Translations under genes and position numbers: made by a program | Notes under the pieces: model-generated | Databases searched by the model: none | Told to the model about the DNA's origin: nothing | Seen by the model: only the letters and a program-made list of their open reading frames with translations | NCBI GenBank assembly: GCA_022821845.1 | Contig: JAJECT010000019.1 | Span: 1 to 64,000 of the forward strand | Source of the DNA: Rhodothermales bacterium | GTDB taxonomy: Bacteria > Bacteroidota > Rhodothermia > Rhodothermales > VXPQ01 | Direction: 5' to 3' | DNA length: 64,000 nucleotides | In this document: positions 1 through 64,000 of the stretch, in pieces | Layout: the number at the start of each line of letters is the position of its first letter | How positions within the stretch are numbered: the stretch's first letter is position 1

Positions 1-145
<145 letters not shown>

Positions 146-163
146 ATAGCAGAATAACGCAAC

Positions 164-859
164 TCAGGCGCCTTCCTTATCGGCTTCCGGCTCCGCATCG
201 GCATCGGAAGCATCGGAATCAGGAGCATCAACGTCGGAAGCCGCTTCCGAAACAGGCGCTTCGGTTTCTGAGCCGGACGCCTCAGTCTCACTGACCGCAT
301 CGCCGTCGTCGCTCGCCGCCTCCGCAGGCGCATCGGGTTCCGCTTCCGCCTCCCCGGACACATCCGCCGACTCAGGGGCCTCGACAACCTCAACCCCCTC
401 CTGTTGTTTTTCAGGCGCAGCCGACGCGCTGCCGCCTCGCCGTCGCCCGCGCCGCGTCCGCCGGGTCTTTTGCGACCCGCCGCTCGCCGCCGCGTCCGCC
501 TCGTTGTAATCCACCAGCTCGACGACAGCCATAGGCGCCGCGTCCCCGGCCCGACGGCCAATGCGGACCACCCGCGTATACCCGCCCGGACGGTCGCCTA
601 TTTTTTCGGCCACCTCGGTGAACAGCGTCGTTACGGACTGCTTGTCCCGCAGGCGCCGAAACGCCTGCCGCCGGTTATGCTGCGAATCCTTCTTCGCCCG
701 GCTAAGCACAGGCTCGATGAACGTGCGCAGGGCCTTGGCCCGGGCTACCGTAGTCGTAATGCGCTTGTGCGCAATCAAGGCGTTGCCCAGCGCAATGAGC
801 GTGGCCTTGCGATGGGACGCGTTGCGCCCCAGCTTATGTCGCTTTTTCTGGTGTCTCAT
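164..859 (-). CDS. rplQ: 50S ribosomal protein L17 with long acidic C-terminal tail
   Basis: Large-subunit protein L17, the last gene of the alpha operon. Residues 1-120 are the standard L17 core, starting [12 protein letters not shown] and including the basic N-terminal half that contacts 23S rRNA. L17 is usually 115-130 residues, but this protein is 231. After a short basic linker (about 128-145, rich in R and G) the last ~85 residues are almost only A, E, D, S, P and G, so the tail is strongly acidic and predicted disordered. Tails on L17 are known in Bacteroidota, but this one is long. It lies 49 bp after rpoA. The ATG start matches the family N-terminus. Confidence 0.97.
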
Positions 860-908
860 AGTACGTACAGGCGGGTATAATCAGGCCCTGGCCAGGCAAC
901 AGGTCCGG

Positions 909-1892
909 TCAAGCCTTTTCCTCTTGCTTGGCCTCGATCATCCCGAAATGCAAACCCCGATCATTCAGCACATGCACCAGCTCCTGCAACGATTTGCGTC
1001 CAAAATTCCGGAATTTCAACATTTCCGACTCCTCGCGGCTCACCAGCTCGCCAATGCTCGTGATATTGGCCGCTTTCAGGCAGTTCTGGGCGCGCACCGA
1101 CAAGTCCAGGTCTTCCACAGACTGTACGAGCAATTCCCGAATGCGCTGCGCTTCGGTATCGATGACAATCGGCTTTTCGACGGGAACCGCGGGTACGATA
1201 TCCATCGAAATAAACATGTTGACATGATTCCGCAAAACGGTCGCAGCCTGCACCAGGGCGTCCTCTGCGGAGATGGAGCCGTCCGTATCGATATGTATCG
1301 CAAGATGCTCATAGTCGATCTTCTGCCCGACGCGCGTCGGCTTGACCGAATATTTGACATTCCGGATGGGGCTGAACACCGCATCCATGGCGATGACGCC
1401 AATCGGGTCGTCGGCGCGCTTGTTCTCGTCGGCAGGCACATATCCCCTGCCGCGCTCAATGCGCAATTCGATATTCAGGGAAGCGCTATCGTCGAGGGTA
1501 GCGATGTGAAGATCCGGATTCAGCACTTCGTGTTCGCTTGCGGCGGCGCCAATATCCCCGGCGGTCAACACGCCCGGCCCCTTGGCCACAAGGTGAATGC
1601 TGCCTTCTTCCGTTTCCTCCGTTGCGCGAAAACGCACTTCCTTGAGATTCAGAATAATGTCGGCGACGTCTTCGGTTACGCCGTCGATCATCGAGAACTC
1701 ATGCTGTACGCCGTCGATCCGCACGCCCGTGATGGCGAACCCGCCCAGCGACGACAAAAGCACCCGCCGCAGCGCATTCCCGATCGTTACGCCGTATCCA
1801 CGCTCAAGAGGCTGTAACGAAAATGTACCGGAAGATTCCGACGCGTTGTCAATCTGAATGCCCTCCGGCATATGAATCGCATGATGGCTCAT
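909..1892 (-). CDS. rpoA: DNA-directed RNA polymerase subunit alpha
   Basis: Alpha subunit of RNA polymerase, a scaffold for assembly of beta and beta-prime. At 327 residues it matches the family (about 330). The N-terminal dimerisation domain covers roughly residues 10-235, with the conserved EPLERGYGVTIGNALRRVLL stretch near residue 30. The C-terminal domain, which binds UP elements and activators, covers about 255-320 and contains the helix-hairpin-helix-like GRKSLQE segment. It lies between rpsD and rplQ, the usual alpha-operon order. Confidence 0.99.
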   Translation of the reverse strand: MSHHAIHMPEGIQIDNASESSGTFSLQPLERGYGVTIGNALRRVLLSSLGGFAITGVRIDGVQHEFSMIDGVTEDVADIILNLKEVRFRATEETEEGSIHLVAKGPGVLTAGDIGAAASEHEVLNPDLHIATLDDSASLNIELRIERGRGYVPADENKRADDPIGVIAMDAVFSPIRNVKYSVKPTRVGQKIDYEHLAIHIDTDGSISAEDALVQAATVLRNHVNMFISMDIVPAVPVEKPIVIDTEAQRIRELLVQSVEDLDLSVRAQNCLKAANITSIGELVSREESEMLKFRNFGRKSLQELVHVLNDRGLHFGMIEAKQEEKA

Positions 1893-1973
1893 GGTTTCTT
1901 AATCGGTCAAAGTCTTGCGAAAGGGGGAAGGATAGACGCCGCAACAGGCAGGTTGGCAGGCATCGTCCAGCAA

Positions 1974-2576
1974 CTACTTCGAATACAACTCCACGATAAG
2001 TTGCTCGCGAATATTTTCAGGAATGTCTTCCCGGGCAGGCATGTCCAGCATCTTGCCCCGGAGATTGCCGAGGTCCGCCTCAAGCCAGGCGAACGTCCGG
2101 CGGGTCTGCAAAATCGAGTCCAGGATGGGCCGCAGGGAACGGCTTCGCGGCCGCACCGCAACGATGTCTCCCGGACGCAACTGCGCCGACGGAATATCTA
2201 CGATCCGGTCGTTCACCATGATATGTCCATGGTTCACCAATTGGCGGGCTTGCCGCCGAGTACGCGCGAAACCGAGACGAAACACTGTATTGTCCAGCCT
2301 CGCTTCCAGAAATTTCAGCAGGTTTTCGCCCGTGACGCCTTTCTTGCGGGACGCCTTTTCGAACAGGTTGCGGAACTGGCGCTCCTGAAGGCCATACGTA
2401 TGCCGCGCTTTTTGCTTTTCCTTGAGTTGCACGGCGTACTCGCTGTCCCTGGACCGGCGATTCTGTCCGTGCTGACCAGGCGGATACGCCTTCCGCTCAA
2501 GCGCCTTGCTCGGACCAAAAACCGGTTCCTTGAAGCGCCGGGCGATTTTCTGTTTGGGGCCTCTGTATCGAGCCAT
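1974..2576 (-). CDS. rpsD: 30S ribosomal protein S4 (zinc-free type)
   Basis: Primary 16S rRNA-binding protein S4, 200 residues. The start MARYRGPKQKIARRF and the S4 RNA-binding domain near residues 88-150 (RLDNTVFRLGFARTRRQARQ) are clear. The N-terminal region lacks the four-cysteine zinc motif seen in some S4 proteins, so this is the zinc-free form. In many bacteria S4 represses its own operon by binding the leader; no specific site can be shown here. It lies in the alpha operon between rpsK and rpoA. Confidence 0.98.
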   Translation of the reverse strand: MARYRGPKQKIARRFKEPVFGPSKALERKAYPPGQHGQNRRSRDSEYAVQLKEKQKARHTYGLQERQFRNLFEKASRKKGVTGENLLKFLEARLDNTVFRLGFARTRRQARQLVNHGHIMVNDRIVDIPSAQLRPGDIVAVRPRSRSLRPILDSILQTRRTFAWLEADLGNLRGKMLDMPAREDIPENIREQLIVELYSK

Positions 2577-2627
2577 GTATCGCTATTGGATATTGCTTGC
2601 TGCTGTCTTGCGTCCGAAGGCGCCCGT

Positions 2628-3038
2628 TTATACGCGGCGGCGTTTCGGGGAACGGCAGCCATTGTGAGGAATGGGCGTTACGTCCCGGATGGAAGAAATG
2701 TCGAGCCCGGCCCCGGCAAGCGCCCGAATGGCCGACTCGCGCCCCGAACCAGGTCCTTTCACATATACGTCCACGCGCCGCAAGCCGAGGCCATGCGCCT
2801 CTTCCGCCGCGGTGGTCGCCGCGACCTGGGCCGCGTACGGCGTATTCTTGCGGCTGCCCCTGAAACCCATTTTCCCGGAACTGGACCACGATATAACGTT
2901 GCCGTACTGGTCCGTCAGCGTCACGATCACGTTATTGAACGTGGCCTTGATGTGCGCCTGCCCATTGGCTTCGACAATGACGTTGCGCTTGCGCGACGAG
3001 CGTCCGGAACGTCCCGATTTTTGCTGCTTTTTCGCCAT
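2628..3038 (-). CDS. rpsK: 30S ribosomal protein S11
   Basis: Small-subunit platform protein S11, 136 residues. It has a basic N-terminal tail followed by the conserved core with [19 protein letters not shown], a [19 protein letters not shown] segment near residue 55, and the C-terminal [15 protein letters not shown]. It lies 48 bp after rpsM and 51 bp before rpsD, in normal alpha-operon order. Confidence 0.98.
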
Positions 3039-3086
3039 ATAATGGTACAGGTGCAGAAAACTGAATGGAGGAAGCGAGGCGGGGCG

Positions 3087-3467
3087 TTATTTCCGCGGAG
3101 CCTTCTTCTTGCCGGCCACGGTTTTGCGGCGGCCCTTGCGCGTACGGGCGTTCGTGCGCGTGCGTTGTCCGCGCACAGGCAACCCCCGGCGATGCCGAAG
3201 CCCCCGGTAACAGCCAATATCCATCAACCGCTTGACGCTCATCTGCACTTCCGAACGCAACTGCCCCTCGACAAGGTACTCGTCTTCAATGAGGCGGCGC
3301 ACGCTTCGGGTTTGCTCTTCTGTCCAGTCGTTCGGGCGCACGTCGTACTTGACGCCGATGCGATCAAGGATTTCGCGGGCGCGAGAACGCCCGATTCCGA
3401 AAATCGAGGACAAGGCGATTTCTCCGCGTTTATGCGGAGGCACGTCTACGCCGGCTATTCGAGGCAT
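3087..3467 (-). CDS. rpsM: 30S ribosomal protein S13
   Basis: Small-subunit head protein S13, 126 residues, which contacts the P-site tRNA and bridges to L5. The start [20 protein letters not shown], the helix-two-turn-helix segment with [11 protein letters not shown], and the C-terminal [16 protein letters not shown] tail that reaches the P site are all present. It follows rpmJ by 60 bp on the same strand. Confidence 0.98.
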
Positions 3468-3527
3468 AAGGTTTGGTGTCTTTTCGGCGGCGCCCGTTCG
3501 AAAACAGCGCGCCCGCGACGACGGGCG

Positions 3528-3644
3528 TCAACCCTGTCGTTGCTTGTGCTTCGGGTTCTTCTTGTTAATGACGTAAATGCGGCCCTTGCGACGAACGATC
3601 TTGTCGTCGGAACTCCGCTTTTTGACGCTGGCGCGCACTTTCAT
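3528..3644 (-). CDS. rpmJ: 50S ribosomal protein L36 (zinc-free type)
   Basis: A 38-codon gene that begins [19 protein letters not shown] and ends [12 protein letters not shown], the diagnostic L36 sequence. The zinc-type family has cysteines in the RSSDDK region and further on; here they are Ser and Asp residues, so this is the cysteine-free (C-minus) paralogue type. The gene lies 42 bp after map. The usual Bacteroidota order here is map-infA-rpmJ, but there is no room for infA. Confidence 0.95.
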
Positions 3645-3686
3645 GGGTTTGTCCGGCTCGTTCACGAAAAATACAAGGCATAAACG

Positions 3687-4532
3687 CTACATAACGCCTA
3701 TACCCTGCTCAGGTTCATAAATTTTGTATGCAGGCAGCGAATCGAGGGCGGCGCCGGGAACCGCTTCGATATACGAAAAGGTACTCAGCACTTCCGCCCG
3801 ATCCGGCTGCACGGCCACCATGTGCTCGTAATGCGCGGCGGCTTGCCCGTCCGCGGCGCGAACCGCCCAGCCATCCGCGTCTACTTTGGTCCGGGCGGTC
3901 CCGAGGGTAATCATGGGCTCGATGCACAGCGTCATGCCGCGCGCGAGGCGGGGTCCGGTGCCCGGTACGCCGACATTGGGGACATTGGGTTTCTCGTGCA
4001 ATTTCCTGCCGATCCCGTGTCCCACGAGTTCCTCCACGACGCCATAGCCCCTGCTTTCGCAATGCTGCTGTACGGCGTACGAAATATCCCCGACGCGCCG
4101 TCCCGCCGAAGCGCGCGCAATGCCCTCGTGCAAGGCTCCGTACGTTGCTTCGCACAAGGCGCGCTTCTCTGCGGATATTTCGCCGACGGGGAAGGTGTAG
4201 GCGCTGTCGCCGTAGTACCCGTTGAGGCGTACGCCGCAATCCACCGACAGCAAATCGCCTTCCCGAAGCGGTATGTCGTTCGGAATGCCATGCACCACCG
4301 TGTCGTTTACGGAAGCGCACAGCGTGCCGGGAAAAACAAGGTTGCCCACGCGATAGCCCTTGAACGCGGGCTCGGCGCCGCGCGCCCGGATGAACGCCTC
4401 TGCGATGCGGTCCAGTTGGCGCGTCGTAACGCCCGGCTCGATGTATCGCGCAACCTGTCCAAGCGTTTGCCCGACAAGGTCCGCGCTTTCCCTGAGGCGG
4501 TCTATTTTGTATGCGCTTTTCGGCAAAGGCAA
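3687..4532 (-). CDS. map: type I methionine aminopeptidase
   Basis: Cytosolic metalloprotease that removes the initiator Met from nascent proteins; 281 residues, slightly longer than the usual 250-265. The metal ligands are visible in order: His in VVHGIPND, Asp in SVDCGVRLNGYYGDSAY (two Asp), His in GHGIGRKLHEKP, Glu in CIEPMITLG and Glu in AHYEHMVAV. No in-frame ATG fits the N-terminus. The best start is TTG at 4532 (or TTG at 4526), while an out-of-frame ATG lies at 4535-4537. The last 15-20 residues, rich in acidic and Gly residues, are an extension. It lies between secY and rpmJ. Confidence 0.95.
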   Translation of the reverse strand: MPLPKSAYKIDRLRESADLVGQTLGQVARYIEPGVTTRQLDRIAEAFIRARGAEPAFKGYRVGNLVFPGTLCASVNDTVVHGIPNDIPLREGDLLSVDCGVRLNGYYGDSAYTFPVGEISAEKRALCEATYGALHEGIARASAGRRVGDISYAVQQHCESRGYGVVEELVGHGIGRKLHEKPNVPNVGVPGTGPRLARGMTLCIEPMITLGTARTKVDADGWAVRAADGQAAAHYEHMVAVQPDRAEVLSTFSYIEAVPGAALDSLPAYKIYEPEQGIGVM

Positions 4533-4580
4533 TGCATGAATCAGAGTATCCCGAAACGGAGGGGCGGGCGGCGGGCGCCA

Positions 4581-5897
4581 TTACATATACCGGCCTCGCA
4601 CGCGCCCGCTTTTCATGAAGCCATCGTAATGGCGCATGAGCAAATGGCTTTCGATCTGCTGAAGCGTATCCAGCGTAACCTGCACGAGAATCAGTAAGCT
4701 CGTCCCCCCGAAAAAGGCGGCGAAGCCGGGCGAAACGCCCGCCTGCATGGCGAAGGCGGGAAGAATCGCCACCAGCCCAAGGAAAATCGATCCGGGCAGG
4801 GTGATTTTCGTCAGAATGTTGTCGATGAATTCGCTCGTGTGCTTGCCCGGCCGGATCCCGGGAATAAATCCGCCTTGCCGCTTCATGGTGTCGGCCATTT
4901 CCCGCGGGTTCACTGCGATCGCGGTGTAGAAATACGTAAAGAATACGCAGATCACGAAAAACACGGTGGAATACCCCCAGCCGGAAATATCCGAGAACCA
5001 GCGTCCGAATTCGACCATGAAGGCGCTGTCGGGGAAGAACGAAGCCACCGTCGCCGGAACGAACATAATGGACTGCGCAAAGATAATGGGCATGACGCCC
5101 GCCGCGTTGACGCGAAGCGGAAGGTACTGGGTGGCGCCGCCGTACACCTTGCGCCCCACCACGCGCTTCGCATATTGCACCGGGATGCGGCGCGTACCTT
5201 GCGAAACCAGCACCACCCCCAGCGTCACCAGCGCCCATATCCCGATCTCCATCAGGAAAATGAAGAGATTGCCCACCAGCGTAAACTCGTTGAACAGCGC
5301 ATTGGGCAAAAAGGCGATAATCCCGATCATGATGACGATGGAAATGCCGTTCCCGATGCCGTTTTCCGTAATGCGCTCGCCAAGCCACATCACGAAGATG
5401 GTGCCGGCGGTCAGCACGATCACCGTCGAGACCATGAAAAACGTGGAGTTAATGACGATGGCCTGCCCGGTGGCGCCGTATTGCAGGTTGATCGCATACC
5501 CGATAGACTGAAACGCGGTAATGCCTACGGTGCCGTACCGGGTCAGCTGGGTGATCTTGCGGCGGCCTTCCTCGCCTTCGCGCTGAAGCTTCTGGAAATA
5601 CGGAACCACCGCGCCCAGCAGCTGGATGATAATGGAGGCGGTGATGTACGGCATGATGCCAAGCGCGAAAATACCGGCCTGACTGAACGCGCCTCCTACG
5701 AACATGTCCAGAAAACCGAAAATGTCGTTCGGATTGCCTTGCGCGTTGACGTCCGCCAGAATGCCGGCGTCCACCCCGGGAAGCGTAACGTAGGCCCCCA
5801 GGCGATATACGAGCAAGAGCCCCACCGTGTACAGAATCCGTCGGCGGAGCTCCTCTATCTTCCAAATGTTGCGTACGTTCTCGGCGATGCTTGCCAT
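4581..5897 (-). CDS. secY: preprotein translocase subunit SecY
   Basis: Channel subunit of the inner-membrane Sec translocon, 438 residues, as in the family (430-450). Ten hydrophobic segments can be followed. The start MASIAENVRNIWKIEELRRR, the plug-region sequence near residues 60-80 (FGFLDMFVGGAFSQAGIFAL), and the C5 loop with the YAKRVVGRKVYGG and SRGTR-like basic segments are typical. The end of the gene lies 48 bp before map. Its place after rplO is the conserved spc-operon order. Confidence 0.98.
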   Translation of the reverse strand: MASIAENVRNIWKIEELRRRILYTVGLLLVYRLGAYVTLPGVDAGILADVNAQGNPNDIFGFLDMFVGGAFSQAGIFALGIMPYITASIIIQLLGAVVPYFQKLQREGEEGRRKITQLTRYGTVGITAFQSIGYAINLQYGATGQAIVINSTFFMVSTVIVLTAGTIFVMWLGERITENGIGNGISIVIMIGIIAFLPNALFNEFTLVGNLFIFLMEIGIWALVTLGVVLVSQGTRRIPVQYAKRVVGRKVYGGATQYLPLRVNAAGVMPIIFAQSIMFVPATVASFFPDSAFMVEFGRWFSDISGWGYSTVFFVICVFFTYFYTAIAVNPREMADTMKRQGGFIPGIRPGKHTSEFIDNILTKITLPGSIFLGLVAILPAFAMQAGVSPGFAAFFGGTSLLILVQVTLDTLQQIESHLLMRHYDGFMKSGRVRGRYM

Positions 5898-5936
5898 AAT
5901 GAAATACCGGGTAAAAAGTCGTTTCCGATCCGTACG

Positions 5937-6404
5937 TTAACGGTAGCCAAGCACGGTGGCCGCGCCCCCGGCCGCTTCGATCTTTTGCTTCGCCGAGGCG
6001 CTGAACGCATGCGCGCTAACCGAAAGGCCTTTCGGGGCTTCGCCGTCGCCAAGGATTTTAATTCGGTCGGCCTTGCGCGCGACGCCGGCGGCCGCAAGCA
6101 CTTCGGGCGTGACTTCCGCCGCGCCGTCGATGCGCCCTTCCTCTACGAGGCGGGCGATCCAGGACAGGTTGACCGGACGGTATTCTACGCGAAACCGGTT
6201 CCGGAACCCGAATTTGGGCACGCGCCGCTGGAGCGGCATCTGGCCTCCCTCGAACCAGGCGGGAATGCGGGCGCCCGCGCGGCTCTTTTGCCCCTTCGTT
6301 CCCTTCGTGGAACTGTGGCCGCCCTTGCCCGAACCTGTGCCGCGGGCGATGCGCTTCCGCTTTCGGGTAGCGCCCTTAACCGGTTTCAGATTGCTTAGGT
6401 CCAT
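5937..6404 (-). CDS. rplO: 50S ribosomal protein L15
   Basis: Large-subunit protein L15, 155 residues from ATG at 6404. The open frame continues upstream to 6581, but that stretch overlaps rpmD in another frame and has no L15 similarity. The N-terminus MDLSNLKPVKGATRKRKR, the glycine- and lysine-rich RGTGSGKGGHSSTKGTKGQ tail that threads into 23S rRNA, and PAWFEGGQMPLQRRVPKFGF are family hallmarks. It lies 39 bp before secY. Confidence 0.97.
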   Translation of the reverse strand: MDLSNLKPVKGATRKRKRIARGTGSGKGGHSSTKGTKGQKSRAGARIPAWFEGGQMPLQRRVPKFGFRNRFRVEYRPVNLSWIARLVEEGRIDGAAEVTPEVLAAAGVARKADRIKILGDGEAPKGLSVSAHAFSASAKQKIEAAGGAATVLGYR

Positions 6405-6477
6405 AATTGCATTTCGGCTGAATGTCCCTCCCCGACCACTGCGCCAGGGAAAGCGGAATGCCTGATACGCTAACGGA

Positions 6478-6660
6478 TCAGGCTTCGGTAACGGTAACAA
6501 GATGTCGAACTTTTTCGAGCATCCCGCGCAGCTGCGGGGAGTCCTTGTGTTCGACGCGCTGGTGCATCCGCCGGACGCCAAGCGCCTCCAGGGTGCGCAC
6601 GACGCGCTTCGGCGAACCGATCGCGGATTTTGTCTGGGTTACGATAAGTTTGCTTGCCAT
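6478..6660 (-). CDS. rpmD: 50S ribosomal protein L30
   Basis: Small large-subunit protein L30, 60 residues, the usual bacterial length. The sequence KLIVTQTKSAIGSPKRVVRT followed by LGVRRMHQRVEHKDSPQLRG matches the family ferredoxin-like fold. It lies between rpsE and rplO in spc-operon order. Confidence 0.96.
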   Translation of the reverse strand: MASKLIVTQTKSAIGSPKRVVRTLEALGVRRMHQRVEHKDSPQLRGMLEKVRHLVTVTEA

Positions 6661-6704
6661 ATCCTGGTCCGTCTGTTCGGGCTTCGCGGCGAAAATGCGC
6701 GCGT

Positions 6705-7229
6705 TTACCCCTCGAAAACCCTTTTGAGCGAAATACCGCGGCGCTGGGCTACTTCCATCGGGTCCTCAATCTGCTCCAGCGCCTGCATGGTGGCGGAAAC
6801 CTGATTATGCGGATTGCTGGACCCCAGCGATTTGGAAAGAATGTCCCGGATGCCCGCGCATTCCAGCACGGCCCGTACGCCGCCCCCGGCGATCACGCCG
6901 GTCCCTGGCGTGGCGGGTTTCAGCAACACCTTGCCGGCGTCCTGCCGCCCCACGACGGGGTGGGGAATCGTGTTGTCCTTGAGCCGGACGCGCACAAGGT
7001 TCTTCTTGGCGTCTTCCGTGCCCTTTGAAATCGCGTCGGAGACTTCGTTCGCCTTGCCGAGGCCGGCCCCCACCGTTCCCTTCCCGTCGCCTACCACCAC
7101 GACGGCGTTGAACGAAAAACGGCGACCGCCCTTGACGACCTTCGCCACGCGGGAAACGGATACAAGCCGTTCCTGCCAATCCTGACCCTCTGCCGCTTCC
7201 CGGCGGCGTTGCTCCTTTCGTGCTGCCAT
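6705..7229 (-). CDS. rpsE: 30S ribosomal protein S5
   Basis: Small-subunit protein S5, 174 residues, involved in decoding fidelity and helicase activity at the mRNA entry. The N-terminal double-stranded-RNA-binding-like domain ([20 protein letters not shown], near 20-45) and the C-terminal domain with [20 protein letters not shown] (near 110) are both clear. It lies between rplR and rpmD. Confidence 0.98.
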
Positions 7230-7268
7230 GCGAAATTATGAATGCGTGTGCTGATGTCGTGCGAGAAA

Positions 7269-7622
7269 CTACAGGTGCAGTCCCCCTTCGCGGGCGCCAT
7301 CCGCCAAAGCGCGTACGCGCCCGTGATAGCGATAGCCGTTCCGGTCGAACACAACCTGTTCGATGCCCTTGTCGCGGGCCCGCCGGGCGATATTCGCGCC
7401 AACCGCCTTGCTGACCTCGATGGGCGTATCCCCGCCCACGCCGGCCTCCTTGCTCGAAGCCGCCGCCAGCGTAACGCCCGCCCGGTCGTCGATCAGTTGC
7501 GCGTAAATGTACTTGTTCGAACGAAACACGGAAAGGCGCGGGCGCAATGCCGTGCCCGCCACCTTCGCGCGCATGCCGCGCTTCACGCGACGTTTCCGTT
7601 CCTGTTTTTTGTGCGACGCCAT
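7269..7622 (-). CDS. rplR: 50S ribosomal protein L18
   Basis: Large-subunit protein L18, 117 residues, which binds 5S rRNA with L5. It has a basic N-terminus ([19 protein letters not shown]) followed by [20 protein letters not shown] and a C-terminal [20 protein letters not shown] segment typical of the family. It lies between rplF and rpsE. Confidence 0.98.
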
Positions 7623-7672
7623 AAGTCCTGTCCGATACGCAAAAGACGCTAACTCGTTGAAAAGGGATGCGG

Positions 7673-8227
7673 TTACCGGGCGGCGGTCTTTCCGGCCTTG
7701 CGGCGAACGTATTCGCCCACATACCGAATGCCCTTGCCCTTGTACGGCTCGGGCGGGCGGAGCGCCCGAATCTTCGCAGCCACCTGCCCGACAATTTGCT
7801 TGTCGATTCCGTCGATCGTAATCACCGTGTTTTTGCCCCGCTGGGCCTCGACGGTCACGGAAACCGCGGTCGGCGGCACGAAATAAATCGGGTGCGAAAA
7901 GCCCAGCGCCAGTTCAAGGACGCCGTTGTTTACGGCGGCCCGGTACCCGACGCCAATCACCTCCAGTTGTTTGCGATACCCCTGGGTAACCCCTTCTACG
8001 GCGTTGCCAATGAGCGAGGCGTACAACCCGTGCATCGCCACGTGACGCTTTTGTTCGTCGGAGCGGCGGACCGAAATGACGCCCTCCTCATGCGCCACCT
8101 GAATTTCCGGCGCCACCTGCACGGCCAATTCCCCTTTGGGACCCTTGACCGTCACAAGATTGCGCTCCGAGACGTCCACGGATACGCCGTCGCCGACGTC
8201 GATCGGTCTGTTGCCTATGCGAGACAT
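7673..8227 (-). CDS. rplF: 50S ribosomal protein L6
   Basis: Large-subunit protein L6, 184 residues, located near the GTPase-associated centre. The start [20 protein letters not shown] and the second-domain signature near 150-170 ([17 protein letters not shown]) are diagnostic. Its two repeated alpha-beta domains fit the length. It lies between rpsH and rplR. Confidence 0.98.
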
Positions 8228-8293
8228 TGTCTTTCTCTGTAAGGGTTCAGGGAGAATGCGGGCCCTGCATCGCGCAGGGAATCGTTTCGGAAA

Positions 8294-8695
8294 TCAATAG
8301 AGATACGCAAGCACCTCGCCGCCAATGTGCGCCTTGCGGGCCTCCTTGTCGGTCATCACGCCGCGCGACGTGGACAGGATGGCGATGCCCAGTCCGTTCA
8401 TCACGCGCGGCAATTCGTGGGCGCCCACGTACTTGCGCAAACCCGGCGTGGACACCCGCTTCATCATGCGAATGACCGGCTCGCCCCGCCCGTCGTACTT
8501 CAGGCGGACCCGCAGGAAGCCCTGCTTGCCGTCGTCCACGTTGACGTAACTGCGGATGTAGCCCTTATCCAGCAATATCTGCGTGATGGCTCGCTTTTGT
8601 TTCGAGGCAGGTATGTCCACGTATTTGCGCCCGGCCTGCTGGCCGTTGCGAATGCGCGTCAGGTAATCTGCAACCGGGTCTGTTATGCCACTCAT
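8294..8695 (-). CDS. rpsH: 30S ribosomal protein S8
   Basis: Primary 16S-binding protein S8, 133 residues. The start is ATG at 8695 (MSGITDPVADYLTRIRNGQQ), chosen because the longer open frame to 9076 runs through rpsN in another frame. The C-terminal STSRGVMTDKEARKAHIGGE motif is diagnostic. In enterobacteria S8 controls spc-operon translation at the rplE start; no such site is evident here. It lies between rpsN and rplF. Confidence 0.98.
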   Translation of the reverse strand: MSGITDPVADYLTRIRNGQQAGRKYVDIPASKQKRAITQILLDKGYIRSYVNVDDGKQGFLRVRLKYDGRGEPVIRMMKRVSTPGLRKYVGAHELPRVMNGLGIAILSTSRGVMTDKEARKAHIGGEVLAYLY

Positions 8696-8717
8696 ATTCG
8701 TCTTGAATCGAAAAACG

Positions 8718-8987
8718 TTACCAGGACGCCTTGCGTACGCCGGGTATCTTGCCCTCCAGCGCCATTTCGCGAAAAGCGATGCGGGAAATGCCGAAATCGC
8801 GCATGTATCCGCGCGCGCGGCCCGTAAGCGGGCACCGGTTGTGCAGCCGCACGGGGCTGGCGTCCCGGGGAAGTTTTTGCAAGCCGACCCAGTCGCCCTG
8901 CTCCTTGAGCTGACGACGTTTGTCGGCGTACTTCTCGACCATGCGCCGGCGCTTTCTTTCGCGCGCCATCCAACTTGTTTTCGCCAT
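8718..8987 (-). CDS. rpsN: 30S ribosomal protein S14 (zinc-free, long type)
   Basis: Small-subunit protein S14, 89 residues. It begins [20 protein letters not shown] and contains the family motif [20 protein letters not shown] near residue 52. Only one cysteine is present and the CxxC pair of the short zinc type is absent, so this is the zinc-independent form. It lies between rplE and rpsH. Confidence 0.97.
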
Positions 8988-9044
8988 AGCGTTAACGGTT
9001 TGCTGATTTCTTTCGGTGCGGGTGCGTACGGGAGGGTGGGGGGG

Positions 9045-9614
9045 TCAAGCGGCGGAGCGTTCTTCCCGTCGGACAAAAGGCATGCCGAGTTCCTTCAAAA
9101 GCGCATGGGCCGCCTCGTCCGTAGCCGCCGTCGTGACGAACGTGATGTCCATCCCGCCGATGCGGTCGATCTTGTCCACGTCGATCTCCGGAAAGATGAT
9201 CTGTTCCCGAACGCCCAGCGTGAAATTGCCCCGACCGTCGAAACTCCGATCCGATACGCCGCGAAAATCGCGTACGCGCGGGAGGGCCAGCGTAATGAGG
9301 CGGTCGACGAACTCGTACATGTGGTCGCCGCGCAGCGTAACGTAACAGCCGATAGCCATGCCCTGCCGCAGTTTGAAATTCGAGACGCTCTTGCGCGCCC
9401 TCGCCACCATGGGGTGCCGCCCCGTAATGCGACGCAGTTCGTCCATGGCGTTGTCCAGCGCCTTCTTGTCCGCAGAAGCGTCCCCGACCCCCTTGTTCAC
9501 CACCACCTTTTCGAGGCGAGGGACCTGCATAACGTTGCCGTATCCGAGCTGCTTTTGCAGCGCCGGAACGATCTGCGTACGATACCGCTCCTTCAATCTT
9601 GGCGTATAGGTCAT
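9045..9614 (-). CDS. rplE: 50S ribosomal protein L5
   Basis: 5S rRNA-binding protein L5, 189 residues from ATG at 9614 ([19 protein letters not shown]). The frame is open to 9719, but the upstream part overlaps rplX and does not resemble L5. The motifs [37 protein letters not shown]-like residues near 70-90, and [20 protein letters not shown] near the end are typical. It lies between rplX and rpsN. Confidence 0.97.
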
Positions 9615-9676
9615 CTGTCCAGTCTCAATAAGCAGGGTGTAGGGTCCGGCGCAGCGAAATTCGCCCGGCGCAGGCC

Positions 9677-10030
9677 TTACGGAAGCTCCTCCTCCGTGGA
9701 TTTCGCATATCGAACCCATTGTCCGCGGCCCGTCTCCGGGTCCACAATGCGCTTGCGCCCGATGCGCGTCGGCTCGCCGTCCGAAGCGAGCGGCTGTACG
9801 TTGGACACATGCACCGGAACCTCTTTCTCTGTGCGGCCTCCCTGGGGGTTGGCGGCGCTTGGTTTTTCGTGATGAAAACGCAGGTTGACCCCCTCCACGA
9901 TCACGCGCTCCTTTTCCGGGAACGTAACCAGGATTTTCCCTTCGTATCCCCGGTAGTTTCCCGCGATCACGCGTACGCGATCCCCCTTCTTCACGTGCAT
10001 CTTCTTATGTGCGTTGTATTTTCTCGGCAT
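9677..10030 (-). CDS. rplX: 50S ribosomal protein L24
   Basis: Large-subunit assembly initiator L24, 117 residues. The KOW motif occupies about residues 14-45 ([20 protein letters not shown]). The first ten residues ([10 protein letters not shown]) precede the usual MHVKKGD start, so a start at the internal ATG is possible. The central loop and C-terminal tail are slightly longer than in E. coli. It lies 5 bp after rplN. Confidence 0.96.
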
Positions 10031-10035
10031 GGTCG

Positions 10036-10404
10036 TCAGAGCACCTCCGGGGCAAGAGAAACGATGCGCATAAACCGTTTTTCGCGCAATTCGCGGGCCA
10101 CCGGCCCAAAAATACGGGTGCCGCGCGGCTCGTTCTGAGGATTCAGGAGCACGGCGGCGTTTTCGTCGAAGCGGATATACGAACCATCCTTGCGGCGCAG
10201 TTCCTTTTTCGTGCGGACCACCACCGCCGTGGAAACTTCTCCTTTCTTGACGGCGCTGCCGGGCATGGCGGATTTAACGGTCACGATAATCCGGTCGCCG
10301 ATGCGCGCATAGCGCCGGCCGCTTCCGCCCAGTACGCGGATGCACAGCACCTCTTTGGCGCCGCTGTTGTCCGCTACGGCAAGTCTCGACTCCTGCTGAA
10401 TCAT
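10036..10404 (-). CDS. rplN: 50S ribosomal protein L14
   Basis: Large-subunit protein L14, 122 residues, part of the subunit interface. The start [20 protein letters not shown] and the signature [20 protein letters not shown] are clear, with [20 protein letters not shown] at the end. It lies between rpsQ and rplX. Confidence 0.99.
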
Positions 10405-10424
10405 GGGTTCGCTAAGAATATGGG

Positions 10425-10715
10425 CTACCGGGCCCGTTCAATGACTTCGGCAAGGCGCCAGCGCTTGCGCTTGCTAAGCGGGCGCGTTTCCATAATGCGC
10501 ACGGAATCTCCCCGCTTCGCATCGTTCTGCTCGTCATGCGCCATCAACTTCGTCGTTTTCTTGATGAACTTGCCGTATATCGGGTGCTTTATCTGCCGCT
10601 GCACCGCCACCAGGATCGTTTTGTCCATGCGGTCGCTGATAACCACGCCGACGCGCTCCTTGCGCGACGGGCGGCTTGCCTGCGGCGCCACAGCCTCTGT
10701 TGTGTCTGTGCTCAT
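10425..10715 (-). CDS. rpsQ: 30S ribosomal protein S17
   Basis: Primary 16S-binding protein S17, 96 residues. The OB-fold core starts near residue 19 ([20 protein letters not shown]) and includes [20 protein letters not shown]. The first ~17 residues are a family-variable extension rich in T and A. The ATG lies 16 bp after the rpmC stop. Confidence 0.97.
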
Positions 10716-10731
10716 CGTCTTTTCTTCCGGT

Positions 10732-10929
10732 TCAAACTTCGTTTTGCTGCTCGCGCAGGATGGTTTTCAGCCGGGCGAGGAGGCGCCGCTTCTGACGCAG
10801 CAACGCGGGATTCTCAATCTGCGCAATGGCGTGCTGAAAATGCAGCCGACGCAACTGATCCTCTTCCTCGTCGATGCGTTTCCGGACCTCTTCCTGGCCG
10901 AGCTCGCGAATTTCGCTGGGTTTCAACAT
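10732..10929 (-). CDS. rpmC: 50S ribosomal protein L29
   Basis: Small helical protein L29, 65 residues, at the polypeptide exit tunnel. The sequence has the family helix-hairpin form: [19 protein letters not shown], then [19 protein letters not shown], then a C-terminal basic helix. It lies between rplP and rpsQ. Confidence 0.96.
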
Positions 10930-10949
10930 GGCGCGTTCCTGTATAATCG

Positions 10950-11390
10950 CTATCGTGCGGCGGACTCCGTGGGCTGATAATCCGGGCGCGCGACAAACTT
11001 CGTCTTGATCGGCAACTTGTGCCGCGCAAGCCGAAGCGCCTCCCGGGCCAATTCTTCCGAAATGCCCCCGCCGATCTCAAAAAGAATACGGCCCGGCTTT
11101 ACGTTGGCGGCCCAGTATTCCGGGGAGCCCTTGCCCTTGCCCATGCGGGTTTCCGCAGGTTTTTTCGTAATCGGCTTGTCCGGGAAAATGCGAATCCACA
11201 CCTTGCCGACGCGCTTCATGCGACGCGTCATGGCGACGCGGGCCGCCTCGATCTGCCGGCTGGTAATCCGCCCCGGCTCCAGGGCCTTGATGCCGAAATC
11301 GCCAAAATTGACGCTGGCCCCGCGCTGCGCATTCCCCTTGATGCGTCCTTTCTGATACTTTCGGTACTTTGTCCGTTTCGGCGTTAGCAT
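10950..11390 (-). CDS. rplP: 50S ribosomal protein L16
   Basis: Large-subunit protein L16, 146 residues, near the A site and peptidyl-transferase centre. The start [20 protein letters not shown] and the signature near residue 75 ([20 protein letters not shown]), followed by [20 protein letters not shown], are diagnostic. It lies between rpsC and rpmC. Confidence 0.99.
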
Positions 11391-11442
11391 GGCTATGCGT
11401 TATTTCGAATCGCTGAATGAAAAAGCAGGGGCAAAAAACAGG

Positions 11443-12186
11443 TCAGGACGACGAATCGGCGTTGCGGCCCCGGCGTCCGCGACGCTTGCGGGCCGGCGGC
11501 TGGAACTGCTGCTGCATCTGCTGCCGCTGCGCCTGGATATTCGGGCTCAGGTCCGGCTGTCCGAGGATTTCGCCCCGGTAGATCCATACTTTCACGCCAA
11601 TAGAACCGTAAATGGTGTGGGACGTAGCCTGGGCGAAGTCGATGTCGGCGCGAATCGTGTGCAACGGAACGCGCCCTTCGAGATACTGCTCGGTGCGCCC
11701 CATCTCTGCGCCGCCCAAACGCCCCGATACGCGGATGCGGATCCCTTCCGCGCCCATGCGCATGGCCGAAGTAACCGCCTGCTTCATGGCCCGCCGGAAC
11801 GAAATACGCCCCTCCAGCTGCTGCGCCACGTTCTGGGCGACCAGTTCGGCGTCCAGTTCGGGCCGCTTGATTTCGTTGATGTTTATCCGAATGTCCTCCT
11901 TGTTCGTCAACTTCCTGATCTCCTCGCGGAGTTTCTCCACCTCGCTCCCGCTGCGCCCGATGACCACGCCGGGACGGCTCGTATGCAGCGTCAGCACGAC
12001 GCTTTTCAGCGTACGTTCGATGACGCAACGGCTTAGTCCCGCGCGACGCAGGCGCGTCGCAAGATACCGGCGAATTTCTTCGTCCTCAACAAGTTTTACC
12101 GGCAAATCCCGCGTGGCGTACCAGTTGGAATCCCAACCGCGAATGATGCCTAACCGAAATCCGACCGGATGTGTTTTCTGACCCAA
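11443..12186 (-). CDS. rpsC: 30S ribosomal protein S3
   Basis: Small-subunit protein S3, 247 residues, at the mRNA entry tunnel. It starts GQKTHPVGFRLGIIRGWDSN. The start codon is TTG at 12186, because no in-frame ATG fits the conserved GQKTHP N-terminus. The KH domain covers about 40-110 (RPGVVIGRSGSEVEKLREEI) and the C-terminal domain has GTYGSIGVKVWIYRGE-like residues near 185-200. The tail is rich in Gln and basic residues. It lies between rplV and rplP. Confidence 0.97.
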   Translation of the reverse strand: MGQKTHPVGFRLGIIRGWDSNWYATRDLPVKLVEDEEIRRYLATRLRRAGLSRCVIERTLKSVVLTLHTSRPGVVIGRSGSEVEKLREEIRKLTNKEDIRININEIKRPELDAELVAQNVAQQLEGRISFRRAMKQAVTSAMRMGAEGIRIRVSGRLGGAEMGRTEQYLEGRVPLHTIRADIDFAQATSHTIYGSIGVKVWIYRGEILGQPDLSPNIQAQRQQMQQQFQPPARKRRGRRGRNADSSS

Positions 12187-12234
12187 TGCCTTTCTCTTTT
12201 TAGCGTGTCCTTGCGTTGATGTTATGCGATGCGC

Positions 12235-12612
12235 TTACGCGTCTTCTTCCGGCGCTTCCGTTTCGGTCTCGCCCGCGGTCGCCACAACCACCGTCAGGTG
12301 GCACGAACGTTTGAGTATGGGATGGGCGCGCCCGCGGGACACCGGACGAAAACGTTTCATGCGCGCGCCTTCGTCCGCCCGTATCTCCTTGACCACAAGG
12401 TCGTCTTCCTCGAACCGGTCGTCCGGGTTTCTGTCCATCAGGTTGTACACGGCGGACTGAATCGTCAATTCGACCGGTCGGGTTACCCTTTGCGGCTGAT
12501 AATGCAGAATGCTGAGCGCGTCCGCAACCGTCTTGCCGCGAACAAGGTTGATCACCGTACGCATCTTGCGAGGCGAACTGCGAATATGCTTTCTGATGGC
12601 GCGTGCTTCCAT
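12235..12612 (-). CDS. rplV: 50S ribosomal protein L22
   Basis: Large-subunit protein L22, 125 residues from ATG at 12612 (MEARAIRKHIRSSPRKMRTV), the start that matches the family. An in-frame ATG at 12639 would add nine residues. A loop of this protein lines the exit tunnel: the region near 80-100 (RMKRFRPVSRGRAHPILKRS) is that loop. The last ~12 residues are acidic and not conserved. It lies between rpsS and rpsC. Confidence 0.96.
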   Translation of the reverse strand: MEARAIRKHIRSSPRKMRTVINLVRGKTVADALSILHYQPQRVTRPVELTIQSAVYNLMDRNPDDRFEEDDLVVKEIRADEGARMKRFRPVSRGRAHPILKRSCHLTVVVATAGETETEAPEEDA

Positions 12613-12659
12613 AGGTCGTCGCGCGTCCCGATAAGCCATGCGGGACGCGGCTTGCGTGG

Positions 12660-12941
12660 TTATCGTTTGCGCTTGTCTACGTTCTTGCCGGCGTGTCCGC
12701 GGAAGGAGCGCGTGGGCGAAAATTCGCCCAGTTTGTGGCCAACCATGTTTTCGGTCACATAGACCGGGATAAATTGCTTCCCGTTATGCACGGCAAAGGT
12801 ATGCCCCACGAATTCCGGGGTAATCATGGAATCCCGACTCCAGGTCTTGATCACCTTTTTGGAATTACTCTTGTTCAGGGCGTCCACCTTGCGTTGCAAC
12901 TTGAAGTGAACGTAAGGCCCTTTGCGTAGCGAACGTGCCAT
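12660..12941 (-). CDS. rpsS: 30S ribosomal protein S19
   Basis: Small-subunit head protein S19, 93 residues, which contacts S13. The start [20 protein letters not shown] and the signature near 52-76 ([20 protein letters not shown], then [15 protein letters not shown]) are diagnostic. It lies between rplB and rplV. Confidence 0.99.
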
Positions 12942-12989
12942 GTTTCCGTAATCTGCTCTCTCCGAAAGCGACCGGGCGCGAAACAGCGC

Positions 12990-13814
12990 CTATCGGTCTC
13001 GCCGCCGGACGATGTACTTGTCGGATTGTTTGTTTTTCTTGCGCGTCTTGTACCCCTTGGCCGGAACGCCATGCGGAGACCGCGGCAGTCCCCCGGACGC
13101 CTTGCCTTCCCCGCCGCCCATCGGATGGTCGATGGGGTTCATCGCCACGCCGCGCGTCTTGGGACGCACGCCAAGCCACCGGTTGCGACCGGCTTTCCCG
13201 ATATCGATGTTCATGTGGTCTAGGTTGCTCGCCACGCCAATGGTCGCCATGCAGGCCGCAGGAACCAGGCGCGTCTCGCCCGAAGGCAGTTTGAGCGTGG
13301 CGTATTTTCCTTCGCGGGCCATGAGCTGCGCGCTGGCGCCCGCCGAACGAGCCAGTTGCGCTCCTTTCCCGGGACGCATCTCGATCGCATGGACTTGCGT
13401 GCCGAGGGGAATGCTGGACAACGGAAGGCAATTGCCCGGTTCGGGCGGGGCGTCCGGCCCATTCCGAAGCGTCATGCCCACCTTCACCCCGTCGGGGGCG
13501 ATAATATAGCGCTTTTCGCCGTCGGCGTAGGCCAGGAGCGCAATGCGGGCCGAACGATTGGGATCGTACTCGATGGTAGCCACCTGCGCCGGAATGCCCG
13601 GCTTGTTGCGCTTGAAATCGATAACGCGATACCGGCGCTTGTGGCCTCCTCCCTGGTGGCGCGTGGTAATCCGCCCCGTGTTGTTGCGCCCGGCCTTGTG
13701 CTTCAACGGAGCCAGCAACTTTTTCTCGGGCTTCGACGAAGTAATGTCGTCGAACGCGTCGAGCGTATATTGCCGCCGGGCGTTGGAGGTCGGTTTTACT
13801 TTCCTGATGGCCAT
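12990..13814 (-). CDS. rplB: 50S ribosomal protein L2
   Basis: Large-subunit protein L2, 274 residues, needed for peptidyl transfer and subunit joining. The N-terminal OB-fold, the SH3-like domain and the C-terminal signature near residue 220 ([20 protein letters not shown]), with the functionally important His in HPMGGGEG, are all present. The basic C-terminus includes [18 protein letters not shown]. It lies between rplW and rpsS. Confidence 0.99.
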
Positions 13815-13847
13815 GGTGCTCCGCGATCCTGTCGGGATGGGACGTAA

Positions 13848-14153
13848 TTAAACCTGTTCGAAAAAGTCGATCGGCTCGGAATCCGGGTGCAGCGTGATAA
13901 TCGCCCGCTTGCGCTGCGCGGTGCGCCCCTGCACGACGCCGCGCCGGGTGCGCTGGTTGCGTTTTTTGCCCCGAACGATACAGGTCCGAACCTTCTTGAT
14001 CGAAACGGAGGGGTACCGCTCCTGCACGGCTTTCCTGATTTCGACCTTGTTGGCGTCCAGCCGCACCTCGAAGGTATACTGGTTCCCTTCCATAAGCCTT
14101 GTCAGCTTCTCGGTAACCAGCGGCTGGATGAGTATGTCGTTACGCATGGGCAT
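13848..14153 (-). CDS. rplW: 50S ribosomal protein L23
   Basis: Large-subunit protein L23, 101 residues, at the exit tunnel and a docking site for SRP and trigger factor. It has ILIQPLVTEKLTRLMEGNQY near the start, EVRLDANKVEIRKAVQERY, and a basic extended loop with KKRNQRTRRGVVQGRTAQRK. The first ATG (14153) is followed by another two codons later. It lies between rplD and rplB. Confidence 0.97.
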   Translation of the reverse strand: MPMRNDILIQPLVTEKLTRLMEGNQYTFEVRLDANKVEIRKAVQERYPSVSIKKVRTCIVRGKKRNQRTRRGVVQGRTAQRKRAIITLHPDSEPIDFFEQV

Positions 14154-14184
14154 TTTCCCGTGGATTCGTTCGCAGCGTCGCAGC

Positions 14185-14832
14185 TCAGGCCGTAGCGTTT
14201 TCGGTGGATCCCAGCAACCGGGTGAGCAGCGTCAGGGCGCCTTCTTCGAAGACCACCACATCGGCGGCAAGAATGTCGAGCGTGGAAACATGCTGCGCTT
14301 CCTTGACCCGGATGCGCGGCAGGTTGCTGCTGGAGCGATACACCGCCGGGCTATGCGTTTCCGTAAGCACAAGCACCTTGTCGCCGGCAAAACCCATCGT
14401 CTCCACCAGCTCCGCAAGCTTGCGGGAACTGGGCTCCTTGTACTGCAAATCGCCCACGACGCACAGCGCCTTGCGCTGCGCCTTGTAACTAAGCGCAGAC
14501 CGGCGGGCGAGGCGGCTTGCCTTCGCATTCATCTTGAAACGGTACTGCCGGGGGCGCGGTCCGAAAAACGTCCCGCCGCTCCGACGAAGCGGGGACGTGC
14601 TGGCGCCCGCGCGCGCGTAGCCCGTACCTTTCTGACGATACAGTTTCCGCGTGCTTCCGCGCACCTCGCTGCGCTCCTTCGTTTTATGCGTTCCCTGCCG
14701 GGCGCGCGCCTGTATTCTCCGCACGTCCAGCCAGATCACATGGTCGTTGGGCTCGATGGCGAACACCGAGGGATCCAGCGACGCCTTGCGCCTCGTGGCA
14801 TTCCCGTCAGAACCGAAAACCTTAACATTCAT
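14185..14832 (-). CDS. rplD: 50S ribosomal protein L4
   Basis: Large-subunit protein L4, 215 residues. The tunnel-wall loop is visible near residues 50-85 (RQGTHKTKERSEVRGSTRKL, then YRQKGTGYARAGASTSPLRR), followed by the globular core. In E. coli L4 represses the S10 operon; no leader target is identified here, and the lipoprotein gene upstream of rplC changes the layout such control would act on. It lies between rplC and rplW. Confidence 0.98.
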   Translation of the reverse strand: MNVKVFGSDGNATRRKASLDPSVFAIEPNDHVIWLDVRRIQARARQGTHKTKERSEVRGSTRKLYRQKGTGYARAGASTSPLRRSGGTFFGPRPRQYRFKMNAKASRLARRSALSYKAQRKALCVVGDLQYKEPSSRKLAELVETMGFAGDKVLVLTETHSPAVYRSSSNLPRIRVKEAQHVSTLDILAADVVVFEEGALTLLTRLLGSTENATA

Positions 14833-14906
14833 AAAGCATCCGAACGTGTTCGCACCCGTGCGGCTGCGCGAAATACGCAGGCCGCAACAGCGCCGTTACA
14901 AGGCCA

Positions 14907-15542
14907 TTATTGTTTTTTATGGATAGTTACCACGCCGCCTTTCGGGCCCGGCACGGCGCCCTTCAGCAAAAGCGCATGCTGTTCGCCCAGCACCCGAACC
15001 ACTTGCAGGTTCTGCACGGTGGTGCGCGCATGGCCCATGCGCCCCGCCATTTTCATGCCGGGAAACACGCGGGAAGGATCGGAGGAGGCCCCGATAGAGC
15101 CGGGGGCGCGCTCCCGATTGTGCTGGCCATGCGTACGCGAACCCACGCCGCGGAATCCATGCCGACGGACCACGCCCTGAAAGCCTTTCCCCTTGGAAAC
15201 GCCGACGACGTCCACGATATCCCCTTCCTCGAACACGTCGCCCACGCCAATCTCGTCCCCGGGCGACAGTTCCCGCCCCGCAAAATCGCGGCGGAATTCA
15301 ACCGATTTTTTCTTTGGCGAGACGCCCGCCCGGTCGTAATGACCTTTGCGGGCCCGCGTCGTCCGGGAGGGTTTGCACTCGAACGCAGCAAGTTGCACGG
15401 CGTCGTAGCCGTCCGGTCCGTCGGCGGACTTCACCTGGGTAACGACATTCGGCGTCACTTCGACCAGCGTACAGGGAATGTTATTCCCCAGTTCGTCGAA
15501 CACATTGGTCATGCCCATTTTTTTGCCGATCAGCGCACCCAT
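14907..15542 (-). CDS. rplC: 50S ribosomal protein L3
   Basis: Large-subunit protein L3, 211 residues, whose long finger reaches the peptidyl-transferase centre. The start MGALIGKKMGMTNVFDELGN and the signature near 100-130 (GVSKGKGFQGVVRRHGFRGV) are clear, as is HGQHNRERAPGSIGASSDPS. The ATG lies only 5 bp after the stop codon of the upstream lipoprotein gene, so the ribosome-binding region falls within that gene's last codons. Normally rpsJ would be immediately upstream. Confidence 0.98.
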   Translation of the reverse strand: MGALIGKKMGMTNVFDELGNNIPCTLVEVTPNVVTQVKSADGPDGYDAVQLAAFECKPSRTTRARKGHYDRAGVSPKKKSVEFRRDFAGRELSPGDEIGVGDVFEEGDIVDVVGVSKGKGFQGVVRRHGFRGVGSRTHGQHNRERAPGSIGASSDPSRVFPGMKMAGRMGHARTTVQNLQVVRVLGEQHALLLKGAVPGPKGGVVTIHKKQ

Positions 15543-15547
15543 CGTAA

Positions 15548-16018
15548 TTACTGCTTTTGAATCGTCACCCTGACCGTGCCCTCGTAGGGCGTGGTCGGAT
15601 TGAAAATCGGATTGACGAGGGCGGCGGACGTCGTAAGGATCGCCCGCGAATCGTCCTCGAACGAATACGTGAACGGAAGGCTGGCGCCGCTGGCGATCGT
15701 CAGCGTAAGATTCCGCGGCCCGTCGTCCACTGCGTACGTTCCGGCGAGCACCAGATCTTCGCGGCCCGAATCCTCCGTGTAATCCACCGTAAGCGAAAAA
15801 GCAGGATCATCGCCCTCTTGCATCACGACGATCAAACTGCTCACGATCGCCGCGAATTCCGCCGATTGGTCTCCGTTGCTATCGCTGATGGCGATGGCCG
15901 TCCAGGACCCGGCGAACCGCTCCGCGTCGGTGGGCCCGCTTTCGTCGTTCGAATCGCACCCGACCGCCAGCAACGCCAACGCGGCCAGCACGCCTGCTAT
16001 GGAAAAGTATCTACGCAT
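15548..16018 (-). CDS. small lipoprotein inserted between rpsJ and rplC
   Basis: A 156-residue protein with a signal peptide and lipobox (LLAVGC, lipidated Cys21), followed by an acidic linker (DSNDESGPTDAE) and a ~125-residue beta-rich domain starting FAGSWTAIAISDSNGD. The GSW start, alternating hydrophobic strands and length resemble small lipocalin-like lipoproteins of Bacteroidota, but I cannot assign a family firmly. It is co-oriented and tightly packed: 32 bp after rpsJ and 5 bp before rplC, so it is probably cotranscribed with the S10 operon. It is predicted to be anchored in the periplasm or outer membrane. An envelope gene between rpsJ and rplC is unusual. Confidence 0.85.
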   Translation of the reverse strand: MRRYFSIAGVLAALALLAVGCDSNDESGPTDAERFAGSWTAIAISDSNGDQSAEFAAIVSSLIVVMQEGDDPAFSLTVDYTEDSGREDLVLAGTYAVDDGPRNLTLTIASGASLPFTYSFEDDSRAILTTSAALVNPIFNPTTPYEGTVRVTIQKQ

Positions 16019-16050
16019 TAACGTTGTACGTTGACAGGCTTCAGGCGGAA

Positions 16051-16362
16051 TCAGACCTTGATTTCCACGTCGACGCCGCTCGGAAGCTCCAGCTTCATAA
16101 GCGCGTCCACCGTTTTGCTGCTTGTGGACAGGATGTCGATCAGGCGCTCGTGGCTTCGCGTTTCGAATTGCTCCCGACTTTTCTTGTCCACGTGCGGACT
16201 GCGCAGCACCGTATACACCGACCGTTTCACGGGAAGCGGAATGGGACCGCTCACCACCGCGCCGGTGGACTTCACCGTACGGAGTATCTTGCTTGCGCTC
16301 TTGTCGATCAGTCGATGATCGTACGACCTGAGCTTGATGCGAATTTTCTGATTCAGCGCCAT
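16051..16362 (-). CDS. rpsJ: 30S ribosomal protein S10
   Basis: Small-subunit protein S10, 103 residues from ATG at 16362 ([20 protein letters not shown]), also the NusE subunit of antitermination complexes. The open frame extends to 16692, but that stretch lies within tuf in another frame. The signature near 27-50 ([20 protein letters not shown]) and [20 protein letters not shown] are diagnostic. It lies between tuf and the lipoprotein gene. Confidence 0.98.
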
Positions 16363-16424
16363 AATCCTTGCCAGTCGTCCTCGCCGCGCCGGGCGCGACG
16401 GGAATATCCCGATCTCGTTGCCTC

Positions 16425-17621
16425 CTAATCCAGTATCTTCGTCACCACGCCGGCGCCCACCGTGCGGCCGCCTTCGCGAATCGCGAATCGCAAGCCTTCC
16501 TCCATCGCCACCGGCTGAATCAGCTTCACTTCGAACTGCGTATTGTCGCCGGGCATGACCATCTCCACGCCGCCGGGCAATTCGATATCTCCCGTCACGT
16601 CCGTGGTGCGGAAATAGAACTGCGGACGGTAGCCCTTGAAGAACGGCGTGTGGCGCCCTCCTTCCTCCTTGGACAGCACGTACACCTCGCATTCGAAATG
16701 GCGGTGGGGCTTAATGGAACCCGGCTTGCAGATCACCATGCCGCGCTCGATCTCCTCCTTGCCTACGCCGCGAAGCAACAAGCCCACGTTATCCCCCGCC
16801 TGACCGGAATCGAGCAGTTTTCTGAACATCTCCACGCCCGTCACCGTGGAGTTTATTTTCTCCTCCTGCATGCCGAGAATCTCCACCGGGTTGCCCACAT
16901 TGATGACGCCCCGCTCAATCCGCCCCGTGGCGACCGTGCCGCGGCCCGTAATCGAAAAAATGTCCTCTACCGGCATCAGAAACGGCTTGTCCATCTCGCG
17001 GACAGGCGTCGGAATGTAGGAATCCACGGCGGCCATCAACTCCATGACCTTGTCTTCCCATTCCGTTTCGCCATTCAGCGCGCCGAGGGCGGAACCGGCG
17101 ATAACCGGCGTATCGTCGCCGGGGAATTCGTACGCGTCAAGCAGTTCGCGCACTTCCATATCCACGAGTTCCAGCAGTTCCTCGTCGTCGACCAGGTCCA
17201 CCTTGTTCAAAAACACCACGATGTAGGGAACGCCCACCTGACGCGCAAGCAAGATGTGCTCCCGGGTCTGCGGCATGGGGCCGTCGGTGGCCGCCACAAC
17301 GAGGATCGCGCCATCCATCTGGGCCGCGCCCGTCACCATGTTCTTGACGTAGTCTGCGTGCCCCGGACAGTCCACGTGGGCGTAATGCCGCGCTTCCGTT
17401 GCATACTCCACATGCGCCGTCGCGATCGTAATGCCGCGTTCGCGCTCTTCGGGCGCATTGTCGATGGAGTCGAACGAACGGATCGCGTTCGCCGGATCTT
17501 CCACGCGACGATTCAGGACCAGCGTAATCGCTGCCGTCAGCGTAGTTTTTCCGTGATCCACGTGTCCGATCGTGCCTATGTTCACGTGAGGCTTGCTGCG
17601 CTCAAAAGTTTCCTTTGCCAT
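16425..17621 (-). CDS. tuf: translation elongation factor Tu
   Basis: GTPase that delivers aminoacyl-tRNA to the ribosome, 398 residues. The G motifs are visible: GHVDHGKT (19-26), the switch I region ending RGITI (about 60), DCPGHADY (about 81-88), NKVD (about 136) and the SALG segment (about 174). Domains 2 and 3 follow, with [19 protein letters not shown] near 230. It lies between fusA and rpsJ on the str-operon side. No second copy is in this window. Confidence 0.99.
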
Positions 17622-17690
17622 GGCTGAATGCTCTGTTGGGCGATAAGGTGTTCGGAAAAATGGTTTCAGTGAAGGTTGCCTGACCGGCGA

Positions 17691-19787
17691 CTATGCCGCA
17701 ACGGCCCCGGCGCTGGACGAAACGATCTCTTCGACGATGCTCTTCGGCGCCTGTTCGTAATGGTCGAATTGCATCGTGTAGATGGCCCGCCCTTGCGTAA
17801 TGGATCGAAGGTCGGTGGAATACCCGAACATCTCCGACAGCGGCACGGACGCCGTGATGCCCTGCGCGTCCTGGCGCGGAATCATGCTCTCGATGCGGCC
17901 CCGGCGGCTGTTCAGGTCGCCGATCACATCGCCCATGTATTCCTCCGGCGTAATCACCTCTACTTGCATGATGGGTTCCATCATGACGGGGGTGGCCCTG
18001 CGGGCTGCGCTGCGGAAAGCCATCCGCCCCGCGATCTCGAAGGCGTTCTGGTCGGAATCCACGTCGTGGTACTTTCCGTCGTAGAGGCGGGCCCGAACGC
18101 CTTCGATGGGATATCCGGCAAGCGGGCCTTGCAGCATGGCCGCCTTGATCCCCTTTTCCACGGAAGGAATATACTCCTTCGGGATATTGCCTCCCTTGAT
18201 TTCGTCGACGAATTCGAAGCCGACGCCGGTCTCCGTGGGCGTAAATTCGATGTGGACCTCGGCGAATTGCCCGCGGCCCCCGGTCTGCTTTTTGTGCGTG
18301 TACCGCTCGTCCCAAAGCGTCGTGATGGCTTCGCGATACGCCACCTGGGGACGGCCCACGTTGGCGTCCACCTGAAATTCGCGACGCAAACGATCCACGA
18401 TAATTTCCAGGTGCAGCTCGCCCATCCCTGCGATGAGCGTCTGGCCTGTTTCTGCGTCCGTGCGGACGACGAACGTCGGGTCCTCCTCGGACAATTTCAT
18501 AAGGCCCTGCGACATTTTGTCGCCGTCCGCCTTGGTCTTCGGCTCGATCGCAATGCGAATAACGGGCTCGGGAAATTCCATATGCTCGAGCACCACCGGA
18601 TGTCCCGTATCGCACAAGGTGTCTCCCGTGCGGATTTTCTTGAGCCCGACCGCCGCAGCAATATCCCCGGCGACCACCCGCTCGACGTCCTCCCGGTGAT
18701 TCGCATGCATAAACAGAATGCGCCCCACCCGCTCTTTTTGCTGCGAGGAGCCATTCAAAATCTGCGATCCCTTGTCAAGCGTACCGCTGTAGACGCGGAA
18801 AAAGGTCAGTTTCCCGACGTAGGGGTCCGTGGCGATCTTGAACGCAATGGCGCTGAACGGCGCGGACGGATCGGGCGCGCGCTCGATTTCCTCTCCGGAC
18901 CTCGGATGGACGCCGGACACAGCCGGAATGTCCACCGGCCCCGGCAAATAATCGATGGCGCCGTCCAGCAAGCGCTGAACGCCCTTGTTTTTGAACGCGG
19001 AACCGCAAAAAACCGGCGTAATGTCGATGTTCAGGGTCGCTGCGCGAACCGCCGCCCGGATTTCCTGCGGCGTGATGTCCTCGCCTTCGAGGTACTTCAT
19101 GAGCAAGGCGTCGTTGTGCTCCGCAACCGCCTCCAGAAGATGAATGCGCCAGTGCCGCGCTTCTTTCTTCAGGTCCGAAGGCACCTTGATCTCGTCCCAG
19201 GTGGCGCCCTGCGTTTCGTCGTGCCAAATGATCGCCTTGTCTTCGATCAGGTCGATGACGCCCCGAAACATGTCCCCGGCGCCGATCGGTATCTGCACGG
19301 GAATGGGGTGCGCCTTGAGCCGTTCGCGCATCATTTGCACGGCGTTCTCGAAGTCCGCCCCCGTGCGGTCCATCTTGTTGATAAAGGCGATGCGCGGCAC
19401 GGCGTACTTGTTGGCCTGTCGCCATACCGTCTCGGATTGCGGCTCCACGCCCCCGACGGCGCAGAACAGCGCGATCGCGCCATCCAGGACGCGCAGCGAA
19501 CGCTCCACTTCGACGGTGAAGTCCACGTGGCCCGGCGTATCGATGATGTTAATGCGATGATCTTTCCAGAAACAGGTGGTCGCCGCGCTCGTGATCGTAA
19601 TGCCGCGCTCCTTTTCCTGCTCCATCCAGTCCATGGTGGCGCCGCCCTCATGCACCTCTCCCATGCGATGAAGCCGTCCCGTATAGAACAGGATGCGCTC
19701 CGTCGTGGTGGTCTTCCCCGCGTCAATATGGGCCATGATGCCGATATTGCGGGTTTTGTCAAGAGGTATCGTCTTTACTTTGGCCAT
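17691..19787 (-). CDS. fusA: translation elongation factor G
   Basis: Translocase GTPase EF-G, 698 residues from ATG at 19787 ([20 protein letters not shown]). An 11-codon longer frame begins at 19820, but the ATG fits the family better. The G motifs AHIDAGKT (19-26), [22 protein letters not shown] and NKMD are all present. Domain IV, which enters the A site, and the C-terminal domain V with [20 protein letters not shown] are intact. It lies between rpsG and tuf, the classic str order. Confidence 0.98.
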
Positions 19788-19859
19788 TGTTGTGCTCGAT
19801 AGGTCAAGCCCCCGCCGCAAACAAGCGACCGAAAGGCTGCGAATCGCATCGTTCGCGCG

Positions 19860-20327
19860 TCAAAACCGAAAGTGAGCGAATGCCTTGTTGGATTCCGCCA
19901 TTCTGTGCGTATCGTCTTTTTTCTTGACGGACCCGCCTTCGCCCTTGGCCGCCGCCTGCAATTCGTTTGCAAGACGCAACGAAAAGCTCTTGTCGCTGCG
20001 GGCGTGCGCGTAGCGGATAATCCAACGAAACGCCAGCGCGGTGCGGCGCTCGGGGCGGACCTCGACGGGCACCTGATAGGTCGCCCCGCCGACGCGACGG
20101 CTCCGCACCTCGATGAGCGGCGCCACATTCTCGACCGCCTTCCTGAACACCTCGACCCCCGGCTCCCCGGCGCGCTCCCCGGCAAGGTCGAACGCCTGGT
20201 ACACTACCCGCTGGGCCGTGCTCTTCTTGCCGTCTTTCAGGACGCTGGAAATAAAACGCCCCACAAGTTCGTCGCCATAGACAGAGTCCGCGACGGCTTT
20301 CCGTTTTTCTGCTTTGTTTCTGCGCAT
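19860..20327 (-). CDS. rpsG: 30S ribosomal protein S7
   Basis: Primary 16S-binding protein S7, 155 residues, organiser of the small-subunit head. It has the conserved DGKKSTAQRVVYQAFDLAG near residue 33, EVRSRRVGGATYQVPVEVRP near 73-92, and the C-terminal MAESNKAFAHFRF. It lies between rpsL and fusA. Confidence 0.98.
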   Translation of the reverse strand: MRRNKAEKRKAVADSVYGDELVGRFISSVLKDGKKSTAQRVVYQAFDLAGERAGEPGVEVFRKAVENVAPLIEVRSRRVGGATYQVPVEVRPERRTALAFRWIIRYAHARSDKSFSLRLANELQAAAKGEGGSVKKKDDTHRMAESNKAFAHFRF

Positions 20328-20390
20328 GATTCAGCCCTCTTTGCAATACGCGCCAGGCGTCCTGTCACGAAGCATTATTCTCTTTCCGGA

Positions 20391-20765
20391 TTACTTTCGC
20401 GGCCTTTTCGCGCCGTACTTCGACCGGGCCTGCATGCGATCCCCCACGCCCGCCGTATCCAGCGCGCCGCGCACAATATGGTACTTGACGCCGGGCAAGT
20501 CCTTGACGCGCCCGCCCCGCACAAGCACAATCGAATGCTCCTGCAAATTGTGCCCCTCGCCCGGAATGTAGGCAATCACCTCGTAACCGTTCGTAAGCCG
20601 CACCTTCGCCACTTTGCGAAGCGCAGAGTTCGGCTTCTTCGGCGTCGTCGTGTAGACGCGCGTACAGACGCCCCGCTTCTGCGGACTGCCTTCAAGCGCA
20701 GCGGCTTTGGTCTTTACAGGCTTTTGCGCTCGCCCATGGCGGACAAGCTGCTGAATGGTCGGCAC
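20391..20765 (-). CDS. rpsL: 30S ribosomal protein S12
   Basis: Small-subunit decoding-centre protein S12, 124 residues, first gene of the superoperon. It starts at GTG (20765), giving [20 protein letters not shown]. The streptomycin-region sequences [20 protein letters not shown] and [15 protein letters not shown] are present. The two lysines where resistance mutations usually arise (in TPKKPNSA and in GGRVKD) are wild-type. A promoter is visible about 130 bp upstream. Confidence 0.98.
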
Positions 20766-20894
20766 GATTCGTCGTCAGGTTCTGTTGGGGTGGAAAAATC
20801 GGTGGAAAAAATCGTTCGGACGCCGCCCCGCAGGTCCCGTCCCGACAACGCGGGCGGACGCCGCAAGCAAACGCCAAAACAACGCAAGCCTCAC

Positions 20895-20923
20895 AATATA
20901 GCGCATGCGAGCATTGAATTCAA
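20895..20923 (-). promoter_or_regulatory. sigma-70-like promoter for rpsL
   Basis: On the minus strand, -35 TTGAAT (20918-20923) is separated by 17 bp from -10 TATATT (20895-20900). Transcription would start near 20888, giving a leader of about 120 nt before the rpsL GTG. It lies in the gap between ftsH and rpsL, both on the minus strand, and gives the ribosomal superoperon its own promoter. Called by eye from consensus match and position. Confidence 0.55.
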
Positions 20924-20993
20924 GTCAATTCGTTAAGATCGGGTAAAAAATATTGCCAGGCAGGCGCGGCAGCCCGCGCATGCGCTCATTTAT

Positions 20994-23177
20994 CTATGCG
21001 CCGCCGTCCGCCTTCTCCTCTTCGCCGACCTGCGCTTGCGCCTCCGAATCCGGGGCGGCGCGGCTTGTCCTGGCTTCTGGCGCGGAAGCGGGGGGCGAGG
21101 GGGCTTCTCCGTCGAGGGCGGCATGCAACGCTTCCGAAGCCATTCCGTTTCCAGCCGCTTCCGGTTCTTCGGCCTCCTTGCCGGGCGCGCCGTTCAGCGA
21201 AATATATTCGCCATGGGGACGCGGCCCGAGGATATCGACAAGTTCCCGGGGGCCCAGCGCCTCCTTTTCCAGCAACGCCTGGGCCATTTCCTCCAGAAAC
21301 GGCCGCTTCTCTTCCAGCAAGCCGCGGGCGCGTTCGCGAATTCCGTCGATAATCAACCGTACTTCCTCGTCTATAATGCGGGCGGTCTCGTTGGAATACG
21401 GTTTCTCGAAAATGGGGCCGTCCTCGTCCCGGTTGGAGCGATTGTACGAAACGCACCCGACCCGATCGCTCATGCCATAATAGACCACCATGGCGTAGGC
21501 CATGCGGGTAATGCGTTCGAGGTCGTTCTGCGCGCCGGTCGAAATACGCCCGAAAACGATTTCCTCCGCCACGCGCCCGCCCACGGCCATGGTCATCCGG
21601 TCCAGCAACGCCTCCTTGGTGTAGAGATAGCGTTCTTCGGGAAGATACTGGGCATAGCCAAGGGCAGCCAGCCCGCGCGGTATGATGGACACCTTGACAA
21701 CCGGGTCCGTATGCTCCAGAAACCAGCCTGCGATGGCGTGACCCGCCTCGTGGTAGGCGACGATCTTGCGTTCTTCCGGCGAGATCAGCTTGTTCTTCTT
21801 TTCAAGCCCGGCGATGACGCGGTCGATGGCTTGCTCGAAATCTTCCATTTCAATGGATTCCTTTTCTGCCCGCGCGGCGAGCAGGGCCGCCTCGTTGCAC
21901 ACATTGGCGATTTCGGCCCCCGCAAAGCCGGGCGTTTGTCCGGCCAGCACTTCGGGATTCACATCGTCGTGCAGCACCAGGCGGCGCGTATGCACCCTGA
22001 AAATTTCCGCGCGTTCGCGCCGATCCGGCTTGTCTATCAAAATCTGCCGGTCGAAACGGCCAGGGCGCAGCAACGCGCTGTCCAGCACGTCCGGACGATT
22101 CGTGGCGGCCATGATAATGACCCCCTTGTCGGTATTGAACCCGTCCATCTCGACCAGCAACTGGTTCAATGTGTTCTCGCGCTCGTCGTTGGCGCCCATC
22201 ATCATGCCGCGTCCGCGGGTCCGCCCGATGGCGTCGATCTCGTCGATGAAAATGATGCAGGGCGCTTTTTCCTTGGCCTGCTTGAACAGATCGCGTACGC
22301 GGGCAGCCCCGACGCCCACGAACATCTCTACGAAATCGGACCCGGAAAGCGAAAAGAACGGTACGCCCGCCTCCCCGGCCACCGCCTTCGCCAACAGCGT
22401 TTTGCCCGTGCCCGGAGGCCCTACAAGCAACACGCCCTTGGGGAGTTTGCCCCCCAACTTGATGAATTTTTTGGGATTCGTCAGGAAATCGGCGACTTCC
22501 GCGACCTCTTCCTTGGCTTCGTCCAGGCCCGCCACATCCTTGAACGTCAATTGTTGCTCCCCCATGGCGTCGAAAAGCACGGCCTTGTTCTTGCCGATGC
22601 TGAGCGCCTGGGACCCCGGATTCATGCGGCGAATGAGAAAAACCCACAGCAGCACAATCAGCAGGAGCGGGAAAATCCAGATCAGCATCCCCCCGAACCA
22701 CGGCTCCTCGACGCGGGCGGAAAATTCCACGGCCGCTTCGCCTTCGCCAACGGCCTGCGCATTGTAATCCCGCAGAAAATCGGTCAGGTCGTGGTCGTCG
22801 GGCTTGGTGCTGACGAAGGCAAGCGCCGCTTCCGGGGAGGTATCCGCCCAGAACGCATCGGACGGCTCCGGGACTTCGACATGCCCCTCCTCCACGGCTT
22901 CTGCCGCGAAAACGCCCTCTATGCGCTGGTCGTTGACCACGACCACGCGCTCTACGTACCCGTTCTCTACCTGTTCGAGAAAGGTGCTGTAGTCGATCGC
23001 ATTCGACGACCCGACGGACCGGAACAGCAAAAGGTGCACGAGCAGCGCCAGGAACACCGCGAGGTATATCCACACGGCGATCCGGGGCTTGCGTTTCGCA
23101 GGCCGCGCGTTGTCTTGCCTGGACGGCTCTTCGGCTTCCGTTTCCGGCGAGGTATTTTCAGGACCGGGTTCCGACAT
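20994..23177 (-). CDS. ftsH: ATP-dependent zinc metalloprotease FtsH
   Basis: Membrane-anchored AAA+ protease that degrades unassembled membrane proteins and short-lived regulators; 727 residues from ATG at 23177 ([10 protein letters not shown]). Two membrane segments (about 33-52 and 164-182) flank a periplasmic domain. The AAA domain has Walker A GPPGTGKT (253-260), Walker B IIFIDEID (308-315) and the second region of homology [20 protein letters not shown] (358-377). The zinc protease motif is HEAGH (476-480). The last ~80 residues are acidic, Ala- and Pro-rich and longer than in E. coli. The open frame continues upstream to 23276 without family similarity. It lies upstream of rpsL on the same strand. 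Confidence 0.98.
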
Positions 23178-23360
23178 ATCGCTAAGGGTTGCGCTGGGTG
23201 GCGACACGCGCCGATCACGGATACGGACGCGCCATAAAAGTCGCGCGCGGCGACGCAACGATACTAACAGGGGCAAACTATGTATACCTGTTGCAGCAGC
23301 CGGCGGTTCCCCGAAGGCGCAGGCCTCGAAAAACGATCCGCCGCCTCTTGCGGATGCGCG

Positions 23361-26300
23361 CTAAGGGGTGTTCAGCGGAAGAACCCGGGCTGTTTGCGCG
23401 AGGTCTCCCAACATATATCGGGCGCCTTGCAGCCCCGCCTCGGCAGCCTCCTCGCTCGGAAAATGGCCCAGCACGGCAAGGTAGACCGCCGCATCGTCCA
23501 CCGAATCGACCACGACCGCGACGCGAAGCCCCTGTTGCAGGTACGGCGCAATGAGCGTTTCCATGGGCTCGCGTTCGGCGTGCGCGTCGAGCGCAATGGT
23601 GAATCCGCCCAACGCAGCCTGAACGCCGCCCGGGCCGTACAGGGAAAATTCGCCGGTCGGAATCCCGGACAAGGCCGGGCCGTATGCCGCTTCGGACAGC
23701 GCGGCGGTTTCGTCTGGCGGGGCGGGCGCTTCGCCGGGCGGGGGGAACGTTTCGTTTGCAGGCGCAGAGACCTCGTCCGGCGGCGCGGGCGTTTCGTCCG
23801 GCGGCGCAGGCGTTTCGTCCGGCGGCGCAGGCATTTCGTCCGGCGGCGCGGGCGTTTCGTCCAGGAAAGCCAGCGTTTCGCCCGGCGGATTCGCTTCGTC
23901 AAAAGAACCTGGCGGCGCAGACGCTTCGTCGAAGGAATCGGGCGGCGCGTCCGCCTGTTCGGCGACAAGGGAATCCGGGACGGTCGAAGCGGCCGGGGCG
24001 GCCAGCGAATCGACGCGCGCGTTCAGGGAATCCGAAACCACGGGAACCGCAAGCGAATCGGCAAAGACATTCAGCGAATCCGGAAGCCCCGCAACAGCAA
24101 GCGAGTCGGCAGGGAAATGCAGGGAGTCCGAAGCGACGGGAAGAGCCAGCGAATCGGCGGCGGCGTTCAGGGAGTCCTGCAAGGCCTGGCGTTCCGCATC
24201 CAGCGCATCCAGAATGTATTCGGCGCGCTCGGCATAGGGCGTATCGGGGTACAAGGCGCGGACGCCGGCGTACACCGAACGGAGATCGACAATGTCCACG
24301 GCGGCGGAAGCAAGCAGCGCGCCGGGCGGAACCTCGTCGTCCGCAGGCAACGGGGCAGGCGGATCCGGCGCGGCGGGCGCTTGCAAGGAATCCGGGGCGG
24401 CGAGCGCCTGCAAGGAATCCGGGGCAACACCCGCCTGCAACGAATCCGGCGCAACATCCGCCTGCAAGGAATCCGCCAAAGCGATTTCTGGCGATTCAGA
24501 GGATAAGGAATCCGCGGCGGCAAGCGGATCCGGCGGGGGTTGCATAATACCGGCCTGGATCAGCACCGAATCCGGCAACGCGACGGACAACGGCCCAAAC
24601 ACGTCGAGGGAGTCCGCGGCGGCCCATTCGAAATAAATGCGGCCCGCGGCAAACAGCGCCTTCGGCGCCGCCTCCAGTTCCCGATAGCGGGAAGCAATAA
24701 GCACCATGCGTCGAAACGCCTCTTCGTACGCCCCGTCCCGCCACGGAAGCATCGCCGCTTCGTACGCCTGCTGCGCGACGGCAAGGCTGTCCATCGTTTC
24801 CTGAGGCGCAAGGCCCAGTTCCATGCGAACCCGCGCCGCAAAATCGGAATCCGGATAATCGGACAAAACCTGCCGGTATATCCCGTGCGCGCTGAGCGTA
24901 TCGCCCAGCGAACGCTGCACTTCGGCCAAAGCGTAAAACGCCCGCTGGGCAACTTCCGTATCCGCATTCTCTTCAATCACCATACGATACCAGACGGCAG
25001 CGGAGTCCGCCTTGTTCATGGACAGAAAAAGCGCATTCCCCAGTTCGTAGCGGGCCAGCGCGCGCTCCGCCTCCATCTCTGCCTGGCTCAGCGAATCGCG
25101 CGGCACGTCGGACACATCGATGATGGGCAAGGCAAAGAGGTCGATGTCCCCCATGCCGCCATCCGAGGCGTCCCCCTCTGCGTCCGCATCGCGTTCCTCG
25201 CGCGCGCTCAAGGCGAGCGAAACGGCCTCCATGCGGCGCCAGCCGGGCACATGCGGGCGTTCGCCCCAGCGCGACACAAAGTTTATGCGCGCTTCCTGCA
25301 CGCGCGTACGGTCCCGATGGTGCAGGAACCCCGCCTCGCCGATATTGGCCGCATTGGAACTCCCGCCTCCTCCGAGCGCGCCCGTCCGGGAAGCCGCGTC
25401 CTGAAAGCCGCGTTCGGCTTGCAACTGCTCCGTGCGGCGCCGCTCTTCCTCAAGTTCCTTCGCTTTCTGCTCCTGCATTTCGCGAATGCGCTCGTCGAAT
25501 TCCTCTTCGGGCAAACGCCCCAAGACAAGCAGCGAATCCATGCGAACGACGCGGGCGCGCGCCTCGGAGAAACCGCCGAACACATCCGCCAGTTCTTCCG
25601 CATCTGTCACCGCTTCGGGAGCATAGTGCGCGGCGCTGCCGGATTTCGAGGCGGAAAAGGAGGACAGCGCCGACCGGGCGGTATCGAAGTGCGCCGCAGC
25701 AAGCGGATAATCCCGAAAAGCGTCCCGGTACAATTCGGCCAGCGCGTAGTGCGTCAGTCCCCGGACGGTCTGGCTCCTGCTTTCTTCCTCGTACAGGAGG
25801 CGGTCGTACGTGGCGAGCGCGTCAAGGAACAGGCCTTGCGCCTGATAAATGCGGCCTCGTACGTACGCAAGTTCGGGGCGGCGGTCATAGTGCTTGTCGT
25901 CGCGATCCATGCGGCGCAACGCCTCCAGCGCCGCTTCGCCGTCAAGATGTACGCCCTGGACGCGCACCATGCTCAGCGACGCGGCATAATCCAGTTCGTA
26001 CGGGGGCCGTTCCTTGCGCGCCTGGTCGTAGGCCGCGACGGCGTCTTCGTACCGCGCAAGGGTTTCGTATACCTGGCCAAGCAAAAAAGCCCCCTTGGCC
26101 CGGAACTCCTTGTCGCGCACGTCGGGCAAACTCGCTGCAAGCGCCTCCGCCGCCTTGTCGAAAGCCTCCTGCTTGACGAACAACTCTCCGAGCGCAAGAC
26201 GCAACTGCGCCTGCGACCGCCGGGAAACATTTTCCCGCTCCAGGCTGCTGGCAAGGTGCTGCTCCGCCGCTTCGTAGGAACGCACGGCCATCAGGGTCCG

Positions 26301-26744
26301 GGCCAGCCAGATCCGGGCCTCGTCCTCCAGACTGGATTCGAAGGCCATGACCTCGCGAAATTTCTGTTCGGCGCCTACGTAATTTTCCTGATAGAAATAG
26401 GACTTGCCTATCAATACGAGTGCGTCGTCCACCCATTTGGAGCGCGGATGTTCGATCAATATATCGGTGCTCCTGTCGATGGCCTCCCGGAAATTGACGT
26501 TTCCGCCCGAACGGGGCGGAGGTCCGAAAATGCCTGTGTATTGCATCCGGTCGATGGGCTCCTCGGAGGATTCCATGGCCTGAACGCCGTTCTTGTAGTA
26601 CTGCTCCGCGTTATAGAACGTATTGTAATACGAGGTGAAATTGTCGTACCGCCGCCCGATAAAGGAAGCGCTTCCGCACCCGACCGAAACAAACAGGAGC
26701 GCCGCTGCGACAAGATAGGCGCCGGGGCGAAAGGAGGGCGACAT
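23361..26744 (-). CDS. large TPR lipoprotein, SprE/PorW-like (T9SS-associated)
   Basis: A 1127-residue protein that starts with a signal peptide and lipobox (VSVGC, Cys23) at ATG 26744. Its first mature segment (YDNFTSYYNTFYNAEQYY) resembles the opening of SprE/PorW-type gliding and T9SS lipoproteins. TPR-like helix pairs fill about residues 60-400 and 590-760. A coiled-coil stretch with EEERRRTEQLQAERG lies near 450. Residues ~790-1030 are a low-complexity linker of repeated PDSLQA and PAPPDET units, and the last ~80 residues (from FTIALDAHAERE) look like a SPOR peptidoglycan-binding domain. This suggests a lipoprotein linking the membrane to peptidoglycan. The T9SS cargo at 59-62 kb makes a secretion role plausible, but it is inferred. 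Confidence 0.8.
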   Translation of the reverse strand: MSPSFRPGAYLVAAALLFVSVGCGSASFIGRRYDNFTSYYNTFYNAEQYYKNGVQAMESSEEPIDRMQYTGIFGPPPRSGGNVNFREAIDRSTDILIEHPRSKWVDDALVLIGKSYFYQENYVGAEQKFREVMAFESSLEDEARIWLARTLMAVRSYEAAEQHLASSLERENVSRRSQAQLRLALGELFVKQEAFDKAAEALAASLPDVRDKEFRAKGAFLLGQVYETLARYEDAVAAYDQARKERPPYELDYAASLSMVRVQGVHLDGEAALEALRRMDRDDKHYDRRPELAYVRGRIYQAQGLFLDALATYDRLLYEEESRSQTVRGLTHYALAELYRDAFRDYPLAAAHFDTARSALSSFSASKSGSAAHYAPEAVTDAEELADVFGGFSEARARVVRMDSLLVLGRLPEEEFDERIREMQEQKAKELEEERRRTEQLQAERGFQDAASRTGALGGGGSSNAANIGEAGFLHHRDRTRVQEARINFVSRWGERPHVPGWRRMEAVSLALSAREERDADAEGDASDGGMGDIDLFALPIIDVSDVPRDSLSQAEMEAERALARYELGNALFLSMNKADSAAVWYRMVIEENADTEVAQRAFYALAEVQRSLGDTLSAHGIYRQVLSDYPDSDFAARVRMELGLAPQETMDSLAVAQQAYEAAMLPWRDGAYEEAFRRMVLIASRYRELEAAPKALFAAGRIYFEWAAADSLDVFGPLSVALPDSVLIQAGIMQPPPDPLAAADSLSSESPEIALADSLQADVAPDSLQAGVAPDSLQALAAPDSLQAPAAPDPPAPLPADDEVPPGALLASAAVDIVDLRSVYAGVRALYPDTPYAERAEYILDALDAERQALQDSLNAAADSLALPVASDSLHFPADSLAVAGLPDSLNVFADSLAVPVVSDSLNARVDSLAAPAASTVPDSLVAEQADAPPDSFDEASAPPGSFDEANPPGETLAFLDETPAPPDEMPAPPDETPAPPDETPAPPDEVSAPANETFPPPGEAPAPPDETAALSEAAYGPALSGIPTGEFSLYGPGGVQAALGGFTIALDAHAEREPMETLIAPYLQQGLRVAVVVDSVDDAAVYLAVLGHFPSEEAAEAGLQGARYMLGDLAQTARVLPLNTP
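23772..23861 (-). repeat. 21-bp tandem repeat within the TPR lipoprotein gene
   Basis: Four to five in-frame copies of a 21-bp unit encoding Pro-Ala-Pro-Pro-Asp-Glu-Thr. They form part of a Pro- and acid-rich linker before the C-terminal SPOR-like domain. A further, less regular set of PDSLQA-type repeats lies at about 24000-24480. Such units can change number by slippage without breaking the frame. Confidence 0.75.
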
Positions 26745-26814
26745 GGCGGCAAGCGAATGGCGGAAAAAGAGGCGAAAAAGCCCGGACGCGCCGCGAAACA
26801 TCCAGCGAAGCGGC

Positions 26815-28242
26815 CTATACGCGGCTCACCTGCATCATATTGGTGCGCCCCTTCGAGGGCAACGGCATGCCCGCCGTAATCACGATCAGGTCTCCGCTGC
26901 GGACCAGCTTGCGCTCCAGCAAGATCGAATGGACGATCTGGACTCCTTCGTCGGTGCTTCGTTGAGACGGGATCAGGAACGAAGTTGTTCCCCAGAGCAG
27001 GTGCAACCGGCGCATCACCCTTTCGTCGTCGGTGAACGCGTGCAGCGGCATGCCGGGGCGGTGGCGGGCGATGGCGTACGCCGTCGTTCCGGTGGCCGTA
27101 AGGCAAGCGATGGCGGTCGCCCCCACCTGTTCCGCCAGATCGACCGCCGTAAAACTGACGGATTCCGTAACGTCTTCGGACGCGAAACGACGCGCCGCGG
27201 GCATGGAAAGCGGATTCTGGTATTGCCACCGATGCCGCTCGGCCTCCTCGACAATCCGGGACATCACTTCGACGACGCGAATCGGGTGTTTCCCCACCGC
27301 CGTCTCCCCCGACAGCATGACCGCGTCGCTCCCGTCGAGCACGGCATTCGCGACGTCGCTTGCCTCGGCCCGCATCGGACGAGGATTGTGAATCATGCTT
27401 TCGAGCATCTGCGTGGCGGTAATTACCGGCTTGGCCGCGGCGATGCACTTGTGAATAATCATTTTTTGCGTGGACGGCACCTGGGAAATAGGCATTTCGA
27501 TGCCGAGGTCCCCCCGCGCCACCATAATTCCCTCGCTTTCTTCCAGCACGGCGTCGAAGCGGCGGACCGCTTCCGGCTTCTCTATTTTGGCCAAGGCCAT
27601 TACCTGTTTGCCGGAAGCGCGGATACGTTGCAGCAAGTCCAGCACGTCGGATTCTTCGCGGACGAACGACAGGGCGATCATATCGACGTCCTGCGCCAGG
27701 CCGAATGCAAGGTCTCGCCGGTCTTTTTCGGTAAGCGCCGGCGCAGACGTTTTGATGTCGGGGAGATTCACCCCTTTCCGGGAGGCAAGCGTCCCGCCGA
27801 CAAGCACTTCGGTAACCACGTCGTTCCCGAGAATGTCCACCACTTGCAGTTCGAGCAACCCGTCGTCAACCAGAATGCGCCCGCCCACGCTGACGTCCTG
27901 CGCCAGCAAGTCGTACGTGATCTGCACCCGCTCCGCCGTGCCGCGCTCGACCGGCTCGGAAGTAAGCGTCAACGATTGCCCCTTGCGGACCGGAATGGAA
28001 CCGTTTTCGAGCGGCCCGAGCCGAATTTTAGGACCCTGCAAATCCTGCAGAACGGGGACGATCTTGCCCTGCGCTTCGGCGGCCTCCCGCACATATCGGA
28101 TAAGCCGGGCATGGTCGTCGTGACTGCCGTGCGAAAAATTGAGCCGGGCAATGTCCATGCCGGCCCGGATCAATTCCCGAATCGTGTCGGGGTCGGACGA
28201 AGACGGCCCGAGGGTGCAAACGATTTTGGTGCGTCGCTTCAT
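26815..28242 (-). CDS. pyk: pyruvate kinase
   Basis: Glycolytic enzyme converting phosphoenolpyruvate and ADP to pyruvate and ATP; 475 residues. It begins MKRRTKIVCTLGPSSSDPDT, with substrate residues in MDIARLNFSHGSHDD. The metal and catalytic segments VMALAKIEKPEA, VARGDLGIEMP and KPVITATQMLESMI (active-site Thr and Met region) are intact. The C-terminal allosteric domain is present. The start codon lies 3 bp from the end of a 259-bp element with terminal inverted repeats, so the leader of this mRNA is made by that element. The TPR lipoprotein gene follows 70 bp downstream. Confidence 0.98.
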   Translation of the reverse strand: MKRRTKIVCTLGPSSSDPDTIRELIRAGMDIARLNFSHGSHDDHARLIRYVREAAEAQGKIVPVLQDLQGPKIRLGPLENGSIPVRKGQSLTLTSEPVERGTAERVQITYDLLAQDVSVGGRILVDDGLLELQVVDILGNDVVTEVLVGGTLASRKGVNLPDIKTSAPALTEKDRRDLAFGLAQDVDMIALSFVREESDVLDLLQRIRASGKQVMALAKIEKPEAVRRFDAVLEESEGIMVARGDLGIEMPISQVPSTQKMIIHKCIAAAKPVITATQMLESMIHNPRPMRAEASDVANAVLDGSDAVMLSGETAVGKHPIRVVEVMSRIVEEAERHRWQYQNPLSMPAARRFASEDVTESVSFTAVDLAEQVGATAIACLTATGTTAYAIARHRPGMPLHAFTDDERVMRRLHLLWGTTSFLIPSQRSTDEGVQIVHSILLERKLVRSGDLIVITAGMPLPSKGRTNMMQVSRV

Positions 28243-28245
28243 AAC

Positions 28246-28504
28246 AGGATACTCTGATTAAATCCGGGAAGCTCAGAGGCTGCGAGGGGTGCGCTGGCAA
28301 GGAATGACGAAGCGAGTAGTGTGGCGGCCCCGCATAATGAGGAATGACACAGCCAGCGTGCCCCTCGCAGCCTCCCGAAGGGCGCGTCACGGACGCAACG
28401 TACCGAATCTACGGTGTTTTCTGCTGATTTCAATGATCCGGGCAGGACGGTCTTTGCGGGCAATAGTGACGCGCTGAGCGAAGTGGATTTAATCAGAGTA
28501 TCCT
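28246..28504 (-). repeat. 259-bp dispersed element with perfect 20-bp terminal inverted repeats, copy A
   Basis: The ends are AGGATACTCTGATTAAATCC (28246-28265) and its exact reverse complement (28485-28504). Inside is a long hairpin whose 23-bp arms (28276-28298 and 28352-28374) match at 21 positions. No open frame of note. A second copy occurs at 50229-50491. On the minus strand this copy ends 3 bp before the pyk ATG, so it fills the pyk leader. It could be a MITE or a conserved structured leader. It accounts for most of the 28243-28634 gap; the remaining 130 bp to hisI shows nothing recognisable. Confidence 0.85.
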
Positions 28505-28634
28505 AAAAGGAAAGTAACGACCGCCGCGGCGCCGTCAAAGCGCGTAACAGAAATATAATGCGCCGAATGCGGCGGGCGCGGGGAAAAGCGGCTTGCGGGG
28601 CTTCGCGCAAGACCAGGAACAGGGCGGATTCCTG

Positions 28635-29030
28635 CTACGAAGCCCGGTCGTACACCGCTTCCGGATCGAAGACGCGCTCGACGTCCGTAATCAGACCTTC
28701 GTCGTCGTATCGGCGGTAAAAACACGACTTGTACCCGGCGTGGCACGGGGCGCCATGTTGTTTCACCTTGAAAAGCAGCGCGTCGCCGTCGCAGTCGATC
28801 CGTATTTCCACGACTTCCTGAATATGCCCGCTGCTTTGGCCTTTCACCCAGACTTCCTGGCGAGAACGGCTCCAGTACGTCATAATGCGGCTGGACAGCG
28901 TGCGTTCCAGGGTGTCCCGGTTCATCCATGCGAGCATCAGGACCTCGCCCGTTTCGTGGTCCTGCGCCAGGGCAGGAACCAGTCCGTTGGGGTCAAACGT
29001 TACCTGATCGAGCAATGCGTTCGTATCCAT
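28635..29030 (-). CDS. hisI: phosphoribosyl-AMP cyclohydrolase
   Basis: Third step of histidine biosynthesis: opens the purine ring of phosphoribosyl-AMP. It has 131 residues from ATG at 29030 ([20 protein letters not shown]); the longer frame to 29297 is not conserved. Magnesium ligands are in DCDGD (79-83) and zinc ligands are Cys96 and Cys103 in [29 protein letters not shown] is also typical. It is the stand-alone form, not fused to HisE. No other histidine genes are nearby. Confidence 0.96.
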
Positions 29031-29207
29031 AATTCCGTAATGAGTGTACGCGATCGCGAAGAGATGCCCGCGTTCCCGCGCCAAAACGCAGGGCACCGCG
29101 CGCGGAACCGGGACAATCCTCGCTGAATTATAACGGAATGCCCGGCGAACGGTTCTGTGTTTTTTCGACCGGCTACGCTCCCGCGCCCCGCTTATCCTTC
29201 TGCGTTC

Positions 29208-29483
29208 ATGCCCCGCGCCATCGCCCGCATCGTACGGATTCCGCGCCTGCTCCTGAAAGGACTGGTGCGCTTGTATCAGTACGTCGTGTCCCCGCACATC
29301 CCGTCCTGTTGCCGCTATACGCCCTCTTGTTCGGAATACGCCCTGGAGGCATTCGAGAAGTACGGCGCCCTGAAGGGAGCGGTGCTAACGGCGCACCGCC
29401 TGCTGCGATGCACCCCCTGGGGACGCGGCGGGTACGACCCGCCCCGCTGGTATGGCGAGAAAAAAGCAGCCGAACGCCCATGA
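29208..29483 (+). CDS. yidD: membrane protein insertion efficiency factor YidD
   Basis: A 91-residue protein from ATG at 29208 ([20 protein letters not shown]), thought to help YidC-dependent membrane insertion. The three-cysteine signature [20 protein letters not shown] and the ending [18 protein letters not shown] are diagnostic of the family. An upstream in-frame ATG at 29157 would add 17 unconserved residues. The gene is divergent from hisI and lies 26 bp before moaB. It is not next to rpmH or yidC here, which are its common partners. Confidence 0.93.
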
Positions 29484-29509
29484 GTTACCCCGATTATTCC
29501 TGACATATA

Positions 29510-30013
29510 ATGTCCAGCTACGACGAACACCAACGGGCCGCGGCGAAAACGCCTGTGCGCGCAGGCGTAATCACGGTCAGCGACACCCGAACGGAAGCGA
29601 CGGACGCCAGCGGACGATACATTGCGGAAACGCTGGCGGAAAGCGGCGTGGAAATCCTCGGCGCCCGCATCGTGCCGGACGAACCCGAACGCATCGAAGC
29701 CGCTCTCGCCGAACTGGGAGCGCGGTGCGAGGTCCTTGTTACGACGGGCGGGACGGGCGTCGGCCGCCGGGACACGACCATCGACGTCGTAGCCCGAAAA
29801 TTCGACCGGACGCTGCCGGGATTCGGCGAAATTTTTCGCATGCTTTCCTATGAGGAAATCGGGTCCGGCGCCATGCTTTCGCGCGCCGAGGCAGGCATAT
29901 GGGGCCAGACGCTGATTTTTGCGCTGCCGGGGTCCCTTCATGCGGTGCGCCTGGCGATCGACCGGTTGATTCTGCCCGAAATTCATCATCTTGTCTGGGA
30001 AACGATCCGGTGA
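29510..30013 (+). CDS. moaB: molybdenum cofactor biosynthesis protein, MoaB/Mog family
   Basis: A 167-residue molybdopterin-binding-fold protein. The MPT-adenylyl-transferase-like signature TTGGTGVGRRDTTIDV is present near residue 80, with SDTRTEATDASGRYI near the start and the family's IFRMLSYEEIGSGAMLSRAEAG. MoaB and Mog share this fold. The length and the S-Y-E-E-I-G-S-G segment favour MoaB, whose role in the pathway varies between species. No other moa or moe genes are in the window. Confidence 0.88.
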   Translation: MSSYDEHQRAAAKTPVRAGVITVSDTRTEATDASGRYIAETLAESGVEILGARIVPDEPERIEAALAELGARCEVLVTTGGTGVGRRDTTIDVVARKFDRTLPGFGEIFRMLSYEEIGSGAMLSRAEAGIWGQTLIFALPGSLHAVRLAIDRLILPEIHHLVWETIR

Positions 30014-30148
30014 CAGGCCTTCTTCCGGGAAGAGGGCGCGCTGCGAGCGCAAGATATTTTCCGGGCGCCATGCAGGCACTTCCTCGCCGTTTTTTCGTTA
30101 CATATCGCTTTTCGCCGCACCCGAAATCCAGACCGCATCCCCCGCCCC

Positions 30149-31678
30149 ATGCCGGAAAAAACCTTCCGCATATATAATTCGATGACGCGAAGCACGGAAG
30201 TCGTCGAGCCGGCGCAGCCCGGGCGGTTGCGGTTCTACGCGTGCGGCCCGACGGTCTATTCCTATGCGCATATCGGGAATTTCCGGTCTTTTCTGACGGC
30301 GGACCTCGTGCTTCGAACCGCGCAAGCCATCGGATGGGAAACCGCCTACGTAACCAACATTACGGACGTAGGCCATCTGACCGAAGACGACGCGGCGGAC
30401 GCCGAGGGGGAAGACCGCATGGCCAAAGCGCTGCGCTCCAAAGAGGGGGAACGCTTTGCGAATATCTGGGACCTGGCGCGCTATTACACAGATATTCTGC
30501 TCTCCGACTGGCAAGCGCTGAATCTCCGCGAACCCGACGCGCGCCCGCGCGCCACGGAGCATGTCGCCCGGCAAATCCGGGACATCGCCCGGCTCCTCGA
30601 AAAAGGCCATGCCTACGAAACGGCGCAGGGCGTGTATTTTTCGGTGGCGTCCTTCCCGGATTACGGCAAATTGTCCGGCAACGTGCTGGCGACAGGGCTG
30701 GACGAAGGCGTCCGGGACGTGGTGCAGGACCCGGAAAAACGCGACCCGCGCGACTTTGCCTTGTGGAAGAAAGACCCCGACCACCTTATGGTATGGCATA
30801 GCCCGTGGGGCTGGGGCTTCCCGGGATGGCACATCGAATGCTCCACCATGGCGCAAGCCTATCTGGGCGAATCGTTCGATCTGCACACCGGGGGCGAAGA
30901 CAACAAATTTCCCCATCACGAATGCGAAATCGCGCAAGCCGAAAGCCTTTCCGGCAAGCCTTTCGCGCGGTATTGGCTCCACACGCGTTTCCTGCAAGTG
31001 GAAGGAGAAAAAATGGCCAAGAGCGCGGGCAATTTCTTTACCGTGCGCGACCTCGTCGGGCCCGAATCGGAAGGGGGGCGCGGCATACATCCCCTGGCGC
31101 TCCGCCTGGCCCTGATTTCAGGGCAATACCGCAAGCCGCTGAACTTCACGTTCGATCAACTGCTGGCGTGCGCCCGGCATATCCAGCGGTTCGAAGAAGC
31201 CGTAGCGCTCGCGGCACAGGGCGTCGCCCGCAACGACCCCGGAGCGGACGCGCTCGGCGAGCCGCTGGCGCGTTTGTACGAACAGGCGCTGGTCGCCATG
31301 CTGGACGACCTGAACACGCCGGAAGCCATCGCCGCCGCTATCGAAGGAGCGAAGTTGATCTTGCGAGACGGGCGAACCATGGGCGGCGCGGCGGCGCGGT
31401 CCGCGCAAAACTGGCTGGAAAAAATCAACGGCCTGCTGGGAATCGTGGCGCGGGAAACGCCGCAAAAAGCCGCGCAAACTGCCGGTTCCGACGCTGCGGA
31501 GGAGGCGTTCGCCCGGGAAGTGGAAGACTTGTTGCGCCAGCGCGCCGAAGCCCGCGCGCAACGGGATTTCCAGCGGGCCGACGCGATCCGGGACCAACTC
31601 GTCGGGATGCAGGTCGAAATTATGGACGCCCCGGAAGGTACGCGGTGGCGGCGCCAAATAAGCAATCCTGTTTCCTGA
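30149..31678 (+). CDS. cysS: cysteinyl-tRNA synthetase
   Basis: Class I synthetase that charges tRNA-Cys; 509 residues, longer than E. coli CysRS (461). The HIGH-type motif is HIGN (41-44), preceded by the zinc cysteine in [11 protein letters not shown]. The KMSKS-type loop is KMAKS (288-292), followed by AGNFF. The anticodon-binding C-terminal region ends with a basic, Ala- and Arg-rich helix ([17 protein letters not shown]). The extra length lies mostly in insertions around 85-95 and 420-460. It starts at ATG 30149, 136 bp after moaB. Confidence 0.98.
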
Positions 31679-31711
31679 CGCATTTTTCGCGCCGCCCGGC
31701 GCCCGTATCCC

Positions 31712-32710
31712 ATGCGCATCCGCCCGCGACGATTAAGAGCAAGCCCCAGCGTCCGCCGCCTGGTCCGGCAAACCCGCCTGGACGCGGATTGTCTGGTGGC
31801 CCCCCTGTTCGTCGTGGAAGGCGCGGGCATTCGGGAGGAAATTCCGTCCATGCCGGGACAATGCCGGCTGAGCCTCGACGCGCTGGCCGAGGAAGTGCGC
31901 GAACTGGCCGATCTGGGCATTCCGGGCGTTGCGCTGTTTCCGAAAATAGACGACGCGCGGAAAGACGCGTGCGGAAGCGCTTCGCTGGATCCGGAGGGCC
32001 TGGTCCCGCGCGCCATTCGGGCGGCCCGGGAGGCTGCGGAACCTATGTTGATCATCGCAGACGTGGCCCTGGACCCGTATTCGTCGGACGGGCACGACGG
32101 CGTCGTCCGGCAAGGCCGCGTAGAAAACGACGCCACGCTGGACATACTGGCCCGCATGGCGACCGTGCAGGCGGGCGCAGGAGCGGATATCGTAGCCCCG
32201 TCGGATATGATGGACGGGCGCGTCGGCGCGATACGGGATGCGCTGGACGCCGCCGGGCATACGGACGTCGCCATCCTGTCGTACGCAGCCAAGTACGCCT
32301 CCGCTTTCTACGGTCCGTTCCGGGACGCGCTCAATTCGGCCCCGCGGACGAACGAAAACGTCCCCGGCGACAAAAAGACGTACCAGATGGACCCCGCCAA
32401 CGGCGAGGAAGCGCTTCGCGAACTCGACCTGGACCTTGCCGAGGGGGCGGATATCGTCATGGTGAAACCGGCTATCCCCTACCTTGACGTGATATACCGG
32501 GTGCGCCAACGCTCGACCGTTCCCGTGGCGGCGTACCACGTAAGCGGAACGTACGCCATGCTTTCCGCCGCCGCGCAAAACGGGTGGATCGACCGGGAAG
32601 AAGCTATGATGGAATCGCTTACCGCCATCCGCCGGGCCGGAGCCGACATTATCCTGACGTATTTCGCCAAAGAAGCCGCCAAAAAATTGCGCCTTGCGCC
32701 GAACCCATGA
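31712..32710 (+). CDS. hemB: delta-aminolevulinic acid dehydratase (porphobilinogen synthase), Mg-type
   Basis: Joins two aminolevulinate molecules to porphobilinogen in haem synthesis; 332 residues. Schiff-base lysines are Lys194 (AAKYASAFYGPFRDA) and Lys252 (MVKPAIPYLD). The metal loop reads DVALDPYSSDGHDG (117-130): the three zinc cysteines of the E. coli-type enzyme are Ala119, Asp121 and Asp129, as in magnesium-dependent enzymes such as that of Pseudomonas. It starts 33 bp after cysS, and its stop overlaps the next gene's start (ATGA), so the two are translationally coupled. Confidence 0.97.
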   Translation: MRIRPRRLRASPSVRRLVRQTRLDADCLVAPLFVVEGAGIREEIPSMPGQCRLSLDALAEEVRELADLGIPGVALFPKIDDARKDACGSASLDPEGLVPRAIRAAREAAEPMLIIADVALDPYSSDGHDGVVRQGRVENDATLDILARMATVQAGAGADIVAPSDMMDGRVGAIRDALDAAGHTDVAILSYAAKYASAFYGPFRDALNSAPRTNENVPGDKKTYQMDPANGEEALRELDLDLAEGADIVMVKPAIPYLDVIYRVRQRSTVPVAAYHVSGTYAMLSAAAQNGWIDREEAMMESLTAIRRAGADIILTYFAKEAAKKLRLAPNP

Positions 32711-33234
32711 CCGAAACCCGCGAAACGATTCGTATTGTCCCCCTGGATTACAGCCATCTGGGCGGCGGACTAAGCCGCATGATGGACCGCTTCCGCGACG
32801 AAGGCACGCTGACCGGCGAACCCGACGCGGACGATTTTTTGCGGAACAGCGCGGCGGGCGTCTTGCTCGGCCTGCTGTACGATCAACGCGTACGGGCCGA
32901 ATACGCCTTTACCGGACCCATCCGCCTGCACGACCGCCTGGGGCATCTGGACCTGGCCCGGATTGCGGACATGAATCTGGAGGCATTGCAATCCCTGTTC
33001 GCCGAAACGCCGGCGGTGCACCGCTTCACCAACAAGATGGCGGACTATACGCAGCAGGCAGCCCGCTTTGTGGCGGATCGGTACGACGGGGACGCCGCGC
33101 GTATCTGGAACGACGGGGCGCCCTTCCCCGAAATAGAAAAGCGGGTGCGCGCGCTGCCGGGATTCGGGGCGCTGAAGGCCGCCAAAATGAAGTTCGTACT
33201 GCACTACTTCGGGTACCGCGACTTTTCGGCATAA
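32707..33234 (+). CDS. HhH-GPD-type base excision repair protein
   Basis: A 175-residue protein from ATG at 32707, overlapping the hemB stop by 4 bp. It resembles the short HhH-GPD family of DNA glycosylase-like proteins: LTGEPDADDFLRNSAAGVLL near residue 35, GLLYDQRVRAEYAFTGP, then YDGDAARIWNDG and the helix-hairpin-helix LPGFGALKAAKMKFVLHY near the end. A catalytic Lys/Asp pair as in endonuclease III cannot be assigned with certainty. No iron-sulfur cysteines are present. Its activity is inferred from family only. It is probably cotranscribed with hemB. Confidence 0.8.
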   Translation: MTETRETIRIVPLDYSHLGGGLSRMMDRFRDEGTLTGEPDADDFLRNSAAGVLLGLLYDQRVRAEYAFTGPIRLHDRLGHLDLARIADMNLEALQSLFAETPAVHRFTNKMADYTQQAARFVADRYDGDAARIWNDGAPFPEIEKRVRALPGFGALKAAKMKFVLHYFGYRDFSA

Positions 33235-33241
33235 ACGCCGA

Positions 33242-33261
33242 AGCGGGGGCTGTGCCCCGCT
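33242..33261 (+). terminator. possible terminator hairpin between convergent genes
   Basis: A 7-bp G+C stem (AGCGGGG with CCCCGCT) with a 6-base loop lies 7 bp after the HhH-GPD stop and about 70 bp before the end of trkH on the other strand. No T-run follows directly, so it may only weaken transcription or protect the 3' end. Confidence 0.35.
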
Positions 33262-33331
33262 GCGCCAAATTTCAAGGGATATAAGGCGAAATTGCCTCCC
33301 CCGCGCTGGCGCATAGATCGCGCGGCGCCCT

Positions 33332-34843
33332 TCACCGCTTCCAGAACGCGGGCGCCAGCAGGATAAGGACGGTGAACAACTCAAGCCGGCCGGCCATCAT
33401 CAGGAAGGAAAGCGCCCACTTCCCAAGCGCCGGAATGTGCGCGTAATTACCGGCGGGGCCCACCGAACCGAAAGCCGGCCCGATATTCCCGATACTCGCG
33501 ACGGCGGCGCTGAACGCGCTTAAGAGGTCCAGACCCAGCACGAACATGATCATCGTGCCCAACCCCACGCCGCCCACATACAACACGACGAACGAAAGCA
33601 CGTTGCTCATAATATCCCTCGGAACGACGTCGCCGCCAAGGCGCACGTGAATCACCGCCGAGGGATGCAGCAATTGCCGGATTTCGCGAAAGGAATTCCT
33701 GAACATCAGCATGTGCCGGATAATCTTGACGCCGCCGGACGTCGATCCCGCCATGCCCCCGCAAAAAAACAGGAGAAAAACGATGCCTGCGGCGAGCGGG
33801 GCCCAGAGTTGGTAATCGGCCGTGGTGTATCCGGTGGTCGTCATGATGGAAACCACCTGAAACGCGGCGTGGCGCACGGCGTCGGACAACGAATCGTACC
33901 GGAGAAAGGCGCCAGGTTCGCCCTCTACCCACGGCATGGCGTGGCCCGCCGCGCTCCACGCGCCTGCGGCGACAAGCGCAATCGCCGCAAGCGCGATCGC
34001 CGCGTACACCCTGAATTCGGCGTCCCGGAAAAGAATGCGCGGGCGCCCCTTGAGCAGGTGGTAATGCAGCACGAAATTCATGCCCCCGATAAACATGAAC
34101 GCGATGATCACCCACTCCACGTACGCAGAACCATATCCCCCGATCGAGGCGTCCTGCGTGGAAAAACCGGCGGTGGCCATGGTGGTGAACGCATGATTCA
34201 CGCTGTCGAAAAGGGACATGGCCGGCAACAAAAACAACACCTGGAGCGCGGTAAAACCGACGTAAATGAACCACAGGCGCCGAGCGGTCTCGCGTACGCG
34301 GGGCGTGATCTTGTCGGCGGACGGCCCCGGCACTTCCGCCTTGAACAGCTGCATGCCGCCAATGCCCAGAATCGGAAGAATAGCGAGGGTGAGCACGATA
34401 ATGCCCATGCCCCCCAGCCACTGCATCAGGCTGCGCCAGAATAAAAAAGCGCGGGGAAGCTCTGAAATGGCAGGGTTCCCGCCGCCCCCGAGAATCGAGG
34501 CGCCGGTGGTGGTGAACCCGCTCATCGTTTCAAAAAAAGCGTCGGCCCAGGAATCCAGCGCTCCGCCGAGCACAAAGGGAACCGAGCCGACCAGCGACAA
34601 CGCAAGCCAGGAAAGCGCAACCACGGCGAACCCTTCCCGTATACCGAGATACCCGGAGAAATCCCGCAGGCCGCGCCACAACGCAAACCCGAGGAGCAAG
34701 GAGAACGCCGCCGTCGCCCCGAAAGCGCGCCAGGCCGGCTCGGAATAATATATCCCGACGGCCATGGGCAAGAGCAGCGCCGCCCCCAGAAACATGAGCA
34801 GGGCGCCCAGCGTGGCGCAAACGGCTTTTATATGAAATGGCAT
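33332..34843 (-). CDS. trkH: TrkH family potassium uptake protein
   Basis: Inner-membrane pore subunit of the Trk potassium uptake system, 503 residues from ATG at 34843 (a TTG five codons upstream is also in frame). At least ten hydrophobic segments are visible. Selectivity-filter-type glycines occur in the pore loops, for example SGFTTTGASILGGGG near 110, TMATAGFSTQDASIGG near 220, MTTTGYTTADYQLW near 330 and ASIGNIGPAFGSVGPAGNY near 450. It lies 61 bp after trkA, its cytoplasmic partner, on the same strand. Confidence 0.96.
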   Translation of the reverse strand: MPFHIKAVCATLGALLMFLGAALLLPMAVGIYYSEPAWRAFGATAAFSLLLGFALWRGLRDFSGYLGIREGFAVVALSWLALSLVGSVPFVLGGALDSWADAFFETMSGFTTTGASILGGGGNPAISELPRAFLFWRSLMQWLGGMGIIVLTLAILPILGIGGMQLFKAEVPGPSADKITPRVRETARRLWFIYVGFTALQVLFLLPAMSLFDSVNHAFTTMATAGFSTQDASIGGYGSAYVEWVIIAFMFIGGMNFVLHYHLLKGRPRILFRDAEFRVYAAIALAAIALVAAGAWSAAGHAMPWVEGEPGAFLRYDSLSDAVRHAAFQVVSIMTTTGYTTADYQLWAPLAAGIVFLLFFCGGMAGSTSGGVKIIRHMLMFRNSFREIRQLLHPSAVIHVRLGGDVVPRDIMSNVLSFVVLYVGGVGLGTMIMFVLGLDLLSAFSAAVASIGNIGPAFGSVGPAGNYAHIPALGKWALSFLMMAGRLELFTVLILLAPAFWKR

Positions 34844-34904
34844 GACGCGGTTCGGCAACGGCGAGATGCAACGGGCGACAGGGCGCGGAATCGCTCAGGA
34901 TACG

Positions 34905-36257
34905 CTATTTGGCGGCGAATTTCCGCTCAAGGTCATGGACGCGGGAGGGCGTGGCGAACACGATCGCCCGGTCTCCGGGGGCAATATGCGTGTCGCCTGT
35001 GGCGATGCAGGCTTCGTCGTTATGCAATATAGCGCCGATCAGCGCGCCGGACGGCAGTTGCAACTCCTTCAGCGGTTTTCTGGATATCCACGACCGGGGC
35101 TTGGCTTCGATTTCGAGGATCTGGGCGTCCAGGCCGTAAATGGTCGCGACGCTGCGCACATGCGTGCCGCGCAAATAGCGGTGAATCTCGCGCGAAACCG
35201 CCAGTTTTTTGCTGACCGCCGCGTCCAGGCCAATGCTCTGGCTGATCGGGATATACGTATTCTTGGAAAGCAGCGCCACCGTTTTGCGTACGCGGAGGTG
35301 CTTGGCCATGAGACAAGTAACCAGATTCGATTCTTCGTCGTCCGTAACCGCCACAAAGGCGTCCATTTCGCCCAGCCCCTCCTGAATCAGCAGGTCGATA
35401 TCGGTGGCGGCGCCATGAATGACCAGCACATTCCGGAGCATTTCCGCCAGTTTCGCCGCCCGTTCCCGATCCGGTTCGATCAGTTTTACGGTCTTGTTCT
35501 TTTCGTCGCCGAACCGGGAAGCGACCCCCACGCCCACGGCGGTCCCGCCCAGAATCATGATATGATTGGCCCGGGTTTCCGCCTTGCCCATCATGGGCGA
35601 GATATACCCCATGTATTTCGGCAAGGCCAGCACAAACACCTGATCGCCTGGCCGAAGCGTGTCGCGCCCCCCGGGAATAATCGTCCGGGCGCCCCGGCTC
35701 ACGCCCATGACGCGAAACGGCACCTGGCTGTTGGCCGCCGCTATTTCCTGGAGCGTTTTCCCTGCGACGGCGGCGCCAGGATCGATTCGGAGGCCCATCA
35801 ACTGCAACCGGCCGTCCGCAAAATCAAGGATGTCCGTGGCGCTGGCGCGCCGGACAAGCGACACCACTTCGTTGGCGGCGCTTTCTTCCGGGCGAATCAC
35901 CAGATCGATCCCGAAATCGCTTGTCTTGAGGACGGACTTGTCCCGTGCGATTTCGTTGGACCGCACCCGAGCGATGGTGGTCACGTCGCCGAGCCGGTCC
36001 GCCAGCATGCAGGCGATAATATTCACTTCGTCCACGGGCGTCACGGCGATCAGCATGTCCGCCCGGCCAATGCCCGCCTCGACCAGCGTTTCAGAGGAAG
36101 CGCCATTGCCCGAAATGGCCATCGCATCCAGCTTTTCGCGAACCTGCCGGATGGCGTCGGCGTCCTGATCGACGACCACGACGTCATGCTCTTCGCGCGA
36201 CAGCATGCGGGCCACGTCGTAGCCTACTTCACCTGCTCCTACGACAATAATGTGCAA
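34905..36257 (-). CDS. trkA: Trk system potassium transport protein TrkA
   Basis: Peripheral NAD-binding regulator of TrkH, 450 residues. It has two RCK units: the N-terminal Rossmann site GAGEVGYDVARMLSREEHDV with acidic VVVDQD, and the second GGTAVGVGVASRFGDEKN near 235. RCK-C domains follow each (about 135-220 and 365-450). The start is TTG at 36257, as no ATG fits the HIIVVGAGEVG N-terminus. It lies between the sensor kinase (173 bp upstream) and trkH. Confidence 0.95.
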   Translation of the reverse strand: MHIIVVGAGEVGYDVARMLSREEHDVVVVDQDADAIRQVREKLDAMAISGNGASSETLVEAGIGRADMLIAVTPVDEVNIIACMLADRLGDVTTIARVRSNEIARDKSVLKTSDFGIDLVIRPEESAANEVVSLVRRASATDILDFADGRLQLMGLRIDPGAAVAGKTLQEIAAANSQVPFRVMGVSRGARTIIPGGRDTLRPGDQVFVLALPKYMGYISPMMGKAETRANHIMILGGTAVGVGVASRFGDEKNKTVKLIEPDRERAAKLAEMLRNVLVIHGAATDIDLLIQEGLGEMDAFVAVTDDEESNLVTCLMAKHLRVRKTVALLSKNTYIPISQSIGLDAAVSKKLAVSREIHRYLRGTHVRSVATIYGLDAQILEIEAKPRSWISRKPLKELQLPSGALIGAILHNDEACIATGDTHIAPGDRAIVFATPSRVHDLERKFAAK

Positions 36258-36430
36258 TGCTAACTGACCAGTCTGTACATCCGCGTCCGCGGACAGGATC
36301 GAAAACTTCGTCGCGCGCGCCCTGAAAAAGTAGCCCGGTCAAGGGACGCCACCGCAAACGCGGAAACGAACAGGGATCGGCGCGACAGCGGGTTTTTCAT
36401 CGTATCGAACGCAAGATACGAAAGAAAGGT

Positions 36431-39400
36431 TCAGCGCGGCGGCGCGTCTTCGTCGAGCAAGGGAAGCCGTATCTGGAAAACAGCCCCCTTGCCCGCCTCG
36501 CTTTCGAACCCGATCGTCCCGCGCATCTCTTCGACGCTCTTCTTCACGATGGCCAAGCCCAGGCCCGTGCCGGTTTTTCTGGTCGAAAAATGCGGGTCGA
36601 AAATTTTCCTGGCCGCCTCCTCCCCGATGCCCGACCCGTTATCGACCACGTAACTGCACGCCCACGCCTTTCCGTCCGCCTCTTCGCGCCGGGTGCGCAC
36701 CTCGACCTTGCCCTTTTCCGGCTCCGCAATCGCCTGGAACGCATTTTTGATCAGATTGATGTACGCCCGGCGCAACTCCGCCCGGTCCGCATCCACCCAG
36801 AGCGGCGCGTCGGACAATGCGGATCGAACAGCGATTTCGCTTTCTTCCTGCATCAGGGAAAGCGCTTCCCGGATCACATCGTTCATATTCATGCGTTGCA
36901 TCTCGCGGGAAGGCATCCGGGCAAACGCATGAAACTCGCTGGCGATGCGGGCCAGCGAATCGATCTGCTCGATCAGCGTCGCCGTGATCCGGTCGAAAAC
37001 CTGGCCGAACGCGCTGCGGGCGGCGGGTTCGTCCGCCCGGTCCGCAAAAGCCTGGCGCAAATGCTGCACGGACAATTTCATGGGGGTGAGCGGATTGCGT
37101 ATTTCGTGCGCGACCCGCCGCGCCATCTCCCGCCACGCCAGCTGCCGCTCCTGTCGGGCCAGTTTGATGCGGTTTTCGGCCAACTGCTGCTGCATTTCGT
37201 TGAAGGTTTCGACCAGTTCCCCAATCTCGTCGCGCGAATCCACGGGGAGCGTTTCGCCCGGGCGGCCCCCGGCGACCTCCTTCAGGCCGGACCGGAGGCG
37301 GGCAATGGGTTTCGAGATGGCGTCGGCCAGTACGGCCCCCGTCAACGCAACCAGCAACACAAGCAGCAACAGCGAACCAAAGAGGTACGCAACGGTGTCC
37401 GCGCGCTGCTCCTCAATGATTTCCTGTTCGGGCAGAATGGGGGTGGAAACGATATACCGGGGGCGGCCTGCCGCGCCGGGAAGCGCCTTGAAACCCGCCA
37501 TATAGGTAAAACTGCCCACGCGCTCGTCCGTAAACGCAACCCGTTCCGCATCCGCGTACAGCGCCTTGTACGCTTCGATAGGCAATCGCCGATCCACAAG
37601 CCGGTCGCGAATCAATTGCGGACGGCTAAGGCGGGAAATCGTATGTCCCTCGTACAGGTTCAAGTCAATGCCTACGCGGGCCGCCAGCGAATCGACCGGC
37701 ATGCGGGCCAGCACGCTGGAAGGATGTTCGCCAAGGCGGGCCTCTGCCGTCAGCACCTGCTCGACGCGATCCAGATGTCGGCGAAGCCACCGCTGCACGG
37801 ATTGCCTGCTTCCGACCGTAACGGCTTGTTCACCCACGACCCCCACAAGGCCCACGAGGATAATGCCAATCCCGATCAGCGCGTTCAGCACCTTGTCCCG
37901 AAAACGAATATGGCGCGCCGGCAATACCCCTTTCCGATAACGCACCCAGACGCCCGCAAGGTAACACAGCAACCCGATCGCAAGGCCGCCCATGGTGAGG
38001 CGCAACAGGTAATACAAATGATCGAAAAGCGTAATGCGCGCAGCGCGCGCAGCGAACGCCTGCATCGCATGCGACGACGCAGCGCCCCGGCGAACATAGC
38101 ACGTCTGCCAGGAGCCACCTGCCGAGCGCTCGTTCTTCCAGACGACGGGTTGACGCAACAAGGCTTGCGCTACGTCTTCCGGAAGTCGATACCGTTCAAA
38201 ATCCCGCCCGGCGCTCCGCACCAGAAAGCCGCCCCGGAATTCTGCGGCGGAAAACGTATCGAACAAGGCGTCGTCCGACCCGGAAGGCAATAATACGCCG
38301 GATATGGGCATGCCGCCTTCGGCCATCGAAGCGCGGGCCCGCCCGCCCTCCGCGAACGCCTCCGCCGCCGCAAGCATGCGCGCATGGCGACGGGCGTCCA
38401 GCCCCTGATAAAACATGGGATACAGCAGGAAGGTCACCAGAAAAACCAGCGGAAAGAGATTCTGGACCAGAACCAGGTCCATCCGCCGGATCGACCGCAA
38501 CAGGACCAGGCTGGCCAACCCGAAAACGGCTGCAAGCATATACCCCAATATTGCGAGGGGCAGTACGCTCCCGATCGGAGTCAACCCGTACATGAGCGCG
38601 ACCGGCGCAGCCGCCGCGACGCCCCCGAAAATCGCGAGGCCCCAGGGGGACGACGTCAACGCGCATTGCCGCCGCGCTTCCGCAACCGCTACCCGCGCCA
38701 CGCCCACGGAAAGCAGGATCACGGCGATCTGCATGAGCGCAAGACTGCAAAAAACCGAAAGCAGGTGCAAATCGGGAATGAGTCCGCCCTTGGCGAAAAA
38801 GTCGAAATCGCTATACAGCGCGACATGCCGCGTTACGAGCGCCGCCGCCAGCGCCAGGCCGGTCAGGACCGCCGTGCAGGCCGCCGCCATGCAGGCGAAA
38901 GCCGCTCGCGACGCGATGCGGGGGCGGGCGAGGCGGGCGCGGGCGCGCTGAAGCGCAACGATCCATTCCAGAAACGCCCCGGCAAAAGCGGCCAGAAACA
39001 GAATGGCGATCAGGAACTCGCCCGTCGCGCCAAGCAGGCCGCCGAATAATTCGGACGAAAGATGCGCAGGGTCGAAAAGCGGCGCCAGCGGCGTTTTGCC
39101 TTGCTGCCAGCGGGACGGAACGCGCAGCGCAAGGAGGACAAAACGAATCGACCACCAGTACGCAGCCAGAAACGCGAAATGCCCCAGCAAAACCCGCCAT
39201 CGACCGGGCTCTGACGGCATGCGCCGGAGTTCCCGGCGATACAAGACCCATGCGCCCGCGACCGTCCAGAACAAGAACAAGGTCGTCCAGAGCGCCATGA
39301 GATGATTCGGAAGCACGGCGGCCAGCTCGGTCATTTGCCGTACGGAAGGCGCGTCTATCGTAACCATGCCCAGCGCCGCGCCATCCACGCCCGTCAACAA

Positions 39401-40069
39401 CCGGGACGAAGAGCCCGGCTCCCCCGGCGGCGCGTCAAAGGTCAATTCGACCGGCATTTTCGCCAATCTGCGCCATTTGGGCACCAGGCTCACATCCTTG
39501 ATGTACTCGTTGTTCACCGGCGGGGCGTACCCCACCAGGCGCATGGCCCGGACCATGCCCAGCACGCGGCCGCCGCGCAAAACGGGCCGCCAAATGACCA
39601 CGGCCTGCCGAAACGCCCCGTCCCGCGCTATGCTCGCATGCAGTTCGCCGGGAAAGCCGGATGCTGCGGGCGCCGCGTCCACGGGCATGCTAAACCCGTT
39701 CCAGGCCGCCAGACCCATGTCTGCGGCGTATAACTCCACCGAGGTCCCGTAGGGCAGCTTCAGGGTGGAAAAATAATGCGTGAGCGACGTCGAATCGATC
39801 TGCTGCGCATCCAGCGCCTCGATGACCGCAGGCGCTGAGGCAATGCGCGCCGCGCGCTCGACAAGATCGCTTTGCAGCGCCCCGAAATCGTCCGCAATGC
39901 GGTCCAGCGCCGCCGCGAGCGCTTTTTCGCGGTGCGCATCGGGGGCCTGCCGAATGTCAGCGAGGCGGGCCTCGCGAACCGCCCACGTAAGCGGAATCAA
40001 CGCAAGCAGCCCGACGGCGACCGCCAGGAAGCGCAAGAAGCGCCCCCGAACCGAAAAGCGCTTTGTCAT
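36431..40069 (-). CDS. very large NtrY-like membrane sensor histidine kinase
   Basis: A 1212-residue kinase from ATG at 40069 (MTKRFSVRGRFLRF). A first membrane helix (about 11-28) precedes an extracytoplasmic sensory region. The long middle (about 260-750) has many hydrophobic segments, far more than usual. A second sensory region follows, then a helix and a HAMP domain (about 914-960), the dimerisation/H-box with His988 (RRVAHEIRNPLTPMKLSVQH), the N box LINLIKNAFQAI-like, G1 DNGSGIGEEA and G2 GTGLGLAIVKKS. The C-terminal half resembles NtrY-type kinases, which are about 600-750 residues. No response regulator is adjacent. Its promoter overlaps that of susC, so the two may be coregulated. 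Confidence 0.9.
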   Translation of the reverse strand: MTKRFSVRGRFLRFLAVAVGLLALIPLTWAVREARLADIRQAPDAHREKALAAALDRIADDFGALQSDLVERAARIASAPAVIEALDAQQIDSTSLTHYFSTLKLPYGTSVELYAADMGLAAWNGFSMPVDAAPAASGFPGELHASIARDGAFRQAVVIWRPVLRGGRVLGMVRAMRLVGYAPPVNNEYIKDVSLVPKWRRLAKMPVELTFDAPPGEPGSSSRLLTGVDGAALGMVTIDAPSVRQMTELAAVLPNHLMALWTTLFLFWTVAGAWVLYRRELRRMPSEPGRWRVLLGHFAFLAAYWWSIRFVLLALRVPSRWQQGKTPLAPLFDPAHLSSELFGGLLGATGEFLIAILFLAAFAGAFLEWIVALQRARARLARPRIASRAAFACMAAACTAVLTGLALAAALVTRHVALYSDFDFFAKGGLIPDLHLLSVFCSLALMQIAVILLSVGVARVAVAEARRQCALTSSPWGLAIFGGVAAAAPVALMYGLTPIGSVLPLAILGYMLAAVFGLASLVLLRSIRRMDLVLVQNLFPLVFLVTFLLYPMFYQGLDARRHARMLAAAEAFAEGGRARASMAEGGMPISGVLLPSGSDDALFDTFSAAEFRGGFLVRSAGRDFERYRLPEDVAQALLRQPVVWKNERSAGGSWQTCYVRRGAASSHAMQAFAARAARITLFDHLYYLLRLTMGGLAIGLLCYLAGVWVRYRKGVLPARHIRFRDKVLNALIGIGIILVGLVGVVGEQAVTVGSRQSVQRWLRRHLDRVEQVLTAEARLGEHPSSVLARMPVDSLAARVGIDLNLYEGHTISRLSRPQLIRDRLVDRRLPIEAYKALYADAERVAFTDERVGSFTYMAGFKALPGAAGRPRYIVSTPILPEQEIIEEQRADTVAYLFGSLLLLVLLVALTGAVLADAISKPIARLRSGLKEVAGGRPGETLPVDSRDEIGELVETFNEMQQQLAENRIKLARQERQLAWREMARRVAHEIRNPLTPMKLSVQHLRQAFADRADEPAARSAFGQVFDRITATLIEQIDSLARIASEFHAFARMPSREMQRMNMNDVIREALSLMQEESEIAVRSALSDAPLWVDADRAELRRAYINLIKNAFQAIAEPEKGKVEVRTRREEADGKAWACSYVVDNGSGIGEEAARKIFDPHFSTRKTGTGLGLAIVKKSVEEMRGTIGFESEAGKGAVFQIRLPLLDEDAPPR

Positions 40070-40102
40070 GATGAGCCTGGTCTGGTTGGGCACAATAAAA
40101 AC

Positions 40103-40131
40103 ATAATAACACTGGATATAAAACTTGACAA
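40103..40131 (-). promoter_or_regulatory. promoter for the NtrY-like kinase gene
   Basis: On the minus strand, -35 TTGTCA (40126-40131) and -10 TATTAT (40103-40108) are 17 bp apart, giving a leader of about 27 nt before the kinase ATG at 40069. The -35 box overlaps the -35 box of the divergent susC promoter. Called by eye. Confidence 0.6.
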
Positions 40132-40154
40132 ATTTCTTTGCGGGCGCGTATACT
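40125..40154 (+). promoter_or_regulatory. promoter for susC
   Basis: A perfect -35 TTGACA (40125-40130) and -10 TATACT (40149-40154) with an 18-bp spacer. Transcription would start near 40161, before the susC ATG at 40255, and would exclude the alternative start at 40138. Its -35 is shared back-to-back with the divergent kinase promoter. Confidence 0.65.
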
Positions 40155-40254
40155 TCAGGCCAGCGCGTACATACGATGCATCGGATTGCGCGACGAAGAC
40201 GCAAAACCTCCGCCGCATCCCCCGAAAGCGCGCCTCCCCCATAGCACGGTTCCT

Positions 40255-43200
40255 ATGCTACTGCGAAAATACCTGCGTCGCGCAGTCGCGGACGCCCTGA
40301 CGCCATCGCGCATGGCGTGCCTGGCCCTGTTGCTGGCGCTGCCGACGGCGGCGGCCGCGCAACAGGTAACGATATCCGGCGTCGTAACGGACGCAGCGGG
40401 AGAGGCCCTCATCGGCGCCAACGTATTCATAGCCGATTTGCTGCTTGGCGCGTCAACCGACGTCGAAGGCCGGTATTCGTTCGAAGTTCCTTCGGAATAT
40501 ACGGCGCAATCGGTCGATCTCAGGGTGCAATACATCGGGTATTCGCCCGAGACCCGGCGCGTCGTCGTCGCGGCCCCGGAAACGACGGTGAATTTCGTGC
40601 TGGCGGAAGACCTTTTCAATCTGGACGAGGTGGTTGTGACGGGCGTCGCCGAGGCCACGCCCAGGAAGAAACTTGCCTTCACGGTAGATCAGGTCGATAA
40701 GGACCTGGTGGCCCTTGCGCCCGCGCGCAGCCCGCTGCACGGCCTGCATGGCAAGGTGGCGGGCGCCAGCGTGATCGCCCAAAGCGGACAGCCAGGCGAC
40801 GGCATTTCCGTACGGCTGCGCGGCTCTACCAGCATTACGGGAAGCGCCCAGCCCCTCTATATCGTCGACGGGGTCGTGCTCGGAGCCAGCCAAATAGACA
40901 TCGACGCGCTGGATATAGAAAACATAGAGATCGTGAAGGGCGCTTCCGCGTCGTCGCTGTATGGATCCCGCGCGCAGAACGGCGTCATCCGCATCGCCAC
41001 CCGCCGGGGCGCCGGGATTCCTGTCCACGAGACCCGGGTGACCATCCGCAACGAGATGGGGATTAATTTCGGGGCACAGAAATTCACGCCCAACAATTCG
41101 CACAATTACCGGCTGAACGCCGACGGAACGGCCTTCGTGGACGCCAACGGCAACGATATTCCCTACGGATCGGCAACCGTCGTCGATGGAAATACGGCGG
41201 TATCCTTTTTCGACAACCCCTACCCCGGAAAAACCTATAACGCATTCGACGAATTCTTCGACCCCGGCAATACATGGACCAATTCCATTGCCATACGCCG
41301 CAATGGAGAAGCCACCAATTTCCTGTTTTCCTTTGCGAATTTGCGAGAAGAAGGCATTATCGCCGGCCAAAAAGGCTACCATCGCAAAAGCGTGCGGTTT
41401 AATCTGGATCATCGCATGAAACGCAACGTGTCTTCTTCCTTTTCAGGCTTTTATGCAACGTCTACCCGCGACGCGCCGAACAATGTGGGCATCAATCCAT
41501 TTTTCAGCATCATGTTTACGAGTCCTGCGGTGCGCCTTGCGGAGCGAGACGAAAAAGGCGAACTCAAAGTACGCGCCGATCCCTTGTCGATCGAAAACAA
41601 CCCGCTCTACGTACTCGAAAATATCGAGCAATATCAAAAGCGGGCGCGCGCCTACGGCAATGTCCGAAACAGCTGGAAGCCCATACCCTGGTTCGACGTC
41701 GAAACGAATATAAGTTTTGACCGCTCGGACCGCGAGGGCTTTGAATTTTACGACAAGGGGTATCAGGAAATCGACAGCAATAGTAGAGGGGCGGGAGAAA
41801 TAAATCGGAACAACGCCGTATCCTCGGCCCTGAATACCGACGTCACGGCGTCTTTCCGAAAGCAATTCGACCGCCTGGTCGCCCGAACCCAGTTTCGCTG
41901 GGCGACGGAAACCTTCCGCGAACGGACAGATTTCGTCAGCGCGCGCGGATTGGCGGCCACGGGCATTTCAGACCTTTCCAATGTCAACACCGACGACAAG
42001 CGCATTGGCTCCAGCAGCGCAACGATCCGTTCCGAGGGTTTTTACGCCATAGCGGGAGCAGACTATGCCGACCGCTACATTATGGACGCCCTGGTCCGGC
42101 GAGACGGAAGTTCGCTTTTCGGCGCAGAAGAACGGTGGCAAACCTATTTCCGCGTCAGCGGAGCCTACCGCCTGTCCGAAGAGGCCTGGTGGCCCGCCGG
42201 CAAAGCGCTTCCGGAATTCAAGGTGCGCGCTTCGTACGGGACCGCCGGCGCGCGACCCTGTTTTCAGTGCCAGTACGAAACATTTTCTCTCGCGAGCGGC
42301 CAGTTGACGAAATCCACGCTCGGCAATAGCCTGCTAAAACCCGAATTGCAAAAAGAACGGGAAGCGGGGATGGAATTTTCTGTCTGGAATAAGGCGTTTC
42401 TGGAATTGGTCTACGCGCATTCCAGGGTAGAAGATCAGTTGTTGCTCGTTCCCTTGTCTGCGGCAAGGGGATATTCGGGACAATGGCGCAACGCAGGCGC
42501 CCTCGAATCCAATACGATAGAGGCCTCCCTCCGTATGTCGTTGTTCCGAAATGCTTCCAGCAGCCTGGATATAGGCGTCGTTTTCGATCGCACCCGGCAG
42601 CGAATCACCGAGTTCGAGCCGCCGGCGTTCCGGGGCGGCCCCAAGAACGCTTTCTATATCCGCGAGGGAGAGCGACTGGGCGCCCTGTACGGGGACAAGT
42701 TCCTGACGAACCTGGACGAATTGCCCGCAAGCGTCGCGCAAGATCAGTTTCAGGTCAACGACGAGGGCTACGTGGTATGGGTCGGCGCGGAAAATACCTG
42801 GATGGACGGCGTAACCGGAAACCTTTGGGGGACCAAAAGCGAAACCATGACCACGCCCTGCGGGCAAAAAACCTATGCGTGGGGCATGCCCATTCTGTTC
42901 GAAAACGAGGAATGCACCGCCTTCGCGCGCATCGGCAATACGCTTCCCGACTTCAATCTCGGACTGAACGCCACCATGCGATGGCGAGGCCTCACCGCGT
43001 ATATGCTCTGGAGCGCGCAGATAGGCGGCGACATCTACAACGCGACCGCCCAATGGGCGCACCGGGATGATCGGCACCAGGATCAGGACCAGGCGGGCAA
43101 ATCCGACGCGCGCAAGAAAACCGCGAACTACATGCAGGCGCTCTACCACGCGAACGGAACGAACAATCACTTCGTCGAGCCCGGCGACTACCTGAAATTG

Positions 43201-43461
43201 CGCGAATTCACAGTGGAATATGCCCTCGACAAACAACAACTCGCGCGCATGTTCGGAAGCGCCTTCGGGCTATATCGCCTGCGCCTCGGAGTAACCGGAC
43301 GCAACCTGTTCACGTTTACAAACTATTCGGGATTCGATCCCGAAACCGGCCGCACCAGCAGCAACGCTACGGTTGGCGGCGACGCCTCGTTGTTTCGCGT
43401 AGACCAGTTCCGCTACCCGAACTTCCGAACGGTCTCCGGCAGAATTATCCTTGATTTTTAA
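40255..43461 (+). CDS. SusC/RagA-type TonB-linked outer-membrane receptor
   Basis: TonB-dependent outer-membrane transporter, 1068 residues from ATG at 40255 (MLLRKYLRRAVADAL). A signal peptide ends near AAAAQQ. A CarboxypepD_reg-like domain follows (QVTISGVVTDAAGEALIGAN, about 35-115). The plug domain has the SusC signature VRLRGSTSITGSAQPLYIVD near 190, then a ~850-residue beta-barrel ending in FRTVSGRIILDF with a terminal Phe. The longer frame from 40138 begins before the -10 box, so I prefer 40255. It is followed at once by a SusD-like gene (the stop and next frame overlap by 1 bp). The imported substrate cannot be read from the sequence. Confidence 0.93.
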   Translation: MLLRKYLRRAVADALTPSRMACLALLLALPTAAAAQQVTISGVVTDAAGEALIGANVFIADLLLGASTDVEGRYSFEVPSEYTAQSVDLRVQYIGYSPETRRVVVAAPETTVNFVLAEDLFNLDEVVVTGVAEATPRKKLAFTVDQVDKDLVALAPARSPLHGLHGKVAGASVIAQSGQPGDGISVRLRGSTSITGSAQPLYIVDGVVLGASQIDIDALDIENIEIVKGASASSLYGSRAQNGVIRIATRRGAGIPVHETRVTIRNEMGINFGAQKFTPNNSHNYRLNADGTAFVDANGNDIPYGSATVVDGNTAVSFFDNPYPGKTYNAFDEFFDPGNTWTNSIAIRRNGEATNFLFSFANLREEGIIAGQKGYHRKSVRFNLDHRMKRNVSSSFSGFYATSTRDAPNNVGINPFFSIMFTSPAVRLAERDEKGELKVRADPLSIENNPLYVLENIEQYQKRARAYGNVRNSWKPIPWFDVETNISFDRSDREGFEFYDKGYQEIDSNSRGAGEINRNNAVSSALNTDVTASFRKQFDRLVARTQFRWATETFRERTDFVSARGLAATGISDLSNVNTDDKRIGSSSATIRSEGFYAIAGADYADRYIMDALVRRDGSSLFGAEERWQTYFRVSGAYRLSEEAWWPAGKALPEFKVRASYGTAGARPCFQCQYETFSLASGQLTKSTLGNSLLKPELQKEREAGMEFSVWNKAFLELVYAHSRVEDQLLLVPLSAARGYSGQWRNAGALESNTIEASLRMSLFRNASSSLDIGVVFDRTRQRITEFEPPAFRGGPKNAFYIREGERLGALYGDKFLTNLDELPASVAQDQFQVNDEGYVVWVGAENTWMDGVTGNLWGTKSETMTTPCGQKTYAWGMPILFENEECTAFARIGNTLPDFNLGLNATMRWRGLTAYMLWSAQIGGDIYNATAQWAHRDDRHQDQDQAGKSDARKKTANYMQALYHANGTNNHFVEPGDYLKLREFTVEYALDKQQLARMFGSAFGLYRLRLGVTGRNLFTFTNYSGFDPETGRTSSNATVGGDASLFRVDQFRYPNFRTVSGRIILDF

Positions 43462-43478
43462 TGCGCGACGGATGCGAC

Positions 43479-45089
43479 ATGAATACAATGCGCAACATAT
43501 GTTTCCCTGCGACGATCGCCCTGCTGGCCTGCCTGTGGGCGGGATGCGCAGACCTGACGGTCGAGAACGACAACAGCCCGGACAACAGCCAGGTGCTGGC
43601 CGACCCGAACGATGTGGTCAACCTTGTCGGGAGTTCGTTTCTCGACTTTTGGCAAGCCAATATAGGGGGCAACGGCCAACTGCCCCTCTCGGCCATCGCA
43701 GACGAATTGTCCTACTCGTGGGCCAATTTCGCCGGGCGGCATCTCTCGTCGGAACCCCGCGTCGCGTTCGACAACAGCCCGACTTTTCCGTACGCCGAAG
43801 CCATGAAAGGGCCGTGGGACAATAACTATCTGGCTATTTCGAACACGTCGGACGCATTGGCCATCATCGACGAGGACGAATCGGCATTCGAAGACGCAGC
43901 CAAACTCAAGGCGTTCGCGCTGTTCGTGCAAGGGTTGTGTCATGGCTACATTGCCCTGCGCTACGATCAGGGCTTTACGATAGACGAACAGTCGGACCTG
44001 GCCAGCCTGACGTTGAAACCCTATCCGGAAGTCATGGCTTTCGCGTTGCAAAAACTGGAAGCCTCGATCGCGATAGCAAACGAGCATGCGTTCTCCATTC
44101 CCGCCGGAGACGATTGGATATTTGGCCTTACGGTCACCAATGAAGACCTGGCCCGGCTCGCCCATTCCTTCATGGCGCGGTTTATCGCCTCTGCCGCTCG
44201 CTGGCCCGACGAGCGGGCGAACGCCGACTGGACCGCGGTAATCCGGCACGCCGAACAGGGCATTACGGAGGACTGGGCGCCCATAGGAAACGACTCCGGC
44301 GCGCCCGAATGGGATCCTGTAAAGGCGTGGGGACAAGACGGACGCTCCTGGTCGCGCGCGGATTACCATACGATCGGTCCCGCCGACGCCTCGGGGGGAT
44401 TCCAGCGTTGGCTCGATACGCCGGTCGGCGACCGCAACGTGTTCGACATTTATACTTCGGACCGGCGCATCGTGGGGCCGGAAGACGGAATGGAAACCAT
44501 TGTGGCGGGCGACCACCGGGAGGAGGCCGGCGCGCATCCCGCAGGCACGGTACTGACCTACCCCCGCAATAGCGGAACCGACTTCGAATACTGGGGCATT
44601 CCGGGACCCTTTCCAGCCGCCCGAGGCACGTATCACTATTCGTCTCATACCCACAAACGCTATCGCGCCTACCTGAAGGACGGCAACAACGGCCCCATGG
44701 TGCAATTCAAGGTAACGGAGCTGGACATGCTTGTTGCGGAAGGATTGTTGCGAACCGGGGGAAGCGCCGCCCGCGTAGCCGAACTCGTCAATAAAACGCG
44801 CGTGGCGCGGGGGCAAATGAACCCTGCTTCCGCTTCGGACCCCCTCGGCAGTCCCGACGACGCGCAGAGTCCGGCGGACGCCGCCAGCTTGTGGGCAAAA
44901 CTCAAACACGAAAAAAATATAGAATGCTACCTGGCGGCCGCCGGCAGAGCGTACTTCGACAAGCGCGGCTGGGGAGACCTGACGCCCGGAACGCCCGTAC
45001 ATTTCGCCGTGCCGGGCGGCGAACTGGAAGTGCTCGAAATGCCTGTGTACACCCTCGGAGGCGTAGGCGGCCAGGACGCCTCCAAATAA
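43479..45089 (+). CDS. SusD/RagB-type nutrient-binding lipoprotein
   Basis: Surface lipoprotein partner of SusC, 536 residues from ATG at 43479; other in-frame ATGs are at 43461 and 43488. The signal peptide ends in LLACLWAGC, lipidated Cys23. The SusD family helices and the C-terminal TPR-like stretch (VTELDMLVAEGLLRTGGSAA, then RVAELVNKTRVARGQMN) are recognisable, as is KHEKNIECYLAAAGRAYFDK with the typical R-x-x-D-x-R-G motif near the end. It caps the SusC barrel in related systems. It ends 43 bp from the convergent VCBS gene. Confidence 0.88.
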   Translation: MNTMRNICFPATIALLACLWAGCADLTVENDNSPDNSQVLADPNDVVNLVGSSFLDFWQANIGGNGQLPLSAIADELSYSWANFAGRHLSSEPRVAFDNSPTFPYAEAMKGPWDNNYLAISNTSDALAIIDEDESAFEDAAKLKAFALFVQGLCHGYIALRYDQGFTIDEQSDLASLTLKPYPEVMAFALQKLEASIAIANEHAFSIPAGDDWIFGLTVTNEDLARLAHSFMARFIASAARWPDERANADWTAVIRHAEQGITEDWAPIGNDSGAPEWDPVKAWGQDGRSWSRADYHTIGPADASGGFQRWLDTPVGDRNVFDIYTSDRRIVGPEDGMETIVAGDHREEAGAHPAGTVLTYPRNSGTDFEYWGIPGPFPAARGTYHYSSHTHKRYRAYLKDGNNGPMVQFKVTELDMLVAEGLLRTGGSAARVAELVNKTRVARGQMNPASASDPLGSPDDAQSPADAASLWAKLKHEKNIECYLAAAGRAYFDKRGWGDLTPGTPVHFAVPGGELEVLEMPVYTLGGVGGQDASK

Positions 45090-45132
45090 CGAAACCTAAA
45101 TAAGTAAGGATACTCTCGATAATCTCATCGAA

Positions 45133-48100
45133 TCAAGGGCGCGAAACGGTGAGCAGGTTCGTTCCCGGCTCGATAGTCCGCACCGTTTCCGCGCCGTCCG
45201 CCCAGCGCACCCACGCCTCTCCGGCCTTTCCGGCAGAGCCGGACCCCATCGTCAGCGTCGTCGAGGACTGGCCCAGGCGGCCCGATCCCGCCGATACGAG
45301 CCGGGTCGGCCCCCAATCCCCTTCTCCATGTCGAATCCGCGCAACCGCGCCGATGGCGGGCCTGCCCGATTCGAGCAAACGAAGGCGCAAGCCCGGCGCT
45401 GCCCGCCTGTTCCGAAAAAGCCTGGCGGGCGCCCCGTTTTGCGTAACCAGCAGGTCCAGCCGCCCGTCCCGGTCGTAATCGCCCGCCGCTACGGCCCGCT
45501 GTTCTCCGTATACCCTGACCCCGGATGCCGCGCCGCCGACGGGCGTAAACCCGCCGTTCCCGTCCCCGCGCAGCCAAAGCCCCCGCCCCGCATCGAGGCG
45601 AGGCTGGTCTGCAGGCAAGGCGGACAGGTTCTGGCCAATAAAAAGGTCCTCGTTGCCGTCGCCGTCCAGGTCGCCAACCGCTACGCCGAACCCGGCTGTC
45701 CGCTGCGCCTCGGCGGGAAGCGGATGCGCTTCAAAACCGGATTCCTTGTTCAGAAACACCGTGGAGGCAAGCCATGTCGCGCGCTTGCGCCCCCCTCGAC
45801 GCAGGCGGGGGCCAATCGCTTCGTCTACCGTAGAAACCGCATACTGGGCAAACGTCCGCATGCGGCGGCGGACCAGCGGCAATCCGGCGGAAAACGCGAC
45901 CAGCTGGCGCATCGGAGCGTAGCCGCCCAGCGCCTCCTCATAGCGCGCTTCCACCATATCCATCCGGTTGTCCAGATCGTAATCTCCATAGTACAGCCGG
46001 ACGTCGCGCCCGTCCCGTTCCGGGCGGCCATACGGCGTATTCCATCCCCGGTTCGTCGCGACAATATCCAGGCGCCCGTCTCCATCGAAATCCCCCAGCG
46101 CGACGCCTTGCCACCATCCTTCGTAGCGATCCAGCCCCCAGGAAGCCGTGACCTCTTCGAACGCGCCCTTCCCCAGTCCGCGAAAGACCCGTACGGGACC
46201 CCATTCGGTCGCCAGGATCGCATCCTGATTGCCGTCCGCGTCGAGATCGCCGAGCGCCGCGGCGGCGACAAGGCCAGGACGGTCGAAAACCTGCGATCGT
46301 TCGTCGTACGCAAAGCGACCGCCTTCATTCCAGTACGCCAGGGACGGAGCGGCTTCGGGATACCGCCCGGGAACATGCCGGCCTGCGGCGAAAATATCCA
46401 GATCGCCATCGCCGTCCAGGTCGCCGAGGGCCAGCGCCCCCACGCTCGACGCGCCGAAAGGAAGGCGCTGCATGCGCTCGAAAGCGCCGTCCGGGCGTAC
46501 CCGATAGATATCGACGACGGAAGCGGCGGACGGACCCGCTTCGTAACCCGATACGCCCACCGCCACGAGGGCCCCTTCCCCGGCGCGCTCCAGAACAACC
46601 AACCCGGTTTGATCCCCGAACGCCGCCTCGCCGACGGGCTTCGGGGGGTCCAGGCGTCCCGCTCCGGCGTTGCGAAACCACGTCATGCGCCCGCCTCGCC
46701 CGCTCCCAACCAGCAGGTCGTCGTCGCCGTCCCCGTCCAGGTCCGCCCACGCCGCGGCGGGCCCCTCGCGGCTCAGTTTCCATGGCAAAAGGGGTTGCAG
46801 GCGAAAATCGTCGAACGAAGGCGCGCGATGCATATGCGCAAGAGGGATTTCTTCGAAATGCGGGTCGGGGGCGGGACGCTGCTGCTTGGGCGGCAGCCGG
46901 GCGGCGGCCGATTCGAACAGTTCGTAATGCCGGTTCGCTTGCGCGCCTTCGATCCGCGAATACCGCCCGCTGCGCCACAGTACTTCAATGCGCAGCCCCT
47001 CCCCATTGCCCGCGGCGAACGAAACCAGCGCCTCGCTGGAAGAAAGGTATTGTCCCCCGGCAATGATTTCTTTCTCCTGCGTCGGCAGCCCGCCGCCCGA
47101 AAGGCGCACGTTCGCGCCGACGCCCCTGGTGTTCGGAGCCAACCCCCGCAGGCTCACCGCCACGCGGGCGACCGACGAACGGTTGCGAAACAGGGCGGCG
47201 GGGCGATCAAGGCGGGCGATCGCGACATCCAGGTCTCCGTCCCGGTCCAGGTCGCCCAACGCCAGGCCGTGCGACACGTCGGCTTCCCGCCCCAGCCCCC
47301 AGCCGTCGTCCACGGCCTCGAAGGTCCCATCTCCCCGATTGCGAAACGCCATGTTTTTCAGATCGAGCGGAGGAAACAGCCGTACTTCCTCGCGCCACGC
47401 CGCCCCCGAAGGCGCAGCAGCCGTCTCCATGCGCGCGTCGGCGTCCATCGCATCGTAGGCATGGCCCGTCGCCAGCAGCAAATCCTCCCAGCCGTCCAGG
47501 TCCACGTCCAGAAAAGCGCTGCCCCAGGTCCATTCGGAAGCATGCACCCCGGCCATATGCGCAACCTCGGCGAACGTACCGTCCCCCCGACCAAGAAAAA
47601 GCGTGTTCTGCATCTCCTGCGGACGGCCCTCCCTGTTCCCCGGAGCGGGCAATGCGAAAGCGTGTACGCCGGACTGCTGCCGTTGCCGTCGCCGATGGTC
47701 GCGGCTAAGCATATCTGCCTGAAAAATATCCATATGGCCATCCCGGTCGATATCCGAAATAGCCACGGACATCGTGGACTGGCTCGTCTTGCGGAAAGCC
47801 TGCCAGGGCGCCGCACGGAACGTCCCCTTCCCGTCGCCGAACCAGAAATGGTCCGGACTCTCGAAATCGTTGCATACCAGCAAGTCCGGCGCCCCGTCCC
47901 CATTAATATCCTGAAACCGCGCCGTAAGGGCCCAGTCGCGCGGCGCCTCCTGCAACGGCTTGCCTTCTTCGTCCAGAAAAGCCCCCTCCGTAAACGCCTG
48001 GGGGACGAAACGCCCGGTTCCATCGTTGAGATAGTAGCCGTCCGCCTCGCCGATTTCGAAACGCATCACGCGATTCCCCTGCCTGCGAAGCACGTAATGC

Positions 48101-48810
48101 GGCGCGAACGGGGCGCGAACGCGATAGGCGTCGCCCGCCTGCTCCACCACGCGGTCGAATGCGCGTTCCTGCGGCGAATACATATCCCGCACGGTCCGGG
48201 CCTTGTAATTGCCGACGTACAAATCGAGGTCGCCGTCGCCGTCCGTATCCGCCAGCGCCATCGTCGCGCTGCCGCGGGGGGCAAGCGCGCCAAACGCATC
48301 GGGGACTTCCTCGAAACGGCCTTGACCGTCATTCAAAAATACGGCGTTGGGGCCGCCCGTGGCCGTAACCAGGATGTCCAGATCGCCGTCCCCGTCTATG
48401 TCCGCCATCGCGGCGCCGGTCGAAAACCGATCCGCCGCGCCGACGCCTGCGCGCTCCGTAACGTCTTCGAACCGCCACCCGCCCAGATTCCGATACAGCG
48501 CATTCGGAGCGCCAAGGCGCGTCAGATAGATATCCGGCCATTCGTCCCCGTCCACGTCCCCTATGGCCACGCCGGACCCGTTCAGGTAGTGCCTATTCTC
48601 CAGAAAAAGCGTCTCCCCGACCACGTTGGCGGCGTCTACTCCGGTGCGCCGCGCCTGTGCCTGCGCAAACCCGCCCCCCGCCTCCCTGGAAACAGACAAA
48701 GCCCGCCACCGGTGATTCGATTCTTCATGCCAAGGGCCCGAGGAATCGGCGCGACATCCCGAAAAACACAGGAGCGCCGCAAGAGACAAACAGAATAAAG
48801 ACCGATTCAT
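45133..48810 (-). CDS. VCBS/FG-GAP repeat lipoprotein with two ASPIC/UnbV domains (CRTAC1-like)
   Basis: A 1225-residue secreted lipoprotein from ATG at 48810 with lipobox LLCFSGC (Cys19). Frames upstream to 48978 lack a signal. It holds about 14 FG-GAP/VCBS calcium-loop motifs of the DxDGDGxxD type (DIDGDGDLD, DTDGDGDLD, DLDGDGDDD, DFDGDGRLD and others), making one or two beta-propellers. Two ASPIC/UnbV-type domains occur, near 570-650 (VAVSLRGLAPNTRGVGANVR) and at the C-terminus from GLRLRLLESGRPAIGAVARI. Proteins of this kind often sit beside susC/susD in Bacteroidota; a role in surface binding or degradation is possible, but the activity is unknown. Convergent with susD. Confidence 0.9.
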   Translation of the reverse strand: MNRSLFCLSLAALLCFSGCRADSSGPWHEESNHRWRALSVSREAGGGFAQAQARRTGVDAANVVGETLFLENRHYLNGSGVAIGDVDGDEWPDIYLTRLGAPNALYRNLGGWRFEDVTERAGVGAADRFSTGAAMADIDGDGDLDILVTATGGPNAVFLNDGQGRFEEVPDAFGALAPRGSATMALADTDGDGDLDLYVGNYKARTVRDMYSPQERAFDRVVEQAGDAYRVRAPFAPHYVLRRQGNRVMRFEIGEADGYYLNDGTGRFVPQAFTEGAFLDEEGKPLQEAPRDWALTARFQDINGDGAPDLLVCNDFESPDHFWFGDGKGTFRAAPWQAFRKTSQSTMSVAISDIDRDGHMDIFQADMLSRDHRRRQRQQSGVHAFALPAPGNREGRPQEMQNTLFLGRGDGTFAEVAHMAGVHASEWTWGSAFLDVDLDGWEDLLLATGHAYDAMDADARMETAAAPSGAAWREEVRLFPPLDLKNMAFRNRGDGTFEAVDDGWGLGREADVSHGLALGDLDRDGDLDVAIARLDRPAALFRNRSSVARVAVSLRGLAPNTRGVGANVRLSGGGLPTQEKEIIAGGQYLSSSEALVSFAAGNGEGLRIEVLWRSGRYSRIEGAQANRHYELFESAAARLPPKQQRPAPDPHFEEIPLAHMHRAPSFDDFRLQPLLPWKLSREGPAAAWADLDGDGDDDLLVGSGRGGRMTWFRNAGAGRLDPPKPVGEAAFGDQTGLVVLERAGEGALVAVGVSGYEAGPSAASVVDIYRVRPDGAFERMQRLPFGASSVGALALGDLDGDGDLDIFAAGRHVPGRYPEAAPSLAYWNEGGRFAYDERSQVFDRPGLVAAAALGDLDADGNQDAILATEWGPVRVFRGLGKGAFEEVTASWGLDRYEGWWQGVALGDFDGDGRLDIVATNRGWNTPYGRPERDGRDVRLYYGDYDLDNRMDMVEARYEEALGGYAPMRQLVAFSAGLPLVRRRMRTFAQYAVSTVDEAIGPRLRRGGRKRATWLASTVFLNKESGFEAHPLPAEAQRTAGFGVAVGDLDGDGNEDLFIGQNLSALPADQPRLDAGRGLWLRGDGNGGFTPVGGAASGVRVYGEQRAVAAGDYDRDGRLDLLVTQNGAPARLFRNRRAAPGLRLRLLESGRPAIGAVARIRHGEGDWGPTRLVSAGSGRLGQSSTTLTMGSGSAGKAGEAWVRWADGAETVRTIEPGTNLLTVSRP

Positions 48811-48858
48811 GCGGCGGCGGACGGCAGAATATGGCAGAAACAGAAGGATTCGGAACTC

Positions 48859-49023
48859 ATGAAGATCGGAAATACGGACGGAATGCATAGTACGGATTCG
48901 GGGGAAGACGTAAAAAAACATCTTGATTTTCTCGTTTTTTCGTCGTACCATATTGCCGTTCCCGGTGCTTCCCCGCACCAGTACGCGACATCATGCGGAA
49001 CGCCCGTCCGGGAAGCCGGATAG
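48859..49023 (+). CDS. small ORF (54 aa) carrying a conserved duplicated segment
   Basis: A 54-codon frame starting MKIGNTDGMH and ending PVREAG. Codons 26-52 (48934-49014) are repeated in inverted orientation at 50090-50170. Over PGASPHQYATSCGTPVRE the two copies differ at eight bases, all third-position and all silent, which suggests selection on the peptide. Outside this stretch conservation is weaker. The frame is divergent from the VCBS gene and lies 33 bp before the 160-aa membrane protein gene. No homologous family is known to me. It may be a small protein, a leader peptide or the tail of a decayed gene. Confidence 0.45.
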   Translation: MKIGNTDGMHSTDSGEDVKKHLDFLVFSSYHIAVPGASPHQYATSCGTPVREAG

Positions 49024-49056
49024 GCGAAACCGTCAAGAATTTACGAAGTCCCCGTT

Positions 49057-49539
49057 ATGCCACCCCAAACGCTTCCCAAGCCCACGCAGGGCGAGGAACC
49101 GCGCTGGCCGGACATTCCCGATTGGAACACGCCCGCCCCTGAAGCGCGTACAAGAAAGACAGAAAGTCCCGAAAACAGTATGTTTGATACGCTCAAAATA
49201 TCCAAAGACCTGGAAGCGGCGGGCGTTGAACGCAAGCAAGCCGAGGCGCACACCAACGCGATTGCCTCCATTGTTACCGATATGCCAACGAAGGCGGACA
49301 TTGAGGTTATGCAGGTTGGCATAGAGACGTTAAGGGATACCGTAAAAGACTATAAAGACAGTACAGGCAGGCATTTATCGCTCATTACGACCCTGATTAT
49401 TTTAATTCTTGCTTCCATTCTTGGCTATGCGTTCGGCTTGCTTCCTGCGGATCGGCAAAATACGCCCGCGCCTGCGGTGCAGTATGTGCCTGCGCCCGCG
49501 GCCGATCCGCCCGCACCTCTTCCTGTCGATGCGGAGTAA
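49057..49539 (+). CDS. small coiled-coil single-pass membrane protein (DUF1640-like)
   Basis: A 160-residue protein. Residues 1-41 are Pro-rich and charged. From MFDTLKISKDLEAAGVERKQ (42-60) through PTKADIEVMQVGIETLRD it resembles the DUF1640/CCDC90-like coiled-coil family, ending in a membrane helix at about 107-129 (LSLITTLIILILASILGYAF) and a Pro/Ala-rich tail. The start could also be the ATG at 49180, which fits the family N-terminus better, but no ribosome-binding site decides. It faces a second small coiled-coil membrane gene (49680-49961). Function unknown. Confidence 0.7.
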   Translation: MPPQTLPKPTQGEEPRWPDIPDWNTPAPEARTRKTESPENSMFDTLKISKDLEAAGVERKQAEAHTNAIASIVTDMPTKADIEVMQVGIETLRDTVKDYKDSTGRHLSLITTLIILILASILGYAFGLLPADRQNTPAPAVQYVPAPAADPPAPLPVDAE

Positions 49540-49546
49540 GCCTCCC

Positions 49547-49663
49547 ATGCCCGCTCCCTCTCGCGGCGTAAATACTGGAAAAGGGAATTTATATACTGTA
49601 CGGGGCCCGCTGCGCTACGGCGAAAACGTGAAGCGGATTACGGCGAACAAGAGGCCCGTATAA
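49547..49663 (+). CDS. possible 38-aa ORF, weakly supported
   Basis: An ATG frame 7 bp after the preceding gene encodes a basic peptide starting MPAPSRGVNTGKGN and ending TANKRPV. There is no recognised motif and no ribosome-binding site. Its position in a 140-bp gap between convergent genes makes chance quite possible. Confidence 0.15.
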   Translation: MPAPSRGVNTGKGNLYTVRGPLRYGENVKRITANKRPV

Positions 49664-49679
49664 ACGAAGCCTGCCCCGA

Positions 49680-49961
49680 TTATCCAGCGCGCAAGGCGAA
49701 CTTCACTGCCGTTGTTGCGCCTGTCGGGGTAACCGGGGCGGTATGCAAGGCGCGTATTTCGTCGCCCAAGGCGCTTATATCGTCTCGCAATTCCTTGATA
49801 TCCTCTCTGACTTCTGTGCGCAAGGTCTGAATTTCCCCGCTTACGTCCCGCATATCCTCCCGGAGCGAATTGTGCAACATAACCGTAACGGTAATAACGC
49901 CTGTTAGCATTACCGCTGCGCTAATCATTGCCGTTATAGCTGCCCAATTCCAATCTTTCAT
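49680..49961 (-). CDS. small membrane protein with coiled coil
   Basis: A 93-residue protein. A membrane helix lies at about 7-29 (AAITAMISAAVMLTGVITVT), followed by a strong heptad coiled coil at 35-73 (EDMRDVSGEIQTLRTEVRED and on) and a short Thr/Ala tail. Similar short TM-plus-coiled-coil proteins occur next to the DUF1640-like type, often in variable regions. It is convergent with the 160-aa gene and has an inverted copy of the conserved 27-codon segment about 130 bp upstream. Function unknown. Confidence 0.65.
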   Translation of the reverse strand: MKDWNWAAITAMISAAVMLTGVITVTVMLHNSLREDMRDVSGEIQTLRTEVREDIKELRDDISALGDEIRALHTAPVTPTGATTAVKFALRAG

Positions 49962-50044
49962 GATTCCGGGTTTTTTTGAATGCCTTGCGCGGCGTTCCGT
50001 GTCTGTTTCGTACGGTGGCTACCGTGCGCCGCCGTACTGCGGGG

Positions 50045-50170
50045 CTACTTTTCGAGGTCTGGCGCGTCTTCTTCGTGCGCCCGCCTGGTTTCCCGAACGG
50101 GTGTTCCGCACGATGTCGCGTACTGATGCGGCGAGGCGCCAGGAATACCAATATTGTACGGCGAAAAAAC
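50045..50170 (-). pseudogene. second copy of the conserved 27-codon segment (no start codon found)
   Basis: On the minus strand, 50090-50170 matches 48934-49014 with 13 differences in 81 bases by hand alignment, then continues 14 codons (ending DAPDLEK) to a TAG at 50045. In the 18 codons PGASPHQYATSCGTPVRE all eight differences are silent. No ATG, GTG or TTG precedes the segment in frame until inside the repeat element at 50229-50491, so this copy may be a remnant or be translated from an unusual start. The 83-bp gap to the 93-aa gene holds an imperfect hairpin (about 50009-50036). Confidence 0.4.
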
Positions 50171-50228
50171 GAAAAAGTTAATCTTTTTACGTAAAAAAGG
50201 TCGGCGTACCGTAGCCGCGCCCTCTCCT

Positions 50229-50491
50229 CGGATACGCTGACCAAACCCCTTCGCCCGCCGCGTCGCGCCCGCCCCTCCACCCCGCCACGCGCGCCTCGTT
50301 GCAATCCGCAGAAACCACTGCGGATTCGGCGCGTTGTGGACGTGACGCGCCCTTCGGGAGGCTGCGAGGCGCGCGCCGGCTGCGTCATTTCTCATTATAT
50401 TATTGCGGGGCCGCCACGCTGCCCGCTTCGTCATTCCCTGCCAACGCCCGCCTCGCAAGCCTCACCGCTTCGTGGACTTAATCACCGTACC
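50229..50491 (+). repeat. dispersed ~260-bp element, copy B, abutting cysD
   Basis: This is a diverged copy of the element at 28246-28504, in inverted orientation on the chromosome. Shared blocks include CGTGACGCGCCCTTCGGGAG (50341-50360) and GCGGGGCCGCCAC. Its ends (from 50229, CGGATACGCTGA; to 50491, TTAATCACCGTACC) still resemble the terminal repeats of copy A. The internal hairpin arms are 50358-50380 and 50440-50463; relative to copy A one G-C pair has become C-G. It ends 2 bp before the cysD start, as copy A ends 3 bp before pyk. The mobile-element and leader-RNA readings are both open. Confidence 0.75.
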
Positions 50492-50493
50492 CC

Positions 50494-51390
50494 TTGCGTA
50501 ACCTCCATCTCGAACGGCTGGAATCCGAAGCCATCTACATCATGCGAGAGACGGCTGCGCAATTCGAGCGGCCTTGCTTGATGTTTTCCGGCGGGAAGGA
50601 TTCGCTCGTCATGGTGCGCCTGGCCCGGAAGGCGTTCTGGCCCGCGCCCATTCCGTTTCCCCTCTTGCATGTAGACACCGGGCACAATTTCCCGGAAACG
50701 ATCGCGCTGCGGGACCGCCTGACCCGGGAAATCGGGGCGCGGTTGATTGTCCGAACCGTCCAGGATTCCATAGACCAGGGGCGGGTCAAGGAAGAAGAGG
50801 GGCCGAACGCAAGCCGCAACCTGCTGCAAATCACGACGCTGCTCGACGCCCTTGGCGAACTCAAGACAGACGCCGCGCTGGGCGGGGCGCGCCGCGACGA
50901 GGAAAAGGCCCGCGCCAAGGAGCGGTTCTTCTCGCACCGGGATCGTTTCGGGCAATGGGATCCCAAGAACCAGCGCCCGGAATTGTGGCATATTTTCAAT
51001 GGACGGAAACGCCCCGGCGAGCATTTTCGCATTTTCCCGTTAAGCAACTGGACGGAACTGGACGTATGGGAATATATTCTCATGCAGGACATCGAAATTC
51101 CCTCCATCTACTTCGCCCATGAACGCGAGATCGTGGAACGAGACGGCGTGTTGCTTGCAAAATGCGATTACGTCTCGTTGGCGAACGGCGAAGCGTGGAC
51201 GCGCGAAACGGTCCGGTTCCGAACCGTAGGAGACATGACCTGCACCGGCGCCATCCGGTCCCCCGCCGCCACGCTGGAAGAAATCATCGAAGAAGTGGCC
51301 TCGGCCCGCGTCACCGAGCGCGGCGCCCGCGCCGACGACCTGCGCTCGGAAGCCGCCATGGAGGACCGCAAAAGACAAGGGTATTTTTAA
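50494..51390 (+). CDS. cysD: sulfate adenylyltransferase subunit 2
   Basis: Small catalytic subunit of ATP sulfurylase, which makes adenylylsulfate from sulfate and ATP; 298 residues. The PP-loop SGGKDS is at 32-37, followed by LLHVDTGHNFPET. The C-terminal KRQGYF is typical. The start is TTG at 50494: an in-frame TAA inside the neighbouring repeat element rules out anything longer, and the next ATG (50542) would remove conserved residues (LESEAIYIMRE). The gene begins 2 bp after that element and is followed 44 bp later by cysNC. Confidence 0.95.
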   Translation: MRNLHLERLESEAIYIMRETAAQFERPCLMFSGGKDSLVMVRLARKAFWPAPIPFPLLHVDTGHNFPETIALRDRLTREIGARLIVRTVQDSIDQGRVKEEEGPNASRNLLQITTLLDALGELKTDAALGGARRDEEKARAKERFFSHRDRFGQWDPKNQRPELWHIFNGRKRPGEHFRIFPLSNWTELDVWEYILMQDIEIPSIYFAHEREIVERDGVLLAKCDYVSLANGEAWTRETVRFRTVGDMTCTGAIRSPAATLEEIIEEVASARVTERGARADDLRSEAAMEDRKRQGYF

Positions 51391-51434
51391 CGATAATCTG
51401 ATCCAAACCGCTGCGCGCGGCGCGGCGCCCTTCG

Positions 51435-53318
51435 ATGGATATACTCCGCTTCACCACGGCAGGCCACGTAGACGACGGCAAATCGACGCTGATCGGCCGC
51501 CTGCTCTACGACTCGAAAGCCATCCACCAGGATCAATACCAGTCTATCGAGCGCGCCAGCCTCGGACAAGGCGACGGCGCCGTCAATCTGGCCTTGGTCA
51601 CGGACGGGCTGCGCGCGGAACGCGAACAGGGCATCACCATCGACGTCGCCTACCGCTATTTTTCCACCTCGCGGCGCAAGTTTATCATTGCCGATACGCC
51701 GGGGCACATCCAGTATACGCGCAATATGGTGACCGGGGCGTCGACCGCCGAACTGGCTATTATTCTGATCGACGCGCGCAACGGCGTACTACAACAATCG
51801 AGGCGGCACGGATTCATCGCTTCGTTGCTTCAGATTCCCCATGTCCTCGTGGCGATCAACAAGATGGACCTTGTCGATTATTCCGAAGAAGCCTACCGGA
51901 ACATCGTCGGCGACTATCGGGAATTCGTGGAGCGGCTGGATATAGACGACGTCGTTTTCATTCCCATTTCCGCCCTGAAAGGGGACAACGTCGTCGAGCC
52001 GAGCAAACGAATGGACTGGTACCGCGGGCCGACGATCCTGCACCATCTGGAAACCGTCAAGGTAGGCGCGGGACGCAACGTGGTCGATTTTCGCTTTCCG
52101 GTGCAATACGTAATACGACCGGGCCAACGTTTTCGCGGCTACGCGGGCCGCGTGGCCTCGGGATCCATTGCTCCGGGCGAAGACATCGTGGCGCTGCCGT
52201 CCGGGAAGGAAAGCCGCATACGCTCCATCGTGTGCATGGAGCAAGACGTTCAGCGGGCCCGCGCAGGGGATTCGGTCGTGATTACGGTGGAGGACAACAT
52301 CGATATCGGCCGGGGCGACATGATTGTCCGCCGACGCAACAAGCCCCTGGTGACGCGCAGCATCGACGCCGATATATGCTGGATGAGCGAGGAGCCGATG
52401 AATACGAACCGCCGCTGGATTCTCCAGCATACCACCCGCAACGTGCAGGCGGCGGTCGGGAACGTGATTTATCGCATGAATATCGACACGCTGCATCGCG
52501 AAACGGCGGACGCCCTCGGCCTGAACGACATCGGACGCATTGAATTCGAACTGGCGGACCCGCTTTTCGTGGACGCCTACCGGGTCAACCGGGAAACCGG
52601 AAGCTTCATCCTGATCGACCCGGACGCCAACAACACCGTGGCCGCCGGCATGATTCGCGGCGCGGCGCAACACGTTCCGCCGGTCGGGCGAACGCCCGCC
52701 ATGGAGCGCCTCGTTTCGCCCGGCGTCGTATGGGACGAATTGTTCATTGCGCGCGAGGCCCGCGAACGGCGGCAGGGGCACCAGGCCGCCGTACTCTGGA
52801 TGACGGGGCTGTCCGGCTCGGGCAAATCGACCATCGCCCGGGCCCTCGAAAAACGCCTTTTCGAGCAAGGCGTCCGCACCATGTCCATCGACGGCGACTA
52901 CGTCCGTCACGGCTTGTGCGGCGACCTGAGTTTCTCCGAGGCGGATCGGGCCGAAAACATTCGCCGCGTCGGCGAAACGGCGCGGCTGTGTTTCGAACAA
53001 GGCAACATTACCATTTGCGCGCTCGTTTCGCCCCGCCGCCGGGATCGCGCATACCCCCGGCACGTCATCCCGGAAGGTCGCTTCTTCGAGGTGCATGTGG
53101 ATTGCGACCTGGAAACGTGCAAGCGGCGCGATCCGAAAGGACTGTACAAAAAAGCCCTCGACAACGAGATTCGCGATTTTACGGGCATTTCGGCGCCGTA
53201 CGAGCCGCCGGAATACCCGGAGCTCCGGCTTCAGACCGACGCCTTGTCTGTCCAGGAATGCGTGGACCGGGTCGTCGCCATGCTTGCGGCGCAAGGCATT
53301 ATTCCATCCACCGCGTAG
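51435..53318 (+). CDS. cysNC: bifunctional sulfate adenylyltransferase subunit 1 / adenylylsulfate kinase
   Basis: A 627-residue fusion. Residues 1-~430 are the EF-Tu-like GTPase subunit of ATP sulfurylase, with GHVDDGKST (10-18), DTPGHIQYTRNMVTGAST and NKMDLVDY. Residues ~450-627 are adenylylsulfate kinase, with WMTGLSGSGKST (P-loop 458-466) and the DGDYVRHGLCGDLSFSEADR substrate segment. Together with CysD it makes adenylylsulfate and phosphorylates it to PAPS. No cysH or sulfite reductase is in the window, so use of PAPS for reduction or for sulfation is open. Confidence 0.97.
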   Translation: MDILRFTTAGHVDDGKSTLIGRLLYDSKAIHQDQYQSIERASLGQGDGAVNLALVTDGLRAEREQGITIDVAYRYFSTSRRKFIIADTPGHIQYTRNMVTGASTAELAIILIDARNGVLQQSRRHGFIASLLQIPHVLVAINKMDLVDYSEEAYRNIVGDYREFVERLDIDDVVFIPISALKGDNVVEPSKRMDWYRGPTILHHLETVKVGAGRNVVDFRFPVQYVIRPGQRFRGYAGRVASGSIAPGEDIVALPSGKESRIRSIVCMEQDVQRARAGDSVVITVEDNIDIGRGDMIVRRRNKPLVTRSIDADICWMSEEPMNTNRRWILQHTTRNVQAAVGNVIYRMNIDTLHRETADALGLNDIGRIEFELADPLFVDAYRVNRETGSFILIDPDANNTVAAGMIRGAAQHVPPVGRTPAMERLVSPGVVWDELFIAREARERRQGHQAAVLWMTGLSGSGKSTIARALEKRLFEQGVRTMSIDGDYVRHGLCGDLSFSEADRAENIRRVGETARLCFEQGNITICALVSPRRRDRAYPRHVIPEGRFFEVHVDCDLETCKRRDPKGLYKKALDNEIRDFTGISAPYEPPEYPELRLQTDALSVQECVDRVVAMLAAQGIIPSTA

Positions 53319-53394
53319 CGATCCACGCAGGGCGCAGCCCCGGATTCAACGCGGCGCCGCTGTCCTGCTCCCTCCGCCAACCCTCCAGACGCCG

Positions 53395-55161
53395 ATGCCC
53401 TGGCAAGCCTGGTTTACCCTCGGAACCGTGCTGTGCATGATCGTCGCGCTCGTGCGGGAATGGGCGCGGGTGGACGTAACCATTCTGTCGGCGCTGGGCA
53501 TTCTGCTCATCGCAGGCGTGCTCCATCCCGTAGAGGCGTTTTCGGGGGTCGCATGGGAAACCGTCATTACGATCGCTTCCCTGTACGTAGTGGCCGCCGG
53601 CATTCATCAAACAGGCATGCTCGTCTGGATAGACCGATGGATGGCCTACCCGGGCAGCGGCGTAACCTCGCTTCTTTTGCGCGTCCTGCCGCCGGCGGCC
53701 ATCTTGTCCGCCGGCCTGAACAACACCCCCGTGGTGGCCATGCTTATACCCCGGATGCAGGCGATAGCCCGAAAAACCGGCGTCGCGGCGTCGAAACTCC
53801 TCATGCCGCTTTCGTTCGCAGCCATCGCAGGCGGCATGATCACGCTGGTCGGCACCTCGACGAACATTATCGCCTCGGGCCTTATTCGGGAAGCCGGCAT
53901 GCAGGAATTCGGGCTGTTCGAATTTGCCTGGATCGGCTTGCCGGCAGCCGCCTTGGCGGTTTTGTACCTGTCGCTTGCGGGACACCGGCTCATGCCAGAC
54001 ACAACCCCTGGCGAGCGGGACAAAACCGACACGCTGGACTACCGATTCCGGTTGCGCGTCCCGCACGGCTCGCCCCTCGCAGGCATGTCTATTCAAAAAG
54101 CGAATCTGCGGTCGCTGGGCGACGCGTACCTCGTCTACATTCGTCGCGATCAGCGCGTGATCGGGCCGGTCGCGCCGGAAGAAATCCTTCGGGAAGCCGA
54201 CGTCCTTACCTTTATCGGGCGCATGGACGCGAGAGAACGCCTCTGCGAGCAGACCGGTTTTACCATAAACCCCGACGATGCGGGAACGCATAGCCGGGAA
54301 ACGGAGCCGCCGCTTTTTCAGGCCGTGGTTTCGACCAATTCGATGCTGGCCGGAAAAACGCTGAAAGAAGTCAACTTCCGGGAAAAATACGAAGGGGTGG
54401 TCCTGGCCATTCATCGCCGCAGCGAGTCGATCCGCGGCGCGCTCGGCAATGTTCCGCTCAAGCCAGGCGACCTCCTTGTCATGGACGCCAAAAAAGGATT
54501 CGACCAGCGCTGGCGCCAAAGCCAGGAAGATTTTTACCTCGTTACGCAAGAAATCCGGGAGCCAAAGCGCATTACCCGAAAAACGGGGGCGCTCCTCGGC
54601 ATCCTCGGCTTGTTGATCCTGTTCCACATCGTTGGCCTGCTGCCCCTTGCCGCAGCCGCCTTCGCCGGGGCGCTGGGCACGATTCTGATGGGCTTTTTAC
54701 GCGGGCCCGCCTTGCGCCAGTCGGTCGATATAACCGTGGTCCTGACCATTACCGGCGCGCTCGGCATAGGCCACGCGGTCCAGGTAAGCGGGCTGGCGAC
54801 AGGGCTGGGCCATGCGATCGCCACCATCTTGCCGGGCCAGCACCCGATTGCGGCGCTGCTTTTCCTGTACCTCGGCACGATGATCGTCACGGAAATCATT
54901 ACGAACAGCGCCGCCGTCGTCATCATGATTCCCGTAGCCCTGGCGACCGCCATCGATATCGGCCTGGAGCCCCGCGCCGTAGCCATGACCGTGACCATCG
55001 CGTCCTCCGCCAGTTTCCTCTCCCCGCTCGGCTACCAAACGAACCTGATGGTGATGGGCGCCGGAGGATACCGTTTCAGGGATTATTTCCGGGCCGGCCT
55101 GCCGGTCAGCATCGGCGTTATGGCCATCACCCTCTTCGGCGTATACATGAAATGGCTCTGA
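53395..55161 (+). CDS. SLC13-type permease with RCK_C (TrkA-C) domains, probable sulfate transporter
   Basis: An inner-membrane anion symporter of 588 residues from ATG at 53395 (MPWQAWFTLGTVLC); the frame extends upstream inside cysNC. About ten to twelve membrane segments are split by two cytoplasmic RCK_C domains (about 215-300 and 305-385). The two family re-entrant signatures are visible: NNTPVVAMLIPRM with GGMITLVGTSTNIIASG, and ITNSAAVVIMIPVALATAID with SSASFLSPLGYQTNLMVMG. Related proteins carry sulfate. The place 76 bp after cysNC makes sulfate the likely substrate. It ends 11 bp from a convergent gene. Confidence 0.92.
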   Translation: MPWQAWFTLGTVLCMIVALVREWARVDVTILSALGILLIAGVLHPVEAFSGVAWETVITIASLYVVAAGIHQTGMLVWIDRWMAYPGSGVTSLLLRVLPPAAILSAGLNNTPVVAMLIPRMQAIARKTGVAASKLLMPLSFAAIAGGMITLVGTSTNIIASGLIREAGMQEFGLFEFAWIGLPAAALAVLYLSLAGHRLMPDTTPGERDKTDTLDYRFRLRVPHGSPLAGMSIQKANLRSLGDAYLVYIRRDQRVIGPVAPEEILREADVLTFIGRMDARERLCEQTGFTINPDDAGTHSRETEPPLFQAVVSTNSMLAGKTLKEVNFREKYEGVVLAIHRRSESIRGALGNVPLKPGDLLVMDAKKGFDQRWRQSQEDFYLVTQEIREPKRITRKTGALLGILGLLILFHIVGLLPLAAAAFAGALGTILMGFLRGPALRQSVDITVVLTITGALGIGHAVQVSGLATGLGHAIATILPGQHPIAALLFLYLGTMIVTEIITNSAAVVIMIPVALATAIDIGLEPRAVAMTVTIASSASFLSPLGYQTNLMVMGAGGYRFRDYFRAGLPVSIGVMAITLFGVYMKWL

Positions 55162-55172
55162 CGGCCCGCAGG

Positions 55173-56129
55173 CTACGCAACCCGGTACGGAATACGCCGG
55201 GCGCCCTCGAGTACGGCCCGCACCGCTTCGGCGCACATTTCCGCCATCTTCAGGCGCGTGGCGCGCGTGGCGCTGCCAAGGTGCGGCGCCAGCACGACAT
55301 TGTCGAGGTCAAGCAATCCCGGATGCACCGCCGGTTCCCGCTCGAAAACGTCCAGGCCCGCCGCGCGAATCGTACGGTTGCGCAGCGCCTGGGCAAGCGC
55401 TTCCTCGTCCACCACGGCGCCGCGCGCCGTATTGATCAGAATGGCCGAGGGCTTCATGCGCGCAAACGCCTCGCGCCCGATAAGGCCGCGACTGGACGCA
55501 TTCAGATTGCAATGCAAGGAAATCACGTCGCTTGTCTCCAGCAGCGCGTCAAGCGAAACGAACCGGGCGCCCAGTTTCTGCTCTACGGACGGATTGGCGC
55601 GGGACCGGTTGCAATAGCATACGCGCATCCCGAACCCGATAGCCCGCCGCGCCATGGCGGCGCCTATCCTGCCGAGCCCCACGATCCCTATCGCGCCGCC
55701 GTTCAGTTCGGCGCCCAGCATAAGGTCCGCTTCCCACCTCGCAAATTTCCCGTCGCGCACATACCGATCCGCCGGGACGATCTGCCGGGCCGCCGCCAGG
55801 AGCAACGCAAACGCCATGTCTGCGGTGGCCTCCGTAAGTACGCCCGGCGTGTTCGTCACCACGACGCCCCGCGCCCGCGCCGCCGCCACGTCGATGTTGT
55901 CGTACCCCACCGCATACTGCGCAACCACCTTCACGTCGGGACAAGCGCGCAGCACCCGGTCGGTAACCGGGTCCGACAAGAGGGTGATCAGGGCGTCGGC
56001 CCCTTGCGCAATATCGATCAGCTGATCCTCGTCCGGCGCTCCGGGAGCAAAACGATGCTGGAGGACCTCGTAGCCATCCAGCGGAAACAGCCCTTCGAGG
56101 GGCAACGGGCGCGTTGCGACGATACGCAT
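55173..56129 (-). CDS. D-2-hydroxyacid dehydrogenase (glyoxylate/hydroxypyruvate reductase-like)
   Basis: NAD(P)-dependent reductase of 2-ketoacids, 318 residues from ATG at 56129 (MRIVATRPLPLEGLF). The nucleotide-binding motif is GLGRIGAAMARRA (near 150-162). Catalytic residues are in NTARGAVVDEEAL (Arg), DVFEREP (Glu) and APHLGSAT (His). The residue after the second strand of the Rossmann fold (CYCNRSRANP) suggests NADP preference, as in GhrB-type enzymes. The exact substrate cannot be told from phosphoglycerate or hydroxypyruvate types by sequence alone. Convergent with the permease gene. Confidence 0.9.
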   Translation of the reverse strand: MRIVATRPLPLEGLFPLDGYEVLQHRFAPGAPDEDQLIDIAQGADALITLLSDPVTDRVLRACPDVKVVAQYAVGYDNIDVAAARARGVVVTNTPGVLTEATADMAFALLLAAARQIVPADRYVRDGKFARWEADLMLGAELNGGAIGIVGLGRIGAAMARRAIGFGMRVCYCNRSRANPSVEQKLGARFVSLDALLETSDVISLHCNLNASSRGLIGREAFARMKPSAILINTARGAVVDEEALAQALRNRTIRAAGLDVFEREPAVHPGLLDLDNVVLAPHLGSATRATRLKMAEMCAEAVRAVLEGARRIPYRVA

Positions 56130-56341
56130 GGTTCGCAAAAGAATCGGGGAAATAACAGGCACAAGAAAAACAAACGCGGACAAAAAATACAATTACGGCG
56201 GCTCTTGCGCAGCGGAAAGCGCATTTTTTGGCGCGCGGCGGGCGCGGCGCGGATACGTTGGGGAAACCGGCAAGGGAAGAGCGGGGTATTGAGGGGCTTG
56301 ATTATGGCTTCAGGCGATTCCGGGCGGCAACGCCCCTGATA

Positions 56342-57457
56342 ATGAAAATCCTGTTCATCGTACAGGGGGAAGGACGCGGGCATCTCACCCAGGCGCTGGC
56401 CCTGCAAACCATGCTGCGCAAAGCCGGGCACGAACTGGTCGGCGTACTTGCCGGAAAGGTAAGCAATCGGGAAATTCCCGCCGTATTCGCCCAGCGGCTT
56501 CAGGCTCCGATCCAGCGGTTCAGTTCCCCGGGGTTCAGCATTGGCAAGGAGCAGCGCGCAATCCATTCGCTGGACACGCTCGTCGAAAACGTCGGGCGCA
56601 TCCCTGCCTTTCGGCGCAGCCTGCAACGGATCCATCAGACGCTCGAAGACGCGCAGCCAGACCTGGCGCTCGCCTTCTACGAACCGATGGCGGGCGTGTA
56701 CCAGGCGCTCTATCGCCCGGACGTCCCCTTTGTCGCGGTCGGCCATCAGTACATGTTCGAGCATCCGATTTACGACTTTGCGCCGGGGCGGGCCGTGGAC
56801 CGATCGGCCATGCGGCTCTTCACGCGCCTGACGGGTTTCCGGGCCACATGGAAACTCGCGCTCTCCCTGTACCCGGCGAAGGACCTTCCGGGCGCCCGCC
56901 TCTCCGTGATTCCCCCGCTGTTGCGCGAAGAAGCCCTGCGCCTGCCCGCCACGGTTTCCGACGACCGGTTTTTCCTGATCTATCTTCTGAATCGCGGCTA
57001 CGCGGAGCAGGTGATCGCATGGAACGAAAAACACCCGGCGCAGCGCCTGGAATGCTTTTGGGACAATCCGGAAGCCGACGAAGTCGTGCAGCACAGCGAC
57101 ACGCTGCGCTTCAACCAGTTGCACGACACCCGATTTCTCGAATTGATGAGCCAGTGCGCGGGCCTGGTGTGCACCGCCGGATTCGAATCGGTTTCCGAAG
57201 CGCTCTTCCTCGGAAAACCGATCTTGGCCGTTCCGGTGGAGGGACACTACGAACAACTGTGCAATGCGTACGAAGTAGAAAAACTGGGGTGCGGGGTCCG
57301 CAGCGAACAATTCGACATGAACCTCCTGACGCAATTCGTAGCCCGGTACGACCCGGCGCAAAACGACTTTCGAGCCTGGGCGCTCGAAGCGGAAGCGCGC
57401 GCCCTCCCTGTTATCGAGGCCGTAGGGGCAGGGCGCCTTCCCCCGACGGGCGGGTAG
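56342..57457 (+). CDS. GT-B glycosyltransferase family protein
   Basis: A 371-residue protein from ATG at 56342 (MKILFIVQGEGRGHLTQALA); the upstream frame to 56228 is not conserved. The GEGRGHLTQA opening and the C-terminal nucleotide-sugar region (LVCTAGFESVSEALFLGKPI, then PVEGHYEQLCNAYEVEKLGC) are typical of MurG-like GT-B transferases common in Bacteroidota. No membrane helix is visible. The acceptor and donor are unknown. It ends 2 bp from the convergent nucleotidyltransferase gene. About 210 bp before it shows no firm promoter. Confidence 0.85.
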   Translation: MKILFIVQGEGRGHLTQALALQTMLRKAGHELVGVLAGKVSNREIPAVFAQRLQAPIQRFSSPGFSIGKEQRAIHSLDTLVENVGRIPAFRRSLQRIHQTLEDAQPDLALAFYEPMAGVYQALYRPDVPFVAVGHQYMFEHPIYDFAPGRAVDRSAMRLFTRLTGFRATWKLALSLYPAKDLPGARLSVIPPLLREEALRLPATVSDDRFFLIYLLNRGYAEQVIAWNEKHPAQRLECFWDNPEADEVVQHSDTLRFNQLHDTRFLELMSQCAGLVCTAGFESVSEALFLGKPILAVPVEGHYEQLCNAYEVEKLGCGVRSEQFDMNLLTQFVARYDPAQNDFRAWALEAEARALPVIEAVGAGRLPPTGG

Positions 57458-57459
57458 AG

Positions 57460-58479
57460 TCAGGGCCCGTCCGGGAGCGCCGACCCGATCTCTGCGTGAT
57501 CGCCGATGTTCACCCTGCGCGCGCCCGGATGCACCTGGGCGTGGCTGCCGATCAGCGAATCGGCCAGTACCGCGCCATGCACGACAGCCCCGGAAAAAAC
57601 AATGGACCGCTCCAGCACGGCGCGGCGTACGTCGGCGCCCGCCTCGATAGAAACGTACGGCCCCACGACCGAATCCGCGACGCGCGCCCCCGGCCCGACG
57701 TAGACCGGCGGAACGACGATGCTGTTTTCCACCTCGCCCAGGCAAGCGTCGGCGTCTTCTTTCTCCAGAAGCCGCCGGGTCGTTTCCATGAGGGCGGGAA
57801 TGGTGCCGCAATCAAGCCATTCCGAAACGGGCGCGGTCGTAAACGCGTCGCCGCGCTTGATCATGCGGTCGAACGCGTCGGTGAGCTGAAATTCCCCGCC
57901 CTTCCCCCGCAGGTCGTCGGCGATAATCCCCTCGATGGCGCCCCGGAGTTCCCCCAGCTCGCGAACGTAATAAATGCCGACCAGGGCTTCCGTAGAAATG
58001 GGTTCGGACGGTTTTTCGACCAGTTCCACGACCCGGTCTCCCTCCCGCACCGCAACCCCGAACCGGCTGGGGTCCTCGATATGCTTCACCATGGCGACCA
58101 CGTCGGCGCCCTGGAAATCCAGCCCCGCCTCCATATCGAACACCGTATCCGCAAAAGCCACGACGCCGGGGCCTTGCAGGTAGTCCCGGGCCGCGTCTAC
58201 GGCATGGGCCGTGCCCTGCGCCGTTTGCTGTACCGCGAACCGGGGGCGCATGGCGTGCCGGGCGCATATTTCCCGCAGCATGTCATACGCATTTTCGCCA
58301 AAATCCGGGCCCAGCACGAAAACGCCTTCCTCCAGAGGCGCAGGCAATACGCGCTGAAACGTATCCACGATCCGCTCCACCATGCTGCGTCCCCGGACGG
58401 GCAGCAGGGGCTTGGGCGTAACATGGGAATGGGGCCGAACGCGCGTACCGCGACCAGCCATGGGAATGACAAGTTTCAT
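57460..58479 (-). CDS. sugar-phosphate nucleotidyltransferase with left-handed beta-helix
   Basis: A 339-residue enzyme. The N-terminal nucleotidyltransferase domain has the signature MKLVIPMAGRGTRVRPHSHV with TPKPLLPV, and acidic metal residues in VVAFADTVFDM. The family's VEKPSEPIS follows near 150. From about residue 250 the sequence changes to hexapeptide-like repeats (GPGARVADSVVGPYVSIEAG), a short left-handed beta-helix. It resembles glucose-1-phosphate thymidylyl- or mannose-1-phosphate guanylyl-type enzymes; the sugar is not resolved. Its upstream region contains the palindrome array at 58661-58802. Confidence 0.88.
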   Translation of the reverse strand: MKLVIPMAGRGTRVRPHSHVTPKPLLPVRGRSMVERIVDTFQRVLPAPLEEGVFVLGPDFGENAYDMLREICARHAMRPRFAVQQTAQGTAHAVDAARDYLQGPGVVAFADTVFDMEAGLDFQGADVVAMVKHIEDPSRFGVAVREGDRVVELVEKPSEPISTEALVGIYYVRELGELRGAIEGIIADDLRGKGGEFQLTDAFDRMIKRGDAFTTAPVSEWLDCGTIPALMETTRRLLEKEDADACLGEVENSIVVPPVYVGPGARVADSVVGPYVSIEAGADVRRAVLERSIVFSGAVVHGAVLADSLIGSHAQVHPGARRVNIGDHAEIGSALPDGP

Positions 58480-58660
58480 AAATCCGATTCGCTACAGGGC
58501 GCGCCGACGAGGCGACGAATGCGCGCATAATACAGATTTCAGGGGATACGGTTCTTGTAAAATCGCCAGAGCGCGGCGCCGTTTTCCAGAAAAACCCGGC
58601 TGAACCTTCGCTGCGCTTGCACGATGCACAGGCTCCCGCTTCCTCGCGCAAAATCTCTTC

Positions 58661-58802
58661 TATGCATATTTTGCATAGATCAGCCCCATTCTATGCAATT
58701 ATTGCATAATACGCCCCATTTCTGTGCGATTACAGTCGCAAACCGGCTTGCCTTTATGCATTTTTTGCATAAAAACCCTCGACACTATGCAATAATTGCA
58801 TA
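58661..58802. promoter_or_regulatory. array of TATGCA-N5-TGCATA palindromes with ~31-bp spacing
   Basis: Four perfect 17-bp palindromes lie at 58661-58677, 58692-58708, 58755-58771 and 58786-58802. Their centres are 31, 63 and 31 bp apart. Midway in the 63-bp step is a degenerate palindrome (TGCGA-N6-TCGCA, 58725-58740), giving five units at a ~31-bp period. The 14-bp interiors of units 1 and 2 share GCCCCATT. All copies would face the same side of the helix. This looks like an operator array or protein-binding centromere-like site. It lies about 180 bp upstream of the nucleotidyltransferase start. The rest of the 58480-59111 gap has the inverted repeat at 58942-59048 and nothing else I recognise. 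Confidence 0.85.
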
Positions 58803-58941
58803 CAGGCCCTTTTTGAATGCGCTGACTAAGGATACAAAAATCAAGCGCTGTGTGGAATGCAATGACGGGGCGCCTGTCCCCCTGCTCGCAAGACAAGGCG
58901 CCGGACGGTAATCAGCGCATCCTTGCAAGCGTTTACCCTCC

Positions 58942-59048
58942 GGGGTCTGGGGTGCGCCTTTGCACGAATACATAAGGGTACGACAGACGATAAGCTGGCA
59001 TGCTTATTCAGGGCCCGATGTTTCGTGCAAAGGCGCACCCCAGACCCC
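58942..59048. repeat. perfect 27-bp inverted repeat with 53-bp centre
   Basis: The arm at 58942-58968 (starting GGGGTCTGGGGTGCGCC) is the exact reverse complement of 59022-59048. Partial pairing continues inward for about five bases. The centre carries no open frame. It lies 64 bp downstream of the end of the T9SS protein gene (minus strand). It could be a terminator-like stem, a MITE-like remnant or a recombination site. No T-run follows the stem on either strand. Confidence 0.8.
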
Positions 59049-59111
59049 GCAACCGCTTCTCCTGACGAAACGGGAGGAGGGGGCATTCCCCGCAGTCCGT
59101 TGGAGAAGCGG

Positions 59112-62100
59112 TTACTTCAATAGCGCCATCGTCTTGACGGCGGTTTGTTCTTCGGTCCGAAGGACATAGAGATACGTCCCGCTGGCGAGGTTCGACGCGT
59201 CGAACGGAACGCGGTAGCGCGCCGCCGGGCGGACGCCGTCCACGAGGACCTGCACTTCCTGGCCGAGCAGATCGTACACCGCGAGGGTGACGTGCTGCGT
59301 CCTGTCCAGCGCGAACGCGATGGTCGTCGTCGGATTGAACGGGTTCGGATAATTCTGCTCCAGGGCGAAGGCGGTCGGTATTTCGCCGCCCGCCGATTCT
59401 ATCGACGTTACGCTGGCTTCCGTAATCGTAACTTCGACGGACGCCTGTGCGCCCGCCGCAAGGCCCGCAGGCAGCGTTCCGAGCGCCACGGTGAACGTTT
59501 CGTCGTACAGGTCGTCGTCCGCCGTCGTCGAGATCACGCCCGTTCCGTTCGGTTCGTTCGCGTCGATAACGATGGAAGCGAGCGCGCCATAGTCCCCTGC
59601 TTCGGCGTCGCCCGGCGTCAGGACAAGCGGAATGTCGGCGTCGCTCGAAAATAACTGCGAGAGGCCGACCGTAACGGTTATGTCCTCGCCCTCCAATACG
59701 GGGTTTGGAGAAACGGACAGCGTAACCCGGGATACGTTGTCGCCGCCGACCGCATTTCCGCCGCCTGCGATCGCATTTCCACTGCCGCCGTCGCCGCCGA
59801 CCGTATTTCCGCCGCCAGCGCCGCCGTCGGTACCGCTCCCGCCGTCGTTGTCGTTATCGTTGTCGCCGTCGTTATCGTTGTCGCCGTCGTTATCGCCGTC
59901 GCCGTCGTTATCGTTGTCGCCGTCGTTGTCGTTGTCGTTGTCGTTATCGTTGTCCGTGATAGTCAGGGTAAATACCGAGGCGCTGCCCACGTCGTAGCCC
60001 GTCCCGCTCGCCAGCGTCAGAATAACCGTCTCGCTTGATTCGCCCGCGCTGTCGTCCGTGATGGCGACAGGAATGTTCACGGACGCATCGCCGCCGCTGA
60101 CGCTCGCCGTGCCGCTATTGCCCGTAACCCCGCTAATCGCGTAATCCGCATCCCGCGTCGCGGTGCCGGACAACGTATAATTCAGCGTGATGGCGGCGGA
60201 CGGCGCGGGACTCAGGTTGACCGTCACATTCTGCGCCCCGGCGCTCTCCGACGCGCTGGCCGAAGCCGAGGCGAAGCTTGCCACCGGCGTGGCGGGCGGC
60301 GGTGGCGGAGGCGGAGCCGTTCCGTCGTCGTCCGCAATCGTAATGGTCGTCTGCGGCGTTGCGCCAAGATCGTAGTCCGCGCCGTCGGCGAGGTCCAGAA
60401 TAAGGGTCTCCGCCCCTTCGTCCAGCGCGTCGTCCGCGATGGTAACCGTAATATTGCCGGAAGTCTGCCCCTGAGCGATATTCACGGTGCCGCCCAGGCT
60501 GCCGTAGTCGCTGGAACCGGCCGTGCTTGAACTGTTCGCCGCATAGGCCACGCTCAGCCCGCCCGACGGGGCGGCCTGCGAGACGTTCAGCTGTACATTC
60601 ACCGTCCGGCTGCCCGCTGCCTCCCCGCCGGAATAAGCGGCGGAGGCAAACGTGGCCACCGGCGGCGCCGGGTCGGGCGCAACGTCGTCGTCACCCGTTC
60701 CGGCCGACGGGAGGGGGGGGGGCGCCGGGTCGGGCGCGACGTCGTCACTCATTCCGGCCGGCGCCACATTGATGGTCGTGGAGCTGGCCAGATCGTCCAG
60801 GAACTGCGTGTCGCCGTTCCCGTCCTCATAGGCCGGGGTGACGGTGACAGTGAGCGTCATGGCCTCCGCGGCGTTGTGGGAGAACGACCAACTCGTGTCC
60901 GTGTGGCCGTTCACGCCGCGCTGGACGTAGTTCAGTGGATCGACCAAGGCGCTGGTGGACTCGTACTCCACCCGGTAGCTTGTGGCGTGCTCCACCGCGT
61001 CCCAGGTCACCCTCGCGCTGGCGGCGTCCACCGCCGTCACCTGTACGTTGGAAACAGAGGCGGTCGGCCGCGACGGCGCCGCCGTTTCGTCGCTGCTGCC
61101 CTGCCCCAGTGGCTCGTTACGTTCCACCACGCCGACCCGCATGTAATTGCTGACGCCGTAGCCGCCGCCGGAAGCCGTGTGCACTATCGAGAAGCGGTCA
61201 TTGTCGCCATCGGTGTCGCGGTCGCCGCGCACGTACATCAACTGCGTCTCGAACCAGTTGTCCTGGGTGAACGTCATGCTCGACGGGCTGATGTGGACGT
61301 TGTTCCAGTCGCCGTCGCCGTCGCCGTCGTCGCGCCGCGCCCAGTTCACCGTCACGTCGCCGTTGGGCGGGGATGCGAGCCGCACCGTGTAGCCGCCCCC
61401 GCCGCCCTCGGGCATGGTCAGCCCGCCGAACATCGGGGTGCTGGACGTGAGGATCAGGCCCCGGGGATGGTCGTCGTCGACCACTTCCACCGTAGCATAA
61501 CCGCGGCCGACCTCCACGTGGTAGTCGCTCGAGGGCACCAGGCGCACCGTGACGGCGCCGTCGGCCTCGCTGTTGCTGTCACCCGACGTGGGAACCTGGA
61601 ATATCTTCGCCGCTCCGTCCCGCCAGGGATGGATGGCCATCGTCTTCGTGCCCTCGTTGCTGGGCGCCACGAAATTCTGCCCCTCGCCCGTGTCCTCGGA
61701 GACCTCAAGGGTGACCGTCAGCTCCTTGGGCGCGGCCCAGTCCGTGCTGACCGTCACCGAGAAGCCCGCCGCGGTCCCCTCGACCACCGGGGCGTAAAAG
61801 CCGCCCGTCTGTCCGGGCACGTACTTGCCGTGGCGGGCGATCGCGATCCGCGGAAGGCTCCCGGCGTCCTGGTCGTCGTCCTGGATGTTCACGTAGGCGA
61901 AGTCCGGCGTGCCGAGGGTGACGCCGGCGGGGAGCGAGGATGTCACGATGTCCAGCCGGAACTGCTCCGTATCCTCCTTGTTGGGATCCTCCACGGTTTG
62001 GATCGTCCCCGTGCCGCGGGTCTCGTAGCGCGGTATCGTGACCGTGATCCGTTGGTCAATGAAGTCGACGCCGAATGCCGTCGCCGAGAGCGCGCTCGGA

Positions 62101-62381
62101 TGGAGTTCCACCGTCGTGTCCGTCCTGCGGGACGCGGACAGCACCACCTCCACCTTCGCCGCATCGCCCTCCCACACAGCGTAGTTCTGCGTCGAGAAGG
62201 AGACGGTCTGCGCGGCGGCCGGGGCGGCGAGGGCGAGCAGTAATGAAAGGGAAAACAGGCCCGGCCACAGGCTGAAAGCGAATCGGGAGGACGCCCGGCG
62301 AAGAAAGACGAAACTCGGGGCTTCAGATGCGGAATTCAGGCGGCGGCGCAACAAAAGCCACGGAAACATTGCTATCCTCAT
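59112..62381 (-). CDS. T9SS-secreted Calx-beta multidomain surface protein
   Basis: A 1089-residue exported protein from ATG at 62381 (another ATG lies four codons later). A long basic N-terminus precedes the signal core FSLSLLLALAAPAAAQ. Calx-beta-like domains recur, each ending in acidic DDD-type segments (near 110-140, 560-660 and 690-790). A fibronectin-like domain (VQVTAVDAASARVTWDAVEH) lies near 440-530. A linker of Asp-Asn and Gly repeats spans about 795-875. Another Calx-beta-like domain follows, then the C-terminal sorting domain with FALEQNYPNPFNPTTTIAFA and a KTMALL-type end, which directs type IX secretion and surface anchoring. It is probably an adhesin or structural surface protein. 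Confidence 0.9.
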   Translation of the reverse strand: MRIAMFPWLLLRRRLNSASEAPSFVFLRRASSRFAFSLWPGLFSLSLLLALAAPAAAQTVSFSTQNYAVWEGDAAKVEVVLSASRRTDTTVELHPSALSATAFGVDFIDQRITVTIPRYETRGTGTIQTVEDPNKEDTEQFRLDIVTSSLPAGVTLGTPDFAYVNIQDDDQDAGSLPRIAIARHGKYVPGQTGGFYAPVVEGTAAGFSVTVSTDWAAPKELTVTLEVSEDTGEGQNFVAPSNEGTKTMAIHPWRDGAAKIFQVPTSGDSNSEADGAVTVRLVPSSDYHVEVGRGYATVEVVDDDHPRGLILTSSTPMFGGLTMPEGGGGGYTVRLASPPNGDVTVNWARRDDGDGDGDWNNVHISPSSMTFTQDNWFETQLMYVRGDRDTDGDNDRFSIVHTASGGGYGVSNYMRVGVVERNEPLGQGSSDETAAPSRPTASVSNVQVTAVDAASARVTWDAVEHATSYRVEYESTSALVDPLNYVQRGVNGHTDTSWSFSHNAAEAMTLTVTVTPAYEDGNGDTQFLDDLASSTTINVAPAGMSDDVAPDPAPPPLPSAGTGDDDVAPDPAPPVATFASAAYSGGEAAGSRTVNVQLNVSQAAPSGGLSVAYAANSSSTAGSSDYGSLGGTVNIAQGQTSGNITVTIADDALDEGAETLILDLADGADYDLGATPQTTITIADDDGTAPPPPPPPATPVASFASASASASESAGAQNVTVNLSPAPSAAITLNYTLSGTATRDADYAISGVTGNSGTASVSGGDASVNIPVAITDDSAGESSETVILTLASGTGYDVGSASVFTLTITDNDNDNDNDNDGDNDNDGDGDNDGDNDNDGDNDNDNDGGSGTDGGAGGGNTVGGDGGSGNAIAGGGNAVGGDNVSRVTLSVSPNPVLEGEDITVTVGLSQLFSSDADIPLVLTPGDAEAGDYGALASIVIDANEPNGTGVISTTADDDLYDETFTVALGTLPAGLAAGAQASVEVTITEASVTSIESAGGEIPTAFALEQNYPNPFNPTTTIAFALDRTQHVTLAVYDLLGQEVQVLVDGVRPAARYRVPFDASNLASGTYLYVLRTEEQTAVKTMALLK
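59842..59956 (-). repeat. GAC/AAC-type short tandem repeats coding an Asp-Asn linker
   Basis: A run of 6- and 12-bp units alternating GAC, AAC, GAT and GGC codons encodes DNDNDGDN-like repeats in the T9SS protein. The region is prone to slippage and could vary in length between strains. The Asp density suggests calcium binding or a flexible spacer. Confidence 0.8.
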
Positions 62382-62620
62382 GATTCGATGCCGTTCAGGG
62401 GGGAAACAGGATTTGTCGTATATATTCGCGCAGGCAGAGCGTGCACGCGTCAAACAGACAAGATAGAAAAAAAGAAGTCGCAAAATATGAAAAAATGAAG
62501 AAGGGGCAAGCCCGCTTTTTTTCGCCGCACGGGGAACACAGGGTCCGGGATACAGGTATTTTCTTGTTGATTCGCTGTTTTTCCGTCCCGCTTAAACCGT
62601 AAACGTAATACACACGCGCC

Positions 62621-63451
62621 ATGACGATGAGTACCTTCAAGCCGCTTGCAGTCCTCGCGCTGCTTTTCTGTTTCCTTACTTCTCCGGCCCAGGCGCAGGA
62701 GTATAAAGAGGCCTTCAACGCCGCCATCGAAGCGGCGCAGGCCAAGGATTATCCCGCTGCCCGGGACGCGTTCGCGCGCGCCGCCGATCTGGCGCGACAG
62801 GAAGGCGATACGGAAATCGCCAACAAATCCGCCAGCAACGCAGCCAAGATCGACTACAATCTGGGCAACGCGCTCGTCAAGCAGGAAAATTTCGAGGGCG
62901 CCCTCGAACGATTCAACGGCGGCATTGCGATTTATCCGAGTTACGCAAAAAATTATCTGGGCAAAGTGGTGGCCCTCAAAAAACTGGATCGGATCGACGA
63001 CGCCATCCAGGCCTACGAGGACCTGATCGCCTTTGGGGAAGAGCACGGGGATAGCCAGGCGTTGCGCGCAGGCGAAGACGGCATTCGGAGCCACTTCAAC
63101 GCCCTCGCTTCGTCCGCCCTCGGGCGCCGCTCCGAACCCTCCGCCTCCGACGCCCGGGAAGCAATCGCCACCCTCGAAGAACTTCAGGAGCGGGTGGACC
63201 CGGATGCGAACACCTATTATTACCTTGCCGTAGCGCACAATACGCTGGGCGACTACGAACAGGCCGTAGCGTACGCGGACCAGGCGCTCGGCATGCATCG
63301 GGGCAGCCGGACGGACGCAGCGAAAATCCACTTCGTCCGAGGGGAAGCGCTTATGTACGACGGGAATATCGCCGCCGCCAAGGAATCGTTCCAGAATGCC
63401 GCCTTCGGTCAGTACAAGGCCCCGGCCGAGCATTACATCGAAACCCTTTGA
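62621..63451 (+). CDS. exported TPR repeat protein
   Basis: A 276-residue periplasmic protein. The signal peptide (PLAVLALLFCFLTSPAQAQ) is cleaved near residue 25. At least four TPR-type helix pairs follow (KEAFNAAIEAAQAKDYPAAR, ALVKQENFEGALERFNGGIA, VAHNTLGDYEQAVAYADQAL and others), covering most of the chain. TPR proteins serve as protein-binding scaffolds; no partner is indicated. It is divergent from the T9SS gene (239 bp apart) and followed by a clear terminator. A start two codons later (ATG at 62627) is possible. Confidence 0.85.
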   Translation: MTMSTFKPLAVLALLFCFLTSPAQAQEYKEAFNAAIEAAQAKDYPAARDAFARAADLARQEGDTEIANKSASNAAKIDYNLGNALVKQENFEGALERFNGGIAIYPSYAKNYLGKVVALKKLDRIDDAIQAYEDLIAFGEEHGDSQALRAGEDGIRSHFNALASSALGRRSEPSASDAREAIATLEELQERVDPDANTYYYLAVAHNTLGDYEQAVAYADQALGMHRGSRTDAAKIHFVRGEALMYDGNIAAAKESFQNAAFGQYKAPAEHYIETL

Positions 63452-63537
63452 GCCCGCGGCGCGCCTTATGCGATCCGCGCCCCTGCGCGCGGTCGTAACG
63501 GTATGGCGCGCATGCGTCGCCCGGCGCCCATCGACAG

Positions 63538-63573
63538 AAAGCCCTGTACCCGGTCGAGTACAGGGCTTTTTCT
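63538..63573 (+). terminator. Rho-independent terminator after the TPR gene
   Basis: A 12-bp perfect stem (AAAGCCCTGTAC with GTACAGGGCTTT), an 8-base loop and a T-rich tail lie about 90 bp after the TPR stop codon and before the last gene. This is the clearest intrinsic terminator in the window. Confidence 0.9.
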
Positions 63574-63617
63574 TTGGAAGCAAACGACCGCCTCGCACCC
63601 CGCACGAAAGCAAAGCC

Positions 63618-64000
63618 ATGACCCATCCAGCAGGCCAGAAGATCAAAGCCCGGGGATCCTATACGTGTATCGACGATACGGTTTCCGCGGGGGAGCAGGT
63701 CGCTGTCGGGAATCATGTCGTGGTGGAATCCGGCGTCCGTATCGGCGCGCGTACGCGCATAGGACACCATACCGTGATTGCCCGCAACGCGCGCATCGGC
63801 GCGGAATGCCAGATCGGAGCAGGCGTGGTCCTGCACGAAGGCGTGGAAATAGGCGACGGCGTCCGAATCGACGACGGCGCGGTGATCGGCAAACAGCCCT
63901 TCTCCGCATCGAACAGCGCCCTGCCCCGAAAAAGCGCGTATCCCCCCGCCCGGATCGGATCCGGGTGCTTGCTTGGAACGGGCGTAATCGTGTATGCGGG
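63618..64000 (+). CDS. left-handed beta-helix acyltransferase, cut by the window edge
   Basis: The first 127 codons of an open frame beginning MTHPAGQKIKARGSYTCIDD. From about residue 25 it is made of hexapeptide repeats ([LIV]-G-x4), for example VVESGVRIGARTRIGHHTVI and ARIGAECQIGAGVVLHEGVE, followed by a loop with GKQPFSASNSALPRK. This is the LbH acyltransferase fold of LpxD/LpxA and sugar N- or O-acetyltransferases. The VIGKQPF loop recalls sugar N-acetyltransferases, but the specificity-bearing C-terminus is missing. Its ATG lies 45 bp after the terminator, so it probably has its own promoter. Confidence 0.8.
   Translation, partial: MTHPAGQKIKARGSYTCIDDTVSAGEQVAVGNHVVVESGVRIGARTRIGHHTVIARNARIGAECQIGAGVVLHEGVEIGDGVRIDDGAVIGKQPFSASNSALPRKSAYPPARIGSGCLLGTGVIVYA

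Follow-up and report, generated by a model that had tools for sequence, protein, structure and literature searches.

Within one genus of Rhodothermales, a palindromic motif that forms an array in a 64,000-nucleotide stretch of genomic DNA (the window) has spread, as pairs of sites, to about ten to fifteen chromosomal places, some of them inside essential genes. The unit is a pair of TATGCA-N5-TGCATA palindromes with a centre spacing of 31 bp, and we consider it likely that these are paired boxes bound by the tetramer of a LysR-type transcriptional regulator (LTTR) of the BenM/CbnR type.

The window array contains the four perfect palindromes that had originally been predicted, and is located between a sugar nucleotidyltransferase gene, the start codon of which is 182 bp away, and a Calx-beta/secretion-tail protein gene (Table 1). 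Consecutive spacings of the four sites are 31, 63 and 31 bp. The original prediction had described five sites with a single period of about 31 bp, counting a degenerate palindrome near 58732, however this position holds TGCGA-N6-TCGCA (58725-58740), with a spacer unlike that of the motif. No site was found there at three or fewer mismatches, and even the best register carries at least six mismatches in 12 (6-7), which rules out a five-site periodic array. The interior sequence said to be shared between the repeat units, GCCCCATT, is indeed common to the spacers 58678-58691 and 58709-58722, but to these two only. When its flanks are included, site 1 agrees at 8 of 10 letters with the published extended LTTR consensus, CTATA-N9-TATAG (PMC6018408).

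Table 1 Features of the window array, its surroundings and the candidate regulator gene
Feature	Position	Strand	Description
Site 1, TATGCATATTTTGCATA	58661..58677		Exact TATGCA-N5-TGCATA; with flanks CTATG-N9-CATAG
Site 2, TATGCAATTATTGCATA	58692..58708		Exact match; 31 bp from site 1, together pair A
Inter-pair segment	58709..58754		Contains the claimed fifth palindrome; 63-bp gap corresponds to six helical turns
Site 3, TATGCATTTTTTGCATA	58755..58771		Exact match
Site 4, TATGCAATAATTGCATA	58786..58802		Exact match; 31 bp from site 3, together pair B
Sugar nucleotidyltransferase (NTP_transferase) gene	57460..58479	-	Pfam PF00483; nearest gene downstream of the array
Calx-beta/secretion-tail protein gene	59112-62483	-	Other neighbour of the array
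Array and downstream leader block	58494..58802	-	About 80% identical to L045:8337-8646 (blastn)
Stretch missing in L016	58572..59034		463 bp including the array; the DNA on its two sides matches L016 5824-5909 and 5910-6099, which directly adjoin
LTTR gene	G000:C29:11284-12186		Outside the window; PF00126 4.2e-21, PF03466 4.8e-39

Two further repeats were observed in this part of the window. Adjoining the array is an inverted repeat whose perfect 28-bp arms enclose a 53-bp loop (58941-58968 / 59022-59049); it has a relative at L049:8175-8287 (about 80% over 113 bp) and could therefore belong to a dispersed class of small hairpin elements, whilst a low-complexity repeat coding for Asn/Asp/Gly (NDNDGDND) lies within the Calx-beta secretion-tail protein at 59830-59960.

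Scanning the whole genome for the motif, as the original prediction had proposed, returned 26 exact sites as compared to none for the reversed-pattern control. A search for two boxes 31 bp apart, allowing at most three mismatches, identified 24 pairs in the window genome (G000), 25 in G001 and 10-13 in G003, G005, G040 and G041, again with none for the reversed control, and chance can be excluded as their source. Across the arrays of these six genomes, neighbouring sites are spaced by 31 bp in 85 cases and otherwise by 32 (1), 52/53 (2), 63 (4), 73 (2) or 83 bp (1), and the unit is thus the 31-bp pair, not a five-fold period. G000 and G001 carry four-site arrays, and the other species single pairs. 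The gaps between pairs measure 31/32, 52/53, 63, 73 or 83 bp and are therefore in step with the DNA helical repeat. With one value per locus family, a repeat of 10.4-10.5 bp gives a phase coherence of about 0.98 (simulated p ≤ 0.001), for a small set of five values in which some arrays share ancestry.

In a logo of 177 sites, T3 and A15 are 100% conserved, corresponding to T-N11-A within ATGC-N7-GCAT, which is preceded by C or T and followed by G or A; at its centre, A and T account for 94% of the five bases. Half-sites vary independently (position 6/12: AT 111, AC 27, GT 27 and GC 8), and single changes at position 4/14 are never compensated. Taken together, the fixed 31-bp pairs, the phasing at 10.4-10.5 bp and the independent half-sites lend good support to the original suggestion of a helically phased site for a dimeric protein that would bind cooperatively. 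A literature search for the motif letters gave nothing relevant among the matches listed.

Exact sites number 8-26 per genome within the genus, compared to 0-3 isolated ones in other families (40 relatives searched), and pairs number 10-25 per genome within the genus, with essentially none in other families of the order. Grouping the loci of six genus genomes by their flanking DNA gave ten orthologous locus groups that are common to at least four of the six. Among the conserved loci are the coding sequences of lptD and adk, the space behind gyrA, which is shared with a convergent neighbour (an aminotransferase gene), and the promoters of ruvA, exonuclease I and the LTTR; the names lptD, ruvA and YceI reflect a reading of the protein sequences. 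A pair stands 23-29 bp before the LTTR start in all five genus genomes in which this start is assembled, 22 bp before exonuclease I, 29-31 bp before a TPR gene and 64 bp before ruvA, these genes being open reading frames picked near arrays and checked by conservation and partly by Pfam, with distances that are approximate where starts are uncertain. Many pairs lie less than 200 bp from a start codon, and several stand behind gene 3′ ends.

On the closed chromosome of G040, which has its skew origin near 0.62 Mb and its terminus near 1.95 Mb, the pairs are found 0.13-1.25 Mb from the skew origin and do not cluster at origin or terminus. We therefore rejected a parS/matS-like partition or terminus site, the pairs being dispersed across the whole chromosome, and the partition-like site entertained in the original prediction is unlikely. 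Each genome also encodes two Bac_DnaA proteins, of 487 aa and about 420-444 aa (G040:C1:611580-612062 and 415745-416230), with counterparts of both genes in the five other genomes and the second one near the GC-skew origin in G040. Two pair loci of G041 with identical boxes, 3.5 kb apart (L067:5162-5209 and 8626-8673), are apparently a recent local duplication. A sequence of ~45 bp at L086:4291-4335, with about 17 matches in G005 at 84-97% identity, represents a dispersed repeat family unrelated to the paired boxes.

Codon positions argue that the pairs in lptD and adk are maintained at the DNA level by selection. In the lptD half-sites, 0 of 8 third codon positions vary across the six genomes as compared to 359 of 615 (58%) elsewhere (p = 0.001), and in those of adk one of five varies as compared to 94 of 147 elsewhere (p = 0.07). 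Both pairs sit in frame. The adk residues under the site differ from those of the outgroups, where a stretch of the type VPDDVIV stands in place of LC(T/I)N(C/D)II in the genus, and protein length is unchanged; the adk site therefore arose by substitution, not insertion.

The window array itself is a lineage-specific extra copy, a young and dispensable member of an old set of sites, because it duplicates a core locus and the closest relative has no array at this position. Together with its downstream leader it matches L045:8337-8646, one of the conserved core loci, which is flanked by genes for an aromatic amino acid decarboxylase and a YceI-like protein. In L016, the closest relative found, the nucleotidyltransferase is 97% identical and the array is missing. 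Since L016 retains the gene-proximal portion of the block, beside the nucleotidyltransferase gene, the pattern points to a deletion; in L017-L019, which are more distantly related, the upstream DNA is unrelated. One end of the L016 deletion falls in the right arm of the 28-bp inverted repeat. Absence of the array from close relatives had been put forward as evidence against the original prediction: the array is missing from L016 at this locus, but about ten other loci are conserved.

The original prediction had also proposed a search for an HTH gene preceded by the site, and the LTTR gene answers this description. The protein has about 300 residues with N-terminal HTH_1 and C-terminal LysR_substrate domains. 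Its closest solved relatives belong to the LysR family and include BenM, CbnR and CatM (phmmer E about 1e-32 to 1e-40); their recognition helices can be aligned with that of the genus LTTR. The latter is the sole PF00126 protein in G000, G001, G040 and G041, whilst G003 has others. We did not find it in G005, which has 11 pairs; because contig C328 of this genome starts 2-3 nt after the LTTR stop, this absence looks like an assembly gap.

A set of 245 genomes of the class supplied LTTR relatives from outside the genus. Four orthologs of ~50% identity (L136, L161, L162 and L163), which share ancestry and so represent fewer than four independent events, carry the motif ATGCR-N5-YGCAT at 23-31 nt ahead of their start codon, as does L137 (40%); the motif is present before five of five footprinted relatives but before none of 38 other LTTRs. 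Its five occurrences in 183,570 bp of outgroup DNA equal the number at the five LTTR promoters. Genome-wide in the outgroups, their form of the motif, GATGCR-N5-YGCATC, is at background, with 1-6 matches as compared to 0-4 for controls, and the LTTR promoter is among the matches in four of the five outgroup genomes. In related genera the motif is essentially confined to the promoter of the regulator itself. The other-family orthologs also display, as read from the sequences, an apparent ATGCA half-match about 22 bp upstream of the box.

Although the original prediction knew of no named system with this motif, its geometry is that of an LTTR box: T-N11-A in an interrupted dyad of about 15 bp, and such a box precedes the regulator gene itself in five genus genomes and in five outside relatives. 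Paired 15-bp LTTR boxes are usually 7 nt apart, with centres at about 22 bp (PMC6018408), whereas the genus pairs have centres at 31 bp. Footprinting and geometry together make the genus LTTR the most likely binder of all pairs.

In the mechanism we propose, each 17-bp palindrome would receive one DNA-binding dimer of the regulator, a LysR protein of the BenM/CbnR type; two boxes exactly three helical turns apart would hold one tetramer, and the window array two, both on one side of the helix. Binding would control adjacent transcription, at the window that of the nucleotidyltransferase gene 182 bp downstream. Pairs less than 200 bp from a start codon probably control transcription. Those within a gene or beyond its 3′ end would fit better with a tetramer that serves as a local bend, a roadblock or an architectural element, not as a classical activator. 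The genus regulator would have gained genome-wide sites with a three-turn spacing in place of the usual two-turn one. The conserved pairs away from promoters, in lptD and adk and behind gyrA, count against a simple operator model.

The same pairs raise the possibility of chromosome-architecture sites: about a dozen places where the chromosome would be bent or bridged, by the LTTR tetramer or a different protein, with the control of genes as a secondary role. No promoter is expected within the lptD and adk coding sequences or between the convergent gyrA and aminotransferase genes, the G040 pairs lie unclustered at all distances from the origin, and the LysR-type DsdC shows global, partly intragenic clustered binding that its authors likened to nucleoid proteins (PMC9659370). 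Many conserved pairs, however, stand directly before start codons, as fits ordinary control, and for architecture a density of about 12 sites in 2.7 Mb is low, so that we regard an architectural role as a tentative alternative. It is doubtful that a single LTTR became a chromosome-wide architectural or insulator protein within one genus, with paired three-turn boxes kept by selection independently of promoters, even in essential genes and between convergent ones. We consider it improbable that the motif belongs to another global regulator, with the LTTR gene merely a target. A regulator gene beside one of about ten conserved loci could be chance, and G005 keeps its pairs although no copy of the LTTR was found in it, but this absence coincides with a contig end, the motif has LTTR dyad geometry, and other families retain it before the LTTR gene while elsewhere in their genomes GATGCR-N5-YGCATC does not rise above background.

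Several pairs stand behind gene 3′ ends and the transcript folds strongly (z = -7.1), as would suit RNA hairpins acting as 3′ stabilisers, terminators or leader structures. Any palindrome folds by construction, however, the centre is A+T-rich, inter-pair gaps follow the DNA helix and a terminator-like site was sought and none found; the arms vary independently with no compensatory changes, largely refuting this very improbable reading. Hardly credible is an origin as dispersed mobile repeats (REP- or MITE-like) without host function. The window array is part of a block duplicated from another locus and quadruple arrays are limited to one sub-clade, but flanks are otherwise unrelated, loci are orthologous across the genus, and the adk and lptD pairs sit in frame, that of adk having arisen by substitution and being held by selection. 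Whole-unit insertion with empty sites was not encountered, the L016 pattern fitting deletion, and for the core loci mobile repeats are ruled out by the length-neutral adk site. NtrC-type enhancers have a similar 17-bp geometry with pairs of about 32 bp, and NrdR boxes are spaced by 31-32 bp. The former were set aside because footprinting gave a direct link to the LTTR; the L052 array, moreover, faces a sigma-70-like TTGACA-N18-TATACT promoter, not a -24/-12 one. NrdR boxes were rejected on motif mismatch.

If the pairs are boxes for the LTTR tetramer, the genus offers a rare natural experiment on the step from local to global regulator: the outgroups have the motif essentially only at the regulator's own promoter with two-turn spacing, whereas the genus has at least a dozen conserved three-turn pairs, which one sub-clade has doubled into four-site arrays. 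In adk and lptD, selection acting on a binding site can be told apart from selection acting on the protein, and the possible functionality of intragenic transcription-factor sites, usually dismissed as noise, becomes directly testable.

Dispersed chromosome-organising sites are known for matS/MatP, SlmA and Noc. These are likewise palindromic and found across the chromosome, some in coding sequence, but the genus sites come in pairs with a constant spacing of 31 bp, are associated with an LTTR gene, and show no terminus or origin bias in G040. The operators of BenM/CatM and CbnR resemble the genus sites in subfamily, T-N11-A dyad, N7 core and a box at the regulator's own promoter, with BenM/CatM Site 1 being T-N11-A inside ATAC-N7-GTAT (PMC6628147). 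They are also alike in the binding predicted here, LTTR tetramers putting two dimers on two boxes (PMC4730206). They differ from the genus sites in that the genus motif is ATGC-N7-GCAT with both boxes near-perfect, the centres are 31 instead of about 22 bp apart, and each genome has about 10-25 pairs, some inside genes or behind gene ends. Such genome-wide scatter, reaching into essential genes, is unusual for the LysR family. The global, partly intragenic binding of E. coli DsdC (PMC9659370) provides a parallel, as a metabolic LTTR at many chromosomal places including coding sequence, which for the genus is predicted from motifs; the DsdC sites, mapped by ChIP-seq, number hundreds and form clusters across operons, whereas the genus has about a dozen conserved and strictly paired motifs.
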